In this document: one piece after another, positions 1 to 64,000 of the stretch
Layout: every line of letters begins with the position of its first letter
How positions within the stretch are numbered: position 1 is the first letter of the stretch
From: Marinibacterium profundimaris
GTDB taxonomy: Bacteria; Pseudomonadota; Alphaproteobacteria; Rhodobacterales; Rhodobacteraceae
Assembly: GCF_002210095.1 (NCBI RefSeq)
Contig: NZ_AQQR01000004.1
Location: 62,001 to 126,000 of the forward strand
Direction: 5' to 3'
Length of the DNA: 64,000 bases
The notes under the pieces: generated by a model
Database searches by the model: none
Told to the model about the DNA's origin: nothing
What the model saw: the letters and a program-made list of their open reading frames with translations, nothing else
Translations under genes and position numbers: made by a program

Positions 1-390
1 GCCTGGCGGGCGCGCATCAACGAGGACGCCTTCCGCATGGCCGGCAAGACCGGCACCAGCCAGGTCCGCAACATCACCGCCGACGAACGCGCCCGCGGCG
101 TGATCCGCAACGAGGACCTGCCCTGGGAGCGCCGTGACCACGCGCTCTTTGTCTGTTTCGCGCCCTACGTGGCGCCGAAATACGCGGTGTCGGTCGTGGT
201 CGAACACGGCGGCGGCGGGTCAGCCGTCGCGGCGCCGATCGCCCGCGACGTGATACTGCAGGCGCTTTACGGCGGCTTCCCCCCGCTCGAGGCCTATCCC
301 TCGTCCGACCGTGACAAGGTCAAGGCCCAGCAGGAACGCCTGAGCCGCGAACTGCAGCAGGCCGAGGAGCAGCGGAGCGACCGCGTATGA
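1..390 (+). CDS. mrdA: Penicillin-binding protein 2, C-terminal part (partial at window edge)
   Basis: The frame is open from base 1, so the start lies outside the window and only the last 129 residues are seen. They hold the transpeptidase KTG triad (K at 46-48, in the run AGKTGTSQ), and then the usual tail of a class B penicillin-binding protein, including 'FVCFAPY' and 'VVEHGGGGSAVAAPIARDV'. PBP2 crosslinks peptidoglycan during cell elongation in the periplasm. The next gene is RodA, its usual partner, and the two overlap by ATGA at 387-390, so they are translationally coupled. The assignment to PBP2 rather than FtsI rests mainly on that RodA neighbour. Confidence 0.9.
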   Translation, partial: AWRARINEDAFRMAGKTGTSQVRNITADERARGVIRNEDLPWERRDHALFVCFAPYVAPKYAVSVVVEHGGGGSAVAAPIARDVILQALYGGFPPLEAYPSSDRDKVKAQQERLSRELQQAEEQRSDRV

Positions 391-1526
391 GCTACCTTGA
401 ATACGCGGTCAAATCCGTCCCCTCGGGGCCGCGCAAGCTGCTCTACCTGAACTGGCCGCTGCTGCTGCTGGTCTGCACGGTGGCGGGCGCCGGGTTCCTG
501 ATGCTCTACTCGGTGGCGGGCGGGTCCTTTACCCCCTGGGCGGAGCCGCAGATGGAACGCTTCGCGCTGGGCTTCGTGCTGATGATCGGGGTGGCCATGG
601 TGCCGATCTGGTTCTGGCGGAACATGTCGGTGGTGGCCTATGTGGTGTCGATCGTCCTGCTGATCTCGGTGGAATTCTTCGGCACGGTGGGCATGGGCGC
701 GCAGCGCTGGATCGATCTGGGCTTCATGCGGCTGCAACCCTCGGAGCTGATGAAGATCACCATGGTGATGCTGCTGGCCGCCTATTACGACTGGCTGCCC
801 GCGAAACGCACCTCGCATCCGTTCTACGTGCTGCTGCCGCTGGTGATCATCCTTCTGCCGACCTTCCTGGTGCTGACCCAGCCCGACCTTGGCACCGCGA
901 TCCTGCTGGTCGCCGCCGGTGGCGCGATCCTGTTCCTGGCGGGCGTGCACTGGCTTTACTTCGCGGTGGTGATCGGCGCGGGCGTGGGCCTGGTGGTGGC
1001 CGTGTTCAAAAGCCGGGGCACCGACTGGCAGCTGCTGAAGGATTACCAGTACCGCCGGATCGACACCTTCCTCGATCCCTCGACCGATCCGCTGGGCGCG
1101 GGTTACCACATCACCCAGTCGAAGATCGCGCTCGGCTCCGGCGGGCTGACGGGGCGCGGTTTCATGCAGGGCACGCAATCGCGGCTGAACTTCCTGCCCG
1201 AGAAACACACCGATTTCATCTTCACCACCCTGGCCGAGGAATTCGGCTTTGTCGGCGCAGTCTCGCTTCTGGTGATTTACGTGCTGATCATCGCCTTCTG
1301 CCTGGTCACTGCGCTCTCCTCGAAGGACCGCTATTCCTCGCTTCTCACGATGGGGATCGCGGTGACCTTCTTCCTCTTCTTCGCGGTCAACATGTCGATG
1401 GTCATGGGGCTTGCCCCCGTCGTCGGCGTGCCGCTGCCCATGGTCTCCTATGGCGGCACCGCGATGCTCGTTCTCCTCGGCGCTTTCGGCCTCGTGCAAA
1501 GCGCCCATATACACAGGCCCCGCTGA
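387..1526 (+). CDS. rodA: Rod-shape-determining protein RodA (SEDS glycosyltransferase)
   Basis: A 379-residue multi-pass membrane protein of the SEDS family (RodA/FtsW/SpoVE), which polymerises lipid II into glycan strands together with PBP2. Visible family marks are 'GAQRWIDLGFMRLQPSELMK' in the first third, 'PDLGTAILL' in the middle, and the C-terminal signature 'GVPLPMVSYGG' ending at residue 357. Length is normal for RodA. The start overlaps the PBP2 stop (ATGA). FtsW is excluded by context: there are no division and cell-wall (dcw) genes nearby, while a PBP2 lies directly upstream. Confidence 0.95.
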   Translation: MSYLEYAVKSVPSGPRKLLYLNWPLLLLVCTVAGAGFLMLYSVAGGSFTPWAEPQMERFALGFVLMIGVAMVPIWFWRNMSVVAYVVSIVLLISVEFFGTVGMGAQRWIDLGFMRLQPSELMKITMVMLLAAYYDWLPAKRTSHPFYVLLPLVIILLPTFLVLTQPDLGTAILLVAAGGAILFLAGVHWLYFAVVIGAGVGLVVAVFKSRGTDWQLLKDYQYRRIDTFLDPSTDPLGAGYHITQSKIALGSGGLTGRGFMQGTQSRLNFLPEKHTDFIFTTLAEEFGFVGAVSLLVIYVLIIAFCLVTALSSKDRYSSLLTMGIAVTFFLFFAVNMSMVMGLAPVVGVPLPMVSYGGTAMLVLLGAFGLVQSAHIHRPR

Positions 1527-2452
1527 TGCCCTGCAAGATCCTCTTCTCCGCTGAAAACTGGTCCACTTGGGAGGCGCCCCTGCGCACCGCCCTCGACGAG
1601 ACCGGCGTCGCCTACGACCTGGTCTCCGACGCCGCGCCAGAGACGGTGGATTACGTCGTCTACGCGCCCAGCTCGGGCCTGCTGGATTTCACGCCCTTCA
1701 CGTCGCTGAAGGCTGTGCTCAGCCTATGGGCCGGGGTCGAGAAGATCGTCGGCAACGAGACGCTGCAGGTGCCGCTGGCCCGCATGGTCGATCCCGGCCT
1801 GACCGAGGGCATGACCGAATGGGTGACGGGCCACGTGCTGCGCCATCACCTCGGGATGGATGCTCATATCCGCGGGCTGAAGGGCAAGTGGCGCAAGGAC
1901 GTGCCGCCGCTGGCGCGCGATCGCAAGGTCACCATCCTCGGCCTCGGCGCACTTGGCGCGGATGCGGCCCGCGCGCTGAAAGCCCTGAACTTCGACGTCG
2001 CGGGCTGGAGCCGCAGCCCCAAGACCCTCGACGGGATCGAGACCTTCACCGGCGACGACGGGCTGGCAGAGGCCCTTCGCCGCGCCGAGATCCTCGTTTT
2101 GCTCCTGCCCCTCACCCCGGGCACCGAGGATCTGCTGAACGCCGACCGCCTCGCCCGGCTGCCCAAGGGCGCGATGATCGTGAACCCCGGCCGGGGTCCC
2201 CTGATCGACGACACCGCCCTGCTCTCCGCGCTCGACAGCGGCCAGGTCGGTCATGCCACGCTTGATGTCTTCCGGGTCGAGCCCCTGCCCGCCGATCACC
2301 CCTTCTGGCTGCACCCGAAGGTCACGGTCACGCCGCATATCGCCAGCGAAACGCGCCCCGCCTCGGCCTCGCGCGTGATCGCGGAGAACGTCCGCCGGGG
2401 CGAGGCGGGCGAACCATTCGTCCATCTCGTCGACCGCTCCGCGGGATACTGA
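1526..2452 (+). CDS. ghrA: Glyoxylate/hydroxypyruvate reductase A-like 2-hydroxyacid dehydrogenase
   Basis: A 308-residue NAD(P)-dependent D-isomer-specific 2-hydroxyacid dehydrogenase. The nucleotide-binding loop reads 'ILGLGALGADAA' at about residues 135-146, and the Arg/Glu/His catalytic set is visible: R223 in 'NPGRGP', E252 in 'FRVEP', H271 in 'TPHIAS'. Overall it resembles GhrA, which reduces glyoxylate and hydroxypyruvate; exact substrate cannot be told from sequence. The start codon overlaps the RodA stop (TGATG), so it is co-transcribed with the elongation genes although the functions are unrelated. It ends in a convergent gap that holds an inverted pair of the family repeat. Confidence 0.85.
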   Translation: MPCKILFSAENWSTWEAPLRTALDETGVAYDLVSDAAPETVDYVVYAPSSGLLDFTPFTSLKAVLSLWAGVEKIVGNETLQVPLARMVDPGLTEGMTEWVTGHVLRHHLGMDAHIRGLKGKWRKDVPPLARDRKVTILGLGALGADAARALKALNFDVAGWSRSPKTLDGIETFTGDDGLAEALRRAEILVLLLPLTPGTEDLLNADRLARLPKGAMIVNPGRGPLIDDTALLSALDSGQVGHATLDVFRVEPLPADHPFWLHPKVTVTPHIASETRPASASRVIAENVRRGEAGEPFVHLVDRSAGY

Positions 2453-2460
2453 CGTCCTGT

Positions 2461-2541
2461 CTTCTTCTTGGCAAAAATACCTCAATCCCACCGTTCCGCT
2501 GGCGGCACGGTCGGTCTGGAGTATTTGGATCCAAGAAGAAG
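2461..2541. repeat. Inverted pair of the CTTCTTCTTGG...AAATAC intergenic motif
   Basis: Two copies of the dispersed motif face each other between convergent genes: 2461-2483 on the plus strand (CTTCTTCTTGG, then AAAAATACCTC) and 2518-2541 on the minus strand (CTTCTTCTTGG, then AAATACTCC). Together they can form a long hairpin spanning both 3' ends. Because neither gene has another obvious terminator here, a bidirectional 3'-end role is plausible; this is inference. Confidence 0.7.
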
Positions 2542-2555
2542 CAGCAGACGCGCTC

Positions 2556-2912
2556 TCAGCCCAGGCCGAGTTCCTGCCTTTTCTTGCGGGACAGGCCGGC
2601 CAGGATCATCTCGTACGACGCCGTGAGGTGGTCGCGCAGCTCGGCGTCCGGCAGGCCCGGGGCTTCGAACTGCTGCACCCATTTCAGCCCGCGCGAGGCC
2701 ATGTAGGGCGCGGGGCGCAGGCCGGGCATCTCGGAGAGGATCTCGAACCCCAGGTCGGACACCTTGAAGGTGAAGGCATCGCGTCCCTCGGCCCAGCCGC
2801 CGATGGCAAAGACCTTGCCACCGACTTTCCAGACATCCGCGTTGCCCCATTGCACAACGTGGGTTGTGCCGGGCAGCCCGGCGCAGAAGCTGTTGAACTC
2901 CTCCCGTGTCAT
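2556..2912 (-). CDS. MmcQ/YjbR family protein
   Basis: A 118-residue protein of the MmcQ/YjbR (CyaY-like fold) family. Recognisable parts are the N-terminal 'MTREEFNSFCAGLPGT' (the family's 'FNxxcxxLPGt'), 'QWGNADVWKVGGKVFAI' and the C-terminal 'SYEMILAGLSRKKRQELGL'. The family has a double-wing DNA-binding-like fold but no firmly established function. The start is chosen at 2912, where ATGA overlaps the stop of the upstream M3 peptidase gene; the frame is open further upstream but that part is a shadow of the peptidase. It is translated with the peptidase. Confidence 0.85.
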   Translation of the reverse strand: MTREEFNSFCAGLPGTTHVVQWGNADVWKVGGKVFAIGGWAEGRDAFTFKVSDLGFEILSEMPGLRPAPYMASRGLKWVQQFEAPGLPDAELRDHLTASYEMILAGLSRKKRQELGLG

Positions 2913-4927
2913 TCCGCTGCGATCAGGCCCCGCCCGGCCAGCAGGGCCTCGACCCCCGGCAGGCGGCCACGGAACGCGATATAGAGCTCTTCTGCCTCGA
3001 CCGACCCGCCGGTCGACAGGATGTTGTCCTCCAGCGCCTCGGCCCTGTGCGGATCGAAGGGGTCGCCGGTTTCTTCGAAGGCGGCGAAGGCGTCGGCGTC
3101 CATGACCTCGGACCACATGTAGCTGTAGTAGCCCGAGGAATAGCCGTCGCCGGAGAATATATGGGCGAAATGCGGCGTCGCGTGGCGCATGCCGATGGCG
3201 TGGGGCATGCCAAGCGCCTCGAGCACCTCGGATTGTTTCACCATCGGGTCGGCCGGGGCCGGGCCGTCGTGGAATTCCAGGTCAACCAGCGCCGAGGCCA
3301 CGTACTCCACCGTCTGGAAGCCCATGTCGAAGGTTTCCGCCGCCAGCAGGCGTTCCAGCATGGCCTTCGGCATCGGCGCGCCGGTCTCGGCATGGGTGGC
3401 GAAGGTTTCCAGCACTTCCGGCACGGTCAGCCAGTGTTCGTAGAGCTGGCTGGGCAGTTCCACGAAGTCGCGCGCAACGGACGTGCCCGAGATGCTTTCA
3501 TAGGTCACGTCCGACAGCATCTGGTGCAAAGCATGGCCGAATTCGTGGAACAGCGTGCGCGCGTCGTCGAAGGACAGCAGCGCCGGATCGCCCTTGGCGA
3601 AGTTGCAGACGTTGATCACCACCGGCGCCTGCTCTTTCGGGAACTTCGCCTGGCTGCGCATCGCCGAACACCAGGCGCCCGAGCGTTTCGAGCCGCGCGC
3701 GAAATAGTCGCCGATGAAGACCGCCACATGCTTGCCGTTGCGCGTCACTTCCCACGCCCGGCAATCGGGGTGGTAAAGCTGCACGTCCAGAGGCTTGAAC
3801 TCCAGTCCGAACAGCCGGTTGGCGCAATCGAAACTGGCCGCGATCATGTTCTCCAGCTGGAAATACGGCTTCAGGGCCGTCTCATCCAGGTCATGCTCCG
3901 CCTTGCGCCGTTTTTCGGTGTAGTAATGCCAGTCCCAGGGTTCGAGCGGGCCGTTCACGCCATCCTCGGCCAGCATCCGCTCCAGCACCTGGGCATCGCG
4001 CTCGGCCGCCGCGCGCGCCGGGGTCCAGACGTTCGTCAGCAGCTCGCGCACCTTGTCGGGGCTGCGCGCCATCTCGGTTTCCAGCTTGTATTGCGCGAAA
4101 TTGTCGTAGCCCAGCAGCTTGGCGCGCTCCTCGCGCAGCTTCAGGATCTCGGCGGCGATGGCGCGGTTGTCGGTCTCGCCCCCCTTGGCGCCGCGCGCGG
4201 CCCAGGCGGCATAGGCCTGTTTCCGCAGGTCGCGGCGGGGCGAAAACTGCAGGAACGGGGTGATCAGCGAGCGTGAGGTCGTCACCACCGGGCCGCCCGC
4301 GCCGTTTTCCTCGCCCGCCGCACGGGCCGAGGCGACGACAAATGCGGGCAGCCCCTCGAGGTCGTCCTCCGACAGCTCCATGTACCAGCTGCGTTCATCG
4401 GCCAGCAGGTTCTGGGTGAACTGCGTGCCCAGCTCGGCCAGCCGCGATTTCACCTGCGTGAGCCGCTCGGCCTCGGCCCCTTGCAGCGCGGCGCCGGCGC
4501 GCACGAAGTTGCGGTGGGTCAGCATCAGCACCCGCTCCTGCTCCTCTGTCAGGCCCGCGCCATGACGGCCCTGCCAAACGGCGTCGATCCGACTGAAAAG
4601 CTTAGCATTCGATGTGATGGCCGAGAAATGCGCCGAGAGCTTGGGCGAAAACGCCCGCTGCAGCTCTTCGCGCTTGGGGTTGCTGTCGGCGCCGGCCACG
4701 GTGAAGAAGACCGACAGCACCTTGTCCAGCGCCGCGCCGGCCGCTTCCAGCGCGCCGATCGTGTTGTCGAAATCGGGCGCGGCCGGGTCATCGGCGATGG
4801 CCGCGATCTCGGCATTATGCAAGGCCAGCGCCTCGTCCAGCGCCGGGGCGAAATCCTCGTCGGAGATCGCGTCGAAAGGGGCCAGCTCGAACGGGGTCGT
4901 CCAGGTGGCCAGGATGGGGTTTGACAT
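2909..4927 (-). CDS. M3 family zinc oligopeptidase (Dcp/PrlC-like)
   Basis: A 672-residue cytoplasmic M3 metallopeptidase (thimet oligopeptidase family: oligopeptidase A, peptidyl-dipeptidase Dcp). The zinc site is intact: HEFGH at residues 461-465, with the third ligand E490 in 'RDFVELPSQ'. 'YFARGSKRSGAWCSAMRSQ' upstream matches the substrate-channel strand typical of the Dcp branch. No signal peptide is visible, so it probably degrades short peptides in the cytoplasm. The start at 4927 follows a purine-rich AAGGAG. It overlaps the MmcQ gene by ATGA. Dcp versus PrlC cannot be settled by eye, so no symbol is given. Confidence 0.92.
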   Translation of the reverse strand: MSNPILATWTTPFELAPFDAISDEDFAPALDEALALHNAEIAAIADDPAAPDFDNTIGALEAAGAALDKVLSVFFTVAGADSNPKREELQRAFSPKLSAHFSAITSNAKLFSRIDAVWQGRHGAGLTEEQERVLMLTHRNFVRAGAALQGAEAERLTQVKSRLAELGTQFTQNLLADERSWYMELSEDDLEGLPAFVVASARAAGEENGAGGPVVTTSRSLITPFLQFSPRRDLRKQAYAAWAARGAKGGETDNRAIAAEILKLREERAKLLGYDNFAQYKLETEMARSPDKVRELLTNVWTPARAAAERDAQVLERMLAEDGVNGPLEPWDWHYYTEKRRKAEHDLDETALKPYFQLENMIAASFDCANRLFGLEFKPLDVQLYHPDCRAWEVTRNGKHVAVFIGDYFARGSKRSGAWCSAMRSQAKFPKEQAPVVINVCNFAKGDPALLSFDDARTLFHEFGHALHQMLSDVTYESISGTSVARDFVELPSQLYEHWLTVPEVLETFATHAETGAPMPKAMLERLLAAETFDMGFQTVEYVASALVDLEFHDGPAPADPMVKQSEVLEALGMPHAIGMRHATPHFAHIFSGDGYSSGYYSYMWSEVMDADAFAAFEETGDPFDPHRAEALEDNILSTGGSVEAEELYIAFRGRLPGVEALLAGRGLIAAE

Positions 4928-5002
4928 GTGGTATCTCCTTTGACCCAGAAGCTAGGCACGACCACGGCCAAGGTCCAGAGAGGCGCTGCATGACGTCGGA
5001 CC

Positions 5003-6061
5003 TCAGGCGGCCTTGTGCGCGCCCTTGCCATGGCAGACCGGGCAATCCGCCCGTGGCTTCAGCGTGATCGTGCGCGTCTCGCCGTAAAGCGCGTCGTAGA
5101 TCAGCATCTGCCCCCGAAGCGGCATGCCCGCGTCCGAGATCAGCTTCACCGCCTCGACCGCCATCATCGCGCCCACCACGCCGGGCAGCGGGCCGACCAC
5201 CCCCGCCTCGGCGCAGGAGGGCGCCAGCCCCGGCGCCGGCGGCTCGGGGAAGATGCACTGGTAGCAGGGCCCGCCCCAGGACGGATCGAAGACCGACAGC
5301 TGCCCCTCCCATTGCGACAACGCGCCCGAGATCAGCGGCTTGCCCAGATCCACCGCGGTGCGGTTGGCCAGATAGCGGGTGTCGAAATTGTCGGTCCCGT
5401 CGAGGATCAGGTCATAATCGGCGAACAGCGCCTCGGCCATGTCGGGCTCCAGCCGCCGGTGATAGGGCCGTACGGTGACAAAGGGGTTCTGCGCGCGCAT
5501 CGCCATCTCGGCCGAGAACACCTTGGGCATGCCGATGCGGTCGTCGGTATGGATCACCTGGCGCTGCAGGTTCGCGTTCTCGACCACGTCGTCGTCGATC
5601 ACCCCGATCGTGCCGACCCCGGCGGCGGCCAGGTATTGCAGCGCCGGCGCGCCCAGCCCCCCGGCGCCGATCGCCAGCACCTTTGCGTCTTTCAGCCGTT
5701 TCTGCCCCGGCCCGCCCAGCTCGCGCAGCACGATATGCCGCGCGTAGCGCTCCAGCTCGGTCTGGGAAAACCGCCCCGGTTTCACCTCGGGCGTCTCCTC
5801 GGCCTGCGGCGCCCGCGCCTTCAGCCACTTCAGCCCTGTCCGGTACAGCATCACCATCGCCGCGAAGGCCCCGATCAGCAGCCACAGCTCCGGCTCGCGC
5901 CCCGTGACCTGGCGCAGCGGATGGCCCGCCGGCAGCACCACGTTGATCGCAAGCGCCCCCAGCCAGACAAGCCCGATCGCCTGCCAGCGCGCCCGCGCCG
6001 GCACGCCCATCGCCGCGCCCAATGCCCAGAGCGCGCCCGCGAAGACCAGGACCAGCAGCAT
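5003..6061 (-). CDS. moeB: HesA/MoeB/ThiF family adenylyltransferase with N-terminal membrane segments
   Basis: A 352-residue E1-like enzyme. Residues 1-80 carry about three hydrophobic stretches (for example 'MLLVLVFAGALWALGAAMG'), then a ThiF domain begins at about residue 95: 'RYARHIVLRELGGPGQKRL', the ATP loop 'GAGGLGAPALQYLAAAGVG', 'DDDVVENANLQRQVIH', and a C-terminal zinc CxxC in 'DCPVCHGKG'. MoeB adenylates the MoaD C-terminus in molybdopterin synthesis; ThiF acts on ThiS. The absence of a C-terminal rhodanese domain fits MoeB. The membrane extension is unusual against the roughly 250-residue Escherichia coli enzyme. The M3 peptidase gene follows on the same strand. Confidence 0.85.
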   Translation of the reverse strand: MLLVLVFAGALWALGAAMGVPARARWQAIGLVWLGALAINVVLPAGHPLRQVTGREPELWLLIGAFAAMVMLYRTGLKWLKARAPQAEETPEVKPGRFSQTELERYARHIVLRELGGPGQKRLKDAKVLAIGAGGLGAPALQYLAAAGVGTIGVIDDDVVENANLQRQVIHTDDRIGMPKVFSAEMAMRAQNPFVTVRPYHRRLEPDMAEALFADYDLILDGTDNFDTRYLANRTAVDLGKPLISGALSQWEGQLSVFDPSWGGPCYQCIFPEPPAPGLAPSCAEAGVVGPLPGVVGAMMAVEAVKLISDAGMPLRGQMLIYDALYGETRTITLKPRADCPVCHGKGAHKAA

Positions 6062-6497
6062 CAGCTTGCCCCGTCCGGGCCGACGCCGCCCCGGGCCGGG
6101 GCAAGGCGGGCCTGAAACTCTGGCGCGAGCACCGTCTGCGCGATCGGGTCGTCACGGCCGGCTACGAAAGACCCACTGCCGATCCCTCGGACTGGGCCCG
6201 TGCCACATGCGTCCGGCGACCCTTTGTCTATATGCAATTTCGTCATTTTTCTCTTCTAAGCGCAGGCCGAACCGTTTGGAAGGCATGCTTGCTGCCGTTT
6301 GAAGGGCGACCTTAACGCGATTGGTCTTTCCGTCATGAGCTGGGGACAGGCCCCGGTGATTTCAGCACAGGAACACGATTCACGGAAAACGGTGCGGTGC
6401 CGGGACCTGGTTGCAGCCATGGCAAATGTCATCCGTGAAATTTTTTCAGCCTCCTTATCATGGACTAAGCCTTCTTCGCCCGGCCAGGGATTTTCGG
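6062..6497. other. Intergenic junction, no convincing gene
   Basis: This stretch between moeB and the dctP promoter holds short open frames on both strands but none with recognisable sequence or a good ribosome site. It marks the left boundary of the catabolic module, and the sequence from about 6230 onward is less GC-rich than the genes around it. I see no direct repeat, integrase or tRNA that would define an insertion end. Confidence 0.4.
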
Positions 6498-6554
6498 TTG
6501 ACGGATGGCCGAAACTTTCATCTGATCCCCAAATGTTGCGCAAACGGTTGCGCA
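6498..6554 (+). promoter_or_regulatory. dctP promoter with LacI-type operator
   Basis: A possible -35 TTGACG (6498-6503) and -10 TCTGAT (6521-6526), 17 bp apart, are followed 10 bp later by TGCGCAAACGGTTGCGCA at 6537-6554. That 18-bp sequence is an inverted repeat matching 8 of 9 positions per half, with the central CG typical of LacI-family sites. The same operator sits at the same distance from a promoter before the LLM oxidoreductase gene at 10834. An extra half-like TTTGCGCA lies at 6561-6568. A repressor bound here would block transcription start or escape. Confidence 0.75.
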
Positions 6555-6656
6555 TTCAAATTTGCGCACCGCAGGGACTGAGGGCGGCGCGCCAAAGGAC
6601 AGAGATCTTCGCCCAGCCCGACGGATCGGGCGGCAAGAGATAGAGGAGGACCATCC

Positions 6657-7646
6657 ATGAAACATCTGCTCAGCAGCGTGCTGGCCGCTGCCGTCACACT
6701 CTCGGCCGGTGCAGCCGCGGCGCAGGATCGCAGCCTTCGGATCGCCACCAGCGTGCCACAGGACCATTACCTGACCCTCAGCATTGCCGAATTCGCGGAT
6801 CGCGTGACCGAACGCACCGATGGACAGGTCACCTTCGACATCTACCCGGCCCAGTCGCTCGTGACCGACCAACAGATGGACCAGGCCGTCGCAAGCGGCG
6901 TCGTTGATATCGGCGTCGGGTCGGCGTCGATCCTCGCGGGGACCATTCCGGCGCTGAACATCTTCGCCGTGCCCTTCTATTTCGACACGCGCGAGAAGCT
7001 CGACAATTCGGTCACCGTCGGCACCCCGATCCGCGACACGCTGGATGCCGAGATCCGCAAGACCGGCCTCAACGCCGCCTTCTGGATCCCGTTCGGCTCC
7101 ATCACGATGGTGATGCGGGACAAGCCGGTGCGCCTGCCGTCCGAAATGGAAGGCCTCAAGATCCGCAGCTTCGGCGCGACGGTCAGCCAGTTCATCGAGA
7201 CGGTCGGCGCGGCGCCGGTCGTGACAAGTGGCGGCGAACAGTTCCTGGCCCTGCAGCGCGGTATCGTCGACGGCGGCATGACCGGCTGGAGTTCGGTCAC
7301 CGGGCGCAGGCTTTACGACGTGGCCGACTACGTCGTGGCGACGGACCATATGTACGAAACCCACTTCGCCCTGATGAGCCAGACCATGTGGGAAAGCCTG
7401 TCGCCCGAGGTGCAGGAGGTGTTCCAGTCAGTCGGCAAGGAACTCGAGGCCGAGCTTCTGGACGGCGTGATCCAGCTTGCTCAGGACGCCAAGGACGAGC
7501 TTGAAGGCAAGATGGAGATCATCGAACTGACCGAGGACGAAAAGCTTGCCTGGAAGGACGCGACCAGGCCGGTTGCCGAAGACTTCCTGGCCAATGCCAA
7601 TGACGTCGCCAGGACCGTCTTCGACGAAGCGGAGAAGATCCAGTAA
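6657..7646 (+). CDS. TRAP transporter substrate-binding protein (DctP family)
   Basis: A 329-residue periplasmic solute receptor of a tripartite ATP-independent transporter. It has a clear Sec signal peptide ('MKHLLSSVLAAAVTLSAGAAAA', cut after AQ-like residues near 23). The DctP fold is seen in 'ATSVPQDHYLTLSIAEFADRVTERTDGQVTFDIYPAQSL' and the substrate-arginine region 'EGLKIRSFGATVSQFIE' near residue 165, which usually binds a carboxylate. A strong GGAGG lies 8 nt before the ATG. It starts a dctP-dctQ-dctM operon. The ligand is unknown; by context it should be the substrate of the divergently placed oxidative operon. Confidence 0.93.
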   Translation: MKHLLSSVLAAAVTLSAGAAAAQDRSLRIATSVPQDHYLTLSIAEFADRVTERTDGQVTFDIYPAQSLVTDQQMDQAVASGVVDIGVGSASILAGTIPALNIFAVPFYFDTREKLDNSVTVGTPIRDTLDAEIRKTGLNAAFWIPFGSITMVMRDKPVRLPSEMEGLKIRSFGATVSQFIETVGAAPVVTSGGEQFLALQRGIVDGGMTGWSSVTGRRLYDVADYVVATDHMYETHFALMSQTMWESLSPEVQEVFQSVGKELEAELLDGVIQLAQDAKDELEGKMEIIELTEDEKLAWKDATRPVAEDFLANANDVARTVFDEAEKIQ

Positions 7647-7756
7647 GCTCCCCGTCCCGTCCGGCCTCCGGGGCCGGCAGGATGATGCGCCGCATCCCTG
7701 CCGGCCCCGAATGCCCCCCGAAATGCCTTTCCCATCTTCCTACCCAAAGGTGAACA

Positions 7757-8311
7757 ATGTCTGCTGAGACCCCACCGGCCGGTCCGCGCCAGCGGCACTG
7801 GCTGCTGTCCGTCACGGACCGGATCGTCCTGACGTCCGGCCATATCGGTTCATGGATCTTTTTTGTCGTCGGCGGCTGCGTCGCATACGAGGTCGTCGTC
7901 CGCTACGGCTTCAACAATCCGACCCACTGGGTCGAGGAAGTGTCGCGGCTTGGCATGGTGTGGGGCACGTTCCTGGCCCTGGCAACCTGCCTGAACCGGC
8001 GTCAGATGATCACGATCACCGTGCTGCTCGACAGGCTCGGCCCGCGGGCCCGCTTTGTCCAGGAAGTCATCACCTTCACGCTGGTCGCCGTGCTTGCCGC
8101 GGTCATCGCCTGGTACGCCCTGGAGTCCATGATGCAGACCATTTCCGTCAATCGGCGGACCAATACTGTCATGTCCATGCCCTACTGGGTGTTCTACCTC
8201 GCCATCATCATCGGCTTTGCCCTGCTCCTGCTTCAGGCGCTGACGGACATCATCGTGATGGCCGTGACAGGGACACGGCCCAGAGGTGGCTTCGGACAAG
8301 AGGAGATTTGA
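7757..8311 (+). CDS. TRAP transporter small permease (DctQ family)
   Basis: A 184-residue inner-membrane protein with four hydrophobic segments, as usual for the small TRAP subunit. The hallmark 'WVEEVSRLGMVWGTFLALATCLNRRQMITI' is visible around residues 55-85. It links the periplasmic receptor to the large permease. It follows dctP after a 110-bp gap and is almost contiguous with dctM (next start one base after its stop), which indicates coupled translation. Confidence 0.92.
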   Translation: MSAETPPAGPRQRHWLLSVTDRIVLTSGHIGSWIFFVVGGCVAYEVVVRYGFNNPTHWVEEVSRLGMVWGTFLALATCLNRRQMITITVLLDRLGPRARFVQEVITFTLVAVLAAVIAWYALESMMQTISVNRRTNTVMSMPYWVFYLAIIIGFALLLLQALTDIIVMAVTGTRPRGGFGQEEI

Positions 8312-8312
8312 C

Positions 8313-9596
8313 GTGGACTCCGTCCTGATCCTGTCCGCCCTGTTCCTGCTGCTGTTCTGCGGAATACCGGTCGGCCTGTCGCTGACGGCCGTCGGCACCC
8401 TGCTGTTCCTGTTCAAGGGCATCCCGCTGGCCGGTATTCCCGAAGACTTCCTGGGCTCTTTCAACAGCTTCATCCTGCTGGCCGTGCCGATCTTCCTGCT
8501 GACCTCGAACATCCTGCTGCGTGCCGGCGTGGCCAAGGACCTGTTCGACGCCGTGCAACGCTGGGTCGGTTCGATCCGGGGCGGCGTCGCCGTCTCGACC
8601 ATCCTGTCCTGCGGGATCTTCGCGGCGATCTCCGGCTCGTCCGTGGCGGTGGCCGCCATGATCGGCACCGTCGCCATCCCCGAGATGACGCGACGCGGCT
8701 ATGACCAGAGGTTCGTGATGGGCACGCTGGCAGCCGGCGCGACGCTGGGCATCCTGATCCCGCCGTCGATCCCGCTGATCGTCTATGCCTCGGTGACAGA
8801 GCAATCCACCGCGTCGATGTTCCTGGCGGGTGTCGGCCCGGGCCTGCTGCTGATCGCGGCCTTCGTGGCCTATTGCGTGGTGAAGTCCTTCCTTGGCGGC
8901 GCCCCCGTCACCGAGACGGGCGACGAGACGGAGCAGCGGAAATCGCTTCTTCGGGTCTCGCTCAAGGCGTTTCCGACGATGCTGATCGCCATCACGATGA
9001 TCGGCGGCATCTATGCCGGGATCTTCACCCCGACCGAATCCGCCGCCGTGGGCCTGATCATGACGCTGGTCTACGTGTTCACCTTCCGGGACAGCTTCGG
9101 CTTTGCCGAGCTGAGGGGCGCGGTTTTCCAGTCCGGCGCGACAACGGCCAACCTGCTGCTGATCATCGGCGGGGCCAATGTCTTCGGCAAGGCGATCCTG
9201 CTCTACCGGATCCCGTTCGAAATCTCGACCTGGATCACCGACAACATCGCCAGCGCGGGCGTCTTCATCCTTGTCGTCGTGCTACTGCTGGTGGTGCTTG
9301 GGCTCTTCCTCGAAGGGATCGCGATGATCCTGATCGTGCTGCCCGTGCTGCTGCCGGCGCTGGGCGTGCACGGGATCGACCCGGTGTGGTTCGGCATCTT
9401 CTTCGTGCTGATGATCGAACTGGCCCTGATCACGCCACCGGTGGGCATGAACCTCTTCGTGATCCAGTCCGTGGCGAAATCCGACCTGAGCGAGGTGATC
9501 TACGGCGTCATTCCCTACGCGGTGATCATGATGGCCATGGTCGCATTGATCTACGCCTTCCCGATGATCGTTCTCTACATCCCGTTCTTCGGGTGA
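8313..9596 (+). CDS. TRAP transporter large permease (DctM family)
   Basis: A roughly 427-residue, 12-segment membrane protein that carries out sodium-driven solute uptake. Family marks include 'FLLTSNILLRAGVAKDLFDAVQRWVGSIRGGVAVSTILSCGIFAAISGSS' in short recognisable blocks and 'GATLGILIPPSIPLIVYA', plus the C-terminal 'ELALITPPVGMNLFVIQS'. I place the start at the GTG at 8313, not the in-frame ATG at 8286: an AAGAGGAG site lies 7 nt before the GTG, the protein then begins like other DctM proteins, and the overlap with dctQ disappears. Confidence 0.92.
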   Translation: MDSVLILSALFLLLFCGIPVGLSLTAVGTLLFLFKGIPLAGIPEDFLGSFNSFILLAVPIFLLTSNILLRAGVAKDLFDAVQRWVGSIRGGVAVSTILSCGIFAAISGSSVAVAAMIGTVAIPEMTRRGYDQRFVMGTLAAGATLGILIPPSIPLIVYASVTEQSTASMFLAGVGPGLLLIAAFVAYCVVKSFLGGAPVTETGDETEQRKSLLRVSLKAFPTMLIAITMIGGIYAGIFTPTESAAVGLIMTLVYVFTFRDSFGFAELRGAVFQSGATTANLLLIIGGANVFGKAILLYRIPFEISTWITDNIASAGVFILVVVLLLVVLGLFLEGIAMILIVLPVLLPALGVHGIDPVWFGIFFVLMIELALITPPVGMNLFVIQSVAKSDLSEVIYGVIPYAVIMMAMVALIYAFPMIVLYIPFFG

Positions 9597-9641
9597 CCGC
9601 GCGTCGGCCGGGCGCCCGTCCGGCCGACGCTCCTTATTGCC

Positions 9642-10661
9642 TCAGCCACTTGATCCGCGAAGGATCAGGCGACCGCGCAACGACACCGCCTCGTCGGGCA
9701 TGTCGTGATTGGCCACGCGGGCCTCGACCATCTCGAAGGCCCGCTTGAGCATCAGCGTCAACGGTTGCTCGATCGTCGTCAGGCCATAGATCTCGCGGCC
9801 CGTCTCCGGCAGCCCGTCGAAGCCCACGACCGCCGTATCCTCCGGCACGCGCAGCCCCTTCAGCCGCAGCCCGTCCATGACCCCCATCGCCATGATGTCA
9901 CTGAGCGCGAACAGCGCGTCGGGTCGCGTGTCGTCCGGCAATGCGGCGATCTCCGCAGCCGCGGCAAACCCCCCGTCATAGCTGGATTGCCCATCCACCC
10001 GCAGAGCCACGTCCAGGCCTGCGGCATTGATTTCGGCAACGAAGCCTTCCTCGCGATCCTTGGAGGTCGAACTGAAGTTGGTCGTCCGGATGATGCCGAA
10101 CCGGCGGCGCCCTTTGGACAGCAGAAGACGCGCCAGTTCCGCCCCGCCGGCGCGGTTGTCACAGGTCACGGCGCATCCCTGCGAATAGGCGACCCGGTTC
10201 ACCATCACCAGAGGCACCCGGTTCGCCGCGCAGATCTTGTCCGCCTGGGACGACATCACCGCCGAGGAAATGATGCAGCCGTTCACCTGGTAGTTCAGAA
10301 GCGCCTGGGCCGTCCGTTCCTCGATCGGGCCTTCGCCGGCGTGGATGATCAGCAGCCGGAACCCAAGCTCCTCGGCCAGCGCCGTCGCCGCGTACATGAG
10401 CTGCGTGTAGAACGGGTTGGTAACCGGCCCCAGAACCAGGCCATAAAGCCCGTTGCGCCCCGACGACAATGTGCGCGCCAGGATGTTGGGCGTATAGCCG
10501 AGTTCACGCGCCAGGCCGAGGATGCGGTCGCGCGTCTTCTTGGAGATACGCGTGTCTCCCCTCAGCGCCCGCGTCACGGTGGACGGAGCGACCCCCGCGC
10601 GCTGGGACAAGGTGACCACGGTGGGCCGGCGCGGCTTCGGCTGATCGGGTTCGTCAGTCAT
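9642..10661 (-). CDS. LacI family transcriptional regulator
   Basis: A 339-residue repressor-type protein. The N-terminal helix-turn-helix reads 'VTLSQRAGVAPSTVTRALRGDTRIS', followed by a hinge with 'NILARTLSSGRNG' and a periplasmic-binding-protein-like effector domain ('YGLVLGPVTNPFYTQLMYAA'). It sits between the TRAP operon and the oxidative operon, facing the latter divergently. Both flanking operons carry a near-identical 18-bp LacI-type operator downstream of their promoters, so it very probably represses both until the substrate or an intermediate binds. Confidence 0.93.
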   Translation of the reverse strand: MTDEPDQPKPRRPTVVTLSQRAGVAPSTVTRALRGDTRISKKTRDRILGLARELGYTPNILARTLSSGRNGLYGLVLGPVTNPFYTQLMYAATALAEELGFRLLIIHAGEGPIEERTAQALLNYQVNGCIISSAVMSSQADKICAANRVPLVMVNRVAYSQGCAVTCDNRAGGAELARLLLSKGRRRFGIIRTTNFSSTSKDREEGFVAEINAAGLDVALRVDGQSSYDGGFAAAAEIAALPDDTRPDALFALSDIMAMGVMDGLRLKGLRVPEDTAVVGFDGLPETGREIYGLTTIEQPLTLMLKRAFEMVEARVANHDMPDEAVSLRGRLILRGSSG

Positions 10662-10702
10662 CCGCTCCCCTCCCCTTGCGATTCGCAGCGGTCCGCCGCG
10701 CG

Positions 10703-10715
10703 TGAAAACGTTTCA
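10703..10715. promoter_or_regulatory. Possible second LacI-type site near the regulator's own start
   Basis: TGAAAACGTTTCA contains the perfect 8-bp palindrome AAACGTTT with the central CG seen in LacI-family operators. It lies 42 bp upstream of the regulator start. The arms differ from the TGCGCA arms of the two strong operators, so it may be an autoregulatory weak site or chance. Confidence 0.35.
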
Positions 10716-10795
10716 TGCCCTTCATCCCCAGGTCTCCTGCATCAGCCCTGCCGGGCCGATCAACCGCCATTTTGAACGACAGGCCGATCCGACGC

Positions 10796-10851
10796 TTGAC
10801 ATTCATACACGCCGGCGCTTCATTGACCATCATTGCGCACACGTTTGCGCA
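10796..10851 (+). promoter_or_regulatory. Promoter and LacI-type operator of the oxidative operon
   Basis: A -35 TTGACA (10796-10801) and a weak -10 TTCATT (10819-10824), spaced 17 bp, are followed 9 bp later by TGCGCACACGTTTGCGCA (10834-10851), an 18-bp inverted repeat matching 8 of 9 positions per half. The site differs from the one at 6537-6554 only in the centre. Its placement just after the expected start point fits repression by the adjacent LacI protein. Confidence 0.75.
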
Positions 10852-10907
10852 CTACTTCGAACCGCTCCCGAGACGTTCGGGCAAGCATGAAATGGGAGGC
10901 GTGAAAC

Positions 10908-12254
10908 ATGACTGCGCGCAAGCGACAGATCAAAATGGTGGGCTTTCTCCAGGCTCAGAACTGTTCCATCGCGCCGGGGTCCTGGCGGCACCCGGCCGGG
11001 GCCACGGACTTCCTGGGGCCGGAGTATTTCCAGCGCATCGGCCGCATCCTCGAAGACGGCAAGTTCCACCTCGCGTTCTTCGACGACCGGCTCGCCATGC
11101 CGGACATCTACCAGGACGACCACAAGGAAGCCGTCGCCAACGGCGTGCGCGTGGTCAAGATGGACCCGGTGTCGATCATCACCGCGATCGGCATGGCGAC
11201 CAGCAGGATCGGTCTGGGGATCACCTATTCCACGACCTATTACGAGCCCTTCCACGTCGCCCGGCTCTTCGCCACGCTCGACCTGATGACCAAGGGCCGC
11301 GCCGCCTGGAACGTCGTCACCTCGCTGAACGATTCCGAGGCCGCGAATTTCGGCCGCGACGGTCATCTGCCGCATGCCCAGCGATACGACCGGGCGGATG
11401 AATTCCTCGAAGTCGTGACCGGGCTGTGGAACAGCTGGGAAGACGACGCCATCACCCTCGACAAGACCACCGGCGACTTTGCCGACCCCGAAAAGGTCCA
11501 CAAGCTCGACCACAGGGGCACGTACTTCAACGTCAAGGGTCCGCTGCCGGTGCCGCGTTCGCCCCAGGGACAGCCGGTACTGATCCAGGCCGGCCAAAGC
11601 GGCCGGGGCCGCCAATTCGCGGGACGCTGGGGCAACCTGATCTTCGTCGTCTACCCGACCAAGGAAATCGGCCTCAAGCAATACGCCGCGGTCAAGGACG
11701 AGGTGAAGGCCTCCGGCCGCAACCCCGATGAGGTGGCAATCTGCCCGGCCTGCTATGTCTGCGTCGGCGAAACCGAGGACATCGCGAAGGAAAAGCGCGA
11801 TTACATCATGAACCTGGCCAAGCCCATCGACGCGCTTGTCCTGCTGTCCGAGGCGCTGAACTTCGACTTCGGCAGCAAGTCTCTCGACGATGAATTCACC
11901 GACGAGGAGCTGGAGAAGATCTCGTGGACCGGGTTCCGCGAACGGGTCGTGGCGCTCTCGGGCAAGGACCGTCCGACGGTGGGCGATTTCGTCGAATATT
12001 CCAAGCGCGGCACGATCGGCGAATTCCCCATCTTCTGCGGCACGCCGACCCAGGTCGCCGACCAGATGGAAGATTGGTTCACATCGGGCGCCTGCGACGG
12101 CTTTGTACTGGCGGCCACCCATACGCCCGGCGCCTTCGAGGATTTCACGCGTTTCGTGGTGCCCGAACTCCAGCGGCGCGGTCTCTACCAGGAAGATTAC
12201 GCGGGGACGACCCTGCGCGAGAACCTCGGCCTGCCCGCCCTGACCAACCCCTGA
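10908..12254 (+). CDS. LLM class flavin-dependent oxidoreductase (NtaA/SnaA/DszA family)
   Basis: A 448-residue two-component flavin monooxygenase of the bacterial luciferase superfamily. The NtaA/DszA branch is recognised from the N-terminal 'MVGFLQAQNCSIAPGSWRHP', 'FDDRLAMPDIY', 'NVVTSLNDSEAANFG' and 'HRGTYFNVKGPLPVPRSPQG'. Such enzymes use FMNH2 and oxygen to cleave C-N, C-S or ring bonds and need a separate flavin reductase, which is not encoded nearby. First gene of the five-gene operon. The substrate is unknown. A good GGGAGG precedes the start. The RibH2 gene at the end of the operon may supply extra flavin. Confidence 0.9.
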   Translation: MTARKRQIKMVGFLQAQNCSIAPGSWRHPAGATDFLGPEYFQRIGRILEDGKFHLAFFDDRLAMPDIYQDDHKEAVANGVRVVKMDPVSIITAIGMATSRIGLGITYSTTYYEPFHVARLFATLDLMTKGRAAWNVVTSLNDSEAANFGRDGHLPHAQRYDRADEFLEVVTGLWNSWEDDAITLDKTTGDFADPEKVHKLDHRGTYFNVKGPLPVPRSPQGQPVLIQAGQSGRGRQFAGRWGNLIFVVYPTKEIGLKQYAAVKDEVKASGRNPDEVAICPACYVCVGETEDIAKEKRDYIMNLAKPIDALVLLSEALNFDFGSKSLDDEFTDEELEKISWTGFRERVVALSGKDRPTVGDFVEYSKRGTIGEFPIFCGTPTQVADQMEDWFTSGACDGFVLAATHTPGAFEDFTRFVVPELQRRGLYQEDYAGTTLRENLGLPALTNP

Positions 12255-12313
12255 CACCGGCCCGGCGCATCGGGTTCGACCATTGTCCGGCCCGGCCGGA
12301 AGAGGAGGACATC

Positions 12314-13678
12314 TTGCAAGAATATCGCATGCTCTCGACCAGCGGCATCCTCGGCTACGGCTATGCCGAGGAATCGCTGAAGATCGGGATGAGCTGGGAT
12401 CCCCACGTCATCGGCTGCGACGGCGGCAGCACCGATCCCGGGCCCTATTACCTTGGCGCCGGCAAATCCTTCTGCTCGCGCCTGTCGGTCAAGCGGGACC
12501 TGCGGCTGATGCTTCAGGCCGCGACGGCGGCGGGCATCCCATGCATCGTCGGCACGGCCGGCGGCGCCGGCGGCGAGCCGCATCTGCAGGATACCGCCGC
12601 CCTGGTGCGCGAGATCGCGAAGGAAGACAACCTGTCCTTCAAGATGGCGCTGATCCATTCCGAACAGGGCGCGGACGACCTGATCAGCTGGATCGACGCC
12701 GGGCTGACCAAGCCGCTGGTCAAGATGGCGCCTCTGGACGCCGACACCGCGCGCCGGGCCGAACGGGTCGTGGGCATGATGGGGCCCGAGCCCATCGCAA
12801 AGGCGCTTGACGGCGGTGCCCAGGTGATCCTGACCGGCCGCAGCAGCGACCCCGCGCAATGGGCCGCGCCCGCCATCCGGGCCGGCATGGCCCCTGCCCC
12901 GTCCTGGTATGCCGGAAAGATGCTGGAATGCGGGGCCGAACCCTCGGTCCCCAAGGAGCCCGATTGCATCTTCCTTCGCGTCTTCGACGATCACGTGATC
13001 TGCGAGCCGCCCAACCCGATCCGCCGCTCGACCCCCCTGGCCGTGTCGAACTTTGCCCTGCACGAGAATTCGAGCCCGATCCACCACGTGGAGCCCGGCG
13101 GCCTTCTGGATACCAGCGCCTGCACCTTCACCGCCGTGTCCGACCGCGCCGTCAAGATCGACGGCATGACCTGGACTCCGGCGGACCAGTACACGATCAA
13201 GCTGGAAGGCGTGGAAAAGGCCGGATACCGCACGATCACCATCTGCGGCACCCGCGATCCGGTCCTGATCTCCCAGATCGATAGCTACCTCGAAACCCAT
13301 CGCGAAAAGGTGGCGATGAAGGCGGAATCCTTCGGCGTCCCCCGCGACGATTACCGCCTGATCGTGCGCACCTACGGGCGCAACGGCGTCATGGGTCCGT
13401 GGGAACCCGTCAAGGAGACCGCCGCGCACGAACTGGGCTTCGTCATCGAGGTCGTGGGCAAGACCCAGGACATCGCCGACGCGGTGCTGGCCATGGCGCG
13501 GACCTCGATGCTGCACGCGGATTTCGCCGGCCGGCTCTGCAAGGAAGGCAACATGGCCTTCCCGTTCAGCCCCTCCGACATCCCCATGGGGCCGATGTAC
13601 CGGTTCAGCGTGTTCCACACCGTCGCGGTCACGGATCCCTGCGCGATGTTCCCGATCGAATATGAAAAGGTAGGCTGA
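12314..13678 (+). CDS. AtuA-like (DUF1446) acyclic terpene utilization family protein
   Basis: A roughly 454-residue protein of the AtuA/DUF1446 family. The typical start 'TSGILGYGYAEESL', then 'IGCDGGSTDPGPYYLGAG', 'CIVGTAGGAGGEPHL' and 'ILTGRSSDPAQWAAPAIRAG' are visible. AtuA is needed for citronellol/geraniol use in Pseudomonas, but its reaction is not established; homologues occur in many acid and amide catabolic clusters. I choose the TTG at 12314 because AGGAGG ends 5 nt before it; an ATG at 12329 is the alternative. The frame is open further upstream only as a shadow of the LLM gene. A DUF4387 gene follows, the usual pairing. Confidence 0.85.
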   Translation: MQEYRMLSTSGILGYGYAEESLKIGMSWDPHVIGCDGGSTDPGPYYLGAGKSFCSRLSVKRDLRLMLQAATAAGIPCIVGTAGGAGGEPHLQDTAALVREIAKEDNLSFKMALIHSEQGADDLISWIDAGLTKPLVKMAPLDADTARRAERVVGMMGPEPIAKALDGGAQVILTGRSSDPAQWAAPAIRAGMAPAPSWYAGKMLECGAEPSVPKEPDCIFLRVFDDHVICEPPNPIRRSTPLAVSNFALHENSSPIHHVEPGGLLDTSACTFTAVSDRAVKIDGMTWTPADQYTIKLEGVEKAGYRTITICGTRDPVLISQIDSYLETHREKVAMKAESFGVPRDDYRLIVRTYGRNGVMGPWEPVKETAAHELGFVIEVVGKTQDIADAVLAMARTSMLHADFAGRLCKEGNMAFPFSPSDIPMGPMYRFSVFHTVAVTDPCAMFPIEYEKVG

Positions 13679-13681
13679 GAC

Positions 13682-13993
13682 ATGGCACGCATCAAAGACA
13701 TCGCCCAGATCTGCAAGAGCAAGAATGCCGGTCCCTTCAACGTCACCGTCGACGTGCTGTTCGAGGATCACGAGGTCTATCGCGCGGTCAAGGCGACCGG
13801 CGTCCTGACCCCGGCGCTGTTCTCGACGCTCTACGGCGTGGACGAGGCGGATATCCTCTTCACCCCCTACGACGCGGCGGCGGCCTTCAAGGTCACCTTT
13901 CCCCGCGCCGTGCCCGCCGGGGATTTCGGCGACACCGATGTCTACGGCTGCCAGCAGCACGCGCCGCTGCTGGACGTCGACATCCCGCTCTGA
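13682..13993 (+). CDS. DUF4387 domain protein, partner of the AtuA-like protein
   Basis: A 103-residue protein beginning 'MARIKDIAQICKSKNAGPFN', with 'VDVLFEDHEVYRAVKATGVLTPALFSTLYGV' in the middle. DUF4387 genes are nearly always found next to AtuA-like genes, and sometimes fused to them, suggesting a two-subunit enzyme of unknown reaction. It starts 3 nt after the AtuA stop. No signal peptide or membrane segment. Confidence 0.85.
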   Translation: MARIKDIAQICKSKNAGPFNVTVDVLFEDHEVYRAVKATGVLTPALFSTLYGVDEADILFTPYDAAAAFKVTFPRAVPAGDFGDTDVYGCQQHAPLLDVDIPL

Positions 13994-14149
13994 ACCGGCA
14001 GGCCAGACAAAGACAAGCCCATGGCCATACCCGCCGATCTCTCGGCGCGGCGGGTATGCCCGGGTCGTCCGGACCGTCACGGGCGCACAGGCCGCCGGCG
14101 GATGCCGCGCCGGCCGCGCAAAGACCAAACCGTTCAAAAGGAGCCCGCC

Positions 14150-15094
14150 ATGGAGAATTCCGGCGACAGGCCTATCGCAATCATCGGCGCCGGACTGGTC
14201 GGCATGGGCTGGGCCATCGTCTTTGCCCGCGCCGGCCGCAAGGTGCAGGTCCACGACGCCAGCGCCGACCTGCTGGCCGACCTGCCCGACCGGCTGGAGA
14301 CCGCGCTCGCCGATCTCGCCGACCATGGCCTGATCGGGGATCCCGCCCCGATCGCCGCGCGCATCACCATTGCCGGCTCGCTGGCAGAGGCGCTGCGCGG
14401 CGCGGTCTACGTGCAGGAATCCATCCTCGAACGGGTCGATGTGAAACGGGCGCTTTATGCCGAAATGGCGCCACTTCTCGCGCCCGACGCGCATGTTGGC
14501 TCGTCCTCCTCCGGCATTCCCTCGTCGGAATTCACCGCCGGGCTGTCCATTGCCCCGCGCTGCCTTGTCGCCCATCCGGTGAACCCGCCCTACCTGCTTT
14601 CGGTGGTAGAGCTGGTGCCCGCCGAATGGACCCTGCCCGAGGCAGTCGACAGCGTTCATGCCCTGATGCAGGCGGTCGGTCAGCACCCGATCCGCATCGC
14701 GCGCGAGCTGCGCGGCTTCGTGCTCAACCGCCTGCAGGGCGTGCTCCCGCGCGAAGCATGGGCGCTCTACGAGGAAGGCTATTGCAGCCTCGACGACATC
14801 GACGCGACGATCTCGAAGGGCCTGGGCCCCAGGTGGGCCTTCATGGGCCCCTTCGAAACCATCGATCTCAACGCGCCCGGCGGCATTGCCGATTATGCCC
14901 ATCGCCTGGGCGCGCTCTACCGCGATATCGCCGCCGAACGCAGCGAACATGCCCCGTGGAGCGCCGATCTGATCGCCCGTGCCGATGCCGAACGGCGCGC
15001 CAGCCTTCCGCTCGACAAGCTCGCCGACCGCTGCGTCTGGCGCGACCAGCGCCTGATGGCCTTCGCCGCACACAAGAAAACGCAACCGGAGTGA
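14150..15094 (+). CDS. 3-hydroxyacyl-CoA dehydrogenase family protein
   Basis: A 314-residue NAD-dependent dehydrogenase. The Rossmann loop 'IAIIGAGLVGMGWAIVFARAG' lies at residues 8-28, the catalytic region is 'HPVNPPYLLSVVELVP', and 'FVLNRLQGVLPREAWALYEEG' matches the C-terminal helical domain. The short single-domain form and the 'NPPY' motif resemble the branch that includes L-carnitine and L-gulonate dehydrogenases (lambda-crystallin type) as well as 3-hydroxybutyryl-CoA dehydrogenase. Start at 14150 is supported by AAAGGAG 6 nt upstream; the earlier in-frame start at 14021 has no such site. The 156-bp gap to DUF4387 is otherwise empty. Confidence 0.88.
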   Translation: MENSGDRPIAIIGAGLVGMGWAIVFARAGRKVQVHDASADLLADLPDRLETALADLADHGLIGDPAPIAARITIAGSLAEALRGAVYVQESILERVDVKRALYAEMAPLLAPDAHVGSSSSGIPSSEFTAGLSIAPRCLVAHPVNPPYLLSVVELVPAEWTLPEAVDSVHALMQAVGQHPIRIARELRGFVLNRLQGVLPREAWALYEEGYCSLDDIDATISKGLGPRWAFMGPFETIDLNAPGGIADYAHRLGALYRDIAAERSEHAPWSADLIARADAERRASLPLDKLADRCVWRDQRLMAFAAHKKTQPE

Positions 15095-15111
15095 CACTTC
15101 AGGAGCTTCAG

Positions 15112-15585
15112 ATGACTGCACCCCTATGCTTCGCCTTCATCAAGGCCAACTGGCACAGCGAAATCGTGACGCGGGCGCTGACCGGCTTTCAGGACCGCCT
15201 GGCCCGGCATCCCGGCCCCGTCACGGTCGAGGTCTTCGACGTGCCCGGCGCCTTCGAACTGCCTCTCGCCGCGCAGCGCCTGGCCCGCAGCCACCGGTTC
15301 GACGCCATCGCGGCCGCCGCCCTGGTCGTCGACGGCGGCATCTACAGGCATGATTTCGTTGCCCAAAGCGTCGTGTCCGGCCTTATGCAGGCGCAGTTGG
15401 AGACCGATGTTCCGATCCTCTCCATCTCGCTCACGCCGCATCATTTCCAGCCGACCGACGACCATGTCGCCTTCTTCTCCGATCATTTCCTGACGAAGGG
15501 ACGCGAGGCCGCCGAGGCCGCGCTCGCCGTTGCAGCCCCAGGCTATGCCGCACACGCTCTGGCCCCGGCACGGGCCACCGGCTGA
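15112..15585 (+). CDS. ribH2: RibH2-type 6,7-dimethyl-8-ribityllumazine synthase
   Basis: A 157-residue lumazine synthase, the penultimate riboflavin enzyme. It matches the rhizobial/Brucella RibH2 branch: 'FAFIKANWHSEIVTRAL', 'EVFDVPGAFELPLAAQRLA', 'VVDGGIYRHDFVAQSVVSGLM' and 'TDVPILSISLTPHHF'. The catalytic His is the one in 'YRHDF'. AGGAG lies 6 nt before the ATG, only 17 nt after the previous stop, so it belongs to the catabolic operon and not to a riboflavin operon. The likely role is boosting flavin supply to the LLM monooxygenase; a divergent activity cannot be excluded. Confidence 0.88.
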   Translation: MTAPLCFAFIKANWHSEIVTRALTGFQDRLARHPGPVTVEVFDVPGAFELPLAAQRLARSHRFDAIAAAALVVDGGIYRHDFVAQSVVSGLMQAQLETDVPILSISLTPHHFQPTDDHVAFFSDHFLTKGREAAEAALAVAAPGYAAHALAPARATG

Positions 15586-15602
15586 GCCCGCACTTAAGCG
15601 AA

Positions 15603-15646
15603 GCAGGCTGACCAGCCTGCCAGACGGCCCCGAAGCCTGCCGGGGC
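15603..15646 (+). terminator. Twin hairpins after the catabolic operon
   Basis: GCAGGCT...AGCCTGC (15603-15620) is followed by GCCCCG...CGGGGC (15627-15646). They lie in the convergent gap between ribH2 and dut. No U-run follows, so they may slow or end transcription only with Rho help. A further 12-bp palindrome, GCTCAGCTGAGC, is at 15655-15666. Confidence 0.4.
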
Positions 15647-15742
15647 ACACATTTGGCTCAGCTGAGCGACAGCCCGAGACCTCTGTAGCGACTTTCCCCC
15701 GGACCGCCCGACAAGGACCCGCCCCAAATGACCTTCAGACGA

Positions 15743-16192
15743 TCAATTCCGTCCCGTCGACCCGAACCCACCTGACCCGCGCTCGGTGCCAGAGAGCTCC
15801 TCCACGACCACGGTGGGATATCGCCGGACCTCGGCGATCACGGCCTGGGCAATCCGGTCCCCGTGACGGATCGTGTAGGGGTCTCGCCCAAGGTAATAGA
15901 GCCCCACCATCACGCAGCCCCGGAAATCCTCGTCAACCGTTCCCGGACTGTTCGGAATGATGAACCCGGTCTTGAGGGCAAGGCCGGACCGGGGCCGCAC
16001 CTGCATCTCGGTGCCCGGCGGCAGTTCGACGCAAAAGCCGGTCGAAATGATCTCCAGATCTCCGTGCTCGAAGGTAACCGGGCCGTCCGGCAGAAAGGCC
16101 CGAAGATCCATCCCCGCCGCACCATCCGTGGCATAGGCCGGCACAGGCAGATCCCGGTTGCCTTCGACGCGCTTGAACTTGATCTCGGTCAT
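15743..16192 (-). CDS. dut: dUTP diphosphatase
   Basis: A 149-residue trimeric dUTPase that hydrolyses dUTP to dUMP, keeping uracil out of DNA. All five motifs are visible: 'AAGMDLRA' (1), 'VRPRSGLALK' (2), 'NSPGTVDEDFRG' (3), 'GDRIAQAVI' (4) and the flexible glycine-rich tail 'RGSGGFGSTGRN' (5). Length is standard. It lies downstream of coaBC on the same strand, the usual arrangement in proteobacteria. Confidence 0.97.
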   Translation of the reverse strand: MTEIKFKRVEGNRDLPVPAYATDGAAGMDLRAFLPDGPVTFEHGDLEIISTGFCVELPPGTEMQVRPRSGLALKTGFIIPNSPGTVDEDFRGCVMVGLYYLGRDPYTIRHGDRIAQAVIAEVRRYPTVVVEELSGTERGSGGFGSTGRN

Positions 16193-16407
16193 CCGCCTTT
16201 TTCCCTTTGGTCATCATGGCATCCGCCGCCGCGCCGGCATCCCGGCTTCATGCGGCACAAGCACCCGTACCGCCCCCAGGTGCCATCCCGCGTCTGCACC
16301 TTTGCCGACATAGCCCGGCGCGACGCCTCAGCCCGAACACAGCCCGGACCCGCGTGCCGTCCCCCTGCTTCTTCTTGGCCAAATACTCCAAAGCACCGCC
16401 GCCACCC
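16193..16407. repeat. dut-coaBC gap with one copy of the CTTCTTCTTGG motif
   Basis: This 215-bp spacer holds the dispersed motif at 16368-16389 on the plus strand (CTTCTTCTTGG, CC, AAATACTCC), about 20 bp downstream of the coaBC stop codon and reading toward it. Otherwise it is GC-rich without an obvious gene. Confidence 0.6.
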
Positions 16408-17607
16408 TCACGACGTCTCCAGCTCCGCCGCGATCCGCGCCGCCAGCGCGCGGGCGACATCCGCCTTGCCCATCCGCGGCCAGCTTTCTGCGCCCTCGCC
16501 GGTGATCAGAACGACGGCATTCTCCGTCCCGCCCATGATCCCCGTCGCCGGCGACACGTCATTGGCCACGATCCAGTCGCAGCCCTTGCGCGCGCGCTTC
16601 GCCGTGGCGTGGGGGATCACGTCATCAGTCTCGGCGGCAAAGCCCACCACAAGCCCCGGCCGCCCCTCGCCCATCTGCGAGACACCGGCCAGGATATCCG
16701 GGTTCTCCGCCAGTTCGAACACCGGCAGCCCCTCGCGCGTCTTCTTCAGCTTCCGGTCCGAGGCCTGCGCCACCCGCCAGTCCGCCACGGCCGCGGCAAA
16801 GACCCCGGCATCCACCGGCAGCGCCGCCTGTACCGCGGCTTCCATCTCGCGCGCGCTTTCCACGCGCACCACCTGCACGCCCTCGGGCGGCGGCACGTCC
16901 GCGGGACCGGTGACAAAGATCACCTCTGCCCCCAGCGCCGCCAGCGCCGCGCCGATTGCCGTGCCCTGCGCGCCCGACGAGCGGTTTGCGATGTAGCGCA
17001 CCGGGTCGATCGGCTCATGCGTGGGCCCCGAGGTCACGAGGATGCGGCGTCCCTTCAGCGGCCCCTCACCCAGGGCGCCGGCAATCGCCTCGACGATCTC
17101 CATCGGTTCGGCCATCCGCCCCGGCCCGTATTCGCCGCAGGCCATGCCGCCCTCGTTCGGGCCCACCACGCGGATGCCGTCTTCCTTCAGCGTCTTCAGG
17201 TTCCGCTGTGTTGCCGCGTGTTCCCACATACGCACGTTCATCGCCGGCGCGATCAGCACCGGCGTGTCCGTCGCCATCAGCAGGGTCGAGGCCAGGTCAT
17301 CCGCCCGACCATGCGCCATCTTGCCCATCAGGTCCGCCGTCGCCGGTGCCACCACCACCAGATCGGCCGAGCGCGACAGCTCGATATGGCCCATCTCGGC
17401 CTCGGCCGTCAGGTCAAAAAGCGCGGTGAACACCTTCTCTCCGGCCAGGGCAGACACCGACAGCGGCGTCACGAATTCCGCCGCCGCGGCGGTCATCACC
17501 GGGGTGACGCTCGCGCCGCGTTCCGACAGGCGGCGGATCAGGTCGAGGCATTTATACGCCGCGATCCCGCCGCCGATGATGAGAAGGATGCGCTTTCCGG
17601 CCAGCAT
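16408..17607 (-). CDS. coaBC: Bifunctional phosphopantothenoylcysteine decarboxylase/synthetase
   Basis: A 399-residue fusion enzyme for two steps of coenzyme A synthesis. The N-terminal CoaC flavoprotein domain shows 'GGGIAAYKCLDLIRRL' and the substrate clamp 'APAMNVRMWEH'; the C-terminal CoaB domain begins near residue 185 with 'ILVTSGPTHEPIDPVRYIANRSSG'. I place the start at the ATG at 17607; the open frame upstream lacks family similarity. The dut gene follows on the same strand. Confidence 0.95.
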   Translation of the reverse strand: MLAGKRILLIIGGGIAAYKCLDLIRRLSERGASVTPVMTAAAAEFVTPLSVSALAGEKVFTALFDLTAEAEMGHIELSRSADLVVVAPATADLMGKMAHGRADDLASTLLMATDTPVLIAPAMNVRMWEHAATQRNLKTLKEDGIRVVGPNEGGMACGEYGPGRMAEPMEIVEAIAGALGEGPLKGRRILVTSGPTHEPIDPVRYIANRSSGAQGTAIGAALAALGAEVIFVTGPADVPPPEGVQVVRVESAREMEAAVQAALPVDAGVFAAAVADWRVAQASDRKLKKTREGLPVFELAENPDILAGVSQMGEGRPGLVVGFAAETDDVIPHATAKRARKGCDWIVANDVSPATGIMGGTENAVVLITGEGAESWPRMGKADVARALAARIAAELETS

Positions 17608-17704
17608 GGTCGTGCTCCTGCAGGGCTGATCGCCCCGACCATAGGCAAGCGGCACGGCAGGGGCCAGAGCCCTCGGCCCTATCACCGCAATCGCATGACA
17701 AACC

Positions 17705-17783
17705 GGCGCGAAGCGCCCTGCCCCGCGCCGAAGGCGCGCCCGGCCGCCGCGTCAGCGGCGGGCCCCCTCGCGCGCCAGCGCGC
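17705..17783. repeat. Row of four short GC hairpins
   Basis: In the coaBC-chaN gap four inverted repeats follow each other: GGCGC-gaa-GCGCC (17705-17717), CGCGCC-gaa-GGCGCG (17724-17738), CCGCCGC-gtca-GCGGCGG (17744-17761) and GCGCGC-ca-GCGCGC (17770-17783). The first two share the same GAA loop. It could end the rpoH-chaN transcript or stabilise its 3' end. Confidence 0.5.
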
Positions 17784-17789
17784 TCCGCC

Positions 17790-18611
17790 TTATCCGTCGC
17801 TGGCGAAGGCCGCGCAGGGATCCTCACGTTCGACGGCGGGGCTGTCGGCCCTCACGTCGAACGCCCCGCCCAACGCGCCGTCTTCGGACTGGCCAAGGGT
17901 TCGGATCTCGATGTCGGGCAGCGCCCGGGCCAGGTAGACCGGCGCCCCGATATCTGACCGCGTATGGCCGTTGCCGGCGATCACCACCAAGGGGCCGCCG
18001 GTCTCTTCCAGGGCCTGCGCGGCCGCGCGCGCCAGCGCCGCGTCGCGAAGCCGCTGGATATCTACCATCACCGGCAGCATCTCCTCGGGCAGCGCGTCGC
18101 AATGGGCGGCCATCTGCATCGCCTCCCGCTCCGCCTGCTGTGCCTCGGGCAGCGGCTGGTCCAGCCCGAAGCGCGCCGCGTCCGCCGCGCCGAACCAGCC
18201 GGCCACGCCGCCGTCCATCGCCGCCCGCGCCGCCTCTCGCGGCACGCCCGCACCAAAGACGCGCGCCCCGGGTGCTGCGGCAAAGATCGGATGATACATG
18301 GCGAAATCCGGCCAGCCGCTCCCGGACCAGCCCAGCGCCTCTTCCAGCGCCGCCTTGTCGCCCATGATCTCGGGCACGGCCGCTTCGGCCTGCTCCGGCG
18401 TCAGCATCTCGAAAACGATCGCTCTGGGCGCGACCGAGGCCGTCACCTCGGCCTGCCGTTCATGGTGTTCGGAATTGTCGTGTATCTCGCCGATGAACAG
18501 CACATCGGCCCCGTCCAGACCCCGCATCAGATCCTCTGTCGCGGTACTGGCCAAGACAATGTCGGGGGCCGGCGACGCGCAGAGGGCGATGGCAAGGACC
18601 ATATGTTTCAT
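17790..18611 (-). CDS. ChaN-family haem-binding-like (lipo)protein
   Basis: A 273-residue exported protein. The N-terminus 'MKHMVLAIALCASPAPDIVLAS' is a signal peptide (the Cys near residue 12 is a possible lipidation site, but the lipobox is imperfect). The ChaN/DUF399 core is plain: 'DVLFIGEIHDNSEHHERQ', 'AIVFEMLTPEQA', and the C-terminal 'VVIAGNGHTRSDIGAPVYL'. ChaN from Campylobacter binds haem and is iron-regulated; a role here in haem uptake is inference. The start overlaps the rpoH stop (ATGA at 18608-18611), so it is translated with the sigma factor. Confidence 0.85.
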   Translation of the reverse strand: MKHMVLAIALCASPAPDIVLASTATEDLMRGLDGADVLFIGEIHDNSEHHERQAEVTASVAPRAIVFEMLTPEQAEAAVPEIMGDKAALEEALGWSGSGWPDFAMYHPIFAAAPGARVFGAGVPREAARAAMDGGVAGWFGAADAARFGLDQPLPEAQQAEREAMQMAAHCDALPEEMLPVMVDIQRLRDAALARAAAQALEETGGPLVVIAGNGHTRSDIGAPVYLARALPDIEIRTLGQSEDGALGGAFDVRADSPAVEREDPCAAFASDG

Positions 18612-19486
18612 GCAAGGAAGTGTTGCACCTCGCCGGACCGGGTCTCAAGCGCTTTCCGCATCTTCTGGAACGCCGCCGCCTCCAGCTGTCGGACACGTTC
18701 CTTCGACAGGCCCAGCTCGGTCCCGAGGCTTTCCAGCGTCCGCGGATCCTCGCGCAGCTTGCGCTCCTTGACGATGAACCGTTCCCGGTCGTTCAGCCCG
18801 CCCAGCGCCTCGGCCAGCCAGCCGCGCAGATGCGCGCGGTCGTGACTGTCCTCCACGACCTCGGCCGCCTGCACGCCGTCATCTTCAAGCGCCTCGATCC
18901 ACTCGCGGCCCTCTTCATCGGTCGATTGCGGCGCGTTCAGCGAGAAATCCGAACCCGACAGCCGGCCGCCCATCATCTCGACATCATGCAGCGGCACGCC
19001 GATCTCGGTCGCGATCAACTGGTGCAGCTGGTCCCGGTCAAGGTGCTCCCCGGCCGAGGCCGCCTCGCGTTCCAGCCGCGCCTGGACCCGGCGCATGTTG
19101 AAGAACAGCGATTTCTGAGCCGAGGTCGACCCCGTCCGCACCATCGACCAGTTCCGCATCACGTAATCCTGGACCGAGGCCCGGATCCACCAGACCGCGT
19201 AGGTCGAAAAGCGCACGCCCCGATCCGGATCGAACTTGTCGGCGGCCTTCATCAGGCCCAGCCCGGCCTCCTGGATCAGGTCGTTCATCGGCGCCCCGTA
19301 GCGCCGGAATTTCGAGGCCATGGATATCGCCAGCCGCATATACGCGGTAATCAGCCTGTGCAGCGCCTGCTCGTCCCGTCGGTCGCGCCAGGCGTATGCC
19401 AGTTCCAGTTCCGTCTCCGCATCAAGCAGTTCCGCTTTCATTGCCTGACGGGACAACTGCATGTCCCGGGGTGTATCCAGTGCCAT
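18608..19486 (-). CDS. rpoH2: RNA polymerase sigma-32 factor, RpoHII-like
   Basis: A 292-residue sigma-70 family protein of the heat-shock group. Region 2 shows 'LITAYMRLAISMASKFRRYGAPMNDLIQEAGLGLMKAADKFD' and 'RFSTYAVWWIRASVQDYVMRNWSMVR' (in separate conserved blocks), an RpoH box 'QKSLFFNMRR' follows, and region 4 is 'LGTELGLSKERVRQLEAAAFQKMR'. Rhodobacterales carry RpoHI and RpoHII; RpoHII governs singlet-oxygen and oxidative stress responses. The RpoHII assignment is by general resemblance and the ChaN neighbour. The start at 19486 is preferred over upstream frames, which show no homology. Confidence 0.85.
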   Translation of the reverse strand: MALDTPRDMQLSRQAMKAELLDAETELELAYAWRDRRDEQALHRLITAYMRLAISMASKFRRYGAPMNDLIQEAGLGLMKAADKFDPDRGVRFSTYAVWWIRASVQDYVMRNWSMVRTGSTSAQKSLFFNMRRVQARLEREAASAGEHLDRDQLHQLIATEIGVPLHDVEMMGGRLSGSDFSLNAPQSTDEEGREWIEALEDDGVQAAEVVEDSHDRAHLRGWLAEALGGLNDRERFIVKERKLREDPRTLESLGTELGLSKERVRQLEAAAFQKMRKALETRSGEVQHFLA

Positions 19487-19591
19487 GTCGATCCCCTGTC
19501 TTAACTTGCAAGCCGCAGTCGTCTTGTGCCGCGGTCTCACAGGGGTTACGCACGAGCGGCCCAAAAAGATCATCTGCAAGGCGCAAAAAGC

Positions 19592-20107
19592 TTGGCTTCA
19601 CCGTTCACTTTTCTGTTAGGAGGCGCGGCGTCAGGGAAATCCGCCCTTGCCGAGGCCCGGGTTTGCACCATGCCGCAGCCCTGGGTCTACATCGCGACCG
19701 CACAGGCCTTCGACGCTGAAATGACAGCGAAAATCGACCGTCACAGGGGACGGCGCGGCACCGGCTGGCAGACCGTCGAGGCCCCGCTGGACCTGCCCGC
19801 GGCGATCAAGGGCTGCACGGAGGGAACCGTGCTGGTGGATTGCGTGACGCTCTGGCTGTCGAACCTCCTCCTGGCCGAACAGGATCTCGACGCGGCACAG
19901 GCGGCTCTGCTGGCGGCGATCTCCACCTCGCCCCTGCCGGTCTTCGTGGTCAGCAACGAGGTCGGGCAGGGCCTGGTTCCCGACAACGTCCTCGGCCGGC
20001 GGTTCCGCGAGGCGCAGGGCCGGCTGAACGTGGCGCTGGCCGCCCGGGCCGACACGGTGGCGCAGGTCATCGCCGGGCTGCCCAACATCCTGAAGGGGCA
20101 GCTGTGA
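19592..20107 (+). CDS. cobU: Adenosylcobinamide kinase/adenosylcobinamide-phosphate guanylyltransferase
   Basis: A 171-residue CobU/CobP enzyme that phosphorylates adenosylcobinamide and attaches GMP in cobalamin assembly. The P-loop GGAASGKS spans residues 10-17, and 'VYIATAQAFDAEM', 'DCVTLWLSNLL' and 'VSNEVGQGLVPDN' are classic. I choose a TTG start at 19592, which puts the P-loop at its usual distance from the N-terminus; no strong ATG fits. It is divergent from rpoH and overlaps the next gene by GTGA. The organism needs B12 for the mutase encoded at 49909. Confidence 0.9.
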   Translation: MASPFTFLLGGAASGKSALAEARVCTMPQPWVYIATAQAFDAEMTAKIDRHRGRRGTGWQTVEAPLDLPAAIKGCTEGTVLVDCVTLWLSNLLLAEQDLDAAQAALLAAISTSPLPVFVVSNEVGQGLVPDNVLGRRFREAQGRLNVALAARADTVAQVIAGLPNILKGQL

Positions 20108-20682
20108 CCCGTCTGTTCCTTGTCCGCCACGCGCCCACCCATGCCAAGGGCATGGTGGGCTGGACCGATCTCCCCGCCGACCTGGCCGACACGCCCGCGC
20201 TTGACCGGCTTTCGGCGCACCTGCCCGACGACGCGCTGGTGATCTCTTCGGACCTGACCCGCTGCGTGGCCACAGCCGACGCGCTGCAGGGCGACCGTCG
20301 GCGCCTGCCCCACGACCACGGTCTGCGCGAAATCCACTTCGGCGACTGGGAACTTCGCCGCTTCGACGAGATCGAGGCCGAGGATCCCGACCACATCACC
20401 GCCTTCTGGCGGGAACCCGGTCCGGTCCGACCGCCGGGCGGCGAAAGCTGGCACGACATGCGCGCGCGCACCGATGCCGCCGTCGACCGCCTGCTGGCGG
20501 CACATGCCGGTGAGACCCTGGTGATCGTCGCCCATTTCGGCATGATCCTGGGGCAGCTCGAACGCGCGCTCGGCGTGCCTACGACCGAGGTCTTCGCGCA
20601 AAAGATCGACAACCTCTCGGTGACCGAGCTGGAACATCATCCCGCCGGCTGGCGCGTGGGCCAGGTCAACCACCGCCCCTGA
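20104..20682 (+). CDS. cobC: Histidine phosphatase, CobC-like (alpha-ribazole phosphatase)
   Basis: A 192-residue histidine-acid phosphatase of the phosphoglycerate mutase superfamily. The catalytic 'LFLVRHAPTHAKG' is at the N-terminus, the second acid/His set is 'LREIHFGDWELRRFDEIE', and 'LVIVAHFGMI' carries the C-terminal histidine. Overlap with cobU (GTG start at 20104, stop of cobU at 20105-20107) argues for the cobalamin enzyme that dephosphorylates alpha-ribazole phosphate. Other phosphatase substrates cannot be excluded by motif alone. Confidence 0.85.
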   Translation: MTRLFLVRHAPTHAKGMVGWTDLPADLADTPALDRLSAHLPDDALVISSDLTRCVATADALQGDRRRLPHDHGLREIHFGDWELRRFDEIEAEDPDHITAFWREPGPVRPPGGESWHDMRARTDAAVDRLLAAHAGETLVIVAHFGMILGQLERALGVPTTEVFAQKIDNLSVTELEHHPAGWRVGQVNHRP

Positions 20683-20760
20683 CCCGCAAGCGGGCATACC
20701 GATCCAACCGATCAACCCTGCCCTTCCGCCCGATGCGTGGCACCGGCCCCTCCCTCTCCC

Positions 20761-20813
20761 GGACCGCCCCTGCAGAGCGGGGTGGGTGGGCGGGCGCTCT
20801 GCAGGGGCGGTCC
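20761..20813 (+). repeat. Perfect 19-bp hairpin with a G-quadruplex-type loop
   Basis: Arms 20761-20779 and 20795-20813 are exact reverse complements over 19 bp (beginning GGACCGCCCC). The 15-nt loop between them is GGGTGGGTGGGCGGG, four G-triplets separated by single bases, the arrangement that forms the most stable parallel quadruplexes. It lies between cobC and the GST gene, 79 bp after the cobC stop. No U-run follows, so it is not a plain intrinsic terminator. Confidence 0.8.
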
Positions 20814-20897
20814 CTGCGCCCGACCTCACCAGCCGTGATGACCCGGCGCACGAAACGGCATTGGACCAGCGCGCCGACCCGGCATTAACTGCCTGCC

Positions 20898-21581
20898 ATG
20901 ACATATGACCTCTTCCTCGGCGACCGCATGTATTCCAGCTGGTCCCTGCGCGGCTGGCTCTGCTGCGCGGCGTTCGGCCTGCCTGTCCGCCCCCATTTCG
21001 TCGGCCTCTACACCGGCACCATGGCGGCCGACCTCGCCCCGCTCGCCCCGGCCCGCCTGGTGCCGGTGCTGCGCACCCCCGACGGCACGGTGATCGGCGA
21101 AAGCCTCGCCATCGCCGAAACCCTGGCCGAACGTCACCCCGACGCCGGCCTCTGGCCCTCGGACCCAGGCAACCGCGCCACCGCCCGCTGGCTCTGTGCG
21201 GAAATGGTCGCCGGCTTCTCCACCCTGCGCGGCGACTGCCCGATGCAGTTCCAGAGGATCTATCGCGGCACGCCCGTCTCCGGCGCCCTGCGCGCCGATC
21301 TCGACCGGATTGAAACCCTCTGGTCCCACGCCCGCGCAGTCTCCGGGGCCGACACCGGCTGGCTCTTCGGCGTCTACAGCCTGGCGGATGTGTTCTACAC
21401 CCCCGTCGCCGCACGGATCATTGGCTACGACCTCCCCGTCTCGCCCGGCGCCCGCGCCTATTGCGAGGCGCTGCTGGCCACCGATCCCGTCCGCGACTGG
21501 CGCCGCGAGGCCGCCCGGATCGCCTACGACCCCGAACCCTATCCCCGCGACCTGCCCTCCGATCCCTGGCCGATCGCCTGA
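20898..21581 (+). CDS. Glutathione S-transferase family protein
   Basis: A 227-residue cytosolic GST. The N-terminal thioredoxin-like domain has 'SSWSLRGWLCCAAFGLPV', with the serine that replaces tyrosine in zeta/theta-type GSTs, and the glutathione-binding 'RLVPVLRTPDGTVIGESLAIAETLAE'. The rest is the all-helical C-terminal domain. Function beyond glutathione conjugation or isomerisation is not assignable. Stands alone between the G-quadruplex hairpin and yifB. Confidence 0.88.
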   Translation: MTYDLFLGDRMYSSWSLRGWLCCAAFGLPVRPHFVGLYTGTMAADLAPLAPARLVPVLRTPDGTVIGESLAIAETLAERHPDAGLWPSDPGNRATARWLCAEMVAGFSTLRGDCPMQFQRIYRGTPVSGALRADLDRIETLWSHARAVSGADTGWLFGVYSLADVFYTPVAARIIGYDLPVSPGARAYCEALLATDPVRDWRREAARIAYDPEPYPRDLPSDPWPIA

Positions 21582-21691
21582 TCCTCCGCGCCGGGCGCCC
21601 CCCGCGTGGTAAGGTTCCCTTCCGCGCGTTAACCCTTCCTCAACCATGCCGGGGCTAGCCATGTCCGGGTAGTCCGGACGGGAGAGGCAGC

Positions 21692-23206
21692 ATGGTCGCG
21701 CGCACCTATACGGTGGCCTTCGAAGGCGTCCGCGCCCGCCCGGTCGAGGTGCAATGCGCGATCTCGGCAGGCCTGCCGGCCTTCTCCATCGTCGGCCTGC
21801 CAGACAAGGCCGTCTCCGAGGCCCGCGACCGCGTCCGCAGCGCCCTGATCGCGATGTCCGTCGCGCTGCCCTCGAAGCGGATCACGATCAATCTTTCGCC
21901 CGCCGACCTGCCCAAGGAAGGCTCTCATCTCGATCTGCCCATCGCGCTCGCCCTGCTCTCGGCGCTGGAAATCATCCCCAACGAGGCGGTCGAACGCACC
22001 ATGGCCCTGGGAGAGCTGTCGCTCGACGGCGCGATCCGGCCGGTCATCGGCGCCCTGCCCGCCGCCCTGACGGCGGCCGAGGAAGATCGCCAGCTGCTCT
22101 GCCCCCATGCCTCGGGGGCCGAGGCCGCCTGGGTCGGCGATGCCCATGTGCTGGGCGCGCGCACGCTGTCGGACGTGGTGCGCCATTTCACCGGCCAGGC
22201 CCCGATCGAGGCCGCGCGCCCGGGCGAGGTCGCCACCGATCCCGGTGGCCGCGACCTGGTCGAGGTCAAGGGCCAGGAACGCGCCAAGCGCGCCATGGAA
22301 ATCGCCGCTGCCGGGCGGCACCACCTGGTCTACGTGGGCACGCCCGGCTCGGGCAAATCCATGCTCGCCTCCTGCCTGCCCGGGATCCTGCCGCCGCTGA
22401 CGGCAGCCGAAGCCCTTGAAACCTCGATGATCCATTCGCTTTACGGGCTGATCGACCAGGGCGGCATCAACCGCACCCGCCCCTTCCGCGAACCGCATCA
22501 CACCGCCTCTCCCGCGGCGATCATCGGCGGCGGCCGCACCGCCCGGCCGGGCGAAATCAGCCTCGCCCACAACGGCGTGCTCTTCCTCGACGAATTGCCG
22601 GAATTCTCGCGCAAGGTGCTCGACACCCTGCGCCAGCCCCTGGAAACCGGAGAGGTCATGGTCGCCCGCGCCAATGCCCATGTCACCTACCCCTGCCGGT
22701 TCATGCTGGTCGCCGCGGCCAACCCCTGCCGCTGCGGCTACCTCTCCGACGCCTCCCGCGCCTGCGCCCGCGTGCCCGATTGCGGCGAGGAATATCTCGG
22801 CCGCATCTCCGGGCCCCTGATGGACCGCCTCGACCTGCGGGTCGAGGTTCCGCCGGTCGACTACATGGACCTGGATCTGCCCGCCTCCGGCGAAAGCTCC
22901 GCCACGGTCGCGGCCCGTGTCGCCGACGCCCGCGCCCTGCAGGCCGCCCGCTTCGAGGACGCCCCGGGCCTGTTCCAGAACGCCGACGCCTCGGGACGCG
23001 CGCTCGAAGACATCGCCACGCCCGACGACGAGGGCCGCAGGCTTTTGCACAAGATGGCCGACCGAACGGGCCTCTCCGCGCGCGGCTACCACCGCATCCT
23101 GCGCGTCGCACGCACCATCGCCGATCTCGACGCCTCCGGCGAGGTCCGCCGCCCCCATGTCGCCGAGGCCCTCAGCTTTCGCCTGGCCCATACGGTCTCC
23201 CCCTGA
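21692..23206 (+). CDS. YifB family Mg-chelatase-like AAA ATPase (ComM-like)
   Basis: A 504-residue protein of the YifB/ComM family. It begins with the Lon-protease-like domain ('GLPAFSIVGLPDKAVSEARDRVR'), then an AAA domain with Walker A GTPGSGKS at residues 216-223, Walker B 'GVLFLDELPEF', and the Mg-chelatase C-terminal domain ('GLSARGYHRILRVARTIADL'). ComM is a hexameric helicase that drives branch migration during integration of transforming DNA. Role here is by homology. A hairpin terminator follows within 15 bp. Confidence 0.93.
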   Translation: MVARTYTVAFEGVRARPVEVQCAISAGLPAFSIVGLPDKAVSEARDRVRSALIAMSVALPSKRITINLSPADLPKEGSHLDLPIALALLSALEIIPNEAVERTMALGELSLDGAIRPVIGALPAALTAAEEDRQLLCPHASGAEAAWVGDAHVLGARTLSDVVRHFTGQAPIEAARPGEVATDPGGRDLVEVKGQERAKRAMEIAAAGRHHLVYVGTPGSGKSMLASCLPGILPPLTAAEALETSMIHSLYGLIDQGGINRTRPFREPHHTASPAAIIGGGRTARPGEISLAHNGVLFLDELPEFSRKVLDTLRQPLETGEVMVARANAHVTYPCRFMLVAAANPCRCGYLSDASRACARVPDCGEEYLGRISGPLMDRLDLRVEVPPVDYMDLDLPASGESSATVAARVADARALQAARFEDAPGLFQNADASGRALEDIATPDDEGRRLLHKMADRTGLSARGYHRILRVARTIADLDASGEVRRPHVAEALSFRLAHTVSP

Positions 23207-23220
23207 ACCCGCGCGAAAGA

Positions 23221-23255
23221 AAAGCCCCGCCGGTTCCGCAACCGGGCGGGGCTTT
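23221..23255 (+). terminator. Intrinsic-type terminator between yifB and gshB
   Basis: AAAGCCCCGCCGGTT (23221-23235) pairs with AACCGGGCGGGGCTTT (23240-23255) around a CCGC loop, with one bulged base. The A-run before and T-run after make it usable in both directions, which suits the two convergent genes. Confidence 0.85.
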
Positions 23256-23297
23256 CCATGCCATTGATTTGAATAGGACCTTCAGACCCGAAAGGCG

Positions 23298-24233
23298 TCA
23301 GCCCTTCCGCGCCTCGATCGCCTCCCAGATCTTGCCGGCGACGTTGATCCCGTCGAACCGCTCCAGCTCCTGGATGCCCGTCGGCGAGGTCACGTTGATT
23401 TCGGTCAGGTAACGGCCGATCACGTCGATCCCGACAAAGATCTGGCCCTTTTCCTTCAGCAGCGGCCCGATCGCGGCACAGATCTCGCGATCCCGGTCCG
23501 TCAGCTCGACCTTCTCGGGCCGCCCGCCGACATGCATGTTCGACCGCGTCTCACCCGCCGCCGGCACCCGGTTGATCGCGCCCACGCATTCGCCATCCAC
23601 CAGGATCACCCGCTTGTCGCCCGCGCTGACATCCGGCAGGAACTTCTGCACGATCAGCGGCTCCCGCGAGAAGCCGGTGAACAGCTCGAAGAGCGAGGTC
23701 AGGTTCCGGTCGTCGCGCGCCAGCTTGAACACCCCGGCGCCGCCGTTGCCGTACAGCGGTTTCAGAATCACGTCGCCATGTTCATCCCGAAACGCCTTGA
23801 TCGTGTCCAGGTTGCGGGCGATCGCCGTCGGCGGCGTCAGCTCGGGGAACTTCAGAACCAAAAGCTTTTCCGGGTAGTTCCTCACCCAGAACGGATCGTT
23901 CGTCACCAGCGTGCTGTCGGGCAGCATGTCCAGCAGATGCGTCGTCGTGATGTAATGCATGTCGAACGGCGGATCCTGGCGCAGCCAGACCACGTCGTAT
24001 TCGCCCAGGTCCACCTTGCGCCGCTCGCCCAGAATCGCCGGCTTTTCCGCCACGCGCTGGATCGTCATGTCGTGGCCGATGGCCGTCACGCGGCCGGCCT
24101 CGAAGGCCAGGTCGTCAGGCGCGTAGTAGAACAGCTCGTGACCCCTCGCCTGGGCCTCTTCGGCCAGGCGGAAGCTGCTGTCCGCGTTGATGTCGACCCC
24201 GCTGATCGGGTCCATCTGAAAGGCGATCTTCAT
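23298..24233 (-). CDS. gshB: Glutathione synthase
   Basis: A 311-residue ATP-grasp ligase joining gamma-glutamylcysteine and glycine. Recognisable blocks are the N-terminal '[20 protein letters not shown]', '[20 protein letters not shown]', '[17 protein letters not shown]' (the ATP-grasp lysine) and '[21 protein letters not shown]'. Length is as in Escherichia coli. It is third in an rsmI-yraN-gshB run on the minus strand, with a 71-bp gap after yraN. Confidence 0.96.
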
Positions 24234-24304
24234 TCCGCGTCACTCCGATTGGGCCCGCCTTTCATGGCGCAGGGCGCCGGCAGGATCAATGGGAGGCGGG
24301 GCGC

Positions 24305-24682
24305 TCAGACCGCGCCGAAGGCGTTTTCCAGGATCATGTGCCGCCCCTGTGCATCGACCAGCGCCACGTCAAAGCGCATTTCGGTCAGCAATCCGCGCGG
24401 TTCCCCGGCCAGGAATTCCTCGGCCGTCTGGCACAGCCGGGCCATCTGCCGGCGACCCAGCCGTTCGGCGGCCCGATCGAAATCGCGGCTTTTCTTCACT
24501 TCGATGAAGATCAGCGCCTCGCCGTCCCGGGCGATCAGGTCGATTTCGCCGCCCTGCCCGCGCCAGCGGCGCCGGGCCACCGGGATGCCCCGGCGCTCGT
24601 AATCCTGCGCGATCCGCTCTTCTGCGGCGAGCCCGGCATGATATTCGCTTCGTCCTCGCGCAACCCTGTCCCTGTCGGTCAT
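24305..24682 (-). CDS. YraN family protein (UPF0102, endonuclease-like fold)
   Basis: A 125-residue protein of the UPF0102/YraN family, related in fold to restriction endonucleases. 'GGEIDLIARDGEALIFIEVKKS' carries the D-(E)-x-K nuclease-like core, and 'EERIAQDYERRGIPVARRRWRG' precedes it. Actual nuclease activity is unproven for the family. The ATG at 24682 overlaps the last base of the rsmI stop region; a GTG three bases earlier is also possible. The rsmI-yraN pairing is widely conserved. Confidence 0.9.
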   Translation of the reverse strand: MTDRDRVARGRSEYHAGLAAEERIAQDYERRGIPVARRRWRGQGGEIDLIARDGEALIFIEVKKSRDFDRAAERLGRRQMARLCQTAEEFLAGEPRGLLTEMRFDVALVDAQGRHMILENAFGAV

Positions 24683-25545
24683 CACGTCCCGTCCTTTTCC
24701 AGCTTCAGCGCCGTCTGATAGACCTTCCGTCGCGGCAGGCCATGAGCGCGCGAGACCAGATCCGCCGCATCCCTCAGGGTCATCGTCGTCAACGCCTCGC
24801 GCAGGTCCGACTCTATGTCACCCTGATTAACAGACTCTGAAGATCCCCGGTCCACCAGGAGCACGATCTCGCCCTTCACGGGATTTTCCGCCAGGTTTTC
24901 GGCAAGCTCTTGCAGCGAGCCGCGCCGCAGCTCCTCGAATTTCTTGGTCAGCTCCCGCGCCACCACCGCCGGCCGGTCCGGCCCCAGCACCTCGGCGGCG
25001 TCTTCCAGGGCCTGGGCGATGCGCTTGGGGCTTTCGTAGAAGATCAGCGTGCCGGGGATGGCGCGCAGCGCCTCCAGCCGGCTGCGGCGGGCGCCCTTGG
25101 CCGACGGCAGGAACCCGTCGAAGAAAAAGGCATCCGTGGGCAGCCCGGCCAGCGTCAGCGCCGTCAACAGCGCCGACGGCCCGGGGGCCGAGGTCACGCG
25201 ATGCCCCGCCTCGGCCGCCGCACGGCTGAGCGCATAGCCCGGATCGGCGATCAACGGCATGCCCGCTTCCGAGGCATAGGCGACGGATTGCCCATCCGCC
25301 AGCGCCGCCATCAGCCGCGCGCGGGCCCCGTCGCCGCTGTGATCGTGATAGCTCAGCACCGTGCGCCCGTTCATCGGAACCCCGTGAATTTCCATCAGCC
25401 GCCGCAGGCTGCGGGTATCCTCGGCGGCCAGCACGTCGGCCGAGGCCAGCACGTCCAGCGCCCTCAGCGTGATGTCGCGCGCCGTCCCGATCGGGGTGCC
25501 GACGAAATAAAGTCCCGGCGCCAGCGGCTCGGTGCGGAAATTCAA
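24682..25545 (-). CDS. rsmI: 16S rRNA (cytidine(1402)-2'-O)-methyltransferase
   Basis: A 287-residue tetrapyrrole-methylase-fold enzyme that methylates the ribose of C1402 of 16S rRNA. The family marks are 'GLYFVGTPIGTARDITLRALDVL', 'AAEDTRSLRRL', 'SEAGMPLIADPG' and 'FDGFLP'. The start is placed at the TTG at 25545: an exact AAGGAGG lies 8 nt upstream, and the more distant GTG at 25563 sits before that site. Divergent from the lipoprotein gene at 25630. Confidence 0.92.
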   Translation of the reverse strand: MNFRTEPLAPGLYFVGTPIGTARDITLRALDVLASADVLAAEDTRSLRRLMEIHGVPMNGRTVLSYHDHSGDGARARLMAALADGQSVAYASEAGMPLIADPGYALSRAAAEAGHRVTSAPGPSALLTALTLAGLPTDAFFFDGFLPSAKGARRSRLEALRAIPGTLIFYESPKRIAQALEDAAEVLGPDRPAVVARELTKKFEELRRGSLQELAENLAENPVKGEIVLLVDRGSSESVNQGDIESDLREALTTMTLRDAADLVSRAHGLPRRKVYQTALKLEKDGT

Positions 25546-25629
25546 TGGTAGACCCTCCTTCACGGATCTTTATGATTTAGGGTGACAACAAAGGCGGCGG
25601 CACGCCGCCCGCAACAGTTGGAGTGTCCT

Positions 25630-26802
25630 TTGTCCATGCTTGCCTTTTTCGCCCCTGCCCGCAAGGCGGTGCTCCGGGGCGCCGCCGTCGTGGCCGCCCT
25701 CGCGCTGGCCGCCTGTGAACCCGGACCGATCGGTGGCGGGCCGTCGGCGAACTCCTCCGGTCCCGTGACCGTCGCGCTGCTGGTCCCCAAAAGCTCGCCC
25801 ACCCAGGGCGACGGTGTCCTGGCCGCCAGCCTGGAAAACGCCGCCCGCCTGGCCATGGCCGACCTGCAGGGCGCCCAGATCGACCTGCGCGTCTACGACA
25901 CCGCCGGAAATTCGGCCACCGCCGCCGCCGCCGCCCAGCAGGCCGTGAGCGAGGGGGCCCAGATCATCCTCGGCCCGCTGCGCGCCGATGCCGCCAACGC
26001 CGCGGGCCTCGCCGTGGCCGGCCAGGGCGTCAACGTCCTGTCCTTCTCGAACAACGCCTCGATCGCCGGCGGCAACGTCTTCGTCCTCGGCAACACCTTC
26101 GAGAACACCGCGAACCGCCTTGCCTCCTATGCCGCCAAGCAGGGCAAGCGCCGCGTCGTCGTGGTGCACAGCACCGATGTCTCCGGCCAGCTCGGCCGCA
26201 ACGCGATCCAGCAGGCGGTGTCCGGCACCTCGGCCTCGGTCGTGGCCTCCGTGCCCTACGACCTGTCGCAGCAAAGCGTGATCGCCGCCGTGCCGCAGGT
26301 CGCCTCGGCCGTGACCGGCAACAATGCCGACATGCTGTTTTTGACCTCGACCACCGCCGGCGCGCTGCCGCTGTTCTCGCAGCTGCTGCCCGATGCGGGC
26401 GCGGGGCCGGGTGTTGTGCAATACGTCGGCCTGACCCGCTGGGACATCCCGACACAGACGCTGGCCCTGCCCGGCGTGCAGGGCGGATGGTTCGCTCTGC
26501 CCGATCCCACGACCTCGCAGCAGTTCTCGCAGCGCTACGCCGCCGCCTACGGTGGCCCGCCGCACCCGATCGCGGGGCTCGGCTATGACGGGATCGCCGC
26601 GGTGGGCGCGCTGGCCTCCTCCGGGCGGCCGCTGAACGCCCAGTCGCTGACCCAGGGCGCGGGCTTTCAGGGCGTCTTCGGCGCTTTCCGCTTCCTGTCC
26701 AACGGCAGCAACGAACGCGCGCTTGCAATCGCCACGATCCAGAACCAACAGGTGACCGTGATCGACGCAGCACCGCGCAGCTTTGGCGGCATCGGCTTCT
26801 GA
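25630..26802 (+). CDS. Penicillin-binding protein activator, LpoA-like lipoprotein
   Basis: A roughly 390-residue lipoprotein with a signal peptide ending in the lipobox 'LALAAC'. The mature part is a periplasmic-binding-protein fold: 'VTVALLVPKSSPTQGDGVLAASLENAARLAM', 'GAQIILGPLRADAANAAG' and 'VVVHSTDVSGQLGRNAI'. The C-terminal half of LpoA, which activates PBP1a, has this fold; alphaproteobacterial homologues are annotated the same way, but activation here is not shown. TTGGAG lies 6 nt before the TTG chosen as start; the ATG at 25636 is the alternative. Confidence 0.82.
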   Translation: MSMLAFFAPARKAVLRGAAVVAALALAACEPGPIGGGPSANSSGPVTVALLVPKSSPTQGDGVLAASLENAARLAMADLQGAQIDLRVYDTAGNSATAAAAAQQAVSEGAQIILGPLRADAANAAGLAVAGQGVNVLSFSNNASIAGGNVFVLGNTFENTANRLASYAAKQGKRRVVVVHSTDVSGQLGRNAIQQAVSGTSASVVASVPYDLSQQSVIAAVPQVASAVTGNNADMLFLTSTTAGALPLFSQLLPDAGAGPGVVQYVGLTRWDIPTQTLALPGVQGGWFALPDPTTSQQFSQRYAAAYGGPPHPIAGLGYDGIAAVGALASSGRPLNAQSLTQGAGFQGVFGAFRFLSNGSNERALAIATIQNQQVTVIDAAPRSFGGIGF

Positions 26803-26859
26803 CGCCGTCCCGCATCGCTGCCTGACCGCCGATACGAACCCGGGAATCCGAGACCGCAC

Positions 26860-29715
26860 ATGCCCGACGACACGACCGACATGACCCCCGGAGACACCGG
26901 ACAAGACCTGGCCGCCGCCTCCCGCGCGGCGGCCGGATCCAATGGACGCCCCGTTCCGCTGGGCACCCTGATCTGCCCGGCCGAAGCGATCTTCGACGCC
27001 GGGGACATCTTTGCCCGCATCGACGCGCTGGCCGCGGACAAGCCCGAACCGGCCCGGCTGCAATCGGAGGTCGTCGCCATCCTGCGCGAGGCCACGACCC
27101 GCGGGCGCGACGCGATCGCCGCAGCCTTCGCCGAGGATCCCTTTGCCGCGCGGCCGCTCACGCGGTCCTATGCCTATCTGACCGACGGGCTGGTCGCCGC
27201 CGCCTTCCACACCGCGACCCGCTACATCCATCCGCTGCCCAACCCGACCTCGTCCGAGCGCATCGCCGCCGTCGCCGTCGGCGGCTACGGACGGGGCGAA
27301 ATGGCCCCGTTCTCGGATGTCGACCTGCTGTTCCTGACCCCCTACAAGATCACCGCCTGGGCCGAGAGCGTCATTGAAACGATGCTCTACATGCTGTGGG
27401 ACCTGAAGCTGAAGGTCGGCCACGCCAGCCGCACGATCAAGGATTGCCTCCGCCTCGGGCGCGAGGATTTCACCATCCGCACGACCTTCCTCGAACACCG
27501 CTTCCTGACCGGCGATGTCCCCCTGGCCGAAGAGCTGGACGAACGGCTTCGCGCCGATCTCTTCTCCAGCGGCAACCGCGATTTCATCGAGGCCAAGCTC
27601 GACGAGCGCGAGCGCCGGCACAAGCGCCAGGGCGCCCGCTACATGGTCGAGCCCAACGTCAAGGAAGGCAAGGGCGGCCTGCGCGACCTGCAATCGCTGT
27701 TCTGGATCGCCAAGTACCTGCACAATGTCGACAATGCCGCCGAGCTGGTGCCGCTGGGCGTCTTCCGCCCCGAGGAATTCGAAAGCTTCGCCGATGCCGA
27801 AAGCTTCCTCTGGGCCGTGCGCTCTCATCTGCACCTGCTGGCCGGCCGGCCCAACGAACGGCTGACCTTCGACATGCAGGTCGAGGTCGCGCAACGCCTG
27901 GGCTACACCGACAAGGCCGGGCGCCGCGCGGTCGAGGTCTTCATGCAGGATTACTTCCGCCACGCCACCCGCGTCGGCGACCTGACCCGCATCTTCCTGA
28001 CCAAGCTCGAGGCGACCCATGCCGGCGGCTCGGGCCCCCTGATCGATCGGCTGCTGCGGCGCAAGCCCCGTCTGTCGCCCGGCTACGTGCTGCAGCACAA
28101 CCGCCTGGCGATCGAAGACCCGAAAACCTTCCTGGCCGACAAGCTGAACCTTCTGCGCCTGTTCGAGGAAGGGCTGCGCACCGACCTGCTGATCCATCCC
28201 GACGCCATGCGCCTGGTCGCCGCCAACCTGCACCTGATCGACGACGAGATGCGCAACGACGACGAGGCGGCGCAGCTTTTCATCGGCATGCTGCTGAACC
28301 ACGGCAACCCCGAACGCGCCCTGCGCCGGATGAACGAACTGGGCGTTCTGGCGGCCTTCATGCCGGAATTCGAACCCATCGTCGCGATGATGCAGTTCAA
28401 CATGTACCACGCCTACACGGTGGACGAACACACGATCCAGTGCATCGGCCAGCTGGCCCGCCTCGAACGCGGAGCGCTGGAGGCCGATCTGCCCGTCTCC
28501 ACCCGCGCGATCCACAACGGCGTGAACCGCAAGGTGCTTTACATCGCGCTGCTCCTGCATGACATCGGCAAGGGCCGGCCCGAGGATCATTCCATCCTGG
28601 GCGCCGAGATCGCGCATGTGGTCTGCCGCCGCCTCGGCCTGACGCTGGATGAATGCGACGCCGTCGAATGGCTGGTGCGCAACCACCTGCTGATGTCCGA
28701 CATGGCGCAGAAACGCGACATCGCCGATCCCCGCACTGTGGCCGATTTCGCCGGCGCCGTGGAAACCCGCAAGCGGCTTGACCTGCTGCTGATCCTGACG
28801 GTCTGCGACATCCGCGGCGTGGGCCCCGACATCTGGAACAACTGGAAGGCCTCGCTGATCCGCGCGCTCTACCGCCAGACCGCGCGCGCGCTGGAAACCG
28901 GCACCGATCAGCTGACCCGCGAAACCCGCGAGACCGAGGCCATCGCCAACCTGCGCAACGCCCTGCGCGACTGGCCCGCACGCCAGCTCGAATCCGAGAT
29001 CGCGCGCCATTACCCGCCCTACTGGCAGGGGCTGCACATCACCGCGCACATGGTCTTTGCCCGGCTGCTGCGCGACCTGGTGGCCACCGGCGATCCGGCC
29101 GAGATCTGCATCGACCTGCATCCCGAAGAGGACATGGACGTCACCCGCGCCTGTTTCGCCATGGTCGATCACCCGGGCATCTTCGCCCGGCTCGCCGGCG
29201 CGCTGGCCCTGGTCGGCGCCAACATCTGCGATGCGCGCACCTACACGACCAAGGACGGCTATGTCACCGCGACCTTCTGGATCCAGGACCACGACGGCAA
29301 CCCGTTCGAGGTCTCGCGCCTGCCGCGCCTGACCCAGATGATCCACCGCACCCTCAAGGGCGAGGTCGTCGCCCGCGAGGCGCTGAAGTCGCGCGACAAG
29401 ATCAAGCCGCGCGAACAGGCCTTCAAGGTGCCGACGCGGGTCATCTTCGACAACGACGGGTCCGACATCTACACGATCATCGAGGTCGACACGCGCGACC
29501 GGCCCGGTCTGCTCTATGACCTGGCCCGCGCCATGGCCGAGGCGAATATCTACGTCGCGAGCGCCGTGGTCGCGACCTACGGGGAACAGGCGGTGGATAC
29601 CTTCTACGTCAAGGACATGTTCGGGCTGAAATTCCAGACGCCCTCGAAACAGAAACGCCTGGAGGAGCGGCTGATCAAGGCCGTGGCCGACGGCGCGGAA
29701 CGCGCCGCGCGATGA
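26860..29715 (+). CDS. glnD: Bifunctional [protein-PII] uridylyltransferase/uridylyl-removing enzyme
   Basis: A 951-residue nitrogen sensor that uridylylates PII when glutamine is low and reverses this when it is high. Domains in order: nucleotidyltransferase with GGYGRGEM (141-148) and the metal aspartates D153 and D155 in 'SDVDLL'; HD domain with H567-D568 in 'HDIGKGRPEDHS'; and two ACT domains, around residues 765-840 ('DHPGIFARLAGALAL') and 873-945 ('DRPGLLYDLARAMAE'). All key residues are present. The start follows a leading hydrophilic tail typical of alphaproteobacteria. ATGA overlap with murJ. Confidence 0.97.
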   Translation: MPDDTTDMTPGDTGQDLAAASRAAAGSNGRPVPLGTLICPAEAIFDAGDIFARIDALAADKPEPARLQSEVVAILREATTRGRDAIAAAFAEDPFAARPLTRSYAYLTDGLVAAAFHTATRYIHPLPNPTSSERIAAVAVGGYGRGEMAPFSDVDLLFLTPYKITAWAESVIETMLYMLWDLKLKVGHASRTIKDCLRLGREDFTIRTTFLEHRFLTGDVPLAEELDERLRADLFSSGNRDFIEAKLDERERRHKRQGARYMVEPNVKEGKGGLRDLQSLFWIAKYLHNVDNAAELVPLGVFRPEEFESFADAESFLWAVRSHLHLLAGRPNERLTFDMQVEVAQRLGYTDKAGRRAVEVFMQDYFRHATRVGDLTRIFLTKLEATHAGGSGPLIDRLLRRKPRLSPGYVLQHNRLAIEDPKTFLADKLNLLRLFEEGLRTDLLIHPDAMRLVAANLHLIDDEMRNDDEAAQLFIGMLLNHGNPERALRRMNELGVLAAFMPEFEPIVAMMQFNMYHAYTVDEHTIQCIGQLARLERGALEADLPVSTRAIHNGVNRKVLYIALLLHDIGKGRPEDHSILGAEIAHVVCRRLGLTLDECDAVEWLVRNHLLMSDMAQKRDIADPRTVADFAGAVETRKRLDLLLILTVCDIRGVGPDIWNNWKASLIRALYRQTARALETGTDQLTRETRETEAIANLRNALRDWPARQLESEIARHYPPYWQGLHITAHMVFARLLRDLVATGDPAEICIDLHPEEDMDVTRACFAMVDHPGIFARLAGALALVGANICDARTYTTKDGYVTATFWIQDHDGNPFEVSRLPRLTQMIHRTLKGEVVAREALKSRDKIKPREQAFKVPTRVIFDNDGSDIYTIIEVDTRDRPGLLYDLARAMAEANIYVASAVVATYGEQAVDTFYVKDMFGLKFQTPSKQKRLEERLIKAVADGAERAAR

Positions 29716-31253
29716 AGCCGATCCGGTTGATGTCCGGCTTCCTCACGGTAGGGGGCTGGACGCTGATGAGCCGCGTGCTGGGCTTTGTCCGCGACGCGAT
29801 GATCCTGGCTTTCCTGGGCACCGGGCCGGTGTACCAGGCCTATGTCGTGGCGTTCCGGCTGCCCAACATGTTCCGCCGGTTCTTCGCCGAGGGCGCCTTC
29901 AACATGGCCTTCGTGCCGATGTTCTCGAAGAAGCTTGAAAATGATGACGATGCCCGCGCCTTCGCCGAAGACGCCCTGTCGGGCCTGGCCTCGATCCTGA
30001 TCGTGCTGACCCTGCTGGCGCAGCTGGCGATGCCCTGGCTGATCCTGGCGCTCGCCTCCGGCTTCGCGGGCAAGCCGGAATTCGCGCTCTCGGTCGAATT
30101 CGGCCGCATCGCCTTCCCCTATATCCTGTTCATCTCGCTGGCCGCGCTGCTCTCGGGCGTGCTGAACGCAACGGGCCGCTTCGCGGCCGCCGCTGCCGCG
30201 CCGGTGCTGCTGAACGTGCTGCTGGTGGGCGCCATGGTGGGCGCGCATCTTCTGGGCGGCGACGTGGCGCGCGCGCTGATCTGGGCGATCCCGGTCGCCG
30301 GTGTCGCGCAGATGGCACTGGTCTGGGTCGCGGCGTCGCGCGCGGGCTTCGCCCTGCGCCCCCGCCTGCCCCGGCTGACGCCCGAGCTGAAGCGGCTGGT
30401 CCGGATCGCGGTTCCGGCGGCCATGGCCGGCGGCGTGGTGCAGATCAACCTGCTGGTTGGCCAGCAGGTGGCCTCGCATTTCGACACGGCGGTCGGCTGG
30501 CTCTACGCCGCCGACCGGCTCTACCAGCTGCCGCTGGGGGTCGTGGGCATCGCCATCGGCGTTGTCCTGCTGCCCGATCTCTCGCGCCGCCTCGCGGCGG
30601 AGGATCACACCGGCTCGCGCGATGCGCTCTCCCGCGCCGGCGAGGTATCGCTTGGGCTGACGATCCCCTGCGCCGTGGCGCTGGTGGTGATCCCGCTGCC
30701 GCTGGTCTCCGTGCTCTTCGAGCGCGGCGCCACCACCGCCGCTGACAGCGCCAGCATCGCCCAGGCGGTGGCGATCTACGGCCTCGGCCTGCCGGCCTTC
30801 GTGCTGCAGAAGATCTACCAGCCGCTGTTCTTCGCGCGCGAGGACACCCGCTCGCCCTTCCGCTACGCCCTTGCGGCAATGGCGGTGAACGCGGTGATCG
30901 CCCTGGGCCTGGCGCCCGTCGTCGGCTGGACGGCACCGGCCTGGGCCGCGACGATCGCGGGCTGGGCCATGGTGGTCCTGCTGGTCCGAGGCGCAAGACC
31001 GATGGGAGAGGTCGCGCAGTTCGACCCCCGATTCCACAGGCGCATCTGGCGCATCGTCGCCGCCTCTCTGGCAATGGGCGTAATCTGCTGGGCCCTCGCG
31101 CAGCTGATGGCGGCCGCGCTCTACACGCAAGGCATCCGCTACCTGGCGCTGGCCGGCCTGGTCGGCGCCGGCATGGTCTCGTATTTCGCCATCGCCCACA
31201 TGATCGGAGCGCTGCGCCTGTCCGAGTTCAAACGCGCGTTCAAAAGGTCCTGA
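29712..31253 (+). CDS. murJ: Lipid II flippase MurJ
   Basis: A 513-residue, about 14-segment membrane protein of the MVF family that moves lipid II across the inner membrane. Seen are 'SRVLGFVRDAMILAFLGTGPVYQAYVVAFRLPNMFRRFFAEGAFNMAFVPMFS' in consecutive conserved pieces, with the arginines needed for substrate, and 'RGATTAADSASIAQAVAIYGLGLPAFVLQKI'. Its ATG lies inside the glnD stop overlap (29712-29715), so translation is coupled; a glnD-murJ pair is common in proteobacteria. Confidence 0.96.
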   Translation: MKPIRLMSGFLTVGGWTLMSRVLGFVRDAMILAFLGTGPVYQAYVVAFRLPNMFRRFFAEGAFNMAFVPMFSKKLENDDDARAFAEDALSGLASILIVLTLLAQLAMPWLILALASGFAGKPEFALSVEFGRIAFPYILFISLAALLSGVLNATGRFAAAAAAPVLLNVLLVGAMVGAHLLGGDVARALIWAIPVAGVAQMALVWVAASRAGFALRPRLPRLTPELKRLVRIAVPAAMAGGVVQINLLVGQQVASHFDTAVGWLYAADRLYQLPLGVVGIAIGVVLLPDLSRRLAAEDHTGSRDALSRAGEVSLGLTIPCAVALVVIPLPLVSVLFERGATTAADSASIAQAVAIYGLGLPAFVLQKIYQPLFFAREDTRSPFRYALAAMAVNAVIALGLAPVVGWTAPAWAATIAGWAMVVLLVRGARPMGEVAQFDPRFHRRIWRIVAASLAMGVICWALAQLMAAALYTQGIRYLALAGLVGAGMVSYFAIAHMIGALRLSEFKRAFKRS

Positions 31254-31479
31254 CGCTGCGCTGACCGAGAGGTTAGAGTGAGGTATTTGGGCCAAGAAGA
31301 AGCCAGGGCGTGGTACTCCGGATCGTTAACGAAATCCTAAAACGCACCTGCAATCCCTTGATTTTCAAAGGGCGGAAAGATGTCCCACGCGTGGGACACA
31401 GCATCGTCCCCCTGCTTCTTCTTGGATGAAAATACTCCCGCGACCGGCCCGCCAAACAGCGCGCCGCGCGGGCAAGGGC
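31254..31479. repeat. Composite repeat region: double-hairpin element plus two CTTCTTCTTGG motifs
   Basis: Holds a minus-strand copy of the dispersed motif (31280-31302), then the double-hairpin element: CCCTTGATTTTCAAAGGG at 31355-31372 and the palindrome TGTCCCACGCGTGGGACA at 31381-31398, followed by a plus-strand CTTCTTCTTGG...AATACTCC at 31415-31438. A second copy of the whole arrangement lies at 43858-43941. It separates the convergent murJ and rhomboid-like genes. Confidence 0.8.
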
Positions 31480-32166
31480 TCAATCGTGCCGGATCTTCGC
31501 CCGGATCGAAGCCCAGCCCCCCGGTGCCAGGAAAAAGCTCAGCCCGAAGCCCGCGACAAAGCCGGCCAGGTCGGCCACCCAGTCGCCCGAGCCGCCGAAG
31601 ATCAGCCCGAACAGCAGCTGGATCCCCAGCAGCGCGCCGATCAGCGTGAAGGCCCGGGCCTGGTTTTCGCCCACCGCGCCAAGGCCGCGCCAGAGCAGGT
31701 AGGTGAAGGCGCCGACCAGCCCGTAATCCGGCGGAAACGCCCCGCCCAGCGGGTAGGGATCGTTCAGCACCAGCCCATAGACCAGCGCCCCGAAGGCGCC
31801 CGACAGCACGAAGATCGCCAGCATCTGCCACTGCCCGAACTTCTCGGCCACCATCTTGCCCAGCGCCAGCACGAAGACCCCCGCGATCGCCGCATGGGTC
31901 AGCGAGAAATGCACGAACGGGTAGGACACGAAGCGGATCAGGTGCTCGCCTGGCCAGACGCCATTGGCCATCATCCAGTCAAAGATGTCACTCGAAAACG
32001 CGTAGGTCTGGATCCCGGCCTGGCGCCAGCCCACCGCCCCGGGCCCGCCGATCACGCCGGAGGCCCCCAGCGAAAAGATCGCCTCTGGCACCACGATCGC
32101 GATGAACAGCGCGACGACAACGGGCGGCAGCGGGTTCACCGCCGGTTCTGGTTTGCCATTGGACAA
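31480..32166 (-). CDS. Rhomboid-family membrane protein lacking the catalytic residues
   Basis: A 228-residue, six-segment membrane protein. The rhomboid frame is plain: '[31 protein letters not shown]' in loop L1/TM2 and '[21 protein letters not shown]' in TM4. The catalytic GxSG is replaced by G152-A-F154-T, and the helix-6 'AHxxGxxxG' histidine is D199 in '[10 protein letters not shown]'. It therefore cannot be a serine protease and is probably a pseudoprotease with a binding or chaperone role. I choose the TTG at 32166 because AGGAGA lies 6 nt before it; upstream frame codons lack a site. Confidence 0.8.
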
Positions 32167-32264
32167 GGGGTCTCTCCTGCTGCGGGCCGGGTTGGGGCTT
32201 CTTGACGGCACCGGACCCCATGGGTAAGCGCAACGCGCAGCAATTTCCAGACGGGAGAGATCAC

Positions 32265-33305
32265 ATGTCAGAGGCAGCGGCCGGTATCGCCGGCTTCACC
32301 CCGCGCGTCTTTTCCGGCATCCAGCCGTCGGGTGGGCTGACGCTCGGCAATTACCTGGGCGCCATCAAGCGCTTTGTCGACATGCAGGGCGCCGCGTTCG
32401 AGACGATCTATTGCATGGTCGACCTGCACGCCATCACCGTCTGGCAGGATCCCGCGGACCTGACCCGCAACACGCGCGAGCTGTGTGCCGGCTTCATCGC
32501 CGCGGGCATCGACCCGACCCAGTCGATCCTGATCAACCAGTCCCAGGTGCCCGAACATGCGCAGCTGGCCTGGATCTTCAACTGCGTCGCACGGATGGGC
32601 TGGATGGGGCGCATGACCCAGTGGAAGGACAAGGCCGGCAAGAATGCCGAGGCCGCCTCGCTGGGCCTTTTCGCCTACCCGGCGCTGATGGCCGCCGACA
32701 TCCTGATCTACCACGCCACCCATGTGCCCGTGGGCGAGGACCAGAAACAGCACCTTGAGCTGACGCGCGACATCGCGACCAAGTTCAACCACGATTACGG
32801 CGTCGATTTCTTCCCAATCACCGAGCCGGTGATCGAGGGCGCGGCCACCCGCGTCATGTCGCTGCGCGACGGGTCGAAGAAGATGTCGAAATCCGATCCC
32901 TCGGACATGAGCCGGATCAACATGACCGACGATGCCGACGCTATCGCCAAGAAGATCCGCAAGGCCAAGACCGACCCCGAGCCGCTGCCCGACACGCTCA
33001 AGGGGCTCGACGACCGCCCCGAGGCGCGCAACCTGGTGAACATCTACGCCGCCCTTGCCGACATGAGCGCCGAGCAGGTGATCGCCGACCATGCCGGCCA
33101 GCAGTTCGGCCAGTTCAAACCGGCCCTGGTGGATCTGGCCGTCGAAAAGCTGGCGCCGATCTCGACCGAGATGGCGCGGCTGATGGACGACCCGGCCGAG
33201 ATCGACCGCATTCTCGCCGCCGGCGCCCTGCGCGCGCGTGAGATCACCGCGCCGATCCTGCGCAAGACCTACGATATCGTCGGCATGGTGCCCCCGCCGG
33301 CCTGA
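32265..33305 (+). CDS. trpS: Tryptophanyl-tRNA synthetase
   Basis: A 346-residue class I aminoacyl-tRNA synthetase. The first signature is '[16 protein letters not shown]' (the HIGH-type site) near residue 20 and the second is KMSKS at residues 206-210. '[15 protein letters not shown]' is the tryptophan pocket region. Start at 32265 follows GGGAGA; the frame is open further upstream without similarity. Monocistronic here. Confidence 0.97.
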
Positions 33306-33496
33306 TCCGACCCGACACATCCGGCCGGCCCCGCGCCCGGCCATATGACCGGCCCGCACCACCTGCCGCGCCCATCTGGCAGGCGCCCATCCGGCAGGCG
33401 CCCGGCCAGCCAGACCGAAAAGGACGCCGCAGGTCCCCGCCTGCGGCTGGACCCTCCCGCCCCCCGGGCATAGGGTCTGCGCGAAAGGAGACTACC

Positions 33497-34357
33497 ATGG
33501 CCGTTGGCACCAATATCCGCACATATTTCGAGGGAAAATGGCACGAGGGCGACACGCCCATCATGCGCGCCGCCGATCACGGGGCCTGGCTCGGCTCCAC
33601 CGTCTTTGACGGGGCGCGGGCCGTGAACGGGCTGGTGCCGGATCTCGACAAGCATTGCGCGCGGGTCAATGCCTCGGCCAAGGCGCTGATGCTGCGCCCC
33701 ACCGTCACCACCGAACAGATGGTCGAGATCGTGCACGAGGGCCTTTCGGCCTATGCCAAAGAAACGCCGATCTACATCCGTCCGATGTACTGGGGGATCG
33801 ACGGGGATCCCAGCGCGATCGTCCCGGACCCGGGCGAGACGGGCTTTGCCATCTGCCTCGAAGAGATCCCGATGGCGCCCGAAACCGCGGCGACCACGCT
33901 GACCCGGACCCGGTTCCGCCGGCCCGTGCTGGAAAACGCGGTGGTCAATGCCAAGGCCGGCGCGCTGTATCCCAACAACGCGCGGATGCTGGCCGAGGCG
34001 AAATCCAAGGGCTTCGGCAACGCGCTGGTCGCCGATGCCATGGGCAACGTGGCCGAAACCGCCACCGCCAATGTCTTCATGGCCAAGGACGGAGAGGTGT
34101 TCACCCCCATCCCCAACGGCACCTTTCTCGCCGGAATCACCCGGGCGCGGCATATCGAGAACCTGCGCGCCGACGGCGTGACGGTGCACGAAGGCGTGCT
34201 GAGCTTCGAGGATTTCCACGACGCGGACGAGATCTTCCTGTCGGGCAACCTGCAGAAGGTCACCCCGGTCAGCGCCTTCGACGACACCCGCTACCAGATC
34301 GGTCCGATCACCCGCCGCGCGCGCGATCTCTACTGGGACTGGGCCGCCTCCGCCTGA
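33497..34357 (+). CDS. ilvE: Branched-chain amino acid aminotransferase
   Basis: A 286-residue fold-type IV PLP aminotransferase acting in the last step of valine, leucine and isoleucine synthesis (and the first of their breakdown). The PLP lysine is K153 in 'VVNAKAGALYPNN'. 'GAWLGSTVFDGARAVNG' and 'EIFLSGNLQKVTPVSAF' match the family. D-amino acid transaminase and ADC lyase share the fold; length and motifs favour a BCAT. AAAGGAG precedes the start. The 191-bp gap before it carries only two direct CCATCYGGCAGGCGCC repeats. Confidence 0.88.
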   Translation: MAVGTNIRTYFEGKWHEGDTPIMRAADHGAWLGSTVFDGARAVNGLVPDLDKHCARVNASAKALMLRPTVTTEQMVEIVHEGLSAYAKETPIYIRPMYWGIDGDPSAIVPDPGETGFAICLEEIPMAPETAATTLTRTRFRRPVLENAVVNAKAGALYPNNARMLAEAKSKGFGNALVADAMGNVAETATANVFMAKDGEVFTPIPNGTFLAGITRARHIENLRADGVTVHEGVLSFEDFHDADEIFLSGNLQKVTPVSAFDDTRYQIGPITRRARDLYWDWAASA

Positions 34358-34456
34358 GCGCGAGACCGCCTGTCAGGGCGGGCGAGCGGCGCCCGCCGGC
34401 AATCGGTTGCACCGCCCCGTCGCTTGCGCCATGATCCGCGCCACGGGAGAGTTGGG

Positions 34457-34912
34457 ATGCGCAAGTTCCTCGTCGTTTTGGACGACAGCCGAGAATGCCT
34501 GAACGCCATGCGGTTCGCCGCCATGCGGGCCGCCAACACGCGTGGCGGCGTGCAGATCCTGTCGGTCATCCCCCCGGATGAGTTCAACCACTGGATCGGC
34601 GTGGGCGACATCATGCGTGAAGAAGCCCGCGAGCGGATCGAGGCGCATTTCGAGGTCTTCGCCAAGTGGATGCGCGACCGTCAGGGGGTTGAGCCCGAGC
34701 TGGTGATCCGCGAGGGCGACACCGTCGACGAAATCATCCAGCAGATCGAGGACGATCCCGAAATCGGCGTTCTGGTGCTGGGCGCCGGGGCCGACAAGAA
34801 GGGGCCGGGCCCCCTGGTCAGCCAGCTGACGCGCTCGGCCGGCTCGCTGCCGGTGCCGATCACCATCGTGCCGGGCGACCTGAGCAAGGAAAAGCTCGAA
34901 GCCATCACCTGA
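34457..34912 (+). CDS. Universal stress protein (UspA family)
   Basis: A 151-residue cytoplasmic protein with the Usp alpha/beta fold: 'MRKFLVVLDDSRECLNAMRFAAMRAA' at the N-terminus and 'VLVLGAGADKKGPGPLVSQLTR' near the C-terminus, which resembles the ATP-binding G-2x-G-9x-G(S/T) motif. Specific role unknown. Start at 34457 is preferred over an upstream in-frame ATG because GGGAGAG precedes it at normal spacing. Confidence 0.85.
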   Translation: MRKFLVVLDDSRECLNAMRFAAMRAANTRGGVQILSVIPPDEFNHWIGVGDIMREEARERIEAHFEVFAKWMRDRQGVEPELVIREGDTVDEIIQQIEDDPEIGVLVLGAGADKKGPGPLVSQLTRSAGSLPVPITIVPGDLSKEKLEAIT

Positions 34913-35000
34913 CCGCGCGCAGCCGGGCCAGGTCGGGTTTGTCCCGTACGGGCCGGGCTCACCTGGGTGGATCACGGGGATGTCACGCACTGGCGTCCAG

Positions 35001-35017
35001 TTTAAAACTGTTCTAAA
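35001..35017. promoter_or_regulatory. ICE-type Irr box upstream of nfuA
   Basis: TTTAAAACTGTTCTAAA differs by one base from the ICE consensus TTTAGAA-N3-TTCTAAA recognised by the haem-sensing Fur-family regulator Irr in alphaproteobacteria. It lies 56 bp before the nfuA start and just upstream of a possible -35 (TTGACT, 35020-35025). The location fits iron-dependent control of iron-sulphur cluster delivery. Confidence 0.75.
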
Positions 35018-35072
35018 CGTTGACTTGAGCGGCCCCAGACCGCATATCCTTGGCAAGCAAACGGAGGTGCGC

Positions 35073-35636
35073 ATGTTCATCCAGACGGAATCGACCCCGA
35101 ATCCCGCAACGTTGAAATTCCTGCCCGGCCAGACCGTGCTGGAAGCCGGCACCGCCGATTTCCCCTCGGCCGAGGCCGCATCGAAGTCGCCGCTCGCCAC
35201 CCGCATCTTCGCGGTGGACGGCGTGACCGGCGTGTTCTTCGGCAGTGACTTCGTGACGGTCACCAAGGCCGACGCGACCGATTGGGACCATATCAAGCCC
35301 GCCATCCTCGGCGCGGTGATGGAACATTACCAATCCGGCCTGCCGGTGATGGACGGCGGCGAGGAAATCGCCCCGGCCCATGCCGAGCATACCGGCGAAG
35401 ACGGCGAAATCGTCGGCCAGATCAAGGAGTTGCTGGACAGCCGCGTGCGTCCGGCGGTGGCCCAGGACGGCGGCGACATCACCTTCCACGGCTTCGACCG
35501 CGGCGTCGTCTACCTGCACATGCAGGGCGCCTGCGCCGGCTGCCCCTCGTCCACGCTGACGCTGAAGATGGGGATCGAGAACCTGCTGCGTCACTACATT
35601 CCGGAAGTGACCGAGGTGCGCCCGGTTCTTGTCTGA
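35073..35636 (+). CDS. nfuA: NifU-like iron-sulphur cluster carrier (NfuA type)
   Basis: A 187-residue protein that carries 4Fe-4S clusters to target enzymes. The N-terminal Nfu_N domain ('MFIQTESTPNPATLKFLPGQTV') spans roughly residues 1-88, and the C-terminal NifU domain contains the cluster ligands C154 and C157 in 'GACAGCPSSTLTLK'. Start at 35073 is the usual family start. An Irr-type box precedes it. It overlaps the tsaB start, making an nfuA-tsaB-rimI run. Confidence 0.92.
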   Translation: MFIQTESTPNPATLKFLPGQTVLEAGTADFPSAEAASKSPLATRIFAVDGVTGVFFGSDFVTVTKADATDWDHIKPAILGAVMEHYQSGLPVMDGGEEIAPAHAEHTGEDGEIVGQIKELLDSRVRPAVAQDGGDITFHGFDRGVVYLHMQGACAGCPSSTLTLKMGIENLLRHYIPEVTEVRPVLV

Positions 35637-36312
35637 TCCGGCTGCCCCCGGCGGCAGCGCCCCGACCGACGGGCCGCTGCTGCTTGCCTTCGATACCTCC
35701 GGACCGCATGTCAGCGCCGCCCTGCTTCGGGGCGGCGATGTCGTTGCGGAATGCCACGAGCCCATGACACGCGGTCAGGCCGAACGCCTCGTTCCCGCGC
35801 TTCAAGAGCTTATGGCCGGGGCCGGCATTGGCTGGGACCAGCTTGACGCCATCGGTGTCGGCATCGGGCCCGGCAATTTCACCGGCATCCGCATCTGCGT
35901 CGCCACAGCGCGCGGCCTGGCCCTGGGGCTGGGCATCCCGGCGGTGGGCGTCAGCACGCTGGAGGCCGCCGCGCTCGACGCGCCCCGCCCGGTGGTGGCC
36001 ACGGCGGCCGCGGCCCGCGACGGCGCCTTCTTCCAGCTTTTCGACGGCACCACGCCCGGCACACCCGACCTGATGCCGGCGGACGAAGACGGCACCGGCC
36101 TCGACCATGTCGCCCGCCGCTTCGGTCCCGAAATGCCGCTGCCGTCCTTCGACCTGCCCGGACCCCGCGCCGCCCATGGCCAGGTCGAGGCGATCGCCCG
36201 CATCGCCGCCCGGCGCTGCACCGATCCCGCCCTGCCCCGGCCCGCGCCGCTTTACATCCGCCCCGCCGACGCCGCGCCGTCGCGGGACGTGCCGCCGGTG
36301 CTGCTGGATTGA
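35629..36312 (+). CDS. tsaB: tRNA threonylcarbamoyladenosine biosynthesis protein TsaB
   Basis: A 227-residue ASKHA-fold protein, the inactive partner of TsaD in making t6A37 of ANN-decoding tRNAs. Visible are 'LLAFDTSGPHVSAALLRGG', 'GQAERLVPALQELMAGAG' and 'AIGVGIGPGNFTGIRICVATARGLALGLG', the last in consecutive conserved pieces. The start is a TTG at 35629 overlapping the nfuA stop. The rimI gene follows with overlap, a standard pairing. Confidence 0.93.
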   Translation: MSDPAAPGGSAPTDGPLLLAFDTSGPHVSAALLRGGDVVAECHEPMTRGQAERLVPALQELMAGAGIGWDQLDAIGVGIGPGNFTGIRICVATARGLALGLGIPAVGVSTLEAAALDAPRPVVATAAAARDGAFFQLFDGTTPGTPDLMPADEDGTGLDHVARRFGPEMPLPSFDLPGPRAAHGQVEAIARIAARRCTDPALPRPAPLYIRPADAAPSRDVPPVLLD

Positions 36313-36734
36313 TCTCTCCCGCGAACATGGCGGCGCTGCATGCCCTGGCCTTCGCCCGCTCTCCCGCGCGGCCCTGGTCCGAGGCCGAATTCCGCGACCT
36401 TCTGGGCACCACCGGCACCTACGCCGTCGGCCATGCCGAGGCCTTCGCGGTGGCCCGCGTCATCGCCGACGAGGCCGAGCTTCTGACCATCGCGACCCAT
36501 CCCTCGCGCCGCCGTATGGGGCTGGCCCGGTCGATGATGACGGTCTGGCAGCGCGAAGCCATCGCCCGCGGTGCCACGCGCGCCTTTCTCGAGGTGGCCG
36601 CCGACAACCTGGCCGCGCTGCGGCTTTATCACGCCTGCGGCTATACCGAGGTCGGACGGCGAAAGAACTATTACCAGCGCCCCGGCGCAACGTCTGCCGA
36701 CGCTCTGACCATGTCCCGGGACCTGAGCAACTAG
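36309..36734 (+). CDS. rimI: Ribosomal protein S18-alanine N-acetyltransferase-like GNAT protein
   Basis: A 141-residue GNAT acetyltransferase. The acetyl-CoA loop is 'THPSRRRMGLARSMM' (R/QxxGxG/A type) at about residues 63-77, then 'FLEVAADNLAALRLYHACGYTEVGRRKNYY', the RimI hallmark. RimI acetylates the N-terminus of S18. It overlaps tsaB. A TTG at 36309 is taken as start; the ATG at 36327 is possible but has no better ribosome site. Confidence 0.85.
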   Translation: MISPANMAALHALAFARSPARPWSEAEFRDLLGTTGTYAVGHAEAFAVARVIADEAELLTIATHPSRRRMGLARSMMTVWQREAIARGATRAFLEVAADNLAALRLYHACGYTEVGRRKNYYQRPGATSADALTMSRDLSN

Positions 36735-36795
36735 ACGTTCCGGAAACCTCTGCCGCCGCGGCAGAAAGCGGTTGACCCCCTGCACGGGGCTTGTC

Positions 36796-36814
36796 TTTGA
36801 TTGGTCCGATCAAA
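36796..36814. promoter_or_regulatory. 19-bp inverted repeat upstream of the BMP transporter operon
   Basis: TTTGATTGGTCCGATCAAA is an inverted repeat matching 8 of 9 positions per half, 70 bp before the binding-protein start and just downstream of TTGACC (36772-36777), a possible -35. The core resembles GntR-family operators (TGGTC..ACCA class). The regulator is not in this window. Confidence 0.5.
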
Positions 36815-36884
36815 CCCGATCCGAACAACACGGGCGGTGCCGCGTCACGCGCCCCAAAAGACGAACCAACCGGGAGTATTCCAC

Positions 36885-37880
36885 ATGACCGCGATGACCA
36901 AACTTCTTGGCGCCGCAGCCGCCGTTGCCCTGGGCACCGGCGCCGCGATGGCAGAGCCCGCGCTGATCTTCGACCTTGGCGGCAAGTTCGACAAATCCTT
37001 CAACGAGGCGGCCTTCGGCGGCGCCAAGCGTTGGGCGGACGAGACCGGCGGGTCCTTCCTGGAAACCGAAATGCAATCCGAGGCCCAGCGCGAACAGGCG
37101 CTGCGCCGCTTCGCCGAATCCGGGGCCAACCCGATCGTGATGACCGGCTTTGCCTTCGGCGACGTGCTGAACCAAGTCGCGCCGGATTACCCGGACACCA
37201 AGTTCGCCATCGTCGACATGGTGGTCGAACAGCCCAACGTGCGCTCGGTGGTCTTCAACGAACATGAAGGGTCCTACCTGGTCGGCATGCTGGCCGCGAT
37301 GGCCTCCGAGACCGACACCGTCGGCTTCATCGGCGGCATGGACATTCCGCTGATCCGGAAATTCGCCTGTGGCTATGCCCAGGGCGTGAAGGCCGTGTCG
37401 CCCGACGCCACCGTCATCGCCAACATGACCGGCACCACCCCGGCCGCCTGGAACGACCCGGTGCGCGGATCGGAACTGACCAACGCCCAGATCAGCCAGG
37501 GCGCCGACGTGGTCTATGCCGCGGCCGGCGGCACCGGCGTGGGCGTGCTGCAGACCGCCGCCGACGAAGGCATCCTGTCGATCGGCGTGGACAGCAACCA
37601 GAACTACCTGCACCCGGGCCAGGTCCTGACCTCGATGATGAAACGCGTCGACAACGCCGTGTACGAGGCGTTCTCGGACGGCACCGACCTGGAAACCGGG
37701 ATCTACGTGATGGGCCTGGCGAACGGCGGCGTGGGCTATGCGCTGGACGAGTACAACGAAGAGCTCATCACCGAAGAGATGAAGGCCGCCGTCGACGAAG
37801 CCTCGGCCAAGATCGCCTCGGGCGAGATGGTGGTGCACGACTACATGTCGGACGAAAGCTGCCCGGCCGTCTCCTTCTGA
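36885..37880 (+). CDS. BMP family ABC transporter substrate-binding protein
   Basis: A 331-residue periplasmic receptor of the Bmp/PnrA family, which binds purine nucleosides. A signal peptide ('MTAMTKLLGAAAAVALGTGAAMA') is followed by the family start 'EPALIFDLGGKFDKSFNEAAFGGAKRW' and 'GFIGGMDIPLIRKFACGYAQGVKAV'. There is no lipobox, unlike PnrA of spirochaetes. The start at 36885 is chosen for its signal peptide and a GGGAG site. It heads a four-gene importer operon; deoD at 52678 would phosphorolyse imported nucleosides. Confidence 0.92.
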   Translation: MTAMTKLLGAAAAVALGTGAAMAEPALIFDLGGKFDKSFNEAAFGGAKRWADETGGSFLETEMQSEAQREQALRRFAESGANPIVMTGFAFGDVLNQVAPDYPDTKFAIVDMVVEQPNVRSVVFNEHEGSYLVGMLAAMASETDTVGFIGGMDIPLIRKFACGYAQGVKAVSPDATVIANMTGTTPAAWNDPVRGSELTNAQISQGADVVYAAAGGTGVGVLQTAADEGILSIGVDSNQNYLHPGQVLTSMMKRVDNAVYEAFSDGTDLETGIYVMGLANGGVGYALDEYNEELITEEMKAAVDEASAKIASGEMVVHDYMSDESCPAVSF

Positions 37881-37891
37881 TAAGACTGGAC

Positions 37892-37975
37892 GGGGCACTC
37901 GTCGCGCCCTTGCAGGCGCGCCTCGTCAGGGATCCGTCCCCGGCGAGGCGGGCCGTCAGGCCCGACGAGCGCCCC
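37892..37975 (+). ncRNA. Cloverleaf-like intercistronic structure after the binding-protein gene
   Basis: The 84-nt spacer segment folds on paper into a closed four-way junction. The outer stem pairs 37892-37903 with 37964-37975 (11 of 12 pairs). Inside are hairpins at 37904-37919 (GCGCC/GGCGC), 37920-37949 (GCCTCG/CGAGGC with an inner GGG/CCC) and 37950-37963 (GGGCC-gtca-GGCCC). No base is left unpaired at the junction. It starts 12 nt after the binding-protein stop and ends 20 nt before the ATPase gene. A role in holding back downstream expression or protecting the upstream mRNA is inference. Confidence 0.6.
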
Positions 37976-37995
37976 TCCGACAAAAGAGTGCCCGC

Positions 37996-39528
37996 ATGAC
38001 CGCCCCCGCCATCGAACTGAAGGGCATTTCCAAGTCCTTCGGCCCCGTCCAGGCCAACAAGGACATCTCGATCCGCGTCCGGCCGGGCACGATCCACGGT
38101 ATCATCGGCGAGAACGGCGCGGGGAAATCCACCCTGATGTCGATCCTCTACGGCTTCTACAAGGCCGACTCGGGCGAGATCTGGATCAACGGCAATGAAA
38201 CCCAGATCCCCGACAGCCAGGCCGCCATCGCCGCCGGCATCGGCATGGTGTTCCAGCATTTCAAGCTGGTCGAGAATTTCACCGTCCTTGAAAACGTGAT
38301 CCTCGGCGCCGAGGACAGCGGGCTGCTGAAGCCCTCGCTGGCCCGCGCCCGCAAGTCGCTTCTGAACCTCGCGCAGGAATACGGGCTGAACGTCGATCCC
38401 GACGCCCGTATCGACGAGATCGGCGTCGGCATGCAGCAGCGTGTCGAGATCCTCAAGGCGCTCTACCGCGAGGCGCAGATCCTGATCCTGGACGAGCCCA
38501 CCGGCGTGCTCACGCCCGCCGAGGCCGATCAGCTCTTCCGGATCCTTCACAGGCTGCGCGAAGAGGGCAAGACGATCATCCTCATCACCCACAAGCTGCG
38601 CGAGATCATGGAGGCGACCGACGAAGTCTCTGTCATGCGGCGCGGCGAGATGGTGGCGACCCGCACGACCTCGCAGACCACGCCCGAGGAGCTGGCCGAG
38701 CTGATGGTCGGCCGCAAGGTGCTGCTGCGCGTCGACAAGGCCCCGGCCCAGCCCGGCGGCAAGGTGCTGGAGATCCGCAACCTGCATGTCCGCGACGAGA
38801 AGGGCGTGGAACGGGTCAAGGGCATCAACCTCTCGGTCCGCGCCGGGGAAATCCTGGGCATCGCCGGGGTCGCCGGCAACGGCCAATCCGAGCTTCTCGA
38901 GGTTCTGGGCGGCATGCGCCCCGGCACCGGAGAGGTCCTGCTGAACGGCCAGCCGGTCGAACTGGTCGGCGCCAACGGCCGCGCGATCCGCGACAAGGGC
39001 ATCGCCCACGTGCCCGAGGACCGCCAGCGCGAAGGGCTGATCATGGATTTCCACGCCTGGGAAAACGTGGCCTTCGGCTATCATCACGACCCCGCCTACA
39101 ACCGCGGCCTGCTGATGGACAACGCCGCACTGCGCGCCGACACCGAACGCAAGATCGAAAAGTTCGATATCCGCCCCGCCGATGGCTGGCTCTCGGCCAA
39201 GAACTTCTCGGGCGGGAACCAGCAGAAGATCGTCGTCGCCCGCGAGATCGAGCGCAATCCCGACCTGCTGCTTGTCGGTCAGCCCACCCGGGGCGTCGAC
39301 ATCGGCGCGATCGAGTTCATCCACAAGCAGATCGTCGCCCTGCGCGACGCCGGCAAGGCCGTGCTGCTGGTCTCGGTCGAGCTGGAGGAGATCTTTTCGC
39401 TCTCCGACCGGATCGCGGTGATGTTCGACGGCCACGTCATGGGCGAACGCCTGCCCGACCAGACCGACGAGAAAGAGCTGGGCCTGCTGATGGCCGGTGT
39501 CTCCGGGCCCCGCGAGGCCACGGCATGA
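37996..39528 (+). CDS. ABC transporter ATP-binding protein of a purine nucleoside importer
   Basis: A 510-residue tandem ATPase with two nucleotide-binding domains, as in the sugar/nucleoside CUT2 type. The first domain has the Walker A run 'GENGAGKSTLM', its signature motif is degenerate ('GVGMQQRVEILKAL') and Walker B is 'ILILDEPTGVLTPAE'. The second domain has the degenerate loop 'GVAGNGQSELLEVL' and the signature 'FSGGNQQKIVVAREIE', so only one site is probably fully active. This matches NupA/PnrB-type nucleoside importers. Two permease genes follow. Confidence 0.9.
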   Translation: MTAPAIELKGISKSFGPVQANKDISIRVRPGTIHGIIGENGAGKSTLMSILYGFYKADSGEIWINGNETQIPDSQAAIAAGIGMVFQHFKLVENFTVLENVILGAEDSGLLKPSLARARKSLLNLAQEYGLNVDPDARIDEIGVGMQQRVEILKALYREAQILILDEPTGVLTPAEADQLFRILHRLREEGKTIILITHKLREIMEATDEVSVMRRGEMVATRTTSQTTPEELAELMVGRKVLLRVDKAPAQPGGKVLEIRNLHVRDEKGVERVKGINLSVRAGEILGIAGVAGNGQSELLEVLGGMRPGTGEVLLNGQPVELVGANGRAIRDKGIAHVPEDRQREGLIMDFHAWENVAFGYHHDPAYNRGLLMDNAALRADTERKIEKFDIRPADGWLSAKNFSGGNQQKIVVAREIERNPDLLLVGQPTRGVDIGAIEFIHKQIVALRDAGKAVLLVSVELEEIFSLSDRIAVMFDGHVMGERLPDQTDEKELGLLMAGVSGPREATA

Positions 39529-39624
39529 CCCGCCTCTGCCCGCGCGCCGGAGCCGCCTGCCTGTCCCTGACCGTCGCGGCCCCCGTGCCGCACCCGGGCA
39601 CGACCAACCTGGAGACCGCCTGAC

Positions 39625-40719
39625 ATGGACAAGATGCCCCACTGGGCCGACGTCATCCTGATTCCGCTGATCTCGCTGATCCTGGCCGCGTTCCTGTCGG
39701 CGCTGGTCATCCTGGCCATCGGCGAGAACCCGGTCGAAGCGCTGCAACTCATGGTCCAGGGCTCGCTCGGCTCCACCTACGGCTGGGGCTACACGCTTTA
39801 TTACGCGACCAATTTCATGTTCACCGGCCTCGCCGTGGCCGTCGCCTTCCACGCCCGCATGTTCAACATCGGCGGCGAGGGGCAGGCCATGCTCGGCGGG
39901 CTCGGCGTCGCGCTGGTCTGCCTCTACGTCCCCTGGCCGCACTGGACCATCGCGCTGGTCTTCGCCATCGCCGCCTCCGCCGCCTTCGGCGCGCTCTGGG
40001 CGATGATCCCCGCCTACCTGCAGGCCGCGCGCGGCAGCCACATCGTGATCACCACGATCATGTTCAACTTCATCGCCTCCGCCTTCCTGAACTACATGCT
40101 GGTCAACGTGATGCGCCCCGCCGGCTCCATGGACCCGGCCACCGAACGCTTCCCCGAGGCCGTCAACCTGCCCACCCTGCACGAGATGCTGCTGCCCTTC
40201 GGCATCCAGTTCTCCAAGGCCGCGCCGGTCAACTTCAGCCTCGTCATCGCCATTCTCGCCTGCATCCTGGTCTGGGTCCTGATCTGGCGCACCCGCCTGG
40301 GCTACGAGATCCGCGCCTACGGCCATTCGGAACCCGGCGCGCTCTATGCCGGGATCTCGCCCTTCAAGATCATCATGATCTCCATGCTAATCTCCGGCGG
40401 GCTGGCCGGCATGATGGCGATCAACAACGTCATGGGCGAGGCCGAGCGCCTGGTCCTCAACGCCACCGAGGGCGCGGGTTTCATCGGCATCGCCGTGGCG
40501 CTCATGGGCCGCAGCCATCCCTTCGGCGTCTTCCTCGCCGCGATCCTCTTCGGCTTCCTCTACCAGGGCGGCGCGGAACTGGCGCTCTGGACGAACATCC
40601 CGCGTGAGCTGATCGTGGTGATCCAGGCGCTGGTGATCATGCTGACCGGCGCGCTGGACAACATGGTGCGGATGCCGCTTGAAAAACTTTTCCTGTCGAT
40701 GCGCAAGGGACGGGCCTGA
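39625..40719 (+). CDS. ABC transporter permease (nucleoside importer, NupB/NupP-like)
   Basis: A 364-residue inner-membrane permease of the BPD_transp_2 family with about ten segments. 'FHARMFNIGGEGQAMLGGLGVAL' is the typical early motif and 'GHSEPGALYAGISPFKIIMISMLISGGLAGMMAI' the cytoplasmic coupling region (in two conserved blocks). It shares an ATGG-type overlap with the next permease gene at 40719. A 96-bp spacer separates it from the ATPase gene. Confidence 0.9.
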   Translation: MDKMPHWADVILIPLISLILAAFLSALVILAIGENPVEALQLMVQGSLGSTYGWGYTLYYATNFMFTGLAVAVAFHARMFNIGGEGQAMLGGLGVALVCLYVPWPHWTIALVFAIAASAAFGALWAMIPAYLQAARGSHIVITTIMFNFIASAFLNYMLVNVMRPAGSMDPATERFPEAVNLPTLHEMLLPFGIQFSKAAPVNFSLVIAILACILVWVLIWRTRLGYEIRAYGHSEPGALYAGISPFKIIMISMLISGGLAGMMAINNVMGEAERLVLNATEGAGFIGIAVALMGRSHPFGVFLAAILFGFLYQGGAELALWTNIPRELIVVIQALVIMLTGALDNMVRMPLEKLFLSMRKGRA

Positions 40720-41684
40720 TGGATTTTATCACCCTCATCCAGGTCCTGGATTCCACGATCCGCCTGACCACGCCGCTTCTGCTGGCCTGCCTCGCCGGGC
40801 TCTATTCCGAACGCGCCGGCATCTTCGACATCGGGCTGGAGGGCAAGATGCTGGCCTCGGCCTTCCTGTCGGCGGCCATCGCCTATGTCTCGGGCTCGGT
40901 CTGGCTGGGCCTGCTGGCGGGCATCGCCGCCTCGGTGCTGCTTTCGGCGCTGCATGGCCTCGCCTCGATCACCTTCCGGGGCAATCAGCTGATCTCGGGC
41001 CTCGCGGTCACCATGCTGGCCCAGGGCTTCACCGTTCTGGTCGCCCAGGACTGGTTCCAGCAGGGCGGCCGCACGCCCTCGCTGACCGGCGCAGGCCGCT
41101 TCACCGGCATCACCCTGCCCTTCGCCGACGCGCTTGAACCCGTCCCGGTCATCGGCCCGATCTATGCCGAGCTCATCTCGGGCCATTCGATCCTGGTCTA
41201 CCTGGCCTTCGCCATGGTGCCGCTGACCTGGTGGATCCTGTTCCGCACCCGCTTCGGCCTGCGCCTGCGCGCCGTGGGCGAAAACCCCGCCGCGGTCGAC
41301 ACCGCCGGGATCTCGGTCACCGGGCTGCGCTATGCCGCCGTGCTGATCTGCGGCGTGCTCTGCGGCATCGCCGGCGCCTACCTGTCCACGGCGCTGCAGG
41401 CCGGCTTCGTCAAGGACATGACCGCGGGGCGCGGCTACATCGCGCTGGCCGCCCTGATCTTCGCCAAGTGGCGGCCCTGGCACGCGCTCTGGTCCTGCCT
41501 GCTGTTCGGCCTGCTCCAGGCGGTGGCGCTGCGCTTCCAGAACATCGACCTGGGCGGGATCGTGATCCCGGTGCAGGTGATGGATGCCCTGCCCTACATC
41601 CTGACGGTCGTGATCCTGGCCGGCTTCGTCGGCAAGGCGATCCCGCCGCGCGCGGGTGGCGAACCCTATGTCAAGGAACGCTGA
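40719..41684 (+). CDS. ABC transporter permease (nucleoside importer, NupC/NupQ-like)
   Basis: A 321-residue second permease of the same importer. Family marks are 'LLACLAGLYSERAGIFDIGLEGKMLASAFLS' (two adjacent blocks), 'FRGNQLISGLAVTMLAQG' and 'GLRLRAVGENPAAVDTAGISV'. Together with the previous gene it forms the heterodimeric channel. Last gene of the operon; the next gene starts 93 bp later. Confidence 0.9.
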   Translation: MDFITLIQVLDSTIRLTTPLLLACLAGLYSERAGIFDIGLEGKMLASAFLSAAIAYVSGSVWLGLLAGIAASVLLSALHGLASITFRGNQLISGLAVTMLAQGFTVLVAQDWFQQGGRTPSLTGAGRFTGITLPFADALEPVPVIGPIYAELISGHSILVYLAFAMVPLTWWILFRTRFGLRLRAVGENPAAVDTAGISVTGLRYAAVLICGVLCGIAGAYLSTALQAGFVKDMTAGRGYIALAALIFAKWRPWHALWSCLLFGLLQAVALRFQNIDLGGIVIPVQVMDALPYILTVVILAGFVGKAIPPRAGGEPYVKER

Positions 41685-41776
41685 CCAGGCTCTTCCCGCC
41701 GATGTGAAACCCGATGGCGCGCCTTGCGCGCCATACCCGCTTGCCCCTCCTTGCGGGGGGGATTTATTGTAGGGTC

Positions 41777-42697
41777 ATGCAAGTCTATCTCCCCATCGCC
41801 GAGGTCTCGGTCAACGCGTTCCTGATCCTCGGCCTTGGCGGGCTGGTGGGCGTCCTTTCGGGCATGTTCGGGGTCGGTGGCGGGTTTCTCGCCACGCCGA
41901 TGCTGTTCTTCATCGGCATCCCCCCGGCGGTCGCGGTGGCGACACAGGCGAATCAGATCGTCGCCTCCTCCGTCTCGGGGCTGCTTGCACATTTCCGAAG
42001 ACGCACGGTGGATTTCCGGATGGGCACCGTGCTGCTGGTGGGCGGACTCGTCGGGTCCGGCTCCGGCATCTACATCTTCAACTACATGAAAAGCCTGGGC
42101 CAGGTGGACCTGCTGGTACAGCTCTCCTATGTGGTCTTCCTTGGCATCGTCGGCGCGCTGATGTTCGTCGAAAGCCTGAACGCGATCCGCCGCGCGAAAA
42201 AGGTCGGGCCCCAGCCGCGCCGCGACCGCCGGCACAAAAGCTGGATCTACGCGATGCCGGTCAAGATGCGGTTCCGCACGTCCGGGCTCTACATCTCGGT
42301 GATCCCGCCGCTGCTGGTCGGCGGGCTGGTGGGCGTGCTCTCGGCGATCATGGGGGTCGGCGGCGGCTTTGTCATGGTGCCGGCGATGATCTACCTGCTG
42401 AACATGCCGACCAAGGTGGTGGTGGGCACCTCGCTCTTCCAGATCACCTTCGTCGCCGCCTTCACCACGATGCTGCATGCCACGACGAACTACACCGTCG
42501 ATGCGGTTCTGGCCCTGCTGCTGCTGGTCGGCGGCGTGGTCGGCGCGCAGTTCGGCACCCAGATCGGCCTGCGGCTCAAGGCCGAACAACTGCGCATCCT
42601 ACTGGCCAGCCTCGTTCTTGCGGTCTGCGGCAAGCTCGCGCTGGACCTGCTTCTGAAACCGGCGGAGATCTACTCGCTGAACCCGGTGCTGAACTGA
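41777..42697 (+). CDS. Sulfite exporter TauE/SafE family protein
   Basis: A 306-residue membrane protein with two homologous halves, each marked by the TauE/SafE glycine-rich motif: 'LSGMFGVGGGFLATPMLFF' near residue 30 and 'LSAIMGVGGGFVMVPAMIYLL' near residue 195. Members move sulfoacetate, sulfite or other small organosulfur anions, usually outward; the substrate is unknown. The start at 41777 gives a normal N-terminus. It overlaps the TIGR02186 gene by ATGA-like coupling at 42697, a pairing often seen in Rhodobacterales. Confidence 0.9.
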   Translation: MQVYLPIAEVSVNAFLILGLGGLVGVLSGMFGVGGGFLATPMLFFIGIPPAVAVATQANQIVASSVSGLLAHFRRRTVDFRMGTVLLVGGLVGSGSGIYIFNYMKSLGQVDLLVQLSYVVFLGIVGALMFVESLNAIRRAKKVGPQPRRDRRHKSWIYAMPVKMRFRTSGLYISVIPPLLVGGLVGVLSAIMGVGGGFVMVPAMIYLLNMPTKVVVGTSLFQITFVAAFTTMLHATTNYTVDAVLALLLLVGGVVGAQFGTQIGLRLKAEQLRILLASLVLAVCGKLALDLLLKPAEIYSLNPVLN

Positions 42698-43458
42698 TGC
42701 GCTGGCTGGCGCTGATCCCGCTGCTGCTGCTTGTGCCCCTGTCCACCCGGGCCGAAGAGGTCGTGCTGGGCCTGTCGAGCGACAAGGTCTCGATCACCAC
42801 CAGTTTCGACGGCTCCGACCTGCTGATCTTCGGCGCGGTCAAGCGCGAGGCCCCCATCGTCGAGGATCCGCCGATCGAAGTGGTGATCACAGTCTCGGGC
42901 CCGTTCGAGCCGGTGATGGTCCGGCGCAAGGACCGGCGTGCGGGCATCTGGGTCAACACCGACGCGGTCGAGGTCGATCTCGCGCCCAGCTTCTACGCCG
43001 TCGCCTCCTCCGGCCCTCTCGACGAGGTGCTGAGCGCGACCGAGAACCTGCGCCACAACGTGACGATCAACCGCGCGATCCGCCTGGTCGGCGCCCCGCC
43101 CAGCATCACCGACGCCTACAACTTCACCGAGGCGCTGGTGCGGATCCGCACCCGCTCGGACCTCTATCAACGGCTGGAAGGCGCGGTGGCGGTGGACGAA
43201 CACACGCTGTTCCGCACCTCGATCTCGATGCCCGCGAACCTGACCGAAGGGTCCTATGTCACGCGGATCTTCCTGACCCGCAGCGGCAACGTGGTCTCGC
43301 AATACGAGACGCTGATCGACGTGCAGAAGGTCGGGCTGGAACGCTGGATATTCGAGCTCTCGCGCGAACAGCCGATGGTCTACGGCCTGCTCTCGCTGTT
43401 CATCGCGGTGGCGGCGGGATGGGGCGCGTCCGCCGGGTTCGCCCTGCTGCGACGGTAA
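42697..43458 (+). CDS. TIGR02186 family (Alph_Pro_TM) membrane-anchored protein
   Basis: A 253-residue protein known only from alphaproteobacteria. It has a signal peptide ('MRWLALIPLLLLVPLSTRA'), a large periplasmic part ('EEVVLGLSSDKVSITTSFDGSDLLIFGAVKR', shown as recognisable start) and one C-terminal membrane helix ('VYGLLSLFIAVAAGWGASAGFALL'). Function unknown; it is consistently next to a TauE/SafE exporter and may assist it. Its last 87 coding bases form the first unit of the 101-bp tandem array that follows. Confidence 0.87.
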   Translation: MRWLALIPLLLLVPLSTRAEEVVLGLSSDKVSITTSFDGSDLLIFGAVKREAPIVEDPPIEVVITVSGPFEPVMVRRKDRRAGIWVNTDAVEVDLAPSFYAVASSGPLDEVLSATENLRHNVTINRAIRLVGAPPSITDAYNFTEALVRIRTRSDLYQRLEGAVAVDEHTLFRTSISMPANLTEGSYVTRIFLTRSGNVVSQYETLIDVQKVGLERWIFELSREQPMVYGLLSLFIAVAAGWGASAGFALLRR

Positions 43459-43775
43459 CGCGGGCGGGGCGGCCGATGGTCTCCGCCCTGCCCTCGCCGT
43501 TCATCGCGGTCGCGGCGGGATGGGGCGCGTCCGCCGGGTTCGCCCTGCTGCGACGGTAGCGCGGGCGGGGCGGCCGATGGTCTCCGCCCTGCCCTCGCCG
43601 TTCATCGCGGTCGCGGCGGGATGGGGCGCGACCGCCGGGGTCGCTCAGCTGCGAAAGTAGCGCAGGCGGGGCCGCCGATGGTCTGCGCCCTGCCCTCGCC
43701 GTTCTTCGCGGTGGCGGCGGAATGGGGCGCGCCCGCCGGGGTCGCCCTGCTGCGAAAGTCGCGCGGGCGGAGAGG
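43372..43775 (+). repeat. 101-bp tandem repeat, four copies, first one inside the TIGR02186 gene
   Basis: Units start with CCGATGGTCT at 43372, 43473, 43574 and 43675. Copy 1 encodes the C-terminal membrane helix and stop codon of the TIGR02186 protein; copies 2 and 3 are very alike, and copy 4 has drifted further. Since 101 is not a multiple of three, the copies do not extend the protein. It looks like duplication of the gene's 3' end with later decay. Confidence 0.92.
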
Positions 43776-44114
43776 CTGCGCCGGAGTATTTTTCCAAAGG
43801 TGAAACCAGGGGCGTGGCGCGCAAATCCCTAACGCACCGTTAAAACGCCGCTGTAACCCCTTGATTTCCAAAGGGCGGCCAAGTGTCCCACGCGTGGGAC
43901 ACGCTCCACGCCCTGTCTTCTTCTTGGTCCCAAATACCTCCCGCCGGAGGCGTCCGCACTCTCCCCCGGCGCCACGAACCGATCAGGGACGCCATGCCCG
44001 CAGCCGCACCACGGCCGGACCCTTCGCGCGCCGTCCCCTGCTTCATCTTTGCCCAAATACCTCATTCCCCGGCCCCAGCCTGGCGCCGTCAGAACAGAAG
44101 AAGGCGCCCCGGGA
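43776..44114. repeat. Second double-hairpin element with three CTTCTTCTTGG-type motifs
   Basis: Contains a minus-strand variant motif (43783-43805), the hairpin CCCTTGATTTCCAAAGGG (43858-43875), the 20-bp perfect palindrome GTGTCCCACGCGTGGGACAC (43883-43902), a plus-strand motif (43917-43941) and a diverged one (44041-44063). The core repeats the arrangement at 31355-31438. No protein gene is credible here. Confidence 0.8.
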
Positions 44115-44843
44115 TCAGCCCCGGCCGATATAGGGCATCTTTGTCGCCATGACGGTCATGAACTGGACATTCGCCTCCAGCGGCAGGCCCGCCATGTAAA
44201 GAAGCGCGTCGGTGACGTTCTTCACGTCCATCGACGGATCCGGCTCCTGCCCCGCGGCAATGGCCCGCTCGTGCTGCTCGGCCACCATGTCGGTGCGGGC
44301 GTTGCCGATGTCGATCTGCCCGCAGGCGATGTCGAACGGCCGCCCGTCAAGGCTCAGCGTCCGGGTCAGCCCGGTGACGGCATGCTTGGTCGCGGTATAG
44401 CTGACCGACCCGTCGCGCGGCACATGGGCCGAGATCGAGCCGTTGTTCACGATGCGCCCGCCCTGCGGATCCTGCCGCCGCATGTGTTTGAAGGCCTGCC
44501 GCGCGCAGAGGAACATGCCGGTGAGGTTCACGTTCACCACCTGCAGCCAGCTCTCCACCGGCACCTCGTCGATCGGGCCGGCATGGCCGAACATGCCCGC
44601 ATTGTTGAACAGCATGTCCAGCCGCCCGGTCTGTTCGACGAAACCGTCGAAGGCCTGTTCCACCGCGTCAGGATCGGTCACGTCGCAGGGCAGGACGACG
44701 GCGCGGTCCTGGCCCTGCGCCACCGCCTCGAGCCGGTCGGCACGGCGGGCGATCAGGCCGACGGTCCAGCCCGCATCGAGAAAGGCGCGCGCGGTGGCCT
44801 CGCCGATGCCGGAGCTTGCCCCGGTGATGATGATGGTGCTCAT
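44115..44843 (-). CDS. Short-chain dehydrogenase/reductase
   Basis: A 242-residue classical SDR. The NAD(P) loop is 'IIITGASSGIGEATARAF' at the N-terminus, 'NNAGMFG' follows, and the catalytic Tyr/Lys pair is in 'VSYTATKHAVTG'. Similar proteins are annotated as short-chain alcohol dehydrogenases, but the substrate cannot be read from sequence. The start overlaps the stop of the helicase gene (ATGA), so it is at the end of the luxR-luxI-helicase transcript. Confidence 0.9.
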   Translation of the reverse strand: MSTIIITGASSGIGEATARAFLDAGWTVGLIARRADRLEAVAQGQDRAVVLPCDVTDPDAVEQAFDGFVEQTGRLDMLFNNAGMFGHAGPIDEVPVESWLQVVNVNLTGMFLCARQAFKHMRRQDPQGGRIVNNGSISAHVPRDGSVSYTATKHAVTGLTRTLSLDGRPFDIACGQIDIGNARTDMVAEQHERAIAAGQEPDPSMDVKNVTDALLYMAGLPLEANVQFMTVMATKMPYIGRG

Positions 44844-46372
44844 GGTTCCTCCCCTTCCAGTTCAAGTGCCGCTGCAGGCGCGGCGCGCAGGTCTTCGGTG
44901 CTCAGTGGCATCGTCGGTTTTGCCAGCCGGTTGCGGACCACCCAGATCAGCCGCTCCTGTGCGCGGGTGATCGCGACATAGGCCAGCCGTTTCCACAGCG
45001 GCTGCCCCGCCTCCACCCGCCCTGTCCGCGCGGCGGCAAAAAGGTCGGGGGCGAAGACCTGAACGGTGTCCCATTGCGAGCCCTGCGCCTTGTGGATCGT
45101 CACCGCCGCGCCGTGCAGGAAGGTCGCGCCCATGCGGGCGGCGAAGGGGATGAAGGGCTCTTCCTCTTCCGGCTTCTCGATCTTCACGATCGACGCGGCA
45201 GAGACCTGCGGATCCTCGGCGCCGATCACGTGCAGCCGCGAAAACCCCGGCTTGCGCCCGGGACCAAGATAGACCACCTGCGCCCCCTTGATCAGGCCCC
45301 GCGCCTCGAGATCCAACCGGCGCTTGCGGTGTTTCAGGGGCAGTTCGATCCCGTCGCAGATCAGCGGCTCGCCGGGCAGGAGCGCATCCTCGGGCGCGCC
45401 ATAGACCGTGCGGAAGGCGTTGATCAGGCGGATCCGGGTGACATTGCGCCAGACCAGCACGGGCGAGCGCGCCATCAGGTCGACCTCCACCCGCTGGCCC
45501 CAGACGACGCGGTCGTCCTGGCGGGATTTCTCCTCGACCATGCGTTCGAAATCCTCGAAGCGCAGGTCCGGGTCGGCCAGCGCATGGGCGAGGTCGAGGA
45601 TCGGGTTGTCGGCCTCCTGCCGGTGAATGCGCGAGAGCATCAGCTTGCGCGGCTCGGGCAGCGCGTCAAAGACCATGGAGCCGGACTGGTTCACCGGGGC
45701 CAGCTGCGCGGGATCGCCGAACAGGAGGAGGGTCGGGAAGATCTCTTTCAGATCCTCGAACTGGCGGTCGTCGAGCATCGAACTTTCATCGACGAATCCG
45801 ATGTCCAGCGGGCCTTCGCGCCGCTTCCAGCCGGTGATGAAATCGGACCCGCGCAGCCCGATCGCGGCCAGCGTGCCGGGGATGGACTTGTTCGCCTTGT
45901 AAAGCGCGGCGGCGCGGTCGAGCGTTTCGTCCGAGAGGTCCTCGATCACGGGGCGCTCCTCGACGCTGCCGGCCAGCCAGTCGGCGAGCTTTTCGTATTC
46001 CGGATCATAGACGGGCGTGTAGAGGATGCGGTGGATCGTGGTGGCCGGCACCCCGCGCAGGCGCAGGACCGAGGCCGCCTTGTTGGTGGGCGCCAGGATC
46101 GCCAGCGTGCGGCGGTCGGACTTGCGGCGGCTTTCGTAATCGCCGGAGACGACCTCGACCCCCGCCTCGGCCAGGGCCTTGTAGAGTTCAGCCAGAAGGA
46201 GGGTCTTGCCCGATCCGGCCTTGCCGATCACGGCGGCGACGCCGGCGCCGTCGGATCTGGGCGGGATCAGCAGGCCATCGTCGAGGTTGACGCCGGCCTT
46301 GCGCAGCATCTCGGTGACGCTGTCGTAAGCCGTGGCCTGGTCGTCGGAAAAGGTAAGCGCGGGGACCGTCAT
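44840..46372 (-). CDS. ATP-dependent RecD-like DNA helicase
   Basis: A 510-residue superfamily 1 helicase of the RecD/Dda type. Walker A is 'GKAGSGKTLLLAEL' near residue 50, motif Ia 'ILAPTNKAASVLR', Walker B 'DIGFVDESSMLDD', and the C-terminal UvrD-like motifs 'HKAQGSQWDTVQVFAPD' and 'YVAITRAQERLIWV'. No RecB/RecC are nearby, so it is a stand-alone helicase, common in Rhodobacterales. Start at 46372 fits the family better than the upstream codons. It lies 42 bp downstream of luxI. Confidence 0.9.
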   Translation of the reverse strand: MTVPALTFSDDQATAYDSVTEMLRKAGVNLDDGLLIPPRSDGAGVAAVIGKAGSGKTLLLAELYKALAEAGVEVVSGDYESRRKSDRRTLAILAPTNKAASVLRLRGVPATTIHRILYTPVYDPEYEKLADWLAGSVEERPVIEDLSDETLDRAAALYKANKSIPGTLAAIGLRGSDFITGWKRREGPLDIGFVDESSMLDDRQFEDLKEIFPTLLLFGDPAQLAPVNQSGSMVFDALPEPRKLMLSRIHRQEADNPILDLAHALADPDLRFEDFERMVEEKSRQDDRVVWGQRVEVDLMARSPVLVWRNVTRIRLINAFRTVYGAPEDALLPGEPLICDGIELPLKHRKRRLDLEARGLIKGAQVVYLGPGRKPGFSRLHVIGAEDPQVSAASIVKIEKPEEEEPFIPFAARMGATFLHGAAVTIHKAQGSQWDTVQVFAPDLFAAARTGRVEAGQPLWKRLAYVAITRAQERLIWVVRNRLAKPTMPLSTEDLRAAPAAALELEGEEP

Positions 46373-46414
46373 GGCGCGACCATAAGGCCGCGCCTGCACG
46401 GGCGCCAGATGGGC

Positions 46415-47053
46415 TCAGGCGGTTTTGGCGAACATCGGGCGGACAGGGCCGCCGAAATCGCGATCGAACCAGCGGCGCGACATCGTGGGCGAGACCCGGG
46501 CGCGGACCGCGACCTTCGATTGCGCCGCTTCGGAGAATTCCCAGAGCCCGACCGAGATTTCGTCCCGGCCTTCGCCCCGGCTGCCGAGGATTTCGGGGCA
46601 GGAGCCGATGGCGCGGTAGATGCGGCGCATGCGGGCGTCGAAGACACCGACGAAATGGCGGATGCCGAAGCCGGTCATGACCTCTCCGCCGCCGAGCATG
46701 AGGGCCGCGGCGACATTGGATTTCGCGTCCTTGGACAGGCAGAAGCGGGTGCATTCCCAGATCAATGGCGAGACGACGGCGCCCCCGCCCATGATGTCGC
46801 TGAAGACATCGTTGACCATGGTGGGGCCGGTGGTGGGCAGGAAACGCATGGAGCCGCCATGGCTGCCGTCGTCGTTCTGCCAGATAACGTAGAGCGGATC
46901 GAGCGCGTCATATGCGTCGCGTTCCTCGCCCGCGTCGTTCACCTGGACAGGCCAGCCCAGGCGATCGCGGAACTGGCAGGTGCGGTCGCGGAACATGGAG
47001 CGGGCGAGTGCGGGATGCTTGTGAAGGTCGTGAGCATAGATGTAGCGCAGCAT
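46415..47053 (-). CDS. luxI: Acyl-homoserine-lactone synthase (LuxI family)
   Basis: A 212-residue autoinducer synthase. The substrate-fold marks are 'RSMFRDRTCQFRDRLGWPV' (conserved R and W region), 'DALDPLYVIW', 'GSMRFLPTTGPTMVNDVF' and 'WECTRFCL', with the conserved E/R pair. It makes an N-acyl-homoserine lactone from an acyl-ACP and SAM. The luxR gene is directly upstream on the same strand, after a 152-bp gap. An imperfect inverted repeat, AAGATCGCC-N7-GGCGGTCTT (47104-47128), lies 51 bp before its start. Confidence 0.93.
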   Translation of the reverse strand: MLRYIYAHDLHKHPALARSMFRDRTCQFRDRLGWPVQVNDAGEERDAYDALDPLYVIWQNDDGSHGGSMRFLPTTGPTMVNDVFSDIMGGGAVVSPLIWECTRFCLSKDAKSNVAAALMLGGGEVMTGFGIRHFVGVFDARMRRIYRAIGSCPEILGSRGEGRDEISVGLWEFSEAAQSKVAVRARVSPTMSRRWFDRDFGGPVRPMFAKTA

Positions 47054-47205
47054 TGGATGTCCCCTTCGTCGTGCGATGGGGAAAGCCTGCGTTGATCTTG
47101 GTTAAGATCGCCTCGGACCGGCGGTCTTGGTGTTAACTGTTTCGGGCGCAACACCCCCTCGCCCGCCCTGGCAGGCGGTCTCGGTCCCCGGGGACAGGGG
47201 GCGGG

Positions 47206-47946
47206 TCAGACCATGATCAGCCCCCGGGCCAGCGCCCGGGCGACGGCATGGGTGGTGTTCATCGCACCCAGCTTGAACCGGGCGCTTTCGATATAGACCC
47301 GCAGCGTGTGTTCCGAGATCGACAGAGTCTCGGCGGTCTGCGCGCGGCTGTAGCCCATGGCCAGCAGGGTCATCGCATCGACCTCGCGGGGCGACAGGGT
47401 CTGGGCCGCCTCGGGCTGCCGGTTGGGTTCGAATTCCAGAGCCTTCCGGTTGAAGTAGTGGGCGATCAGGATCAGATCGCGGCTGTGGGCGGCGGTGAAG
47501 GCGGACCAGACATCATCGTCGCAATCGTGGCTGACGGTGAAGAGCGCGAATTGCCCGTTCGGCCCCCGGATCGGCACGGAAAACCCCTGGTTGCCGACCC
47601 CGTATGCCCGCGCCTCCTGCAGGAAGGCGCGCGCCGCCTTGCCCGTCCAGTCCAGCCGCTTCCAGTCCACCGGGTGAAACCGCTGGTAGCAGCCGATGAT
47701 CACCGGATCGATGCGGATGTAATTCTGCTGCAGGTATCGCTCACGCCAGGCGTTCGCATAGGTGCCGCAGCCATATTGTTCGCCGGCGCTGTCGACCCAG
47801 TGATAGACCACGTGATTGATCCCGTAGAGATCGCGGATCTCCTCGGTGGCCCGTTGAAGTCCCTCAAGCTCGCTGGTGTCGTCCAGCGCCTCGAGAATCC
47901 TGTTCAGGTCGTCCTGTCGCGTTATCTTGGAGCCGTCCACGCGCAT
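47206..47946 (-). CDS. luxR: LuxR family autoinducer-binding regulator
   Basis: A 246-residue regulator. The N-terminal autoinducer-binding domain (about residues 20-165) includes 'GINHVVYHWVDSAGEQYG', 'WRERYLQQNYIRIDPVI' and 'FSVPIRGPNGQFALFTV', with the conserved W, Y, D and G of the family. The C-terminal GerE helix-turn-helix is 'LSPREVDAMTLLAMGYSRAQTAETLSISEHTLRVY' in two conserved pieces. It pairs with luxI downstream. The start is 47946 or the GTG at 47940, which has the better GGAG spacing. The N-terminus overlaps the small upstream gene. Confidence 0.92.
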   Translation of the reverse strand: MRVDGSKITRQDDLNRILEALDDTSELEGLQRATEEIRDLYGINHVVYHWVDSAGEQYGCGTYANAWRERYLQQNYIRIDPVIIGCYQRFHPVDWKRLDWTGKAARAFLQEARAYGVGNQGFSVPIRGPNGQFALFTVSHDCDDDVWSAFTAAHSRDLILIAHYFNRKALEFEPNRQPEAAQTLSPREVDAMTLLAMGYSRAQTAETLSISEHTLRVYIESARFKLGAMNTTHAVARALARGLIMV

Positions 47947-48088
47947 TCTCCGCCTGGGACGCAATCTCGGCCGCCGCGATGAGAGTGGCATCATCCAGTT
48001 GCTCGGCCAGGTTTGTCATTCCGTTGGCCGTGGCAAAGGATTTCAGGTCGGCGAGAACGTCCAGTATCCAATCGTTCTGCATGGTCAT
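47864..48088 (-). CDS. Small protein gene overlapping the luxR start
   Basis: A 74-residue frame starting 'MTMQNDWILDVLADLKSFATANGMTNLAEQLDDATL'. AGGAG lies 5 nt before the ATG, one of the best ribosome sites in the locus, and the first 48 residues look like folded protein (helical, leucine-spaced). The last 27 residues read across the luxR start and are low-complexity. I know of similar small proteins before luxR genes in Rhodobacterales but cannot name a family. It may couple luxR translation or act as a co-regulator. Confidence 0.6.
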   Translation of the reverse strand: MTMQNDWILDVLADLKSFATANGMTNLAEQLDDATLIAAAEIASQAENARGRLQDNATGRPEQDSRGAGRHQRA

Positions 48089-48116
48089 GCTCGCTCCTAG
48101 AGAGTTAATGAGTGCT

Positions 48117-48147
48117 TAACACAACCATAGCATGCGCCCTTGTGTTA
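48117..48147. promoter_or_regulatory. Inverted repeat upstream of the quorum-sensing genes
   Basis: TAACACAA (48117-48124) and TTGTGTTA (48140-48147) are exact inverted 8-bp arms, 15 bp apart, around a GCATGC centre, 28 bp before the start of the small gene that leads the luxR-luxI run. It is longer-spaced than a normal 20-bp lux box. A control site for the locus is plausible. Confidence 0.45.
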
Positions 48148-48237
48148 GGACATTCGCGGGTTTTTTCTCCCCAGATCTGGTGAGGGGGGGCCGGGCCAAG
48201 GTCTTGAAATGCGGCGACCGTGCTTTGAAACGCAAAC

Positions 48238-48259
48238 CGCCCGCTCTGTCGAGCGGGCG
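48238..48259 (-). terminator. Terminator of the ccr gene
   Basis: CGCCCGCTC and GAGCGGGCG form a perfect 9-bp stem with a 4-nt loop 28 bp after the ccr stop. Read on the minus strand it is followed by a T-rich GTTTGCGTTTC. A single consensus DnaA box, TTATCCACA, is close by at 48270-48278. Confidence 0.75.
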
Positions 48260-48286
48260 ATTCGGGCAGTTATCCACAGGGCCGGG

Positions 48287-49576
48287 TCAGCGGCGGCCGG
48301 CTTCCAGCGCGTCCTCGAAGGTGCGCAGTCCGGTCCGCGGCGCCTGAACCAGGACCGACATGTTGCCCGGCAGATGCTCGTTGCGTCGCATCTTCATGTG
48401 GGCGGCCGGAAGCTCCTTCCACTCGAAGACCTCGGACATGCAGGGGTCCAGCCGGCGTTCCAGCATCAGCTTGTTGGCCGCGGCCGCCTGCTTGAGATGG
48501 GCGAAATGCGACCCCTGCACCCTCTTCTGGTGCATCCAGAGATAGCGGACATCGAAGGTGCAGTTGAAGCCGGTGGTGCCGGCGCAGATGACAACCATGC
48601 CGCCCTTCTTCACCACGAAGGTGGAGACCGGGAAGGTCGATTCACCGGGGTGTTCGAAGACGATGTCGACGTTGTTGCCCTTGCCGGTGATGTCCCAGAT
48701 CGCCTTGCCGAAGCTGCGCGCCTCCTTGAACCACGTCGCGTATTCCGGCGTGTTCACGGTGGGCAGCTGGCCCCAGCAGTCGAAATCCTTGCGGTTCAGC
48801 ACGCCCTTGGCGCCCAGGCTCATGACGAAGTCGCGCTTTGTCTCGTCCGAGATCACGCCGATCGCATTCGCCCCCGCAGTGTTCACCAGCTGGATCGCAT
48901 AGGAGCCAAGGCCCCCCGAGGCGCCCCAGACCAGCACATTCATGCCCGGCTTCAGCTCGTGCGGCGGGTGGCCGAAGAGCATCCGGTAGGCGGTGGCCAG
49001 TGTCAGCGTATAGCAGGCGGCCTCTTCCCAGGTCAGGTGCTTGGGCCGTGGCATGAGCTGCTGCGCCTGGACGCGGGTGAACTGGCTGAAGGACCCGTCC
49101 GGGGTTTCATAGCCCCAGATCCGCTGGCTGGGTGAATACATCGGGTCGCCGCCGTTGCATTCCTCGTCATCGCCGTCGTCCTGGTTGCAGTGGATGACGA
49201 CCTCATCCCCGACCTTCCAGGTCTTCACGTTTGAACCGACGGCCCAGACGATGCCCGACGCATCGGAGCCCGCGACATGATAGGGCGCGCCATGTCCGTC
49301 AAAGGGCGAGATCGGCTGACCAAGCGCGGCCCAGACACCGTTGTAATTGATCCCGGCCGCCATCACGAGGACCAGCACGTCGTGGCTGTCGAGCTCGGGC
49401 ACGTCGACGACCTCTTCCATCATGGCCGTGTCCGGTTCGCCGTGGCGCTCCTTGCGGATCGCCCATGCGTACATCTTCTTGGGCACGAAGCCCATCGGGG
49501 GCATCTCCCCCATCTCGTACAGGTCCTTCTCCGGCGCCTCGTATTGGGCAATGCCGCTTTCGGTATCCAATGCCAT
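48287..49576 (-). CDS. ccrA: Crotonyl-CoA carboxylase/reductase
   Basis: A 429-residue MDR-family enzyme that reductively carboxylates crotonyl-CoA to ethylmalonyl-CoA with NADPH and CO2, the key step of the ethylmalonyl-CoA pathway. The sequence is unmistakable: 'YEMGEMPPMGFVPKKMYAWAIRKERHG', 'VAGSDASGIVWAVGSNV', 'NVLVWGASGGLGSYAIQL' and 'NIDIVFEHPGE'-like 'NVDIVFEHPGESTFPVS'. I choose the ATG at 49576 since AGGAGG lies 5 nt before it; an earlier ATG at 49600 precedes that site. It is divergent from ecm. Confidence 0.97.
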   Translation of the reverse strand: MALDTESGIAQYEAPEKDLYEMGEMPPMGFVPKKMYAWAIRKERHGEPDTAMMEEVVDVPELDSHDVLVLVMAAGINYNGVWAALGQPISPFDGHGAPYHVAGSDASGIVWAVGSNVKTWKVGDEVVIHCNQDDGDDEECNGGDPMYSPSQRIWGYETPDGSFSQFTRVQAQQLMPRPKHLTWEEAACYTLTLATAYRMLFGHPPHELKPGMNVLVWGASGGLGSYAIQLVNTAGANAIGVISDETKRDFVMSLGAKGVLNRKDFDCWGQLPTVNTPEYATWFKEARSFGKAIWDITGKGNNVDIVFEHPGESTFPVSTFVVKKGGMVVICAGTTGFNCTFDVRYLWMHQKRVQGSHFAHLKQAAAANKLMLERRLDPCMSEVFEWKELPAAHMKMRRNEHLPGNMSVLVQAPRTGLRTFEDALEAGRR

Positions 49577-49908
49577 TAGAGCCTCCTGATCCTCAGCCAT
49601 GTCGTGCCGCGCCGCAGAAGGCGCTGGTCAGAACGTGACCTAGAAATATCCGCGCAATATTGCAACACCAAATCTATCTGTTTTGTAATTTTATGACCCA
49701 GCAGGTGCAGAAAAAGCCTTCGCGCCTGCGGCATCCGCCCGGATATGCCCTGAGATGCGTCGGATTGGGGTCAAGAGGACGGTTGTGAACGCCACACCGA
49801 CGCCAATCCGCCGACGCCGCATTGCAGCGAATTGACAAGGACTGATACTTTCGGTTTAGACGGACGAAACGCAAGATTATTTCCCCATTTGACCTGAGGG
49901 ACCCTGTC
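49577..49908. promoter_or_regulatory. Divergent ccr-ecm control region
   Basis: This 332-bp gap is clearly AT-richer than its flanks between 49640 and 49700. It contains the perfect palindrome GCAATATTGC at 49654-49663, 78 bp before ccr, and a possible ecm promoter with TTGACA (49832-49837), 17 bp and TTTAGA (49855-49860). The palindrome is a candidate site for a short-chain acyl-CoA regulator of the ScfR/RamB type, whose sites are TTTGC-based; this is inference. Confidence 0.5.
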
Positions 49909-51876
49909 ATGACCGAGACCCCAAAAGACCGCCCCTGGCTGATCCGCACCTATGCGGGCCATTCCACCGCCCAGGCATCGAACGCGCTTTACCGAAGCAA
50001 CCTGGCCAAGGGGCAGACCGGCCTGTCGGTGGCCTTCGATCTGCCGACCCAGACGGGATACGACAGCGATCACGTGCTGGCCCGTGGCGAAGTCGGCAAG
50101 GTCGGCGTGCCGGTCTGCCACCTGGGCGACATGCGGGTGCTGTTCGACCAGATCCCCCTGGACCAGATGAACACCTCGATGACGATCAATGCCACGGCCC
50201 CCTGGCTGCTGGCGCTTTACATTGCGGTGGCCGAGGAACAGGGCGCGGATATCGCGACCCTGCAGGGCACGGTGCAAAACGACCTGATCAAGGAATACCT
50301 GTCGCGCGGCACCTACATCTGCCCGCCAAAGCCATCCCTTCGGATGATTGCGGACGTCGCCGAGTATTGTTATGCCCACGTACCGAAGTGGAATCCGATG
50401 AACGTCTGCTCCTACCATTTGCAGGAAGCAGGCGCGACTCCGGAACAGGAACTGGCCTTTGCCCTTGCGACGGGACAGGCCGTTTTGGACGAGCTGCAAC
50501 CAAGGGTTGCAGACGCCGATTTTCCGCGACTTGTCAGTCGTATTTCATTCTTCGTTAACGCGGGTATCCGGTTTGTGACCGAAATGTGCAAGATGCGCGC
50601 ATTTGTGGATCTTTGGGACGAGATTTGTGAAACGCGTTACGGTGTGACTGATCCCCGGTATCGCCGGTTTCGTTATGGTGTCCAGGTCAATTCTCTTGGA
50701 CTGACAGAACAACAGCCGGAAAACAACGTTTACCGTATATTAATTGAAATGCTGGCTGTCACTCTTTCAAAGAAGGCCAGAGCCCGCGCCGTGCAATTGC
50801 CGGCCTGGAACGAAGCGCTCGGCCTGCCCCGTCCCTGGGATCAGCAATGGTCGATGCGCATGCAGCAGATCCTCGCCTACGAGACAGACCTGCTGGAGTA
50901 CGAGGATCTCTTCGACGGCAATCCCGCGGTGGACCGCAAGGTGGAGGCGCTGAAAGACGGCGCCCGCGCCGAACTGGCCAATCTCGATTCAATGGGCGGC
51001 GCGGTTGCCGCGATCGACTACATGAAGTCCCGGCTGGTAGAGTCGAATGCCGAACGGCTGAACCGGATCGAAGCCGGGGAAACAGTTGTGGTCGGCGTCA
51101 ATCGCTTTACCACGTCCGAGCCTTCTCCGCTTATGACCGAGGGCGGCGATATCATGGTCGTCAATCCCGAGGTCGAACAGGAACAGATTGATAGACTGAA
51201 TGCCTGGCGCGCGGAGCGGGACGAGGAAAAGGTGATCAAAGCCTTGGAATCCCTTCGCAAAGCCGCCGCATCCGGGGCCAATATCATGCCACCTTCGATT
51301 GCCGCAGCAAAGGCGGGTGTGACAACCGGGGAATGGGCCGAAGAGATGCGGCGGGCCCACGGCACCTATCGCGGCCCGACCGGCGTATCGCGTGGCGTGT
51401 CCAACAAGACCGAGGGTCTGGACGACTTGCGCGAGATGGTCGACACGGTCAGCGACAGGCTTGGGCGCCGGCTGAATTTCATGGTTGGCAAGCCCGGCCT
51501 CGACGGCCATTCCAATGGCGCGGAGCAGATTGCCTTCCGCGCGCGCGACTGTGGAATGGACATTACCTACGACGGGATTCGCCTCACGCCGGCGGAAATC
51601 GTGGCCGATCTGAAGGAAAAAGACAGCCACGTGCTTGGTCTTTCAATTCTTTCCGGCAGTCATTTGCCCTTGGTTCACGAGGTCATGACGCTAATGCGCG
51701 ACAGCGGACTGGGTCATATTCCCGTGATCGTCGGGGGCATTATTCCGGACAAGGATGCCGATGCGCTGCGGGCCGGGGGAGTCGCCAAAGTCTACACACC
51801 AAAAGATTTCGAGCTGAATTCGATAATGATGGACATCGTCAGGCTCGCGGATCCGGCATCAGTGGCTGCAGAATAG
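49909..51876 (+). CDS. ecm: Ethylmalonyl-CoA mutase (adenosylcobalamin-dependent)
   Basis: A 655-residue single-chain mutase converting ethylmalonyl-CoA to methylsuccinyl-CoA. The catalytic barrel shows 'GHSTAQASNALYRSNLAKGQTGLSVAFDLPTQTGYDSDH' in consecutive pieces, and the C-terminal B12 domain has D532-G-H534-S-N-G in 'GKPGLDGHSNGAEQ' with 'SILSGSH' and 'VGGIIP'. Length and the short N-terminus separate it from methylmalonyl-CoA mutase, as does the ccr neighbour. Its second half uses visibly more A/T third bases than neighbouring genes (for example 50521-50790). B12 would come from a pathway including cobU and cobC at 19.6-20.7 kb. Confidence 0.95.
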   Translation: MTETPKDRPWLIRTYAGHSTAQASNALYRSNLAKGQTGLSVAFDLPTQTGYDSDHVLARGEVGKVGVPVCHLGDMRVLFDQIPLDQMNTSMTINATAPWLLALYIAVAEEQGADIATLQGTVQNDLIKEYLSRGTYICPPKPSLRMIADVAEYCYAHVPKWNPMNVCSYHLQEAGATPEQELAFALATGQAVLDELQPRVADADFPRLVSRISFFVNAGIRFVTEMCKMRAFVDLWDEICETRYGVTDPRYRRFRYGVQVNSLGLTEQQPENNVYRILIEMLAVTLSKKARARAVQLPAWNEALGLPRPWDQQWSMRMQQILAYETDLLEYEDLFDGNPAVDRKVEALKDGARAELANLDSMGGAVAAIDYMKSRLVESNAERLNRIEAGETVVVGVNRFTTSEPSPLMTEGGDIMVVNPEVEQEQIDRLNAWRAERDEEKVIKALESLRKAAASGANIMPPSIAAAKAGVTTGEWAEEMRRAHGTYRGPTGVSRGVSNKTEGLDDLREMVDTVSDRLGRRLNFMVGKPGLDGHSNGAEQIAFRARDCGMDITYDGIRLTPAEIVADLKEKDSHVLGLSILSGSHLPLVHEVMTLMRDSGLGHIPVIVGGIIPDKDADALRAGGVAKVYTPKDFELNSIMMDIVRLADPASVAAE

Positions 51877-52016
51877 TAAATACAGCGCGGGGAATTTGAT
51901 GCTAAGGAGCGTCAATTCTCCGCCACGTCATCTTGTAAAAAAAGGATTGGTGCCTATTTTCTTCTCCCCGAAATAATCTATGATTACAAACTCGATGGGG
52001 ATAAAAAGGAGAAAAA

Positions 52017-52349
52017 ATGCCTATTGACCTGACCTCCATGACGAGCAAGGAACTGGAAGATCTTCGGAGCCAGGTGGACCTTGCATTGCGCGATGCGGTC
52101 GTCCGTGAGAAAGCCCAAGCCCGGCAAGCCGCCGAAAAGGCAGCTGCAGAATTTGGATTTTCCTTGTCCGATGTTTTGAACGGAGGCCCCGACGGGTCCC
52201 GTCGCAAATCGGATGACAAGCCGGTCTCGCCGCCGAAATACCGCAATCCCGACGATCCGACCCAGACCTGGACGGGCCGCGGGCGCAAACCCGGCTGGTT
52301 CAATGACGCACTGGCCAATGGGGCTGCTCCGGAAGACATGGAAATCTGA
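52017..52349 (+). CDS. H-NS family nucleoid protein (HvrA-like)
   Basis: A 110-residue histone-like regulator. Residues 1-45 form a coiled oligomerisation region ('MTSKELEDLRSQVDLALRDAV'), and the C-terminal H-NS DNA-binding motif is 'KYRNPDDPTQTWTGRGRKPGWF'. In Rhodobacter, HvrA is such a protein and affects photosynthesis and nitrogen genes. It follows ecm after an AT-rich 140-bp gap with a GGAG ribosome site, and is followed by a strong terminator, so it is probably monocistronic. Confidence 0.92.
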   Translation: MPIDLTSMTSKELEDLRSQVDLALRDAVVREKAQARQAAEKAAAEFGFSLSDVLNGGPDGSRRKSDDKPVSPPKYRNPDDPTQTWTGRGRKPGWFNDALANGAAPEDMEI

Positions 52350-52467
52350 CGCAGACCTCTGAAAGAGCCACTGCCGGAGATGTTCGGCAGTCACGGCCAG
52401 GAATGGCCGGGTCCGCTCCGCTCGGCCATTCACCCGAAATCGGATCCGAACCAAGTGCTCAGCAACG

Positions 52468-52498
52468 AAACCCGGCTTTGCGCCGGGTTTCCTGTTTT
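52468..52498 (+). terminator. Intrinsic terminator downstream of the H-NS gene
   Basis: AAACCCGGC and GCCGGGTTT pair perfectly (9 bp, 5-nt loop, 52468-52490), followed by CCTGTTTT. Two more short inverted repeats precede it in the 328-bp gap to deoD (ACTGCCG/CGGCAGT at about 52365 and GGCC/GGCC at about 52400). No gene is seen in this gap. Confidence 0.85.
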
Positions 52499-52677
52499 AA
52501 GGGGGCCGGTGTTCGGGCCCGATCCTTTCTCGCCCCGATCCTTTCTCATTGTCTTCCCCGACGCGACCGGCCTTTGCCGCCATCCGGGCTTGACGCCACC
52601 GCCACATTGGAAAACCTGATCCGGACCGATTGCGGCCCGCCGGCCCCGATCCGCGAAGACAAGAAAGGAATTCTTCC

Positions 52678-53382
52678 GTGACCATCCATATCGGCGCCGC
52701 CGCCGGAGACATTGCCGAAACCGTCCTGATGCCGGGCGACCCCTACCGCGCCCGCTGGGCGGCCGAAACCTTTCTGAAGGCGCCGAAACTGGTCAACGAG
52801 GTGCGCGGGATGCTGGGCTATACCGGCACGTGGAACGGCCACCGGGTTACGATCCAGGGCTCGGGCATGGGGATGCCGTCGCTGTCGATCTACGTGAACG
52901 AGCTGATCCGCGATTACGGCGCCAAGACCCTGATCCGCATCGGCTCCTGCGGGGGGATGCAGGAACATGTGAACCTGCGTGACGTGATCGTCGCCATGAC
53001 CGCGACCAGCGTCAGCACACCGTCGCTGGGGATTTTCCGCGAGTTGAACTTCGCCCCCTCCGCCGACTGGTCGCTGCTGCGCGCCGCCGTCGCCGCGGCC
53101 GAGTCGAAGGGCACGCCGACCCATGTGGGCGGGATTTATTCGTCGGATGTCTTCTATGACGAACGGCCCGACCTGAACGAGCAGATGGTGCGCCACGGGA
53201 TCCTGGGCGTCGAGATGGAAGCGGCCGAGCTCTACACCCTCGCCCTGCGCCACGGCTGCCGCGCGCTGGCCGTGCTGACCGTGTCCGACCACCTGCTGAC
53301 CGGCGAAGCGCTGCCCTCGGAAGACCGCGAGAAGAGCTTTGGCGACATGGTCGAGATCGCCCTGAGCGCCGCCTTCGCCTGA
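52678..53382 (+). CDS. deoD: Purine-nucleoside phosphorylase, DeoD type
   Basis: A 234-residue hexameric phosphorylase that splits purine nucleosides to base and (deoxy)ribose 1-phosphate. Seen are '[29 protein letters not shown]', '[19 protein letters not shown]', 'IRIGSCGGM' and '[13 protein letters not shown]', the last being the ribose site. A GTG start at 52678 follows AAAGGA by 8 nt. Works naturally with the BMP-type purine nucleoside importer at 36.9-41.7 kb, though not adjacent to it. Confidence 0.94.
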
Positions 53383-53385
53383 GCC

Positions 53386-54231
53386 CTAGCGGCCGTGAGA
53401 CCGGTCGTAGCCGCTGACCTGCGGCTGCGCCCAGCCCGCAAGCGCGCCGTCCGAGGGCGCGAAGACCTCGACCAGCAGCGGGTGACAGGCGGCGGTATCG
53501 CTGGAATGCTCGGCCGAGCAATCGCCGCCCGGGCAGGCGCTGAGCGCGCCGAGCAGGTCGATCTCCGCGAAGAACTCCAGGTGATCGCCGGGGCGCACCG
53601 GGCTGGCCTTCATGAAATACTGGCCCGTGTCCCGCGTGAAGCCGGTGCACATGAAGACGTTCAGCACGTCATGCACATGGGGCTCGGCCTCGGCCACGGA
53701 ACAGCCAAGGTGGTCGGCCAGGGCGCGGGTCAGGTTGGAATGGCAGCAATGGTGATATTGCGTGCCGGCCAGCAGGTTGCCGGTATAGGGATCGCAGCGG
53801 GTGCCGATCACGTCGTGCACGCTGCCCCCGAAGGCGTCGATCCCGTACCAGTCCAGCGTATCCTCGACGATCGTGGCCATGGGACGCAGATGCGGGAAGG
53901 CGGACCACATCCGCTCGCCCGTCGTCAGGTGCGTGCCATGCAGGGCGCGGGTCTTGCCGGAATAGAAGCGTCCGGAAAGATCGGCCGCGTTCCACAGGTT
54001 CAGGTCACCGACCTGCGGACCCTCGACCGAGGAAATGCGAAAGAATTGCCCTGCCGTGACGGTGAAGGTGGCGGCGTCTCTCGGGGCGACCAGCACCTCC
54101 GAGATCTTCTGCGCTGTCTTCCGTGCCGTGCGATACAGGTCCAGATCGGGCCGCGGGAGCGTCCGCGTCGGGTAGCATATCACCGGCGCGACGGCACGGC
54201 GTTGCTCTGCATCTGCGGGGGGCGGGTACAT
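53386..54231 (-). CDS. DUF1989 (urea carboxylase-associated) family protein
   Basis: A 281-residue protein of the DUF1989 family. Visible are 'VTAGQFFRISSVEGPQVGDLNLWNAAD', 'TRALHGTHLTTGERMWSAFP', 'DVIGTRCDPY' and 'HHCCHSNLTRAL', rich in His and Cys that may bind a metal. Members occur beside urea carboxylase/allophanate hydrolase; one branch was shown to act on carboxyguanidine. No urea genes are here, so the role is open. It is convergent with deoD, 4 bp away. AGGA precedes the chosen ATG. Confidence 0.8.
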   Translation of the reverse strand: MYPPPADAEQRRAVAPVICYPTRTLPRPDLDLYRTARKTAQKISEVLVAPRDAATFTVTAGQFFRISSVEGPQVGDLNLWNAADLSGRFYSGKTRALHGTHLTTGERMWSAFPHLRPMATIVEDTLDWYGIDAFGGSVHDVIGTRCDPYTGNLLAGTQYHHCCHSNLTRALADHLGCSVAEAEPHVHDVLNVFMCTGFTRDTGQYFMKASPVRPGDHLEFFAEIDLLGALSACPGGDCSAEHSSDTAACHPLLVEVFAPSDGALAGWAQPQVSGYDRSHGR

Positions 54232-54462
54232 GGGGATCGTCCTGGCTGCTGCGGGAAAGCGGTGGACGATCAGGTTAGCCCTGCATGCGACCGGGCGCCA
54301 GAGGGGCGGCCTTCGGCTGATCGGGTCAAGGGAGAAATCCGGGGGTCGGCGTCCAATGACAGGGCCAGACACCTGCCCGGCGACAATCGGACAAGAGGAC
54401 AGTGAGGCCACCGGCAGCCCGCGTCGCAGGTGCGACCGCGCTGCCGGGTCAGCTCAGCCCCA

Positions 54463-54624
54463 TCAGGCCGCCGCGTAGTACTCGAAGAGATCGGGCTCTT
54501 CGTCGTTCTGCACGATGGCCGGCTCGGGCGAATAATAGGCCCAGGCCTCGTTCAGGATATCGAGCGCGTGTTGCACTTCGACGGCGGGCGCGGCCTGGGC
54601 CGCTTGCGTGTTCGACAGATCCAT
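54463..54624 (-). CDS. 53-residue acidic protein downstream of ornithine decarboxylase
   Basis: A short frame starting 'MDLSNTQAAQAAPAVEVQHA' and ending 'EEPDLFEYYAAA'. It is acidic and lacks any low-complexity GC signature of shadow frames. GGAG lies 6 nt before the ATG. It starts 129 bp after the decarboxylase stop, on the same strand, separated by two inverted repeats. I do not recognise a family. A decarboxylase-linked regulator is possible, but only position suggests it. Confidence 0.6.
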   Translation of the reverse strand: MDLSNTQAAQAAPAVEVQHALDILNEAWAYYSPEPAIVQNDEEPDLFEYYAAA

Positions 54625-54682
54625 CAGGAACTCCGTAACTGTCAGAGCTCCTCCCTGCCCCGCTATCTAGGTGCTCGCCGGG

Positions 54683-54738
54683 GTCGGGTCACCCGACAAT
54701 GCTGCATTGCAGGCATTCACTTGCCGCAATGCAGCATT
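54683..54738. repeat. Adjacent inverted repeats after ornithine decarboxylase
   Basis: AATGCTGCATTGC at 54698-54710 and its exact reverse complement at 54726-54738 form a 13-bp stem with a 15-nt loop. Directly next to it GTCGGGTCACCCGAC (54683-54697) is a 7+7 bp palindrome. The larger one starts 14 bp after the decarboxylase stop. The stem includes CTGC-ATT-GCAG, the PhaR-type site. Without a U-run, either an operator or a processing hairpin. Confidence 0.75.
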
Positions 54739-54752
54739 ATCCCGATATGGCC

Positions 54753-55922
54753 TTACAGCACCACCACGTCGAGCGGCGGGAAGCCGTTGAACCCGACCGA
54801 GGCATAGCTGGACGTGTAGGCGCCGCAGTTGCGGATCACGACACGATCGCCGGCGGTCAGGCCGACAGGCAGCTGCACCGGGGTCTTTTCGTAGAGCACA
54901 TCGGCGCTGTCGCAGGACGGGCCGGCCAGGACACAGGGGCCGGTGGCCTCGTGGTCACGGTCGGTCGCGCACTGGTAGCGGATCGCCTCGTCGATGGTTT
55001 CGGCCAGGCCCGAGAACTTGCCGATGTCCAGATAGACCCAGCGGTGCAGGTCACTGTCCGACTTGCGCGAGACCAGCATGACCTCGGCCGCGATGGCGCC
55101 GGCATTGGCGACCATGCCGCGGCCCGGCTCTGCCATGACCTCGACATCGCCGAAGCGGTCGCGCACCATCGAGATGACGCTGGCCGCATAGGGCGTGGGG
55201 GCCTCGATGACTTCGCCGTAGAAGGCCGGGAAGCCGCCACCGATGTTCAGCAGGTGCAGGTCATGCCCGGCCGCGCGGGCGGCCTCCCAGGTGCCGGCCA
55301 CCTCGTCCAGCGTCGGCGCCCACATCGAGGCGCGACGGGTCTGAGAGCCGACATGGAAGCTGAAACCCACCGGCTCCAGGCCCAGGTCGACGGCACGGTC
55401 GAGCAGCTCCAGAGCCATGGCGCGGTCGCAACCGAACTTGCGGCTGAGCGGCCAGTCGGCTTCCGACGCCTCGACGATCAGGCGGATGTAGACCTGTGCA
55501 CCGGGGGCATGGGCGGCGATCTTCGCCAGCTCTTCATCGGAATCCGCGGCGAACAGGGTCACGCCGGCGCGGTGAGCGAAGGCGATGTCGGACGCCCGTT
55601 TCACGGTGTTGCCGAAGGAGATATGCGATGCGGGCGCGCCGCGCGACAGGCAAAGCTCGATCTCGCCACGGCTGGCCGCGTCGAAATGGCTGCCAAGCGC
55701 GACAAGCGTGTCGATGATTTCCGGGGCCGGGTTGGCCTTCACGGCATAGTGGATCCGGGCGTGGCCCAGGCCGGCCTGCAGCGCGTGGAAATTGTCGGTG
55801 ACCACGTCGGTGTCCAGAACAAGGGTCGGACGCTCGAAGCTGTTGAGTTCGATGAACGCTTCGACGCGGGACAGATCGCGCGCGCGATCGCGCACCGAGA
55901 ATTCGGTTACATAGGCGGTCAT
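54753..55922 (-). CDS. Type III PLP-dependent decarboxylase, ornithine decarboxylase
   Basis: A 389-residue alanine-racemase-fold decarboxylase making putrescine from ornithine. The PLP lysine is K62 in 'YAVKANPAPEI', the glycine-rich phosphate loop 'NIGGGFPAFYG' and 'EPGRGMVANAG' follow, and the dimer-site cysteine is C337 in 'GPSCDSAD'. The pattern fits bacterial/eukaryotic ornithine decarboxylase; lysine/ornithine dual use is possible. The ATG at 55922 is chosen since GGAG lies 6 nt before it; another ATG lies two codons upstream, directly against the GGAG. A 53-residue gene follows. Confidence 0.9.
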   Translation of the reverse strand: MTAYVTEFSVRDRARDLSRVEAFIELNSFERPTLVLDTDVVTDNFHALQAGLGHARIHYAVKANPAPEIIDTLVALGSHFDAASRGEIELCLSRGAPASHISFGNTVKRASDIAFAHRAGVTLFAADSDEELAKIAAHAPGAQVYIRLIVEASEADWPLSRKFGCDRAMALELLDRAVDLGLEPVGFSFHVGSQTRRASMWAPTLDEVAGTWEAARAAGHDLHLLNIGGGFPAFYGEVIEAPTPYAASVISMVRDRFGDVEVMAEPGRGMVANAGAIAAEVMLVSRKSDSDLHRWVYLDIGKFSGLAETIDEAIRYQCATDRDHEATGPCVLAGPSCDSADVLYEKTPVQLPVGLTAGDRVVIRNCGAYTSSYASVGFNGFPPLDVVVL

Positions 55923-56290
55923 GGGCATCTCCAGTAGACCCAGCCCGGGAAGGGGCCAAAATTCCAAGGGAGACGTTACCGTCGCTACGTAACCATTGGC
56001 CTTGGGGTCATGCCCTGGGGCCCTGGGACAGAGGCGCGTGCGTTGGCGTCACTGTTCGCGCATATCGGGCAAGATGCAGAGTCGATCAAGGGGGAAATTG
56101 CGCGAGCTTTCAAAAAATTGCGCGCGCTGGTCCGGGGCCCACAGCGGCGCGATCGTGCTTACGGACGACGGCCCGGGAAAAGATGAGCCCCGCGCCCTTG
56201 GTCCGGCCCGGCTGCCGCGCCAGTCTAGGAACGCGAAAGGCCGCCGGCTGGTCCCGCCGACGGCCTTTTTCGATTGCGCGGAGGTCTGGC
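55923..56290. other. Leader/spacer between ornithine decarboxylase and sdhB
   Basis: The 368-bp stretch holds two AAATTGCGCG direct repeats exactly 20 bp apart (56095 and 56115), a GTTAC-N9-GTAAC repeat (55974-55992) in the decarboxylase leader, and a terminator hairpin at 56236-56270 (AAAGGCCGCCGGC/GCCGACGGCCTTT, then TTTTT on the plus strand) usable for the sdh transcript. Open frames here lack support. In some alphaproteobacteria an ornithine decarboxylase leader holds the speF RNA motif; I could not recognise it by eye. Confidence 0.45.
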
Positions 56291-57070
56291 TCAGACGACC
56301 CGTTCCACCATCATCTTCTTGATCTCGGCGATCGCCTTGGCCGGGTTCAGCCCCTTGGGGCAGGTCTTGGCGCAGTTCATGATCGTGTGGCAACGGTACA
56401 GCTTGAAGGGATCCTCCAGCTCGTCCAGACGCTCGCCCGTGGCCTCGTCGCGGCTGTCGATGATCCAGCGGTAGGCGTGCAGCAGTGCGGCGGGGCCAAG
56501 GTAGCGATCGCCGTTCCACCAATAGCTGGGGCACGAGGTCGAGCACGAGGCGCACATCACGCATTCATACAGCCCGTCGAGCTTCTTGCGATCCTCGATG
56601 GATTGCTTCCACTCTTTCGCGGGGCGGTTCGTCTTGGTTTCCAGCCACGGCATGATCGACGCATGCTGGGCGTAGAAATGGGTCAGGTCGGGGATCAGGT
56701 CCTTGACCACCGGCATGTGCGGCAGCGGGTAGATCTTCACGTCGCCCTTGATCTCGTCCAGGCCGTAGATGCAGGCCAGCGTGTTGATCCCGTCGATGTT
56801 CATCGCGCAGGACCCGCAGATGCCTTCGCGGCAGGACCGGCGGAAGGTCAGCGTCGGATCGATCTCGTTCTTGATCTTGATCAGCGCGTCCAGGACCATC
56901 GGCCCGCACTTGTCCATGTCGATGAAATAGGTATCGACCCGGGGGTTTTCACCATCGTCGGGGTTCCAGCGATAGATCTGGAACTTACGGACGTTCTTCG
57001 CGCCTTCCGGCTTGGGCCAGGTCTTGCCGGTGCGGATGCGCGAATTTTTCGGCAGCGTGAGTTCAACCAT
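56291..57070 (-). CDS. sdhB: Succinate dehydrogenase iron-sulphur subunit
   Basis: A 259-residue electron-transfer subunit of complex II. The [2Fe-2S] ligands are in '[15 protein letters not shown]', the [4Fe-4S] ligands in '[16 protein letters not shown]' and the [3Fe-4S] region in '[17 protein letters not shown]'. Length is usual. It is the last sdh gene on the minus strand but does not follow sdhA directly: an unrelated 285-residue gene lies between them. Confidence 0.97.
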
Positions 57071-57133
57071 GTCTCGTCTCCTGGTGCGCGTCTCCGGCCG
57101 TGGGCCGGGATCTCTGGGGTCGGAAGAAGCGGG

Positions 57134-57991
57134 TCATCGGCCCGCCTCTGGCAGGTGGAAGGTCAGCCCGGCCGTCTCGGCCAGCTGAAGAATGCGGGCG
57201 GCATCCTGCGGGAAATGCGCCGCGATCAGTTCGGACAGTTCGAAGTCATGGGCGACAAGCCACAGCAGGATGCCGAATTCGGGATCGCCGGCCAGCAGCT
57301 CGGCTCGCTTGTCGGCGCCCAGCTCGGCGGCATCCCTGACCTCCGGCTGGAAAGAGGAGCCGCGACCGTAGCGCTGGACCTCGCCCAGATCCAAATCGTG
57401 GGGCTCCAGTCCGATCGCGGCCATCCGGTCCGCCCGGTACGTGTCGGATGCGATCCAGCGGTCATAAAGCACCGGCACCACGTCCTCGCGCCCCGAGGCG
57501 ATCTGCAGCGCGACGGTATAGCTGCGGCAGGCGCGGGTCATGATCCGCATCCGCTCGACAGCGCCATAGCCGCTGTTGCCCTTGATCTTCTGCAGAAGGG
57601 AGGCCGCCCAGTTCAGGAATCTGCGGTAGATCAGCACGGTCTGTTCTTCGTCATGCCAGATCGCCCGGGCGTCGGGGCGGGGCATCATGTCCTCGCAGGA
57701 CACGATGGTCAGCGGGGTCGGCCCGGCCAGGGCAAGCGCCTCGCCCAGCGGCAGGCCGGCAGCCTGCACCTTCGCCCCGCCCTGGCGGATGTCCAGACTG
57801 CGGTGGCTGCCCAGGGGATCCTGAGCGCGCTTGCAATTGTTGAAGAACACCGCGTCGCCCCCCGGCGCGTTGCGCAGAAAGGCATCAAGCACCGCGTGGT
57901 TGCCCGAGCGGCGCATGCCGTAGACGCGGATCACCCGGCCTGGGGCGAAATCGGGCGCAACGGATGTGACGGGGCGCAGGACCATGTTCAT
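57134..57991 (-). CDS. Sulfotransferase-like P-loop protein between sdhA and sdhB
   Basis: A 285-residue cytoplasmic protein. Near residues 21-40 'RVIRVYGMRRSGNHAVLDAFL' matches the PAPS-binding loop of sulfotransferase-like proteins (usually RSGT/NxxL), and 'VLIYRRFLNWAASLLQKI' resembles the downstream R/S region of the same fold. No member of this type is known to act on complex II. It has an 85-bp spacer from sdhA and 63 bp to sdhB, so it probably rides on the sdh transcript. Its function, and why it is here, is unknown. Confidence 0.65.
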   Translation of the reverse strand: MNMVLRPVTSVAPDFAPGRVIRVYGMRRSGNHAVLDAFLRNAPGGDAVFFNNCKRAQDPLGSHRSLDIRQGGAKVQAAGLPLGEALALAGPTPLTIVSCEDMMPRPDARAIWHDEEQTVLIYRRFLNWAASLLQKIKGNSGYGAVERMRIMTRACRSYTVALQIASGREDVVPVLYDRWIASDTYRADRMAAIGLEPHDLDLGEVQRYGRGSSFQPEVRDAAELGADKRAELLAGDPEFGILLWLVAHDFELSELIAAHFPQDAARILQLAETAGLTFHLPEAGR

Positions 57992-58076
57992 GCCCTGCCC
58001 CCGGACGATGCCTCGCGCGGGCCAATGCCGGATCCGGGGCCGCGCGGCGCGGCGTTGCGGCCCCGGGATCGGATCA

Positions 58077-59882
58077 TCAGAAGGTCCGCGCCTTCGGCGC
58101 GATCTTCTTGAGGGAAATGCCGCCCTCGTCCTCGGTGGTCAGCGGATCGACGATCACCGGGCGGTAGGACAGCGTGACCTCGTTGCCCTCGACACGGCTG
58201 ACCGTGTGGACACGCCAGTTCTCGTCGTCGCGCGTGGAGTAATCCTCGTGCGCATGGGCGCCACGGCTCTCCTTGCGGGCTTCGGCACCATAGATCGTGG
58301 CCAGCGCGTTGGGCATCAGGTTGGTCAACTCCAGCGTCTCCATCAGGTCCGAGTTCCAGACCAGCGAGCGGTCGGTGACTTTCAGATCGCCCAGCTTGGC
58401 GGCGATCTCGGTCATCTTCACCACGCCTTCCTCCAGCGTCTTCGATTCACGGAAGACGGCGGCGTCCGATTGCATGGTGCGCTGCATCTCAAGCCGCAGC
58501 TCGGCCGTCGGCGTGCCGCCATCGGCATAGCGCAGGCTGTCGAACCGGGCGAAGGCCTTGTCGATCGAGGCCTGGTTCAGCGTCGGGTTCGGCGCCTCGT
58601 GATCCACGGTCTTGCCGGCGCGGATCGCGGCGGCGCGGCCAAAGACCACCAGGTCGATCAGCGAGTTCGAGCCCAGCCGGTTCGCGCCATGCACCGAAGC
58701 ACAGCCCGCCTCGCCCACGGCCATCAGGCCCGGGACCACGGCGGTCGGGTTGTCCTCGGTCGGGTTCAGCACCTCGCCCCAGTAGTTCGTCGGGATGCCG
58801 CCCATGTTGTAATGCACGGTCGGCAGAACCGGGATCGGCTCTTTCGTGACATCGACGCCGGCGAAGATCTTCGCCGATTCCGAGATGCCGGGAAGCCGTT
58901 CGGCCAGCGCCTCGGCGGGCAGGTGGTTGAGGTTGAGGAAGATGTGATCCTTGTGCTCGCCCACGCCGCGGCCTTCGCGGATCTCCATGGTCATGGAGCG
59001 GCTGACGTAGTCGCGCGGCGCCAGGTCCTTGTACTGGGGCGCGTAGCGCTCCATGAACCGTTCGCCTTCGGAGTTGGTCAGATAGCCGCCCTCGCCCCGC
59101 GCGCCTTCGGTGATCAGGCAGCCGGAGCCGTAGATGCCGGTGGGGTGGAACTGCACGAATTCCATGTCCTGCAGCGCAAGCCCCGCGCGGGCCACCATGC
59201 CGCCGCCATCGCCGGTGCAGGTATGCGCCGAGGTGGCCGAGAAATAGGCGCGCCCGTAGCCGCCGGTGGCCAGCACGACCATCTTGGCGTTGAACACATG
59301 CATCGTGCCGTCGTCGAGCTTCCAGCAGACCACGCCCTGGCACTGCCCGTCTTCGGACATGATCAGGTCGATCGCGAAGTATTCGACGTAGAATTCCGCG
59401 TTGTTCTTCAGCGACTGGCCGTAAAGCGTGTGCAGGATCGCATGGCCGGTCCGGTCGGCGGCGGCGCATGTGCGCTGCACCGCGGGGCCTTCACCGAACT
59501 CGGTGGTGTGGCCGCCGAAGGGACGCTGATAGATCTTGCCTTCCTCGGTGCGCGAGAACGGAACGCCGTAATGTTCCAGCTCGTAGACCGCCTTGGGCGC
59601 CTCGCGGGCGAGGTATTCCATCGCATCGGTGTCGCCCAGCCAGTCCGACCCCTTGACGGTATCGTACATGTGCCACTGCCAGTGGTCTGGCCCCATGTTG
59701 GACAGCGACGCGGCGATCCCGCCCTGCGCCGCAACCGTGTGCGAGCGCGTCGGGAAAACCTTGGTCACGCAGGCCGTGCGCAGCCCCTGTTCCGCCATGC
59801 CCAGCGTTGCGCGAAGACCGGCCCCGCCGGCACCCACGACCACGACGTCATATTCATGCGTCTCGTATTCGTACTCAGCCAT
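58077..59882 (-). CDS. sdhA: Succinate dehydrogenase flavoprotein subunit
   Basis: A 601-residue FAD-containing subunit that oxidises succinate to fumarate. FAD loop '[21 protein letters not shown]' near residue 10, the flavin-linking His in '[12 protein letters not shown]', the active-site '[16 protein letters not shown]', and '[24 protein letters not shown]' are clear. I choose the ATG at 59882, the start conserved in the family, not the more distant upstream codon at 59915. Confidence 0.97.
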
Positions 59883-59895
59883 TATTTCCGGTCCT

Positions 59896-60267
59896 TCAGA
59901 GTGCGAGTTTGACAAGCGCGAACAGGCCGGCGGCGATCAGCACGTAGGCCACGGCCGCCGCAGCCACGTAGGTCAGCTTGCCGGCCACGCCATGGATGTA
60001 GTCCACAATCGCGTCCTGCACCTCGTGCAGCAGGTGGATCACGCCAACCACCAGGGTCAGCGCCGCGACGACGGCCGGGAAAGGCCGGCTGTAATAGGCC
60101 AGAACCTCTTCGTAGGTGCCGCCCAGGGCAGAGCCGAAGGTAAAGATGAAAAGCGGGACCAGCACGACGAGCGCGGCCGAGGTGATCATCATGTGCCAGT
60201 GATCTTGCGTACCGGCCCCCGAAGCGCCCAGACCCTCGGCGCGCTTGCGATCTGTCAGAAATCTCAT
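59896..60267 (-). CDS. sdhD: Succinate dehydrogenase membrane anchor subunit
   Basis: A 123-residue, three-helix membrane anchor. '[34 protein letters not shown]' begins it in the alphaproteobacterial style, and '[16 protein letters not shown]' holds the haem/quinone-region histidine and the 'H...VxxDYV' type motif. It lies 14 bp before sdhA and 12 bp after sdhC. Confidence 0.92.
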
Positions 60268-60278
60268 ATCCGGGCTCC

Positions 60279-60662
60279 TCAGAGGACGATGGCCGTCAAC
60301 AGGGCGAGAATCGTGGCGCCGGCCACCATGCCGATCGCCATCTTCTCGGAAATCGGAACCTCAAGCGCATAGCCCAGGTCCCAGATCACGTGACGCAGCC
60401 GGCCCAGCATGTGGTACCAGAGCGCCCAGGCGCCCAGGAACATGATCAGGTCGCCCAGGAAGCTGGTCATCAGGCCGTCGACGATCCCGTAGGCGCCTTC
60501 GGAGGAGGCCGCGGCCAGGAACCAGGCCACGACCAGGATGGCCAGGCCGAAACAGGCGATGCCGGTCACCCGGACCATGATGGAACTGAAGGAGGTCAGC
60601 TGCGGACGATAGATCGTCAGGTGCGGCGACAGCGGGCGACTGCCGCGATTCACGTCGGCCAT
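60279..60662 (-). CDS. sdhC: Succinate dehydrogenase cytochrome b556 subunit
   Basis: A 127-residue, three-helix membrane protein. 'RPLSPHLTIYRPQLTSFSSIMVRVTGI' is the classic SdhC start, and 'WYHMLGRLRHVIWDLGYALE' carries the haem-ligand histidine. First gene of the sdh run, with GGAAAGGAC just before the ATG. The upstream 290-bp region has two TGTGATCACA palindromes. Confidence 0.94.
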   Translation of the reverse strand: MADVNRGSRPLSPHLTIYRPQLTSFSSIMVRVTGIACFGLAILVVAWFLAAASSEGAYGIVDGLMTSFLGDLIMFLGAWALWYHMLGRLRHVIWDLGYALEVPISEKMAIGMVAGATILALLTAIVL

Positions 60663-60726
60663 GGCATGTCCTTTCCGTTTGATACCCCTGTTCTAAGGTT
60701 TTTTACGCGCCTGTCACGGCATCTCG

Positions 60727-60737
60727 CTGCTCTGCAG
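60727..60737. promoter_or_regulatory. CTGC-N3-GCAG site upstream of sdhC
   Basis: CTGCTCTGCAG fits the CTGC-N3/4-GCAG consensus described for PhaR, the polyhydroxyalkanoate repressor of Paracoccus. It lies 65 bp before sdhC. Two more such sites occur near 54702 and 61230, also outside genes. Chance occurrence in GC-rich DNA is possible. Confidence 0.35.
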
Positions 60738-60775
60738 CGCGGTTTTTTGGCACGGATTGATACTTTTTCGAACGA

Positions 60776-60806
60776 TGTGATCACAGCAATGGAACCTGTG
60801 ATCACA
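60776..60806. promoter_or_regulatory. Twin TGTGATCACA palindromes upstream of sdhC
   Basis: The perfect 10-bp palindrome TGTGATCACA occurs at 60776-60785 and again at 60797-60806, centres 21 bp apart, that is two helical turns. Two dimers would sit on the same face. The half-site TGTGA/TCACA recalls CRP/FNR but without the 6-bp gap; GntR-family sites are closer. It lies 114-144 bp before sdhC. No other gene is near enough on the other side. Confidence 0.7.
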
Positions 60807-60952
60807 AAATTTTAACGCTTGATTCAGACACGCGGCAAAGCGCCCCTCGGAGGTGTCTCCGTGGGCGTCGCGTCCTGGGATCCGTGTGAAGAGAGGAGAT
60901 ATGGGCGACCCGGGGCGATTCTCCGCCCTTCGGGTCTAGCCGTGCGCGCGGG

Positions 60953-61162
60953 TTACTCGAACCACAGGCCCATGCGCGAGAGCGCGGCAATGGCGCGATC
61001 GCGTTCGTCGATTTCACCGTCGAGAACGGCTTCGTTGAGCTGTCGGACAATGACGGACAGGCGCCGCGACCGGGTCAGCTCGGACATCAGGCCAAAGACC
61101 TCGCCTTCGTTGCCCATGCCAAGAATATGCTCGGCCGGCGCCGCTTCGAGCGTGTCATACAT
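60953..61162 (-). CDS. Small conserved-looking protein of unknown function
   Basis: A 69-residue protein starting 'MYDTLEAAPAEHILGMGNEGEVFGLMSELTRSRRLSVI' and ending 'DERDRAIAALSRMGLWFE'. It looks like a compact helical protein with no membrane segment. A GGGGG-containing site precedes the ATG at 61162; a GTG ten codons earlier is possible. Small proteins of this kind occur in Rhodobacterales near sdh, but I cannot name a family. Confidence 0.65.
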   Translation of the reverse strand: MYDTLEAAPAEHILGMGNEGEVFGLMSELTRSRRLSVIVRQLNEAVLDGEIDERDRAIAALSRMGLWFE

Positions 61163-61229
61163 GTTCAGAACCCCCAGTTCCAAAGTGACCACAGATTAGC
61201 TTTCTTTCATAATCGTTACAATGGCGCTG

Positions 61230-61317
61230 CTGCACTGCAGAATTATCCACAAGGCACGGCATCGCGATCTCGCCGAGTCCCGTTTTGAACAGGTTTTTCC
61301 ACGGATTCTGTGGATAA
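61230..61317. promoter_or_regulatory. DnaA-box cluster in the 425-bp gap before mcd
   Basis: Perfect DnaA boxes TTATCCACA at 61243-61251 (plus) and TGTGGATAA at 61309-61317 (minus), with a near box TTTTCCACG at 61295-61303, lie within 75 bp. A CTGCACTGCAG site (61230-61240) adjoins the first box. The gap 61163-61587 contains no credible gene. It is either a DnaA-regulated promoter, a titration site or an origin-like element. Confidence 0.6.
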
Positions 61318-61587
61318 GCGAGAACGGCACACTGGTCCTGGTTAACGCATGGATCGGCTACAGAAATTCTCTGGGCCACACAAGCCCGCTCGCGGGCGAT
61401 GCACGGACCCACAGATCGTGCTTTCGGACCGGTTTACAACGTATCGCCCGGCGCGACCGCACAGGGATTCGCCCGGATCCGTTCACGCCGAAAGGCGCAC
61501 CATGCGACCGCAGTACGGGCACTCTTTCACAGGCGCCCCCAGACGGTCGGCCACGACCGGCGCGCGCCTTCTCAGGCCGTCAGTCTC

Positions 61588-62616
61588 TCAGATCGGCATC
61601 AAGGCCCAGTAATCGAGATCGAGCAGGACCTCCGGGCGGTACTTCCCGCCCTCGTCCTTCAGCGCAAAGGGCTCACCCCCTTTCGTCGCCACCAGCCGCA
61701 GGCGGATCGCTCCGACACCGGGGGCCGAGGTCTCGGCCTTGTCCAGTACCTCGGACCAGGCCCTCACCGTGTCACCGGCCATGCAGGGGTTCGCATGCGC
61801 CCCGCCGTTCAGCCCCACGATCATCTGCGCATTGGCCAGGCCATTGAACGACAGCGCCCGCGCCATCGAGATCACATGACCGCCGTAGATCAGACGCCCC
61901 TCGGGCCGAACCGAGACATCGAAATGGACCTTCGCGGTGTTCTGCCACAGACGCGTGGCCAGCATGTGCTCGGCCTCTTCGATCGTCACGCCGTCCACGT
62001 GGTCGATCGTCTCGCCGATCTCGTAATCGCCCCAGCGATGCGGCTCTCCGGCCAGCGCGGTGTCGTAGGTCGAGAAATCCAGCCCCTCGGGAATGACCAG
62101 ATCCCCGGGCGCCAGCACGGTCTTCAGCTCCGGCAGCACGGTATCGGGCGCCGGGGCGTCGACGTTCTTCTTCCGCACCATCACCCAGCGGCAATAGTCC
62201 AGCACCGGCTCGCCATGCTGGTTGCGGCCTGTCGTGCGGACATAGACCACCCCGGTCTTGCCGTTCGAATTCTGCTTCAGCCCGATGACTTCGGACACCG
62301 AGGTCAGCGTGTCGCCCTCGTAGACCGGTTTCAGCCACCGCCCCTCGGCATAGCCCAGGTTCGCCACCGCGTTCAGCGAGACATCCGGCACCGTCTTGCC
62401 GAACACCATGTGAAAGGTGATCAGGTCATCCACGGGACTGGCCGGCAACCCGCAGCCCTTCGCGAATTCATCCGAGGAATAAAGCGCATGCCGCGCCGGG
62501 TAGAGCGCGTGGTACAACGCCCGCTCGCCGCCCGAGACCGTGCGCGGCACCGCATGGGTCAGCACGTCGCCGACGGCGTAATCCTCGAAGAACCGCCCCG
62601 GGTTGGTCTTGGCCAT
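61588..62616 (-). CDS. mcd: Mesaconyl-CoA hydratase (beta-methylmalyl-CoA dehydratase), MaoC family
   Basis: A 342-residue double-hotdog hydratase interconverting mesaconyl-CoA and beta-methylmalyl-CoA in the ethylmalonyl-CoA pathway. It is recognised by 'GRFFEDYAVGDVLTHAVPRTVSGGE', 'DLITFHMVFGKTVPDVSLNAVANLGYAEGRW' (conserved blocks) and the C-terminal hotdog with 'RLWQNTAKVHFD' and 'YGGHVISMARALSFNG'. Length matches the Rhodobacter enzyme. The lyase gene for the next step lies two genes upstream on the same strand. Confidence 0.95.
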   Translation of the reverse strand: MAKTNPGRFFEDYAVGDVLTHAVPRTVSGGERALYHALYPARHALYSSDEFAKGCGLPASPVDDLITFHMVFGKTVPDVSLNAVANLGYAEGRWLKPVYEGDTLTSVSEVIGLKQNSNGKTGVVYVRTTGRNQHGEPVLDYCRWVMVRKKNVDAPAPDTVLPELKTVLAPGDLVIPEGLDFSTYDTALAGEPHRWGDYEIGETIDHVDGVTIEEAEHMLATRLWQNTAKVHFDVSVRPEGRLIYGGHVISMARALSFNGLANAQMIVGLNGGAHANPCMAGDTVRAWSEVLDKAETSAPGVGAIRLRLVATKGGEPFALKDEGGKYRPEVLLDLDYWALMPI

Positions 62617-62823
62617 TCACTGCGCCCCCAGTTTCATGTCGGGGCTGTAGTCGGCCTCGATTTCCTTGGTGACCGCCTGGCCGCAGCGCATCACGCCATT
62701 GGCGGCGTCGAAGGCATAGGTCGGCCCGCCGTGCAGCTGCCATCCGGCCGCCAGCGCGGCAGACACCTTGTGGCAGAACGCGGATGTGTCGTCTTCGGAG
62801 AGGAAACGGTAGAGTGTTGTCAT
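62617..62823 (-). CDS. DUF1737 domain protein
   Basis: A 68-residue protein, 'MTTLYRFLSEDDTSAFCHKVSAALAAGWQLHGGPTYAF', which matches the short DUF1737 domain ('LxxGWxLxGGPxxt'). Function unknown. The ATG overlaps the nnrU stop and the stop is 1 bp before mcd, so it is tightly packed in the mcl1-mcd operon. Confidence 0.85.
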   Translation of the reverse strand: MTTLYRFLSEDDTSAFCHKVSAALAAGWQLHGGPTYAFDAANGVMRCGQAVTKEIEADYSPDMKLGAQ

Positions 62824-63374
62824 GAGCCAAACGGGGATGGGCCGACGAGGCCGTGAATGTAGCCGATGATCGCCAGAAGGACGATCGAGGCAGCGAAGAA
62901 CATGGCATCCTTGCCATAGGTGCCGGTCGCGGGCGGGGTCCATTCGGGCTCGGCCGCGTTGATCATGCCCATCTCGACCACGGCCCAGACCAGCAGCCCG
63001 CCGAACAGCAGGACCGAGGCGAGATCGCCGTTCACCAGCAGGTGCGCGATCGCCCAGATCGCGAAGCCGGTCAGCATCGGATGCCGCATTCCGTTCAGAA
63101 GTCGGCCCTTTTTCGGCGCCGGGCTCATCATGAAGATGGCGATAAGTACCAGCAGGTTGTTCACGTGCACCAGAAAGCCGGGCGGGAACCAGATATTGAC
63201 GAAGCCGGTGTCGCGATAGCCGAACACCATCAGGACGATCGACACCAGCAACGCCAACGCGACAACCGCCTTGCCCTTGTCGCCCATGGCGTCGCGGCGC
63301 GCAGGCGCCACCCGTTTGAAGAGATGCGCGGCCCACCACAGACCGACGCCCAGTACAAGTAGCACCCAACCCAT
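62820..63374 (-). CDS. NnrU family membrane protein
   Basis: A 184-residue protein with five or six hydrophobic segments. The NnrU pattern is visible: 'LGVGLWWAAHLFKRVAPARRDAMGDKGKAVVALA', then 'GMRHPMLTGFAIWAIAHLLVNGDLASVLLFGGLLVWAV'. NnrU was named for a denitrification gene of Rhodobacter and is linked to nitric oxide metabolism, and is related to isoprenylcysteine methyltransferases. Its presence within an ethylmalonyl-CoA operon is odd but occurs in relatives. It begins 2 bp after the lyase stop. Confidence 0.88.
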   Translation of the reverse strand: MGWVLLVLGVGLWWAAHLFKRVAPARRDAMGDKGKAVVALALLVSIVLMVFGYRDTGFVNIWFPPGFLVHVNNLLVLIAIFMMSPAPKKGRLLNGMRHPMLTGFAIWAIAHLLVNGDLASVLLFGGLLVWAVVEMGMINAAEPEWTPPATGTYGKDAMFFAASIVLLAIIGYIHGLVGPSPFGS

Positions 63375-63376
63375 GG

Positions 63377-64000
63377 CTAGCTCCCGTGCATTGCTGAGAT
63401 TGACTCCGCTTTTGCCAGAACCTCCCGCGCCGTGGCAACGTGCAGGTTCTCCACGATCCTGCCGTCGACCACCGCAACCCCTTGCCCGCTGGCCTCGGTC
63501 TCTTCGAACGCGGCGATCTGACGCTTGGCCAGGTCGATTTCTTCATCGGACGGGGCAAAGGCACGGTTGGTGATCTCAAGCTGTGCGGGGTGGATCAGGG
63601 ATTTGCCGTCAAAGCCCATGTCGCGGCCATGCACGCATTCGGCCATCAGCCCCTCGTCGTCCTTGAAGGCGTTGTAGACACCGTCGATGATGATCAGCCC
63701 ATGCGCCCGCGCCGCCAGAAGACAGAGGCCGAGCGCGGTGAGCATCGGCTCACGGTCCGGGCGGAAGCGCGCCTTCAGCTCCTTCGCGAGGTCGTTGGTG
63801 CCCATCACCATGCCCTGCAGCTTCGGGTGGGTGGCGATGGTGCCGGCGTTGAGCATCCCCAGAGGGGTCTCCATCATCGCCCAGATCGGAAGATCGCCGG
63901 TGATCTCGGCCAGCTCGTCCAGCTGCGCGAGGCTCTCGACCTTGGGCAGAAGCACCCCGTCGCACGCCATGCGCGCCACCGCCTCGGCATCGGTGCGGCC
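63377..64000 (-). CDS. mcl1: L-malyl-CoA/beta-methylmalyl-CoA lyase, C-terminal part (partial)
   Basis: The last 207 residues of a CitE/HpcH-family aldolase; the frame runs to the window edge and the start lies beyond it. Seen are 'GVLLPKVESLAQLDEL', 'IWAMMETPLGMLNAGTIATHP' (the metal-ligand Glu), 'GTNDLAKELKAR' and 'DGKSLIHPAQLEITN'. It cleaves beta-methylmalyl-CoA to glyoxylate and propionyl-CoA and malyl-CoA to glyoxylate and acetyl-CoA. The downstream mcd gene makes this identification firm. Confidence 0.93.
   Translation of the reverse strand, partial: GRTDAEAVARMACDGVLLPKVESLAQLDELAEITGDLPIWAMMETPLGMLNAGTIATHPKLQGMVMGTNDLAKELKARFRPDREPMLTALGLCLLAARAHGLIIIDGVYNAFKDDEGLMAECVHGRDMGFDGKSLIHPAQLEITNRAFAPSDEEIDLAKRQIAAFEETEASGQGVAVVDGRIVENLHVATAREVLAKAESISAMHGS

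Follow-up and report, generated by a model that had tools for sequence, protein, structure and literature searches.

A short stretch of the Marinibacterium profundimaris genome places an LLM monooxygenase gene next to an AtuA–DUF4387 pair, a 3-hydroxyacyl-CoA dehydrogenase (HCDH) gene and a gene for a RibH2-type lumazine synthase. This association raises the question of which of these genes form one pathway and what that pathway does. The original prediction regarded them as a single oxidative catabolic operon acting on an imported compound. We analysed the locus within a 64,000-nucleotide stretch of contig NZ_AQQR01000004.1 (hereafter the window), to which all coordinates refer.

Gene content of the locus

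The five genes put forward in the original prediction are genuine: in profile searches, LLM, AtuA, DUF4387, HCDH and RibH2 all exceeded the curated cut-offs of their models, and all lie on the + strand. The features of the locus are as follows.

6436–6448: TGAAATTTTTTCA, putative LacI2-type (second LacI regulator) site upstream of the TRAP genes (pattern search)
6537–6554: predicted LacI operator TGCGCAAACGGTTGCGCA, upstream of dctP (operator search)
6657–7646, + strand: DctP, TRAP solute-binding protein (PF03480, 9e-54)
7757–8311, + strand: DctQ, TRAP small permease (PF04290, 1e-31)
8286–9596, + strand: DctM, TRAP large permease, uncertain start (PF06808, 1e-93; TIGR00786 above cut-off)
9642–10661, − strand: LacI-type regulator, divergent to the LLM operon (PF13377/PF00356)
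10703–10715: TGAAAACGTTTCA, second putative LacI2-type site (pattern search)
10834–10851: predicted LacI operator TGCGCACACGTTTGCGCA, upstream of the LLM gene (operator search)
10908–12254, + strand: LLM FMN-dependent monooxygenase, NtaA/DmoA family (TIGR03860, 504.6 bits versus a cut-off of 279.7)
12314–13678, + strand: AtuA, CmlA-like lyase large subunit, TTG start (PF07287, 60.4 versus a cut-off of 22.8; 9erq_A, 6.6e-106)
13682–13993, + strand: DUF4387, CmlB-like lyase small subunit (PF14330, 115.2 versus a cut-off of 27; 9erq_B, 1.3e-22)
13994–14149: gap, position of a flavin reductase gene in Roseovarius, Salipiger and other relatives (locus comparison)
14150–15094, + strand: HCDH family protein, lambda-crystallin type (PRK06129, 414 versus a cut-off of 347; 3ado, 204 bits)
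15112–15585, + strand: RibH2-type lumazine synthase (PRK12419, 209.6 versus a cut-off of 160; 1t13, 160.5 bits)

The starts of three genes were re-set by eye on the sequence: AtuA begins with a TTG at 12314, preceded by AAGAGGAGGA, and HCDH and RibH2 begin with ATG codons at 14150 and 15112, respectively. The intergenic spacings are 59 bp (LLM–AtuA), 3 bp (AtuA–DUF4387), 156 bp (DUF4387–HCDH) and 17 bp (HCDH–RibH2). A scan of positions 6200–16000 returned no sigma-70 promoter and 5 terminator-like sites versus 5.3 expected.

Predicted coupling of the operon to a TRAP importer

When up to two mismatches are allowed, the 6.15-Mb genome holds the predicted LacI-type operator at two places only, one ahead of the TRAP genes and the other ahead of the LLM operon, which indicates that the importer belongs with the operon. 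DctP and LLM are each preceded by one such operator in all the TRAP-bearing loci (12/12), and the LacI-type regulator encoded between them is 78% identical to its Roseovarius copy. Exact copies of TGAAANNNTTTCA number two in the window versus 0.02 expected, for a pattern picked after such sites had been seen; sites of the LacI2 type are also found upstream of HisD, LacI2, HCDH or TRAP in some relatives. Altogether, the operators shared with the TRAP genes and the conservation in relatives described below support the view of an operon for the oxidative catabolism of an imported compound, importer included, and we lean slightly towards a LacI-controlled regulon that would combine import and degradation of a small organic acid. 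The operator shared by TRAP and LLM also bears, indirectly, on the question posed in the original prediction of whether the LLM and AtuA genes respond to different inducers.

Conservation of the operon

To collect related loci, we used an alignment of 8 AtuAs (5 of them LLM-linked) and two clade-typical peptides, so that the sample represents this AtuA clade rather than AtuA proteins at large. LLM lies within 3 kb of AtuA, on the same strand, in 64 of the 80 loci fetched out of 156 relatives found, a count that depends, like those below, on the identity and coverage thresholds of our script (an LLM fragment in locus L166 was missed) and that may overlook genes hidden in the 20 loci shorter than 15 kb. 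Roseovarius aestuarii displays the same gene order, with 67–90% protein identity and with a flavin reductase gene inserted between DUF4387 and HCDH. Since this order recurs in R. aestuarii and the LLM–AtuA–DUF4387 core in 64/80 loci, the grouping is not due to chance; this outcome of the co-conservation check proposed in the original prediction defines LLM, AtuA and DUF4387 as the core of the operon. Note that DUF4387 is present in 59 of 390 genomes of the order.

The notion of one five-gene set holds for these three genes but not for HCDH and RibH2, found in 8/80 and 2/80 loci, respectively. The cluster of Salipiger marinus DSM 26424, for instance, lacks HCDH, and that of Rhizobium sp. Leaf306 lacks RibH2. 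The low counts and the 156-bp gap ahead of HCDH could mean that chance alone has placed HCDH and RibH2 beside a three-gene pathway. We nevertheless regard this as rather improbable, as HCDH recurs, at varying positions, in the loci of Rhizobium, Phyllobacterium, Acidisphaera and Methylobacterium and in G081, and as second-LacI-type sites precede it in two loci (L095 and L096). The role of HCDH in the operon is accessory; its nearest solved relative being lambda-crystallin, a free 3-hydroxy acid is possible as its substrate.

The AtuA–DUF4387 pair resembles citramalate lyase

The reaction of the AtuA–DUF4387 pair had been called unknown, which is no longer the case at the family level: the two proteins are homologues of the respective subunits of a solved citramalate lyase, CmlAB (9erq; 358 and 83 bits), and the predicted model of AtuA (pLDDT 88.5) matches 9evf_A with a TM score of 0.90 and 41% identity, the next match having an E value of 0.02. 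The function of CmlAB is taken here from the PDB molecule names and from the title of 9evf, 'Citramalate lyase - ADP - pyruvate complex', and its use of ATP from the PDB title. The likeness comprises (i) the homology of both subunits, (ii) the adjacency of their genes, (iii) the fold of the large subunit and (iv) the scaffold motifs D[GA]GS-DPGP-YLG, GR--DPA, GK-LEC and GN-AFP-SPSD, common to the LLM-linked AtuA and CmlA groups.

The two pairs differ in their surroundings. CmlAB (structures 9erq and 9evf) is associated with an enterobacterial methylaspartate cluster, its partners being glutamate mutase, methylaspartate ammonia-lyase and class I fumarase, whereas the partners of the window pair are LLM, LacI and TRAP; an E. 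coli AtuA that shares 91.5% identity with 9erq CmlA over the aligned part is encoded directly after methylaspartate ammonia-lyase, with a fumarase gene nearby. The window AtuA also lies outside the CmlA clade: in a FastTree tree of 107 rows picked by similarity from 149, with the four CmlA-group rows chosen by identity, they occupy different branches with an SH-like support of 99–100. In the rows printed, the LLM-linked AtuAs carry GR-[ST]DPA-W and LHEN-SP----EPGG, the counterparts in the CmlA group being GR-YDPA-F and LYEKS-P--LPGPGG. The separate clade and the different motif residues suggest that the AtuA substrate may differ from citramalate, and that the window enzyme may have no action on citramalate itself. 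The same two observations could be accounted for if the pair were not a lyase at all but catalysed some other ATP-dependent conversion of a hydroxy or keto acid on the CmlAB scaffold. We consider this doubtful, given the scaffold motifs common to both groups, the close fold match and the fact that known kinds of C–C lyase replace or accompany AtuA–DUF4387 in related loci (see below).

A lyase like CmlAB, which binds ADP and would by inference be CoA-free, also puts the missing CoA ligase and CoA transferase in another light: their lack had been taken for a gap in the pathway but need not be one, as an ATP-using lyase would explain why no CoA-activating genes are present.

For the AtuA of Pseudomonas acyclic terpene utilisation, which like the window AtuA belongs to PF07287, a tertiary beta-hydroxy acid has reportedly been proposed as the target of a lyase step. 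Among the ten window genes scanned (6657 to 16192), there is no geranyl-CoA carboxylase, hydratase or other Atu/Liu gene, no desulfurisation or nitrilotriacetate partner gene of DszA/NtaA and no uracil gene set; for these ten genes, the mismatch with the Atu/Liu, nitrilotriacetate and uracil pathways noted in the original prediction is therefore upheld. The term DUF4387 returned no papers from the literature library searched. No CmlAB paper was found among the matches listed for citramalate lyase, CmlAB, 9ERQ and 9EVF, or among those listed for citramalate and monooxygenase; among the matches listed for AtuA in combination with any of LLM, lumazine synthase and CoA ester lyase, no title pointed to this operon. 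In the legend of Fig. 5 of PMC4682846, the DUF1446 gene located downstream of mal is given as a protein of unknown function.

The LLM monooxygenase and the order of the reactions

That LLM is an FMN monooxygenase of the NtaA/DszA type is borne out by its TIGR03860 score, well above the cut-off, and by its nearest solved relative, DszA (5tlc, 409.6 bits); a flavin reductase nearby in relatives is a further likeness to these two-component enzymes. Two related LLMs without a nearby AtuA adjoin a CoA-transferase gene and a CitE/malyl-CoA-lyase-type gene, and a third relative, in Rhodococcus, is accompanied by CoA ester lyases and by a CaiB-like stretch (34%) that carries no annotation. LLM relatives at 54–56% in one alphaproteobacterial genus adjoin Ldh2 and FAA-hydrolase genes instead. 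The matches of LLM neighbours to the RipC, citE and mesaconate CoA-transferase models were below cut-off, and the LLM tree comes from a quick search, with 51 of 80 rows and a midpoint root beside a long branch. The itaconate/mesaconate route, which relies on a CoA-transferase and a citramalyl/malyl-CoA lyase, involves the same kind of cleavage; relatives of its genes adjoin LLM relatives, whereas the genes themselves are absent from the window operon. Because the AtuA-less LLM relatives adjoin a CoA-transferase and CitE/malyl-CoA-lyase-type gene, the product of LLM is probably a citramalate-like hydroxyacid, and we infer an order in which LLM acts first and the lyase second.

The reverse order, in which AtuA–DUF4387 would split the imported or dehydrogenated acid and LLM would oxygenate one fragment, or the two would serve separate branches, deserves consideration. 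It would agree with the gene order AtuA–DUF4387–LLM of many Acetobacteraceae-type loci, with the lack of LLM in 8 of the 60 AtuA-clade loci that span 15 kb or more, and with the 21 of 64 LLM–AtuA loci where both CaiB and CitE genes are present, so that one LLM coexists with CmlAB-type and CoA-type lyases. For these 21 loci, two successive steps fit as well as interchange of the cleavage genes. However, the two LLMs devoid of a nearby AtuA still hold a C–C cleavage pair, as expected if oxygenation precedes cleavage, and we find the reverse order unlikely.

Probable role of RibH2 in flavin supply

RibH2 is the second copy of lumazine synthase in the genome, the other lying on contig C23. Genes of flavin biosynthesis have entered clusters of this kind on at least three occasions, in the form of RibH2 (window, Roseovarius, Salipiger) or of a RibB type (Pseudosulfitobacter; Cupriavidus), and the role of RibH2 is probably to raise the supply of FMN, a simple reason for an extra lumazine synthase inside a catabolic operon. 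No FMN riboswitch that could serve RibH2 was matched in Rfam at E values up to 0.1 between 6000 and 16500. Alternatively, the operon might degrade a flavin- or lumazine-like compound, LLM acting like riboflavin lyase, a member of the same LLM family (5w48, 214 bits), and RibH2, by its place inside the operon, being a catabolic or salvage partner. This is very improbable: DszA is much closer to LLM, RibH2 is limited to 2/80 relatives, and its substitution by RibB-type genes elsewhere better fits FMN supply.

The original prediction was right about the lack of flavin reductase in the window operon, 13994–14149 holding no trace of such a gene, although close relatives have one directly after DUF4387. 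By our script thresholds, a flavin reductase is present in 20 of 64 LLM loci, a count that overlooks the short reductase located after DUF4387 in L097 and includes L098, where the reductase lies away from the operon.

Candidate substrates and neighbouring modules

The solved protein nearest to the HisD-like relative is sulfopropanediol 3-dehydrogenase. Sulfopropanediol (DHPS) was rejected as a substrate, the HisD-like module being also found beside sugar ABC transporters without LLM. The genes that lie beside HisD on contig C60, namely MmgE/PrpD, Asp/Glu racemase, amidohydrolase and alpha/beta-hydrolase, were left out of the pathway for want of a close match in the compared loci (at most 30% for MmgE/PrpD; none for the other three at an E value of 1e-20 and half coverage). 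Trigonelline/homarine ring opening, considered as a possible precedent for LLM, yielded nothing on the LLM–AtuA gene set among the literature matches listed, and the substrate was not found among those listed for pRL8.

Proposed pathway

We propose the following scheme, which rests on sequence comparisons and to which we give slightly better than even credence. The TRAP system would import the acid or a hydroxylated precursor, which dehydrogenases may prepare in some hosts (HCDH here; HisD-like and SDR enzymes encoded on another contig). LLM, with FMNH2, would oxygenate the acid to a citramalate-like beta-hydroxy acid, either directly or after hydrolysis. AtuA–DUF4387 would then cleave a C–C bond at the expense of ATP and without CoA, giving a 2-oxo acid (e.g. 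pyruvate) and acetate or acetyl phosphate. RibH2 would increase riboflavin, hence FMN, for the oxygenase; as the operon lacks its own reductase, FMNH2 would have to come from one encoded elsewhere, for which the reductase on contig C3 is a first candidate.

More generally, the odds seem even that these loci represent an undescribed pathway that oxygenates a branched or hydroxylated organic acid, and in which one LLM is combined with exchangeable C–C cleavage modules and flavin genes are repeatedly recruited. The modules would be an ATP-dependent AtuA–DUF4387 lyase of new specificity, as in the window, a CoA-transferase with a malyl-CoA-lyase-type enzyme, both of these, or Ldh2 with FAA-hydrolase. 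By connecting an AtuA–DUF4387 clade with an oxygenase, an importer and a predicted two-site regulon, the present analysis turns DUF4387 into a directly testable candidate lyase with a predicted regulator and operator, and the LacI inducer and the DctP ligand offer a route to the identity of the substrate.

Operon organization and occurrence among relatives

The five genes named in the original prediction, which encode an FMN-dependent monooxygenase (LLM), AtuA, DUF4387, a 3-hydroxyacyl-CoA dehydrogenase-family protein (HCDH) and RibH2, are all present, with corrected starts, downstream of a complete TRAP importer and a divergent regulator gene:

Features of the region (window coordinates)
6436, TGAAANNNTTTCA site
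6537–6554, TGCGCAAACGTTTGCGCA operator-type site before DctP
6657–9596, complete TRAP importer
9642–10661, divergent from the LLM operon, LacI-type regulator
10703, TGAAANNNTTTCA site
10834–10851, TGCGCAAACGTTTGCGCA operator-type site before LLM
10908–12254, + strand, LLM monooxygenase
12314–13678, + strand, AtuA (TTG start preceded by AAGAGGAGGA)
13682–13993, + strand, DUF4387
14150–15094, + strand, HCDH
15112–15585, + strand, RibH2
15743–16192, strand opposite to the operon, dut (next gene downstream)

A 974-aa open frame on the minus strand (12197–15121), antisense to AtuA, DUF4387 and HCDH, has a weak codon-position signal (0.19) and resembles a high-GC shadow rather than a gene.

Related loci were collected by searching genome contigs with an alignment built from the window's AtuA clade, and the best 80 of 156 stretches were compared; an LLM was counted if it reached ≥50% identity with coverage of at least half of its length. 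DUF4387 is present in all 80, and LLM lies on the same strand as AtuA in 64, with a start-to-start distance of 1.4–3.0 kb; 8 of the 16 loci with no LLM above these thresholds are shorter than 15 kb, and LLM is found in 52 of the 60 loci of at least 15 kb. By identity and coverage thresholds, LacI occurs in 23 of the 80, TRAP in 11, a HisD-like gene in 10, HCDH in 8 and RibH2 in 2, while 20 of the 64 LLM loci carry a flavin reductase. Co-occurrence holds for LLM, AtuA and DUF4387, whereas at these thresholds HCDH and RibH2 are not part of a fixed five-gene set. The closest full match among the compared loci, in Roseovarius aestuarii, has the order DctPQM, LacI, LLM, AtuA, DUF4387, flavin reductase, HCDH, RibH2, second LacI, HisD-like and SDR, with protein identities to the window of 90% (LLM), 90% (AtuA), 88% (DUF4387), 74% (HCDH) and 67% (RibH2). 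DUF4387 is sporadic in the order (59 of 390 genomes, own genome counted), where, own genome aside, the window's protein has one full-length match above 50% identity; at class level, AtuA is found in 37 of 385 genomes (E 1e-20).

AtuA–DUF4387 as a CmlAB-like lyase

AtuA matches chain A (6.6e-106) and DUF4387 chain B (1.3e-22) of PDB 9erq/9evf, whose deposited names are citramalate lyase subunits A and B. The window AtuA model (pLDDT 88.5) superposes on 9evf_A with a TM of 0.90, and no other solved structure was matched at E up to 0.001. Since both chains match and 9evf (released 2025-10-08) is titled 'Citramalate lyase - ADP - pyruvate complex', C–C cleavage with a bound adenine nucleotide is a well-supported prediction for the reaction of the family. 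Over its aligned part, 9erq chain A shares 91.5% identity with an E. coli protein whose gene directly follows that for methylaspartate ammonia-lyase and has a class I fumarase gene in its vicinity; a passage of PMC4682846 gives the DUF1446 gene beside methylaspartate ammonia-lyase as a protein of unknown function.

The window protein nevertheless falls outside the CmlA group: one branch of the AtuA tree contains 37 LLM-linked rows together with 12 that lack this label, another contains CmlA with three others, and the printed alignment rows of the two groups differ near otherwise conserved motifs. We therefore term the pair CmlAB-like rather than citramalate lyase.

Other settings of the pair were observed. 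Window-clade AtuA–DUF4387 without LLM stands beside hydantoinase/oxoprolinase-like subunit genes, recognized by eye, in four loci (L132, L145, L151 and L156). Cupriavidus oxalaticus plasmid NZ_CP038639.1 (L178) has two pairs, one by citrate-synthase-family genes and one by a hydantoinase B gene. Klebsiella plasmid NZ_MK104259.1 (L035, 7977–16036) carries an AtuA–DUF4387–aldehyde dehydrogenase–fumarase cluster, and resistance genes lie only a few kb away. On Neorhizobium plasmid NZ_HG938357.1 (L175), a CmlA-group pair occurs with a P450, a ferredoxin-like gene, agmatinase and fumarase, possibly another citramalate route.

Predicted LacI operators and regulon

Between the LacI and LLM genes there is a recurrent palindrome, TGCGCAAACGTTTGCGCA. 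In the whole 6.15-Mb genome it occurs, with ≤2 mismatches, at two places only, both inside the window, and its reversed control pattern gives 0 sites. At ≤3 mismatches, (i) 2 sites are found in the window versus 0.22 expected after shuffling, 1 of 100 shuffles reaching 2; (ii) all 12 TRAP-bearing loci tested (the window and 11 named) have exactly two matches, one in the 400 bp preceding DctP and the other in the 400 bp preceding LLM, versus 0.02 per locus in block shuffles that roughly keep dinucleotides. Whole genomes of six relatives hold 0 to 3 places each (≤2 mismatches), some beyond the cluster. Altogether, the TRAP importer and the LLM operon are predicted to form one regulon under LacI.

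Another type of site, TGAAANNNTTTCA, chosen once such palindromes had been noticed, occurs twice in the window versus 0.02 expected; a narrower form has three places in the genome, one on an unrelated contig. Exact sites are present in 8 of 28 loci scanned, including 5 of 10 LLM loci with HisD, and mostly stand before HisD, the second LacI, HCDH or TRAP. Second LacI, HisD-like and SDR genes lie on another contig of the genome (C60), where HisD is 86% identical to the Roseovarius copy and is preceded by a TGAAANNNTTTCA-type site with one mismatch; the TGAAANNNTTTCA sites in the window are putative targets of this second LacI. The C60 module (L191, 96000–115500) adjoins MmgE/PrpD, Asp/Glu racemase-like and Amidohydro_2 genes, and genes resembling, by eye, a second TRAP importer lie near it.

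LLM relatives and the likely LLM product

Three plasmid lineages were inspected whose LLM relatives lack a neighbouring AtuA. In Pseudosulfitobacter (62% identity) and Variovorax (60%), the neighbours are a flavin reductase, a CaiB-type CoA-transferase and a CoA ester lyase, AtuA lying more than 100 kb from LLM in the Variovorax record; in Rhodococcus (56%) they are CoA ester lyases, with no annotated CoA-transferase at LLM and a CaiB-like stretch (34%) adjoining it. The Variovorax lyase is closest to malyl-CoA/beta-methylmalyl-CoA lyase (358 bits); the closest matches to the CoA-transferase beside it are an unnamed CaiB/BaiF protein, formyl-CoA transferase and succinate-hydroxymethylglutarate CoA-transferase. 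CoA-transferase and CitE genes occur together in 21 of the 64 LLM–AtuA loci, mostly in named Acetobacteraceae or Roseomonas-like genera. Nine genomes of one alphaproteobacterial genus, possibly Bradyrhizobium, encode a 54–56% identical LLM, which in the three inspected is flanked by Ldh2-like and FAA-hydrolase-like genes (Pfam-confirmed in one). In the LLM tree, this genus, Pseudosulfitobacter and Variovorax fall among the AtuA-linked LLMs (support 84 at the decisive fork) and Rhodococcus falls outside. What these neighbourhoods have in common is C–C cleavage of a hydroxy- or keto-acid, suggesting that LLM yields a citramalate-like product.

The Pseudosulfitobacter TRAP–CitE–CaiB–LLM–reductase–RibB set lies on a 36-kb, predicted conjugative plasmid (L172, NZ_CP086937.1), which makes mobility of the LLM pathway a possibility; the same LLM is encoded on two sister plasmids.

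RibH2, HCDH and the flavin reductase

RibH2 is the second lumazine synthase of the genome (the other is on contig C23), and FMN supply is the simplest reading of its role. A RibB/RibA-type gene follows the reductase in the Pseudosulfitobacter cluster, and in a Cupriavidus cluster a RibB-like gene adjoins the reductase, divergent from LLM, so flavin biosynthesis genes joined such clusters more than once. The closest solved protein to HCDH is lambda-crystallin, which is related to L-gulonate dehydrogenase; HCDH may therefore act on a free 3-hydroxy acid. The Roseovarius operon's flavin reductase has no close copy in the genome (best 27–30%), and the gap after DUF4387 in the window holds no trace of a reductase gene; a reductase-family gene on contig C3, 40% identical to that of the Pseudosulfitobacter cluster, could serve LLM.

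Altogether, the lyase type of AtuA–DUF4387 is well supported and the order of steps in the pathway moderately so. Judged from its genes and sites, the locus represents a real, conserved and co-regulated catabolic system built from parts already known, whose combination was not found in the literature searched.
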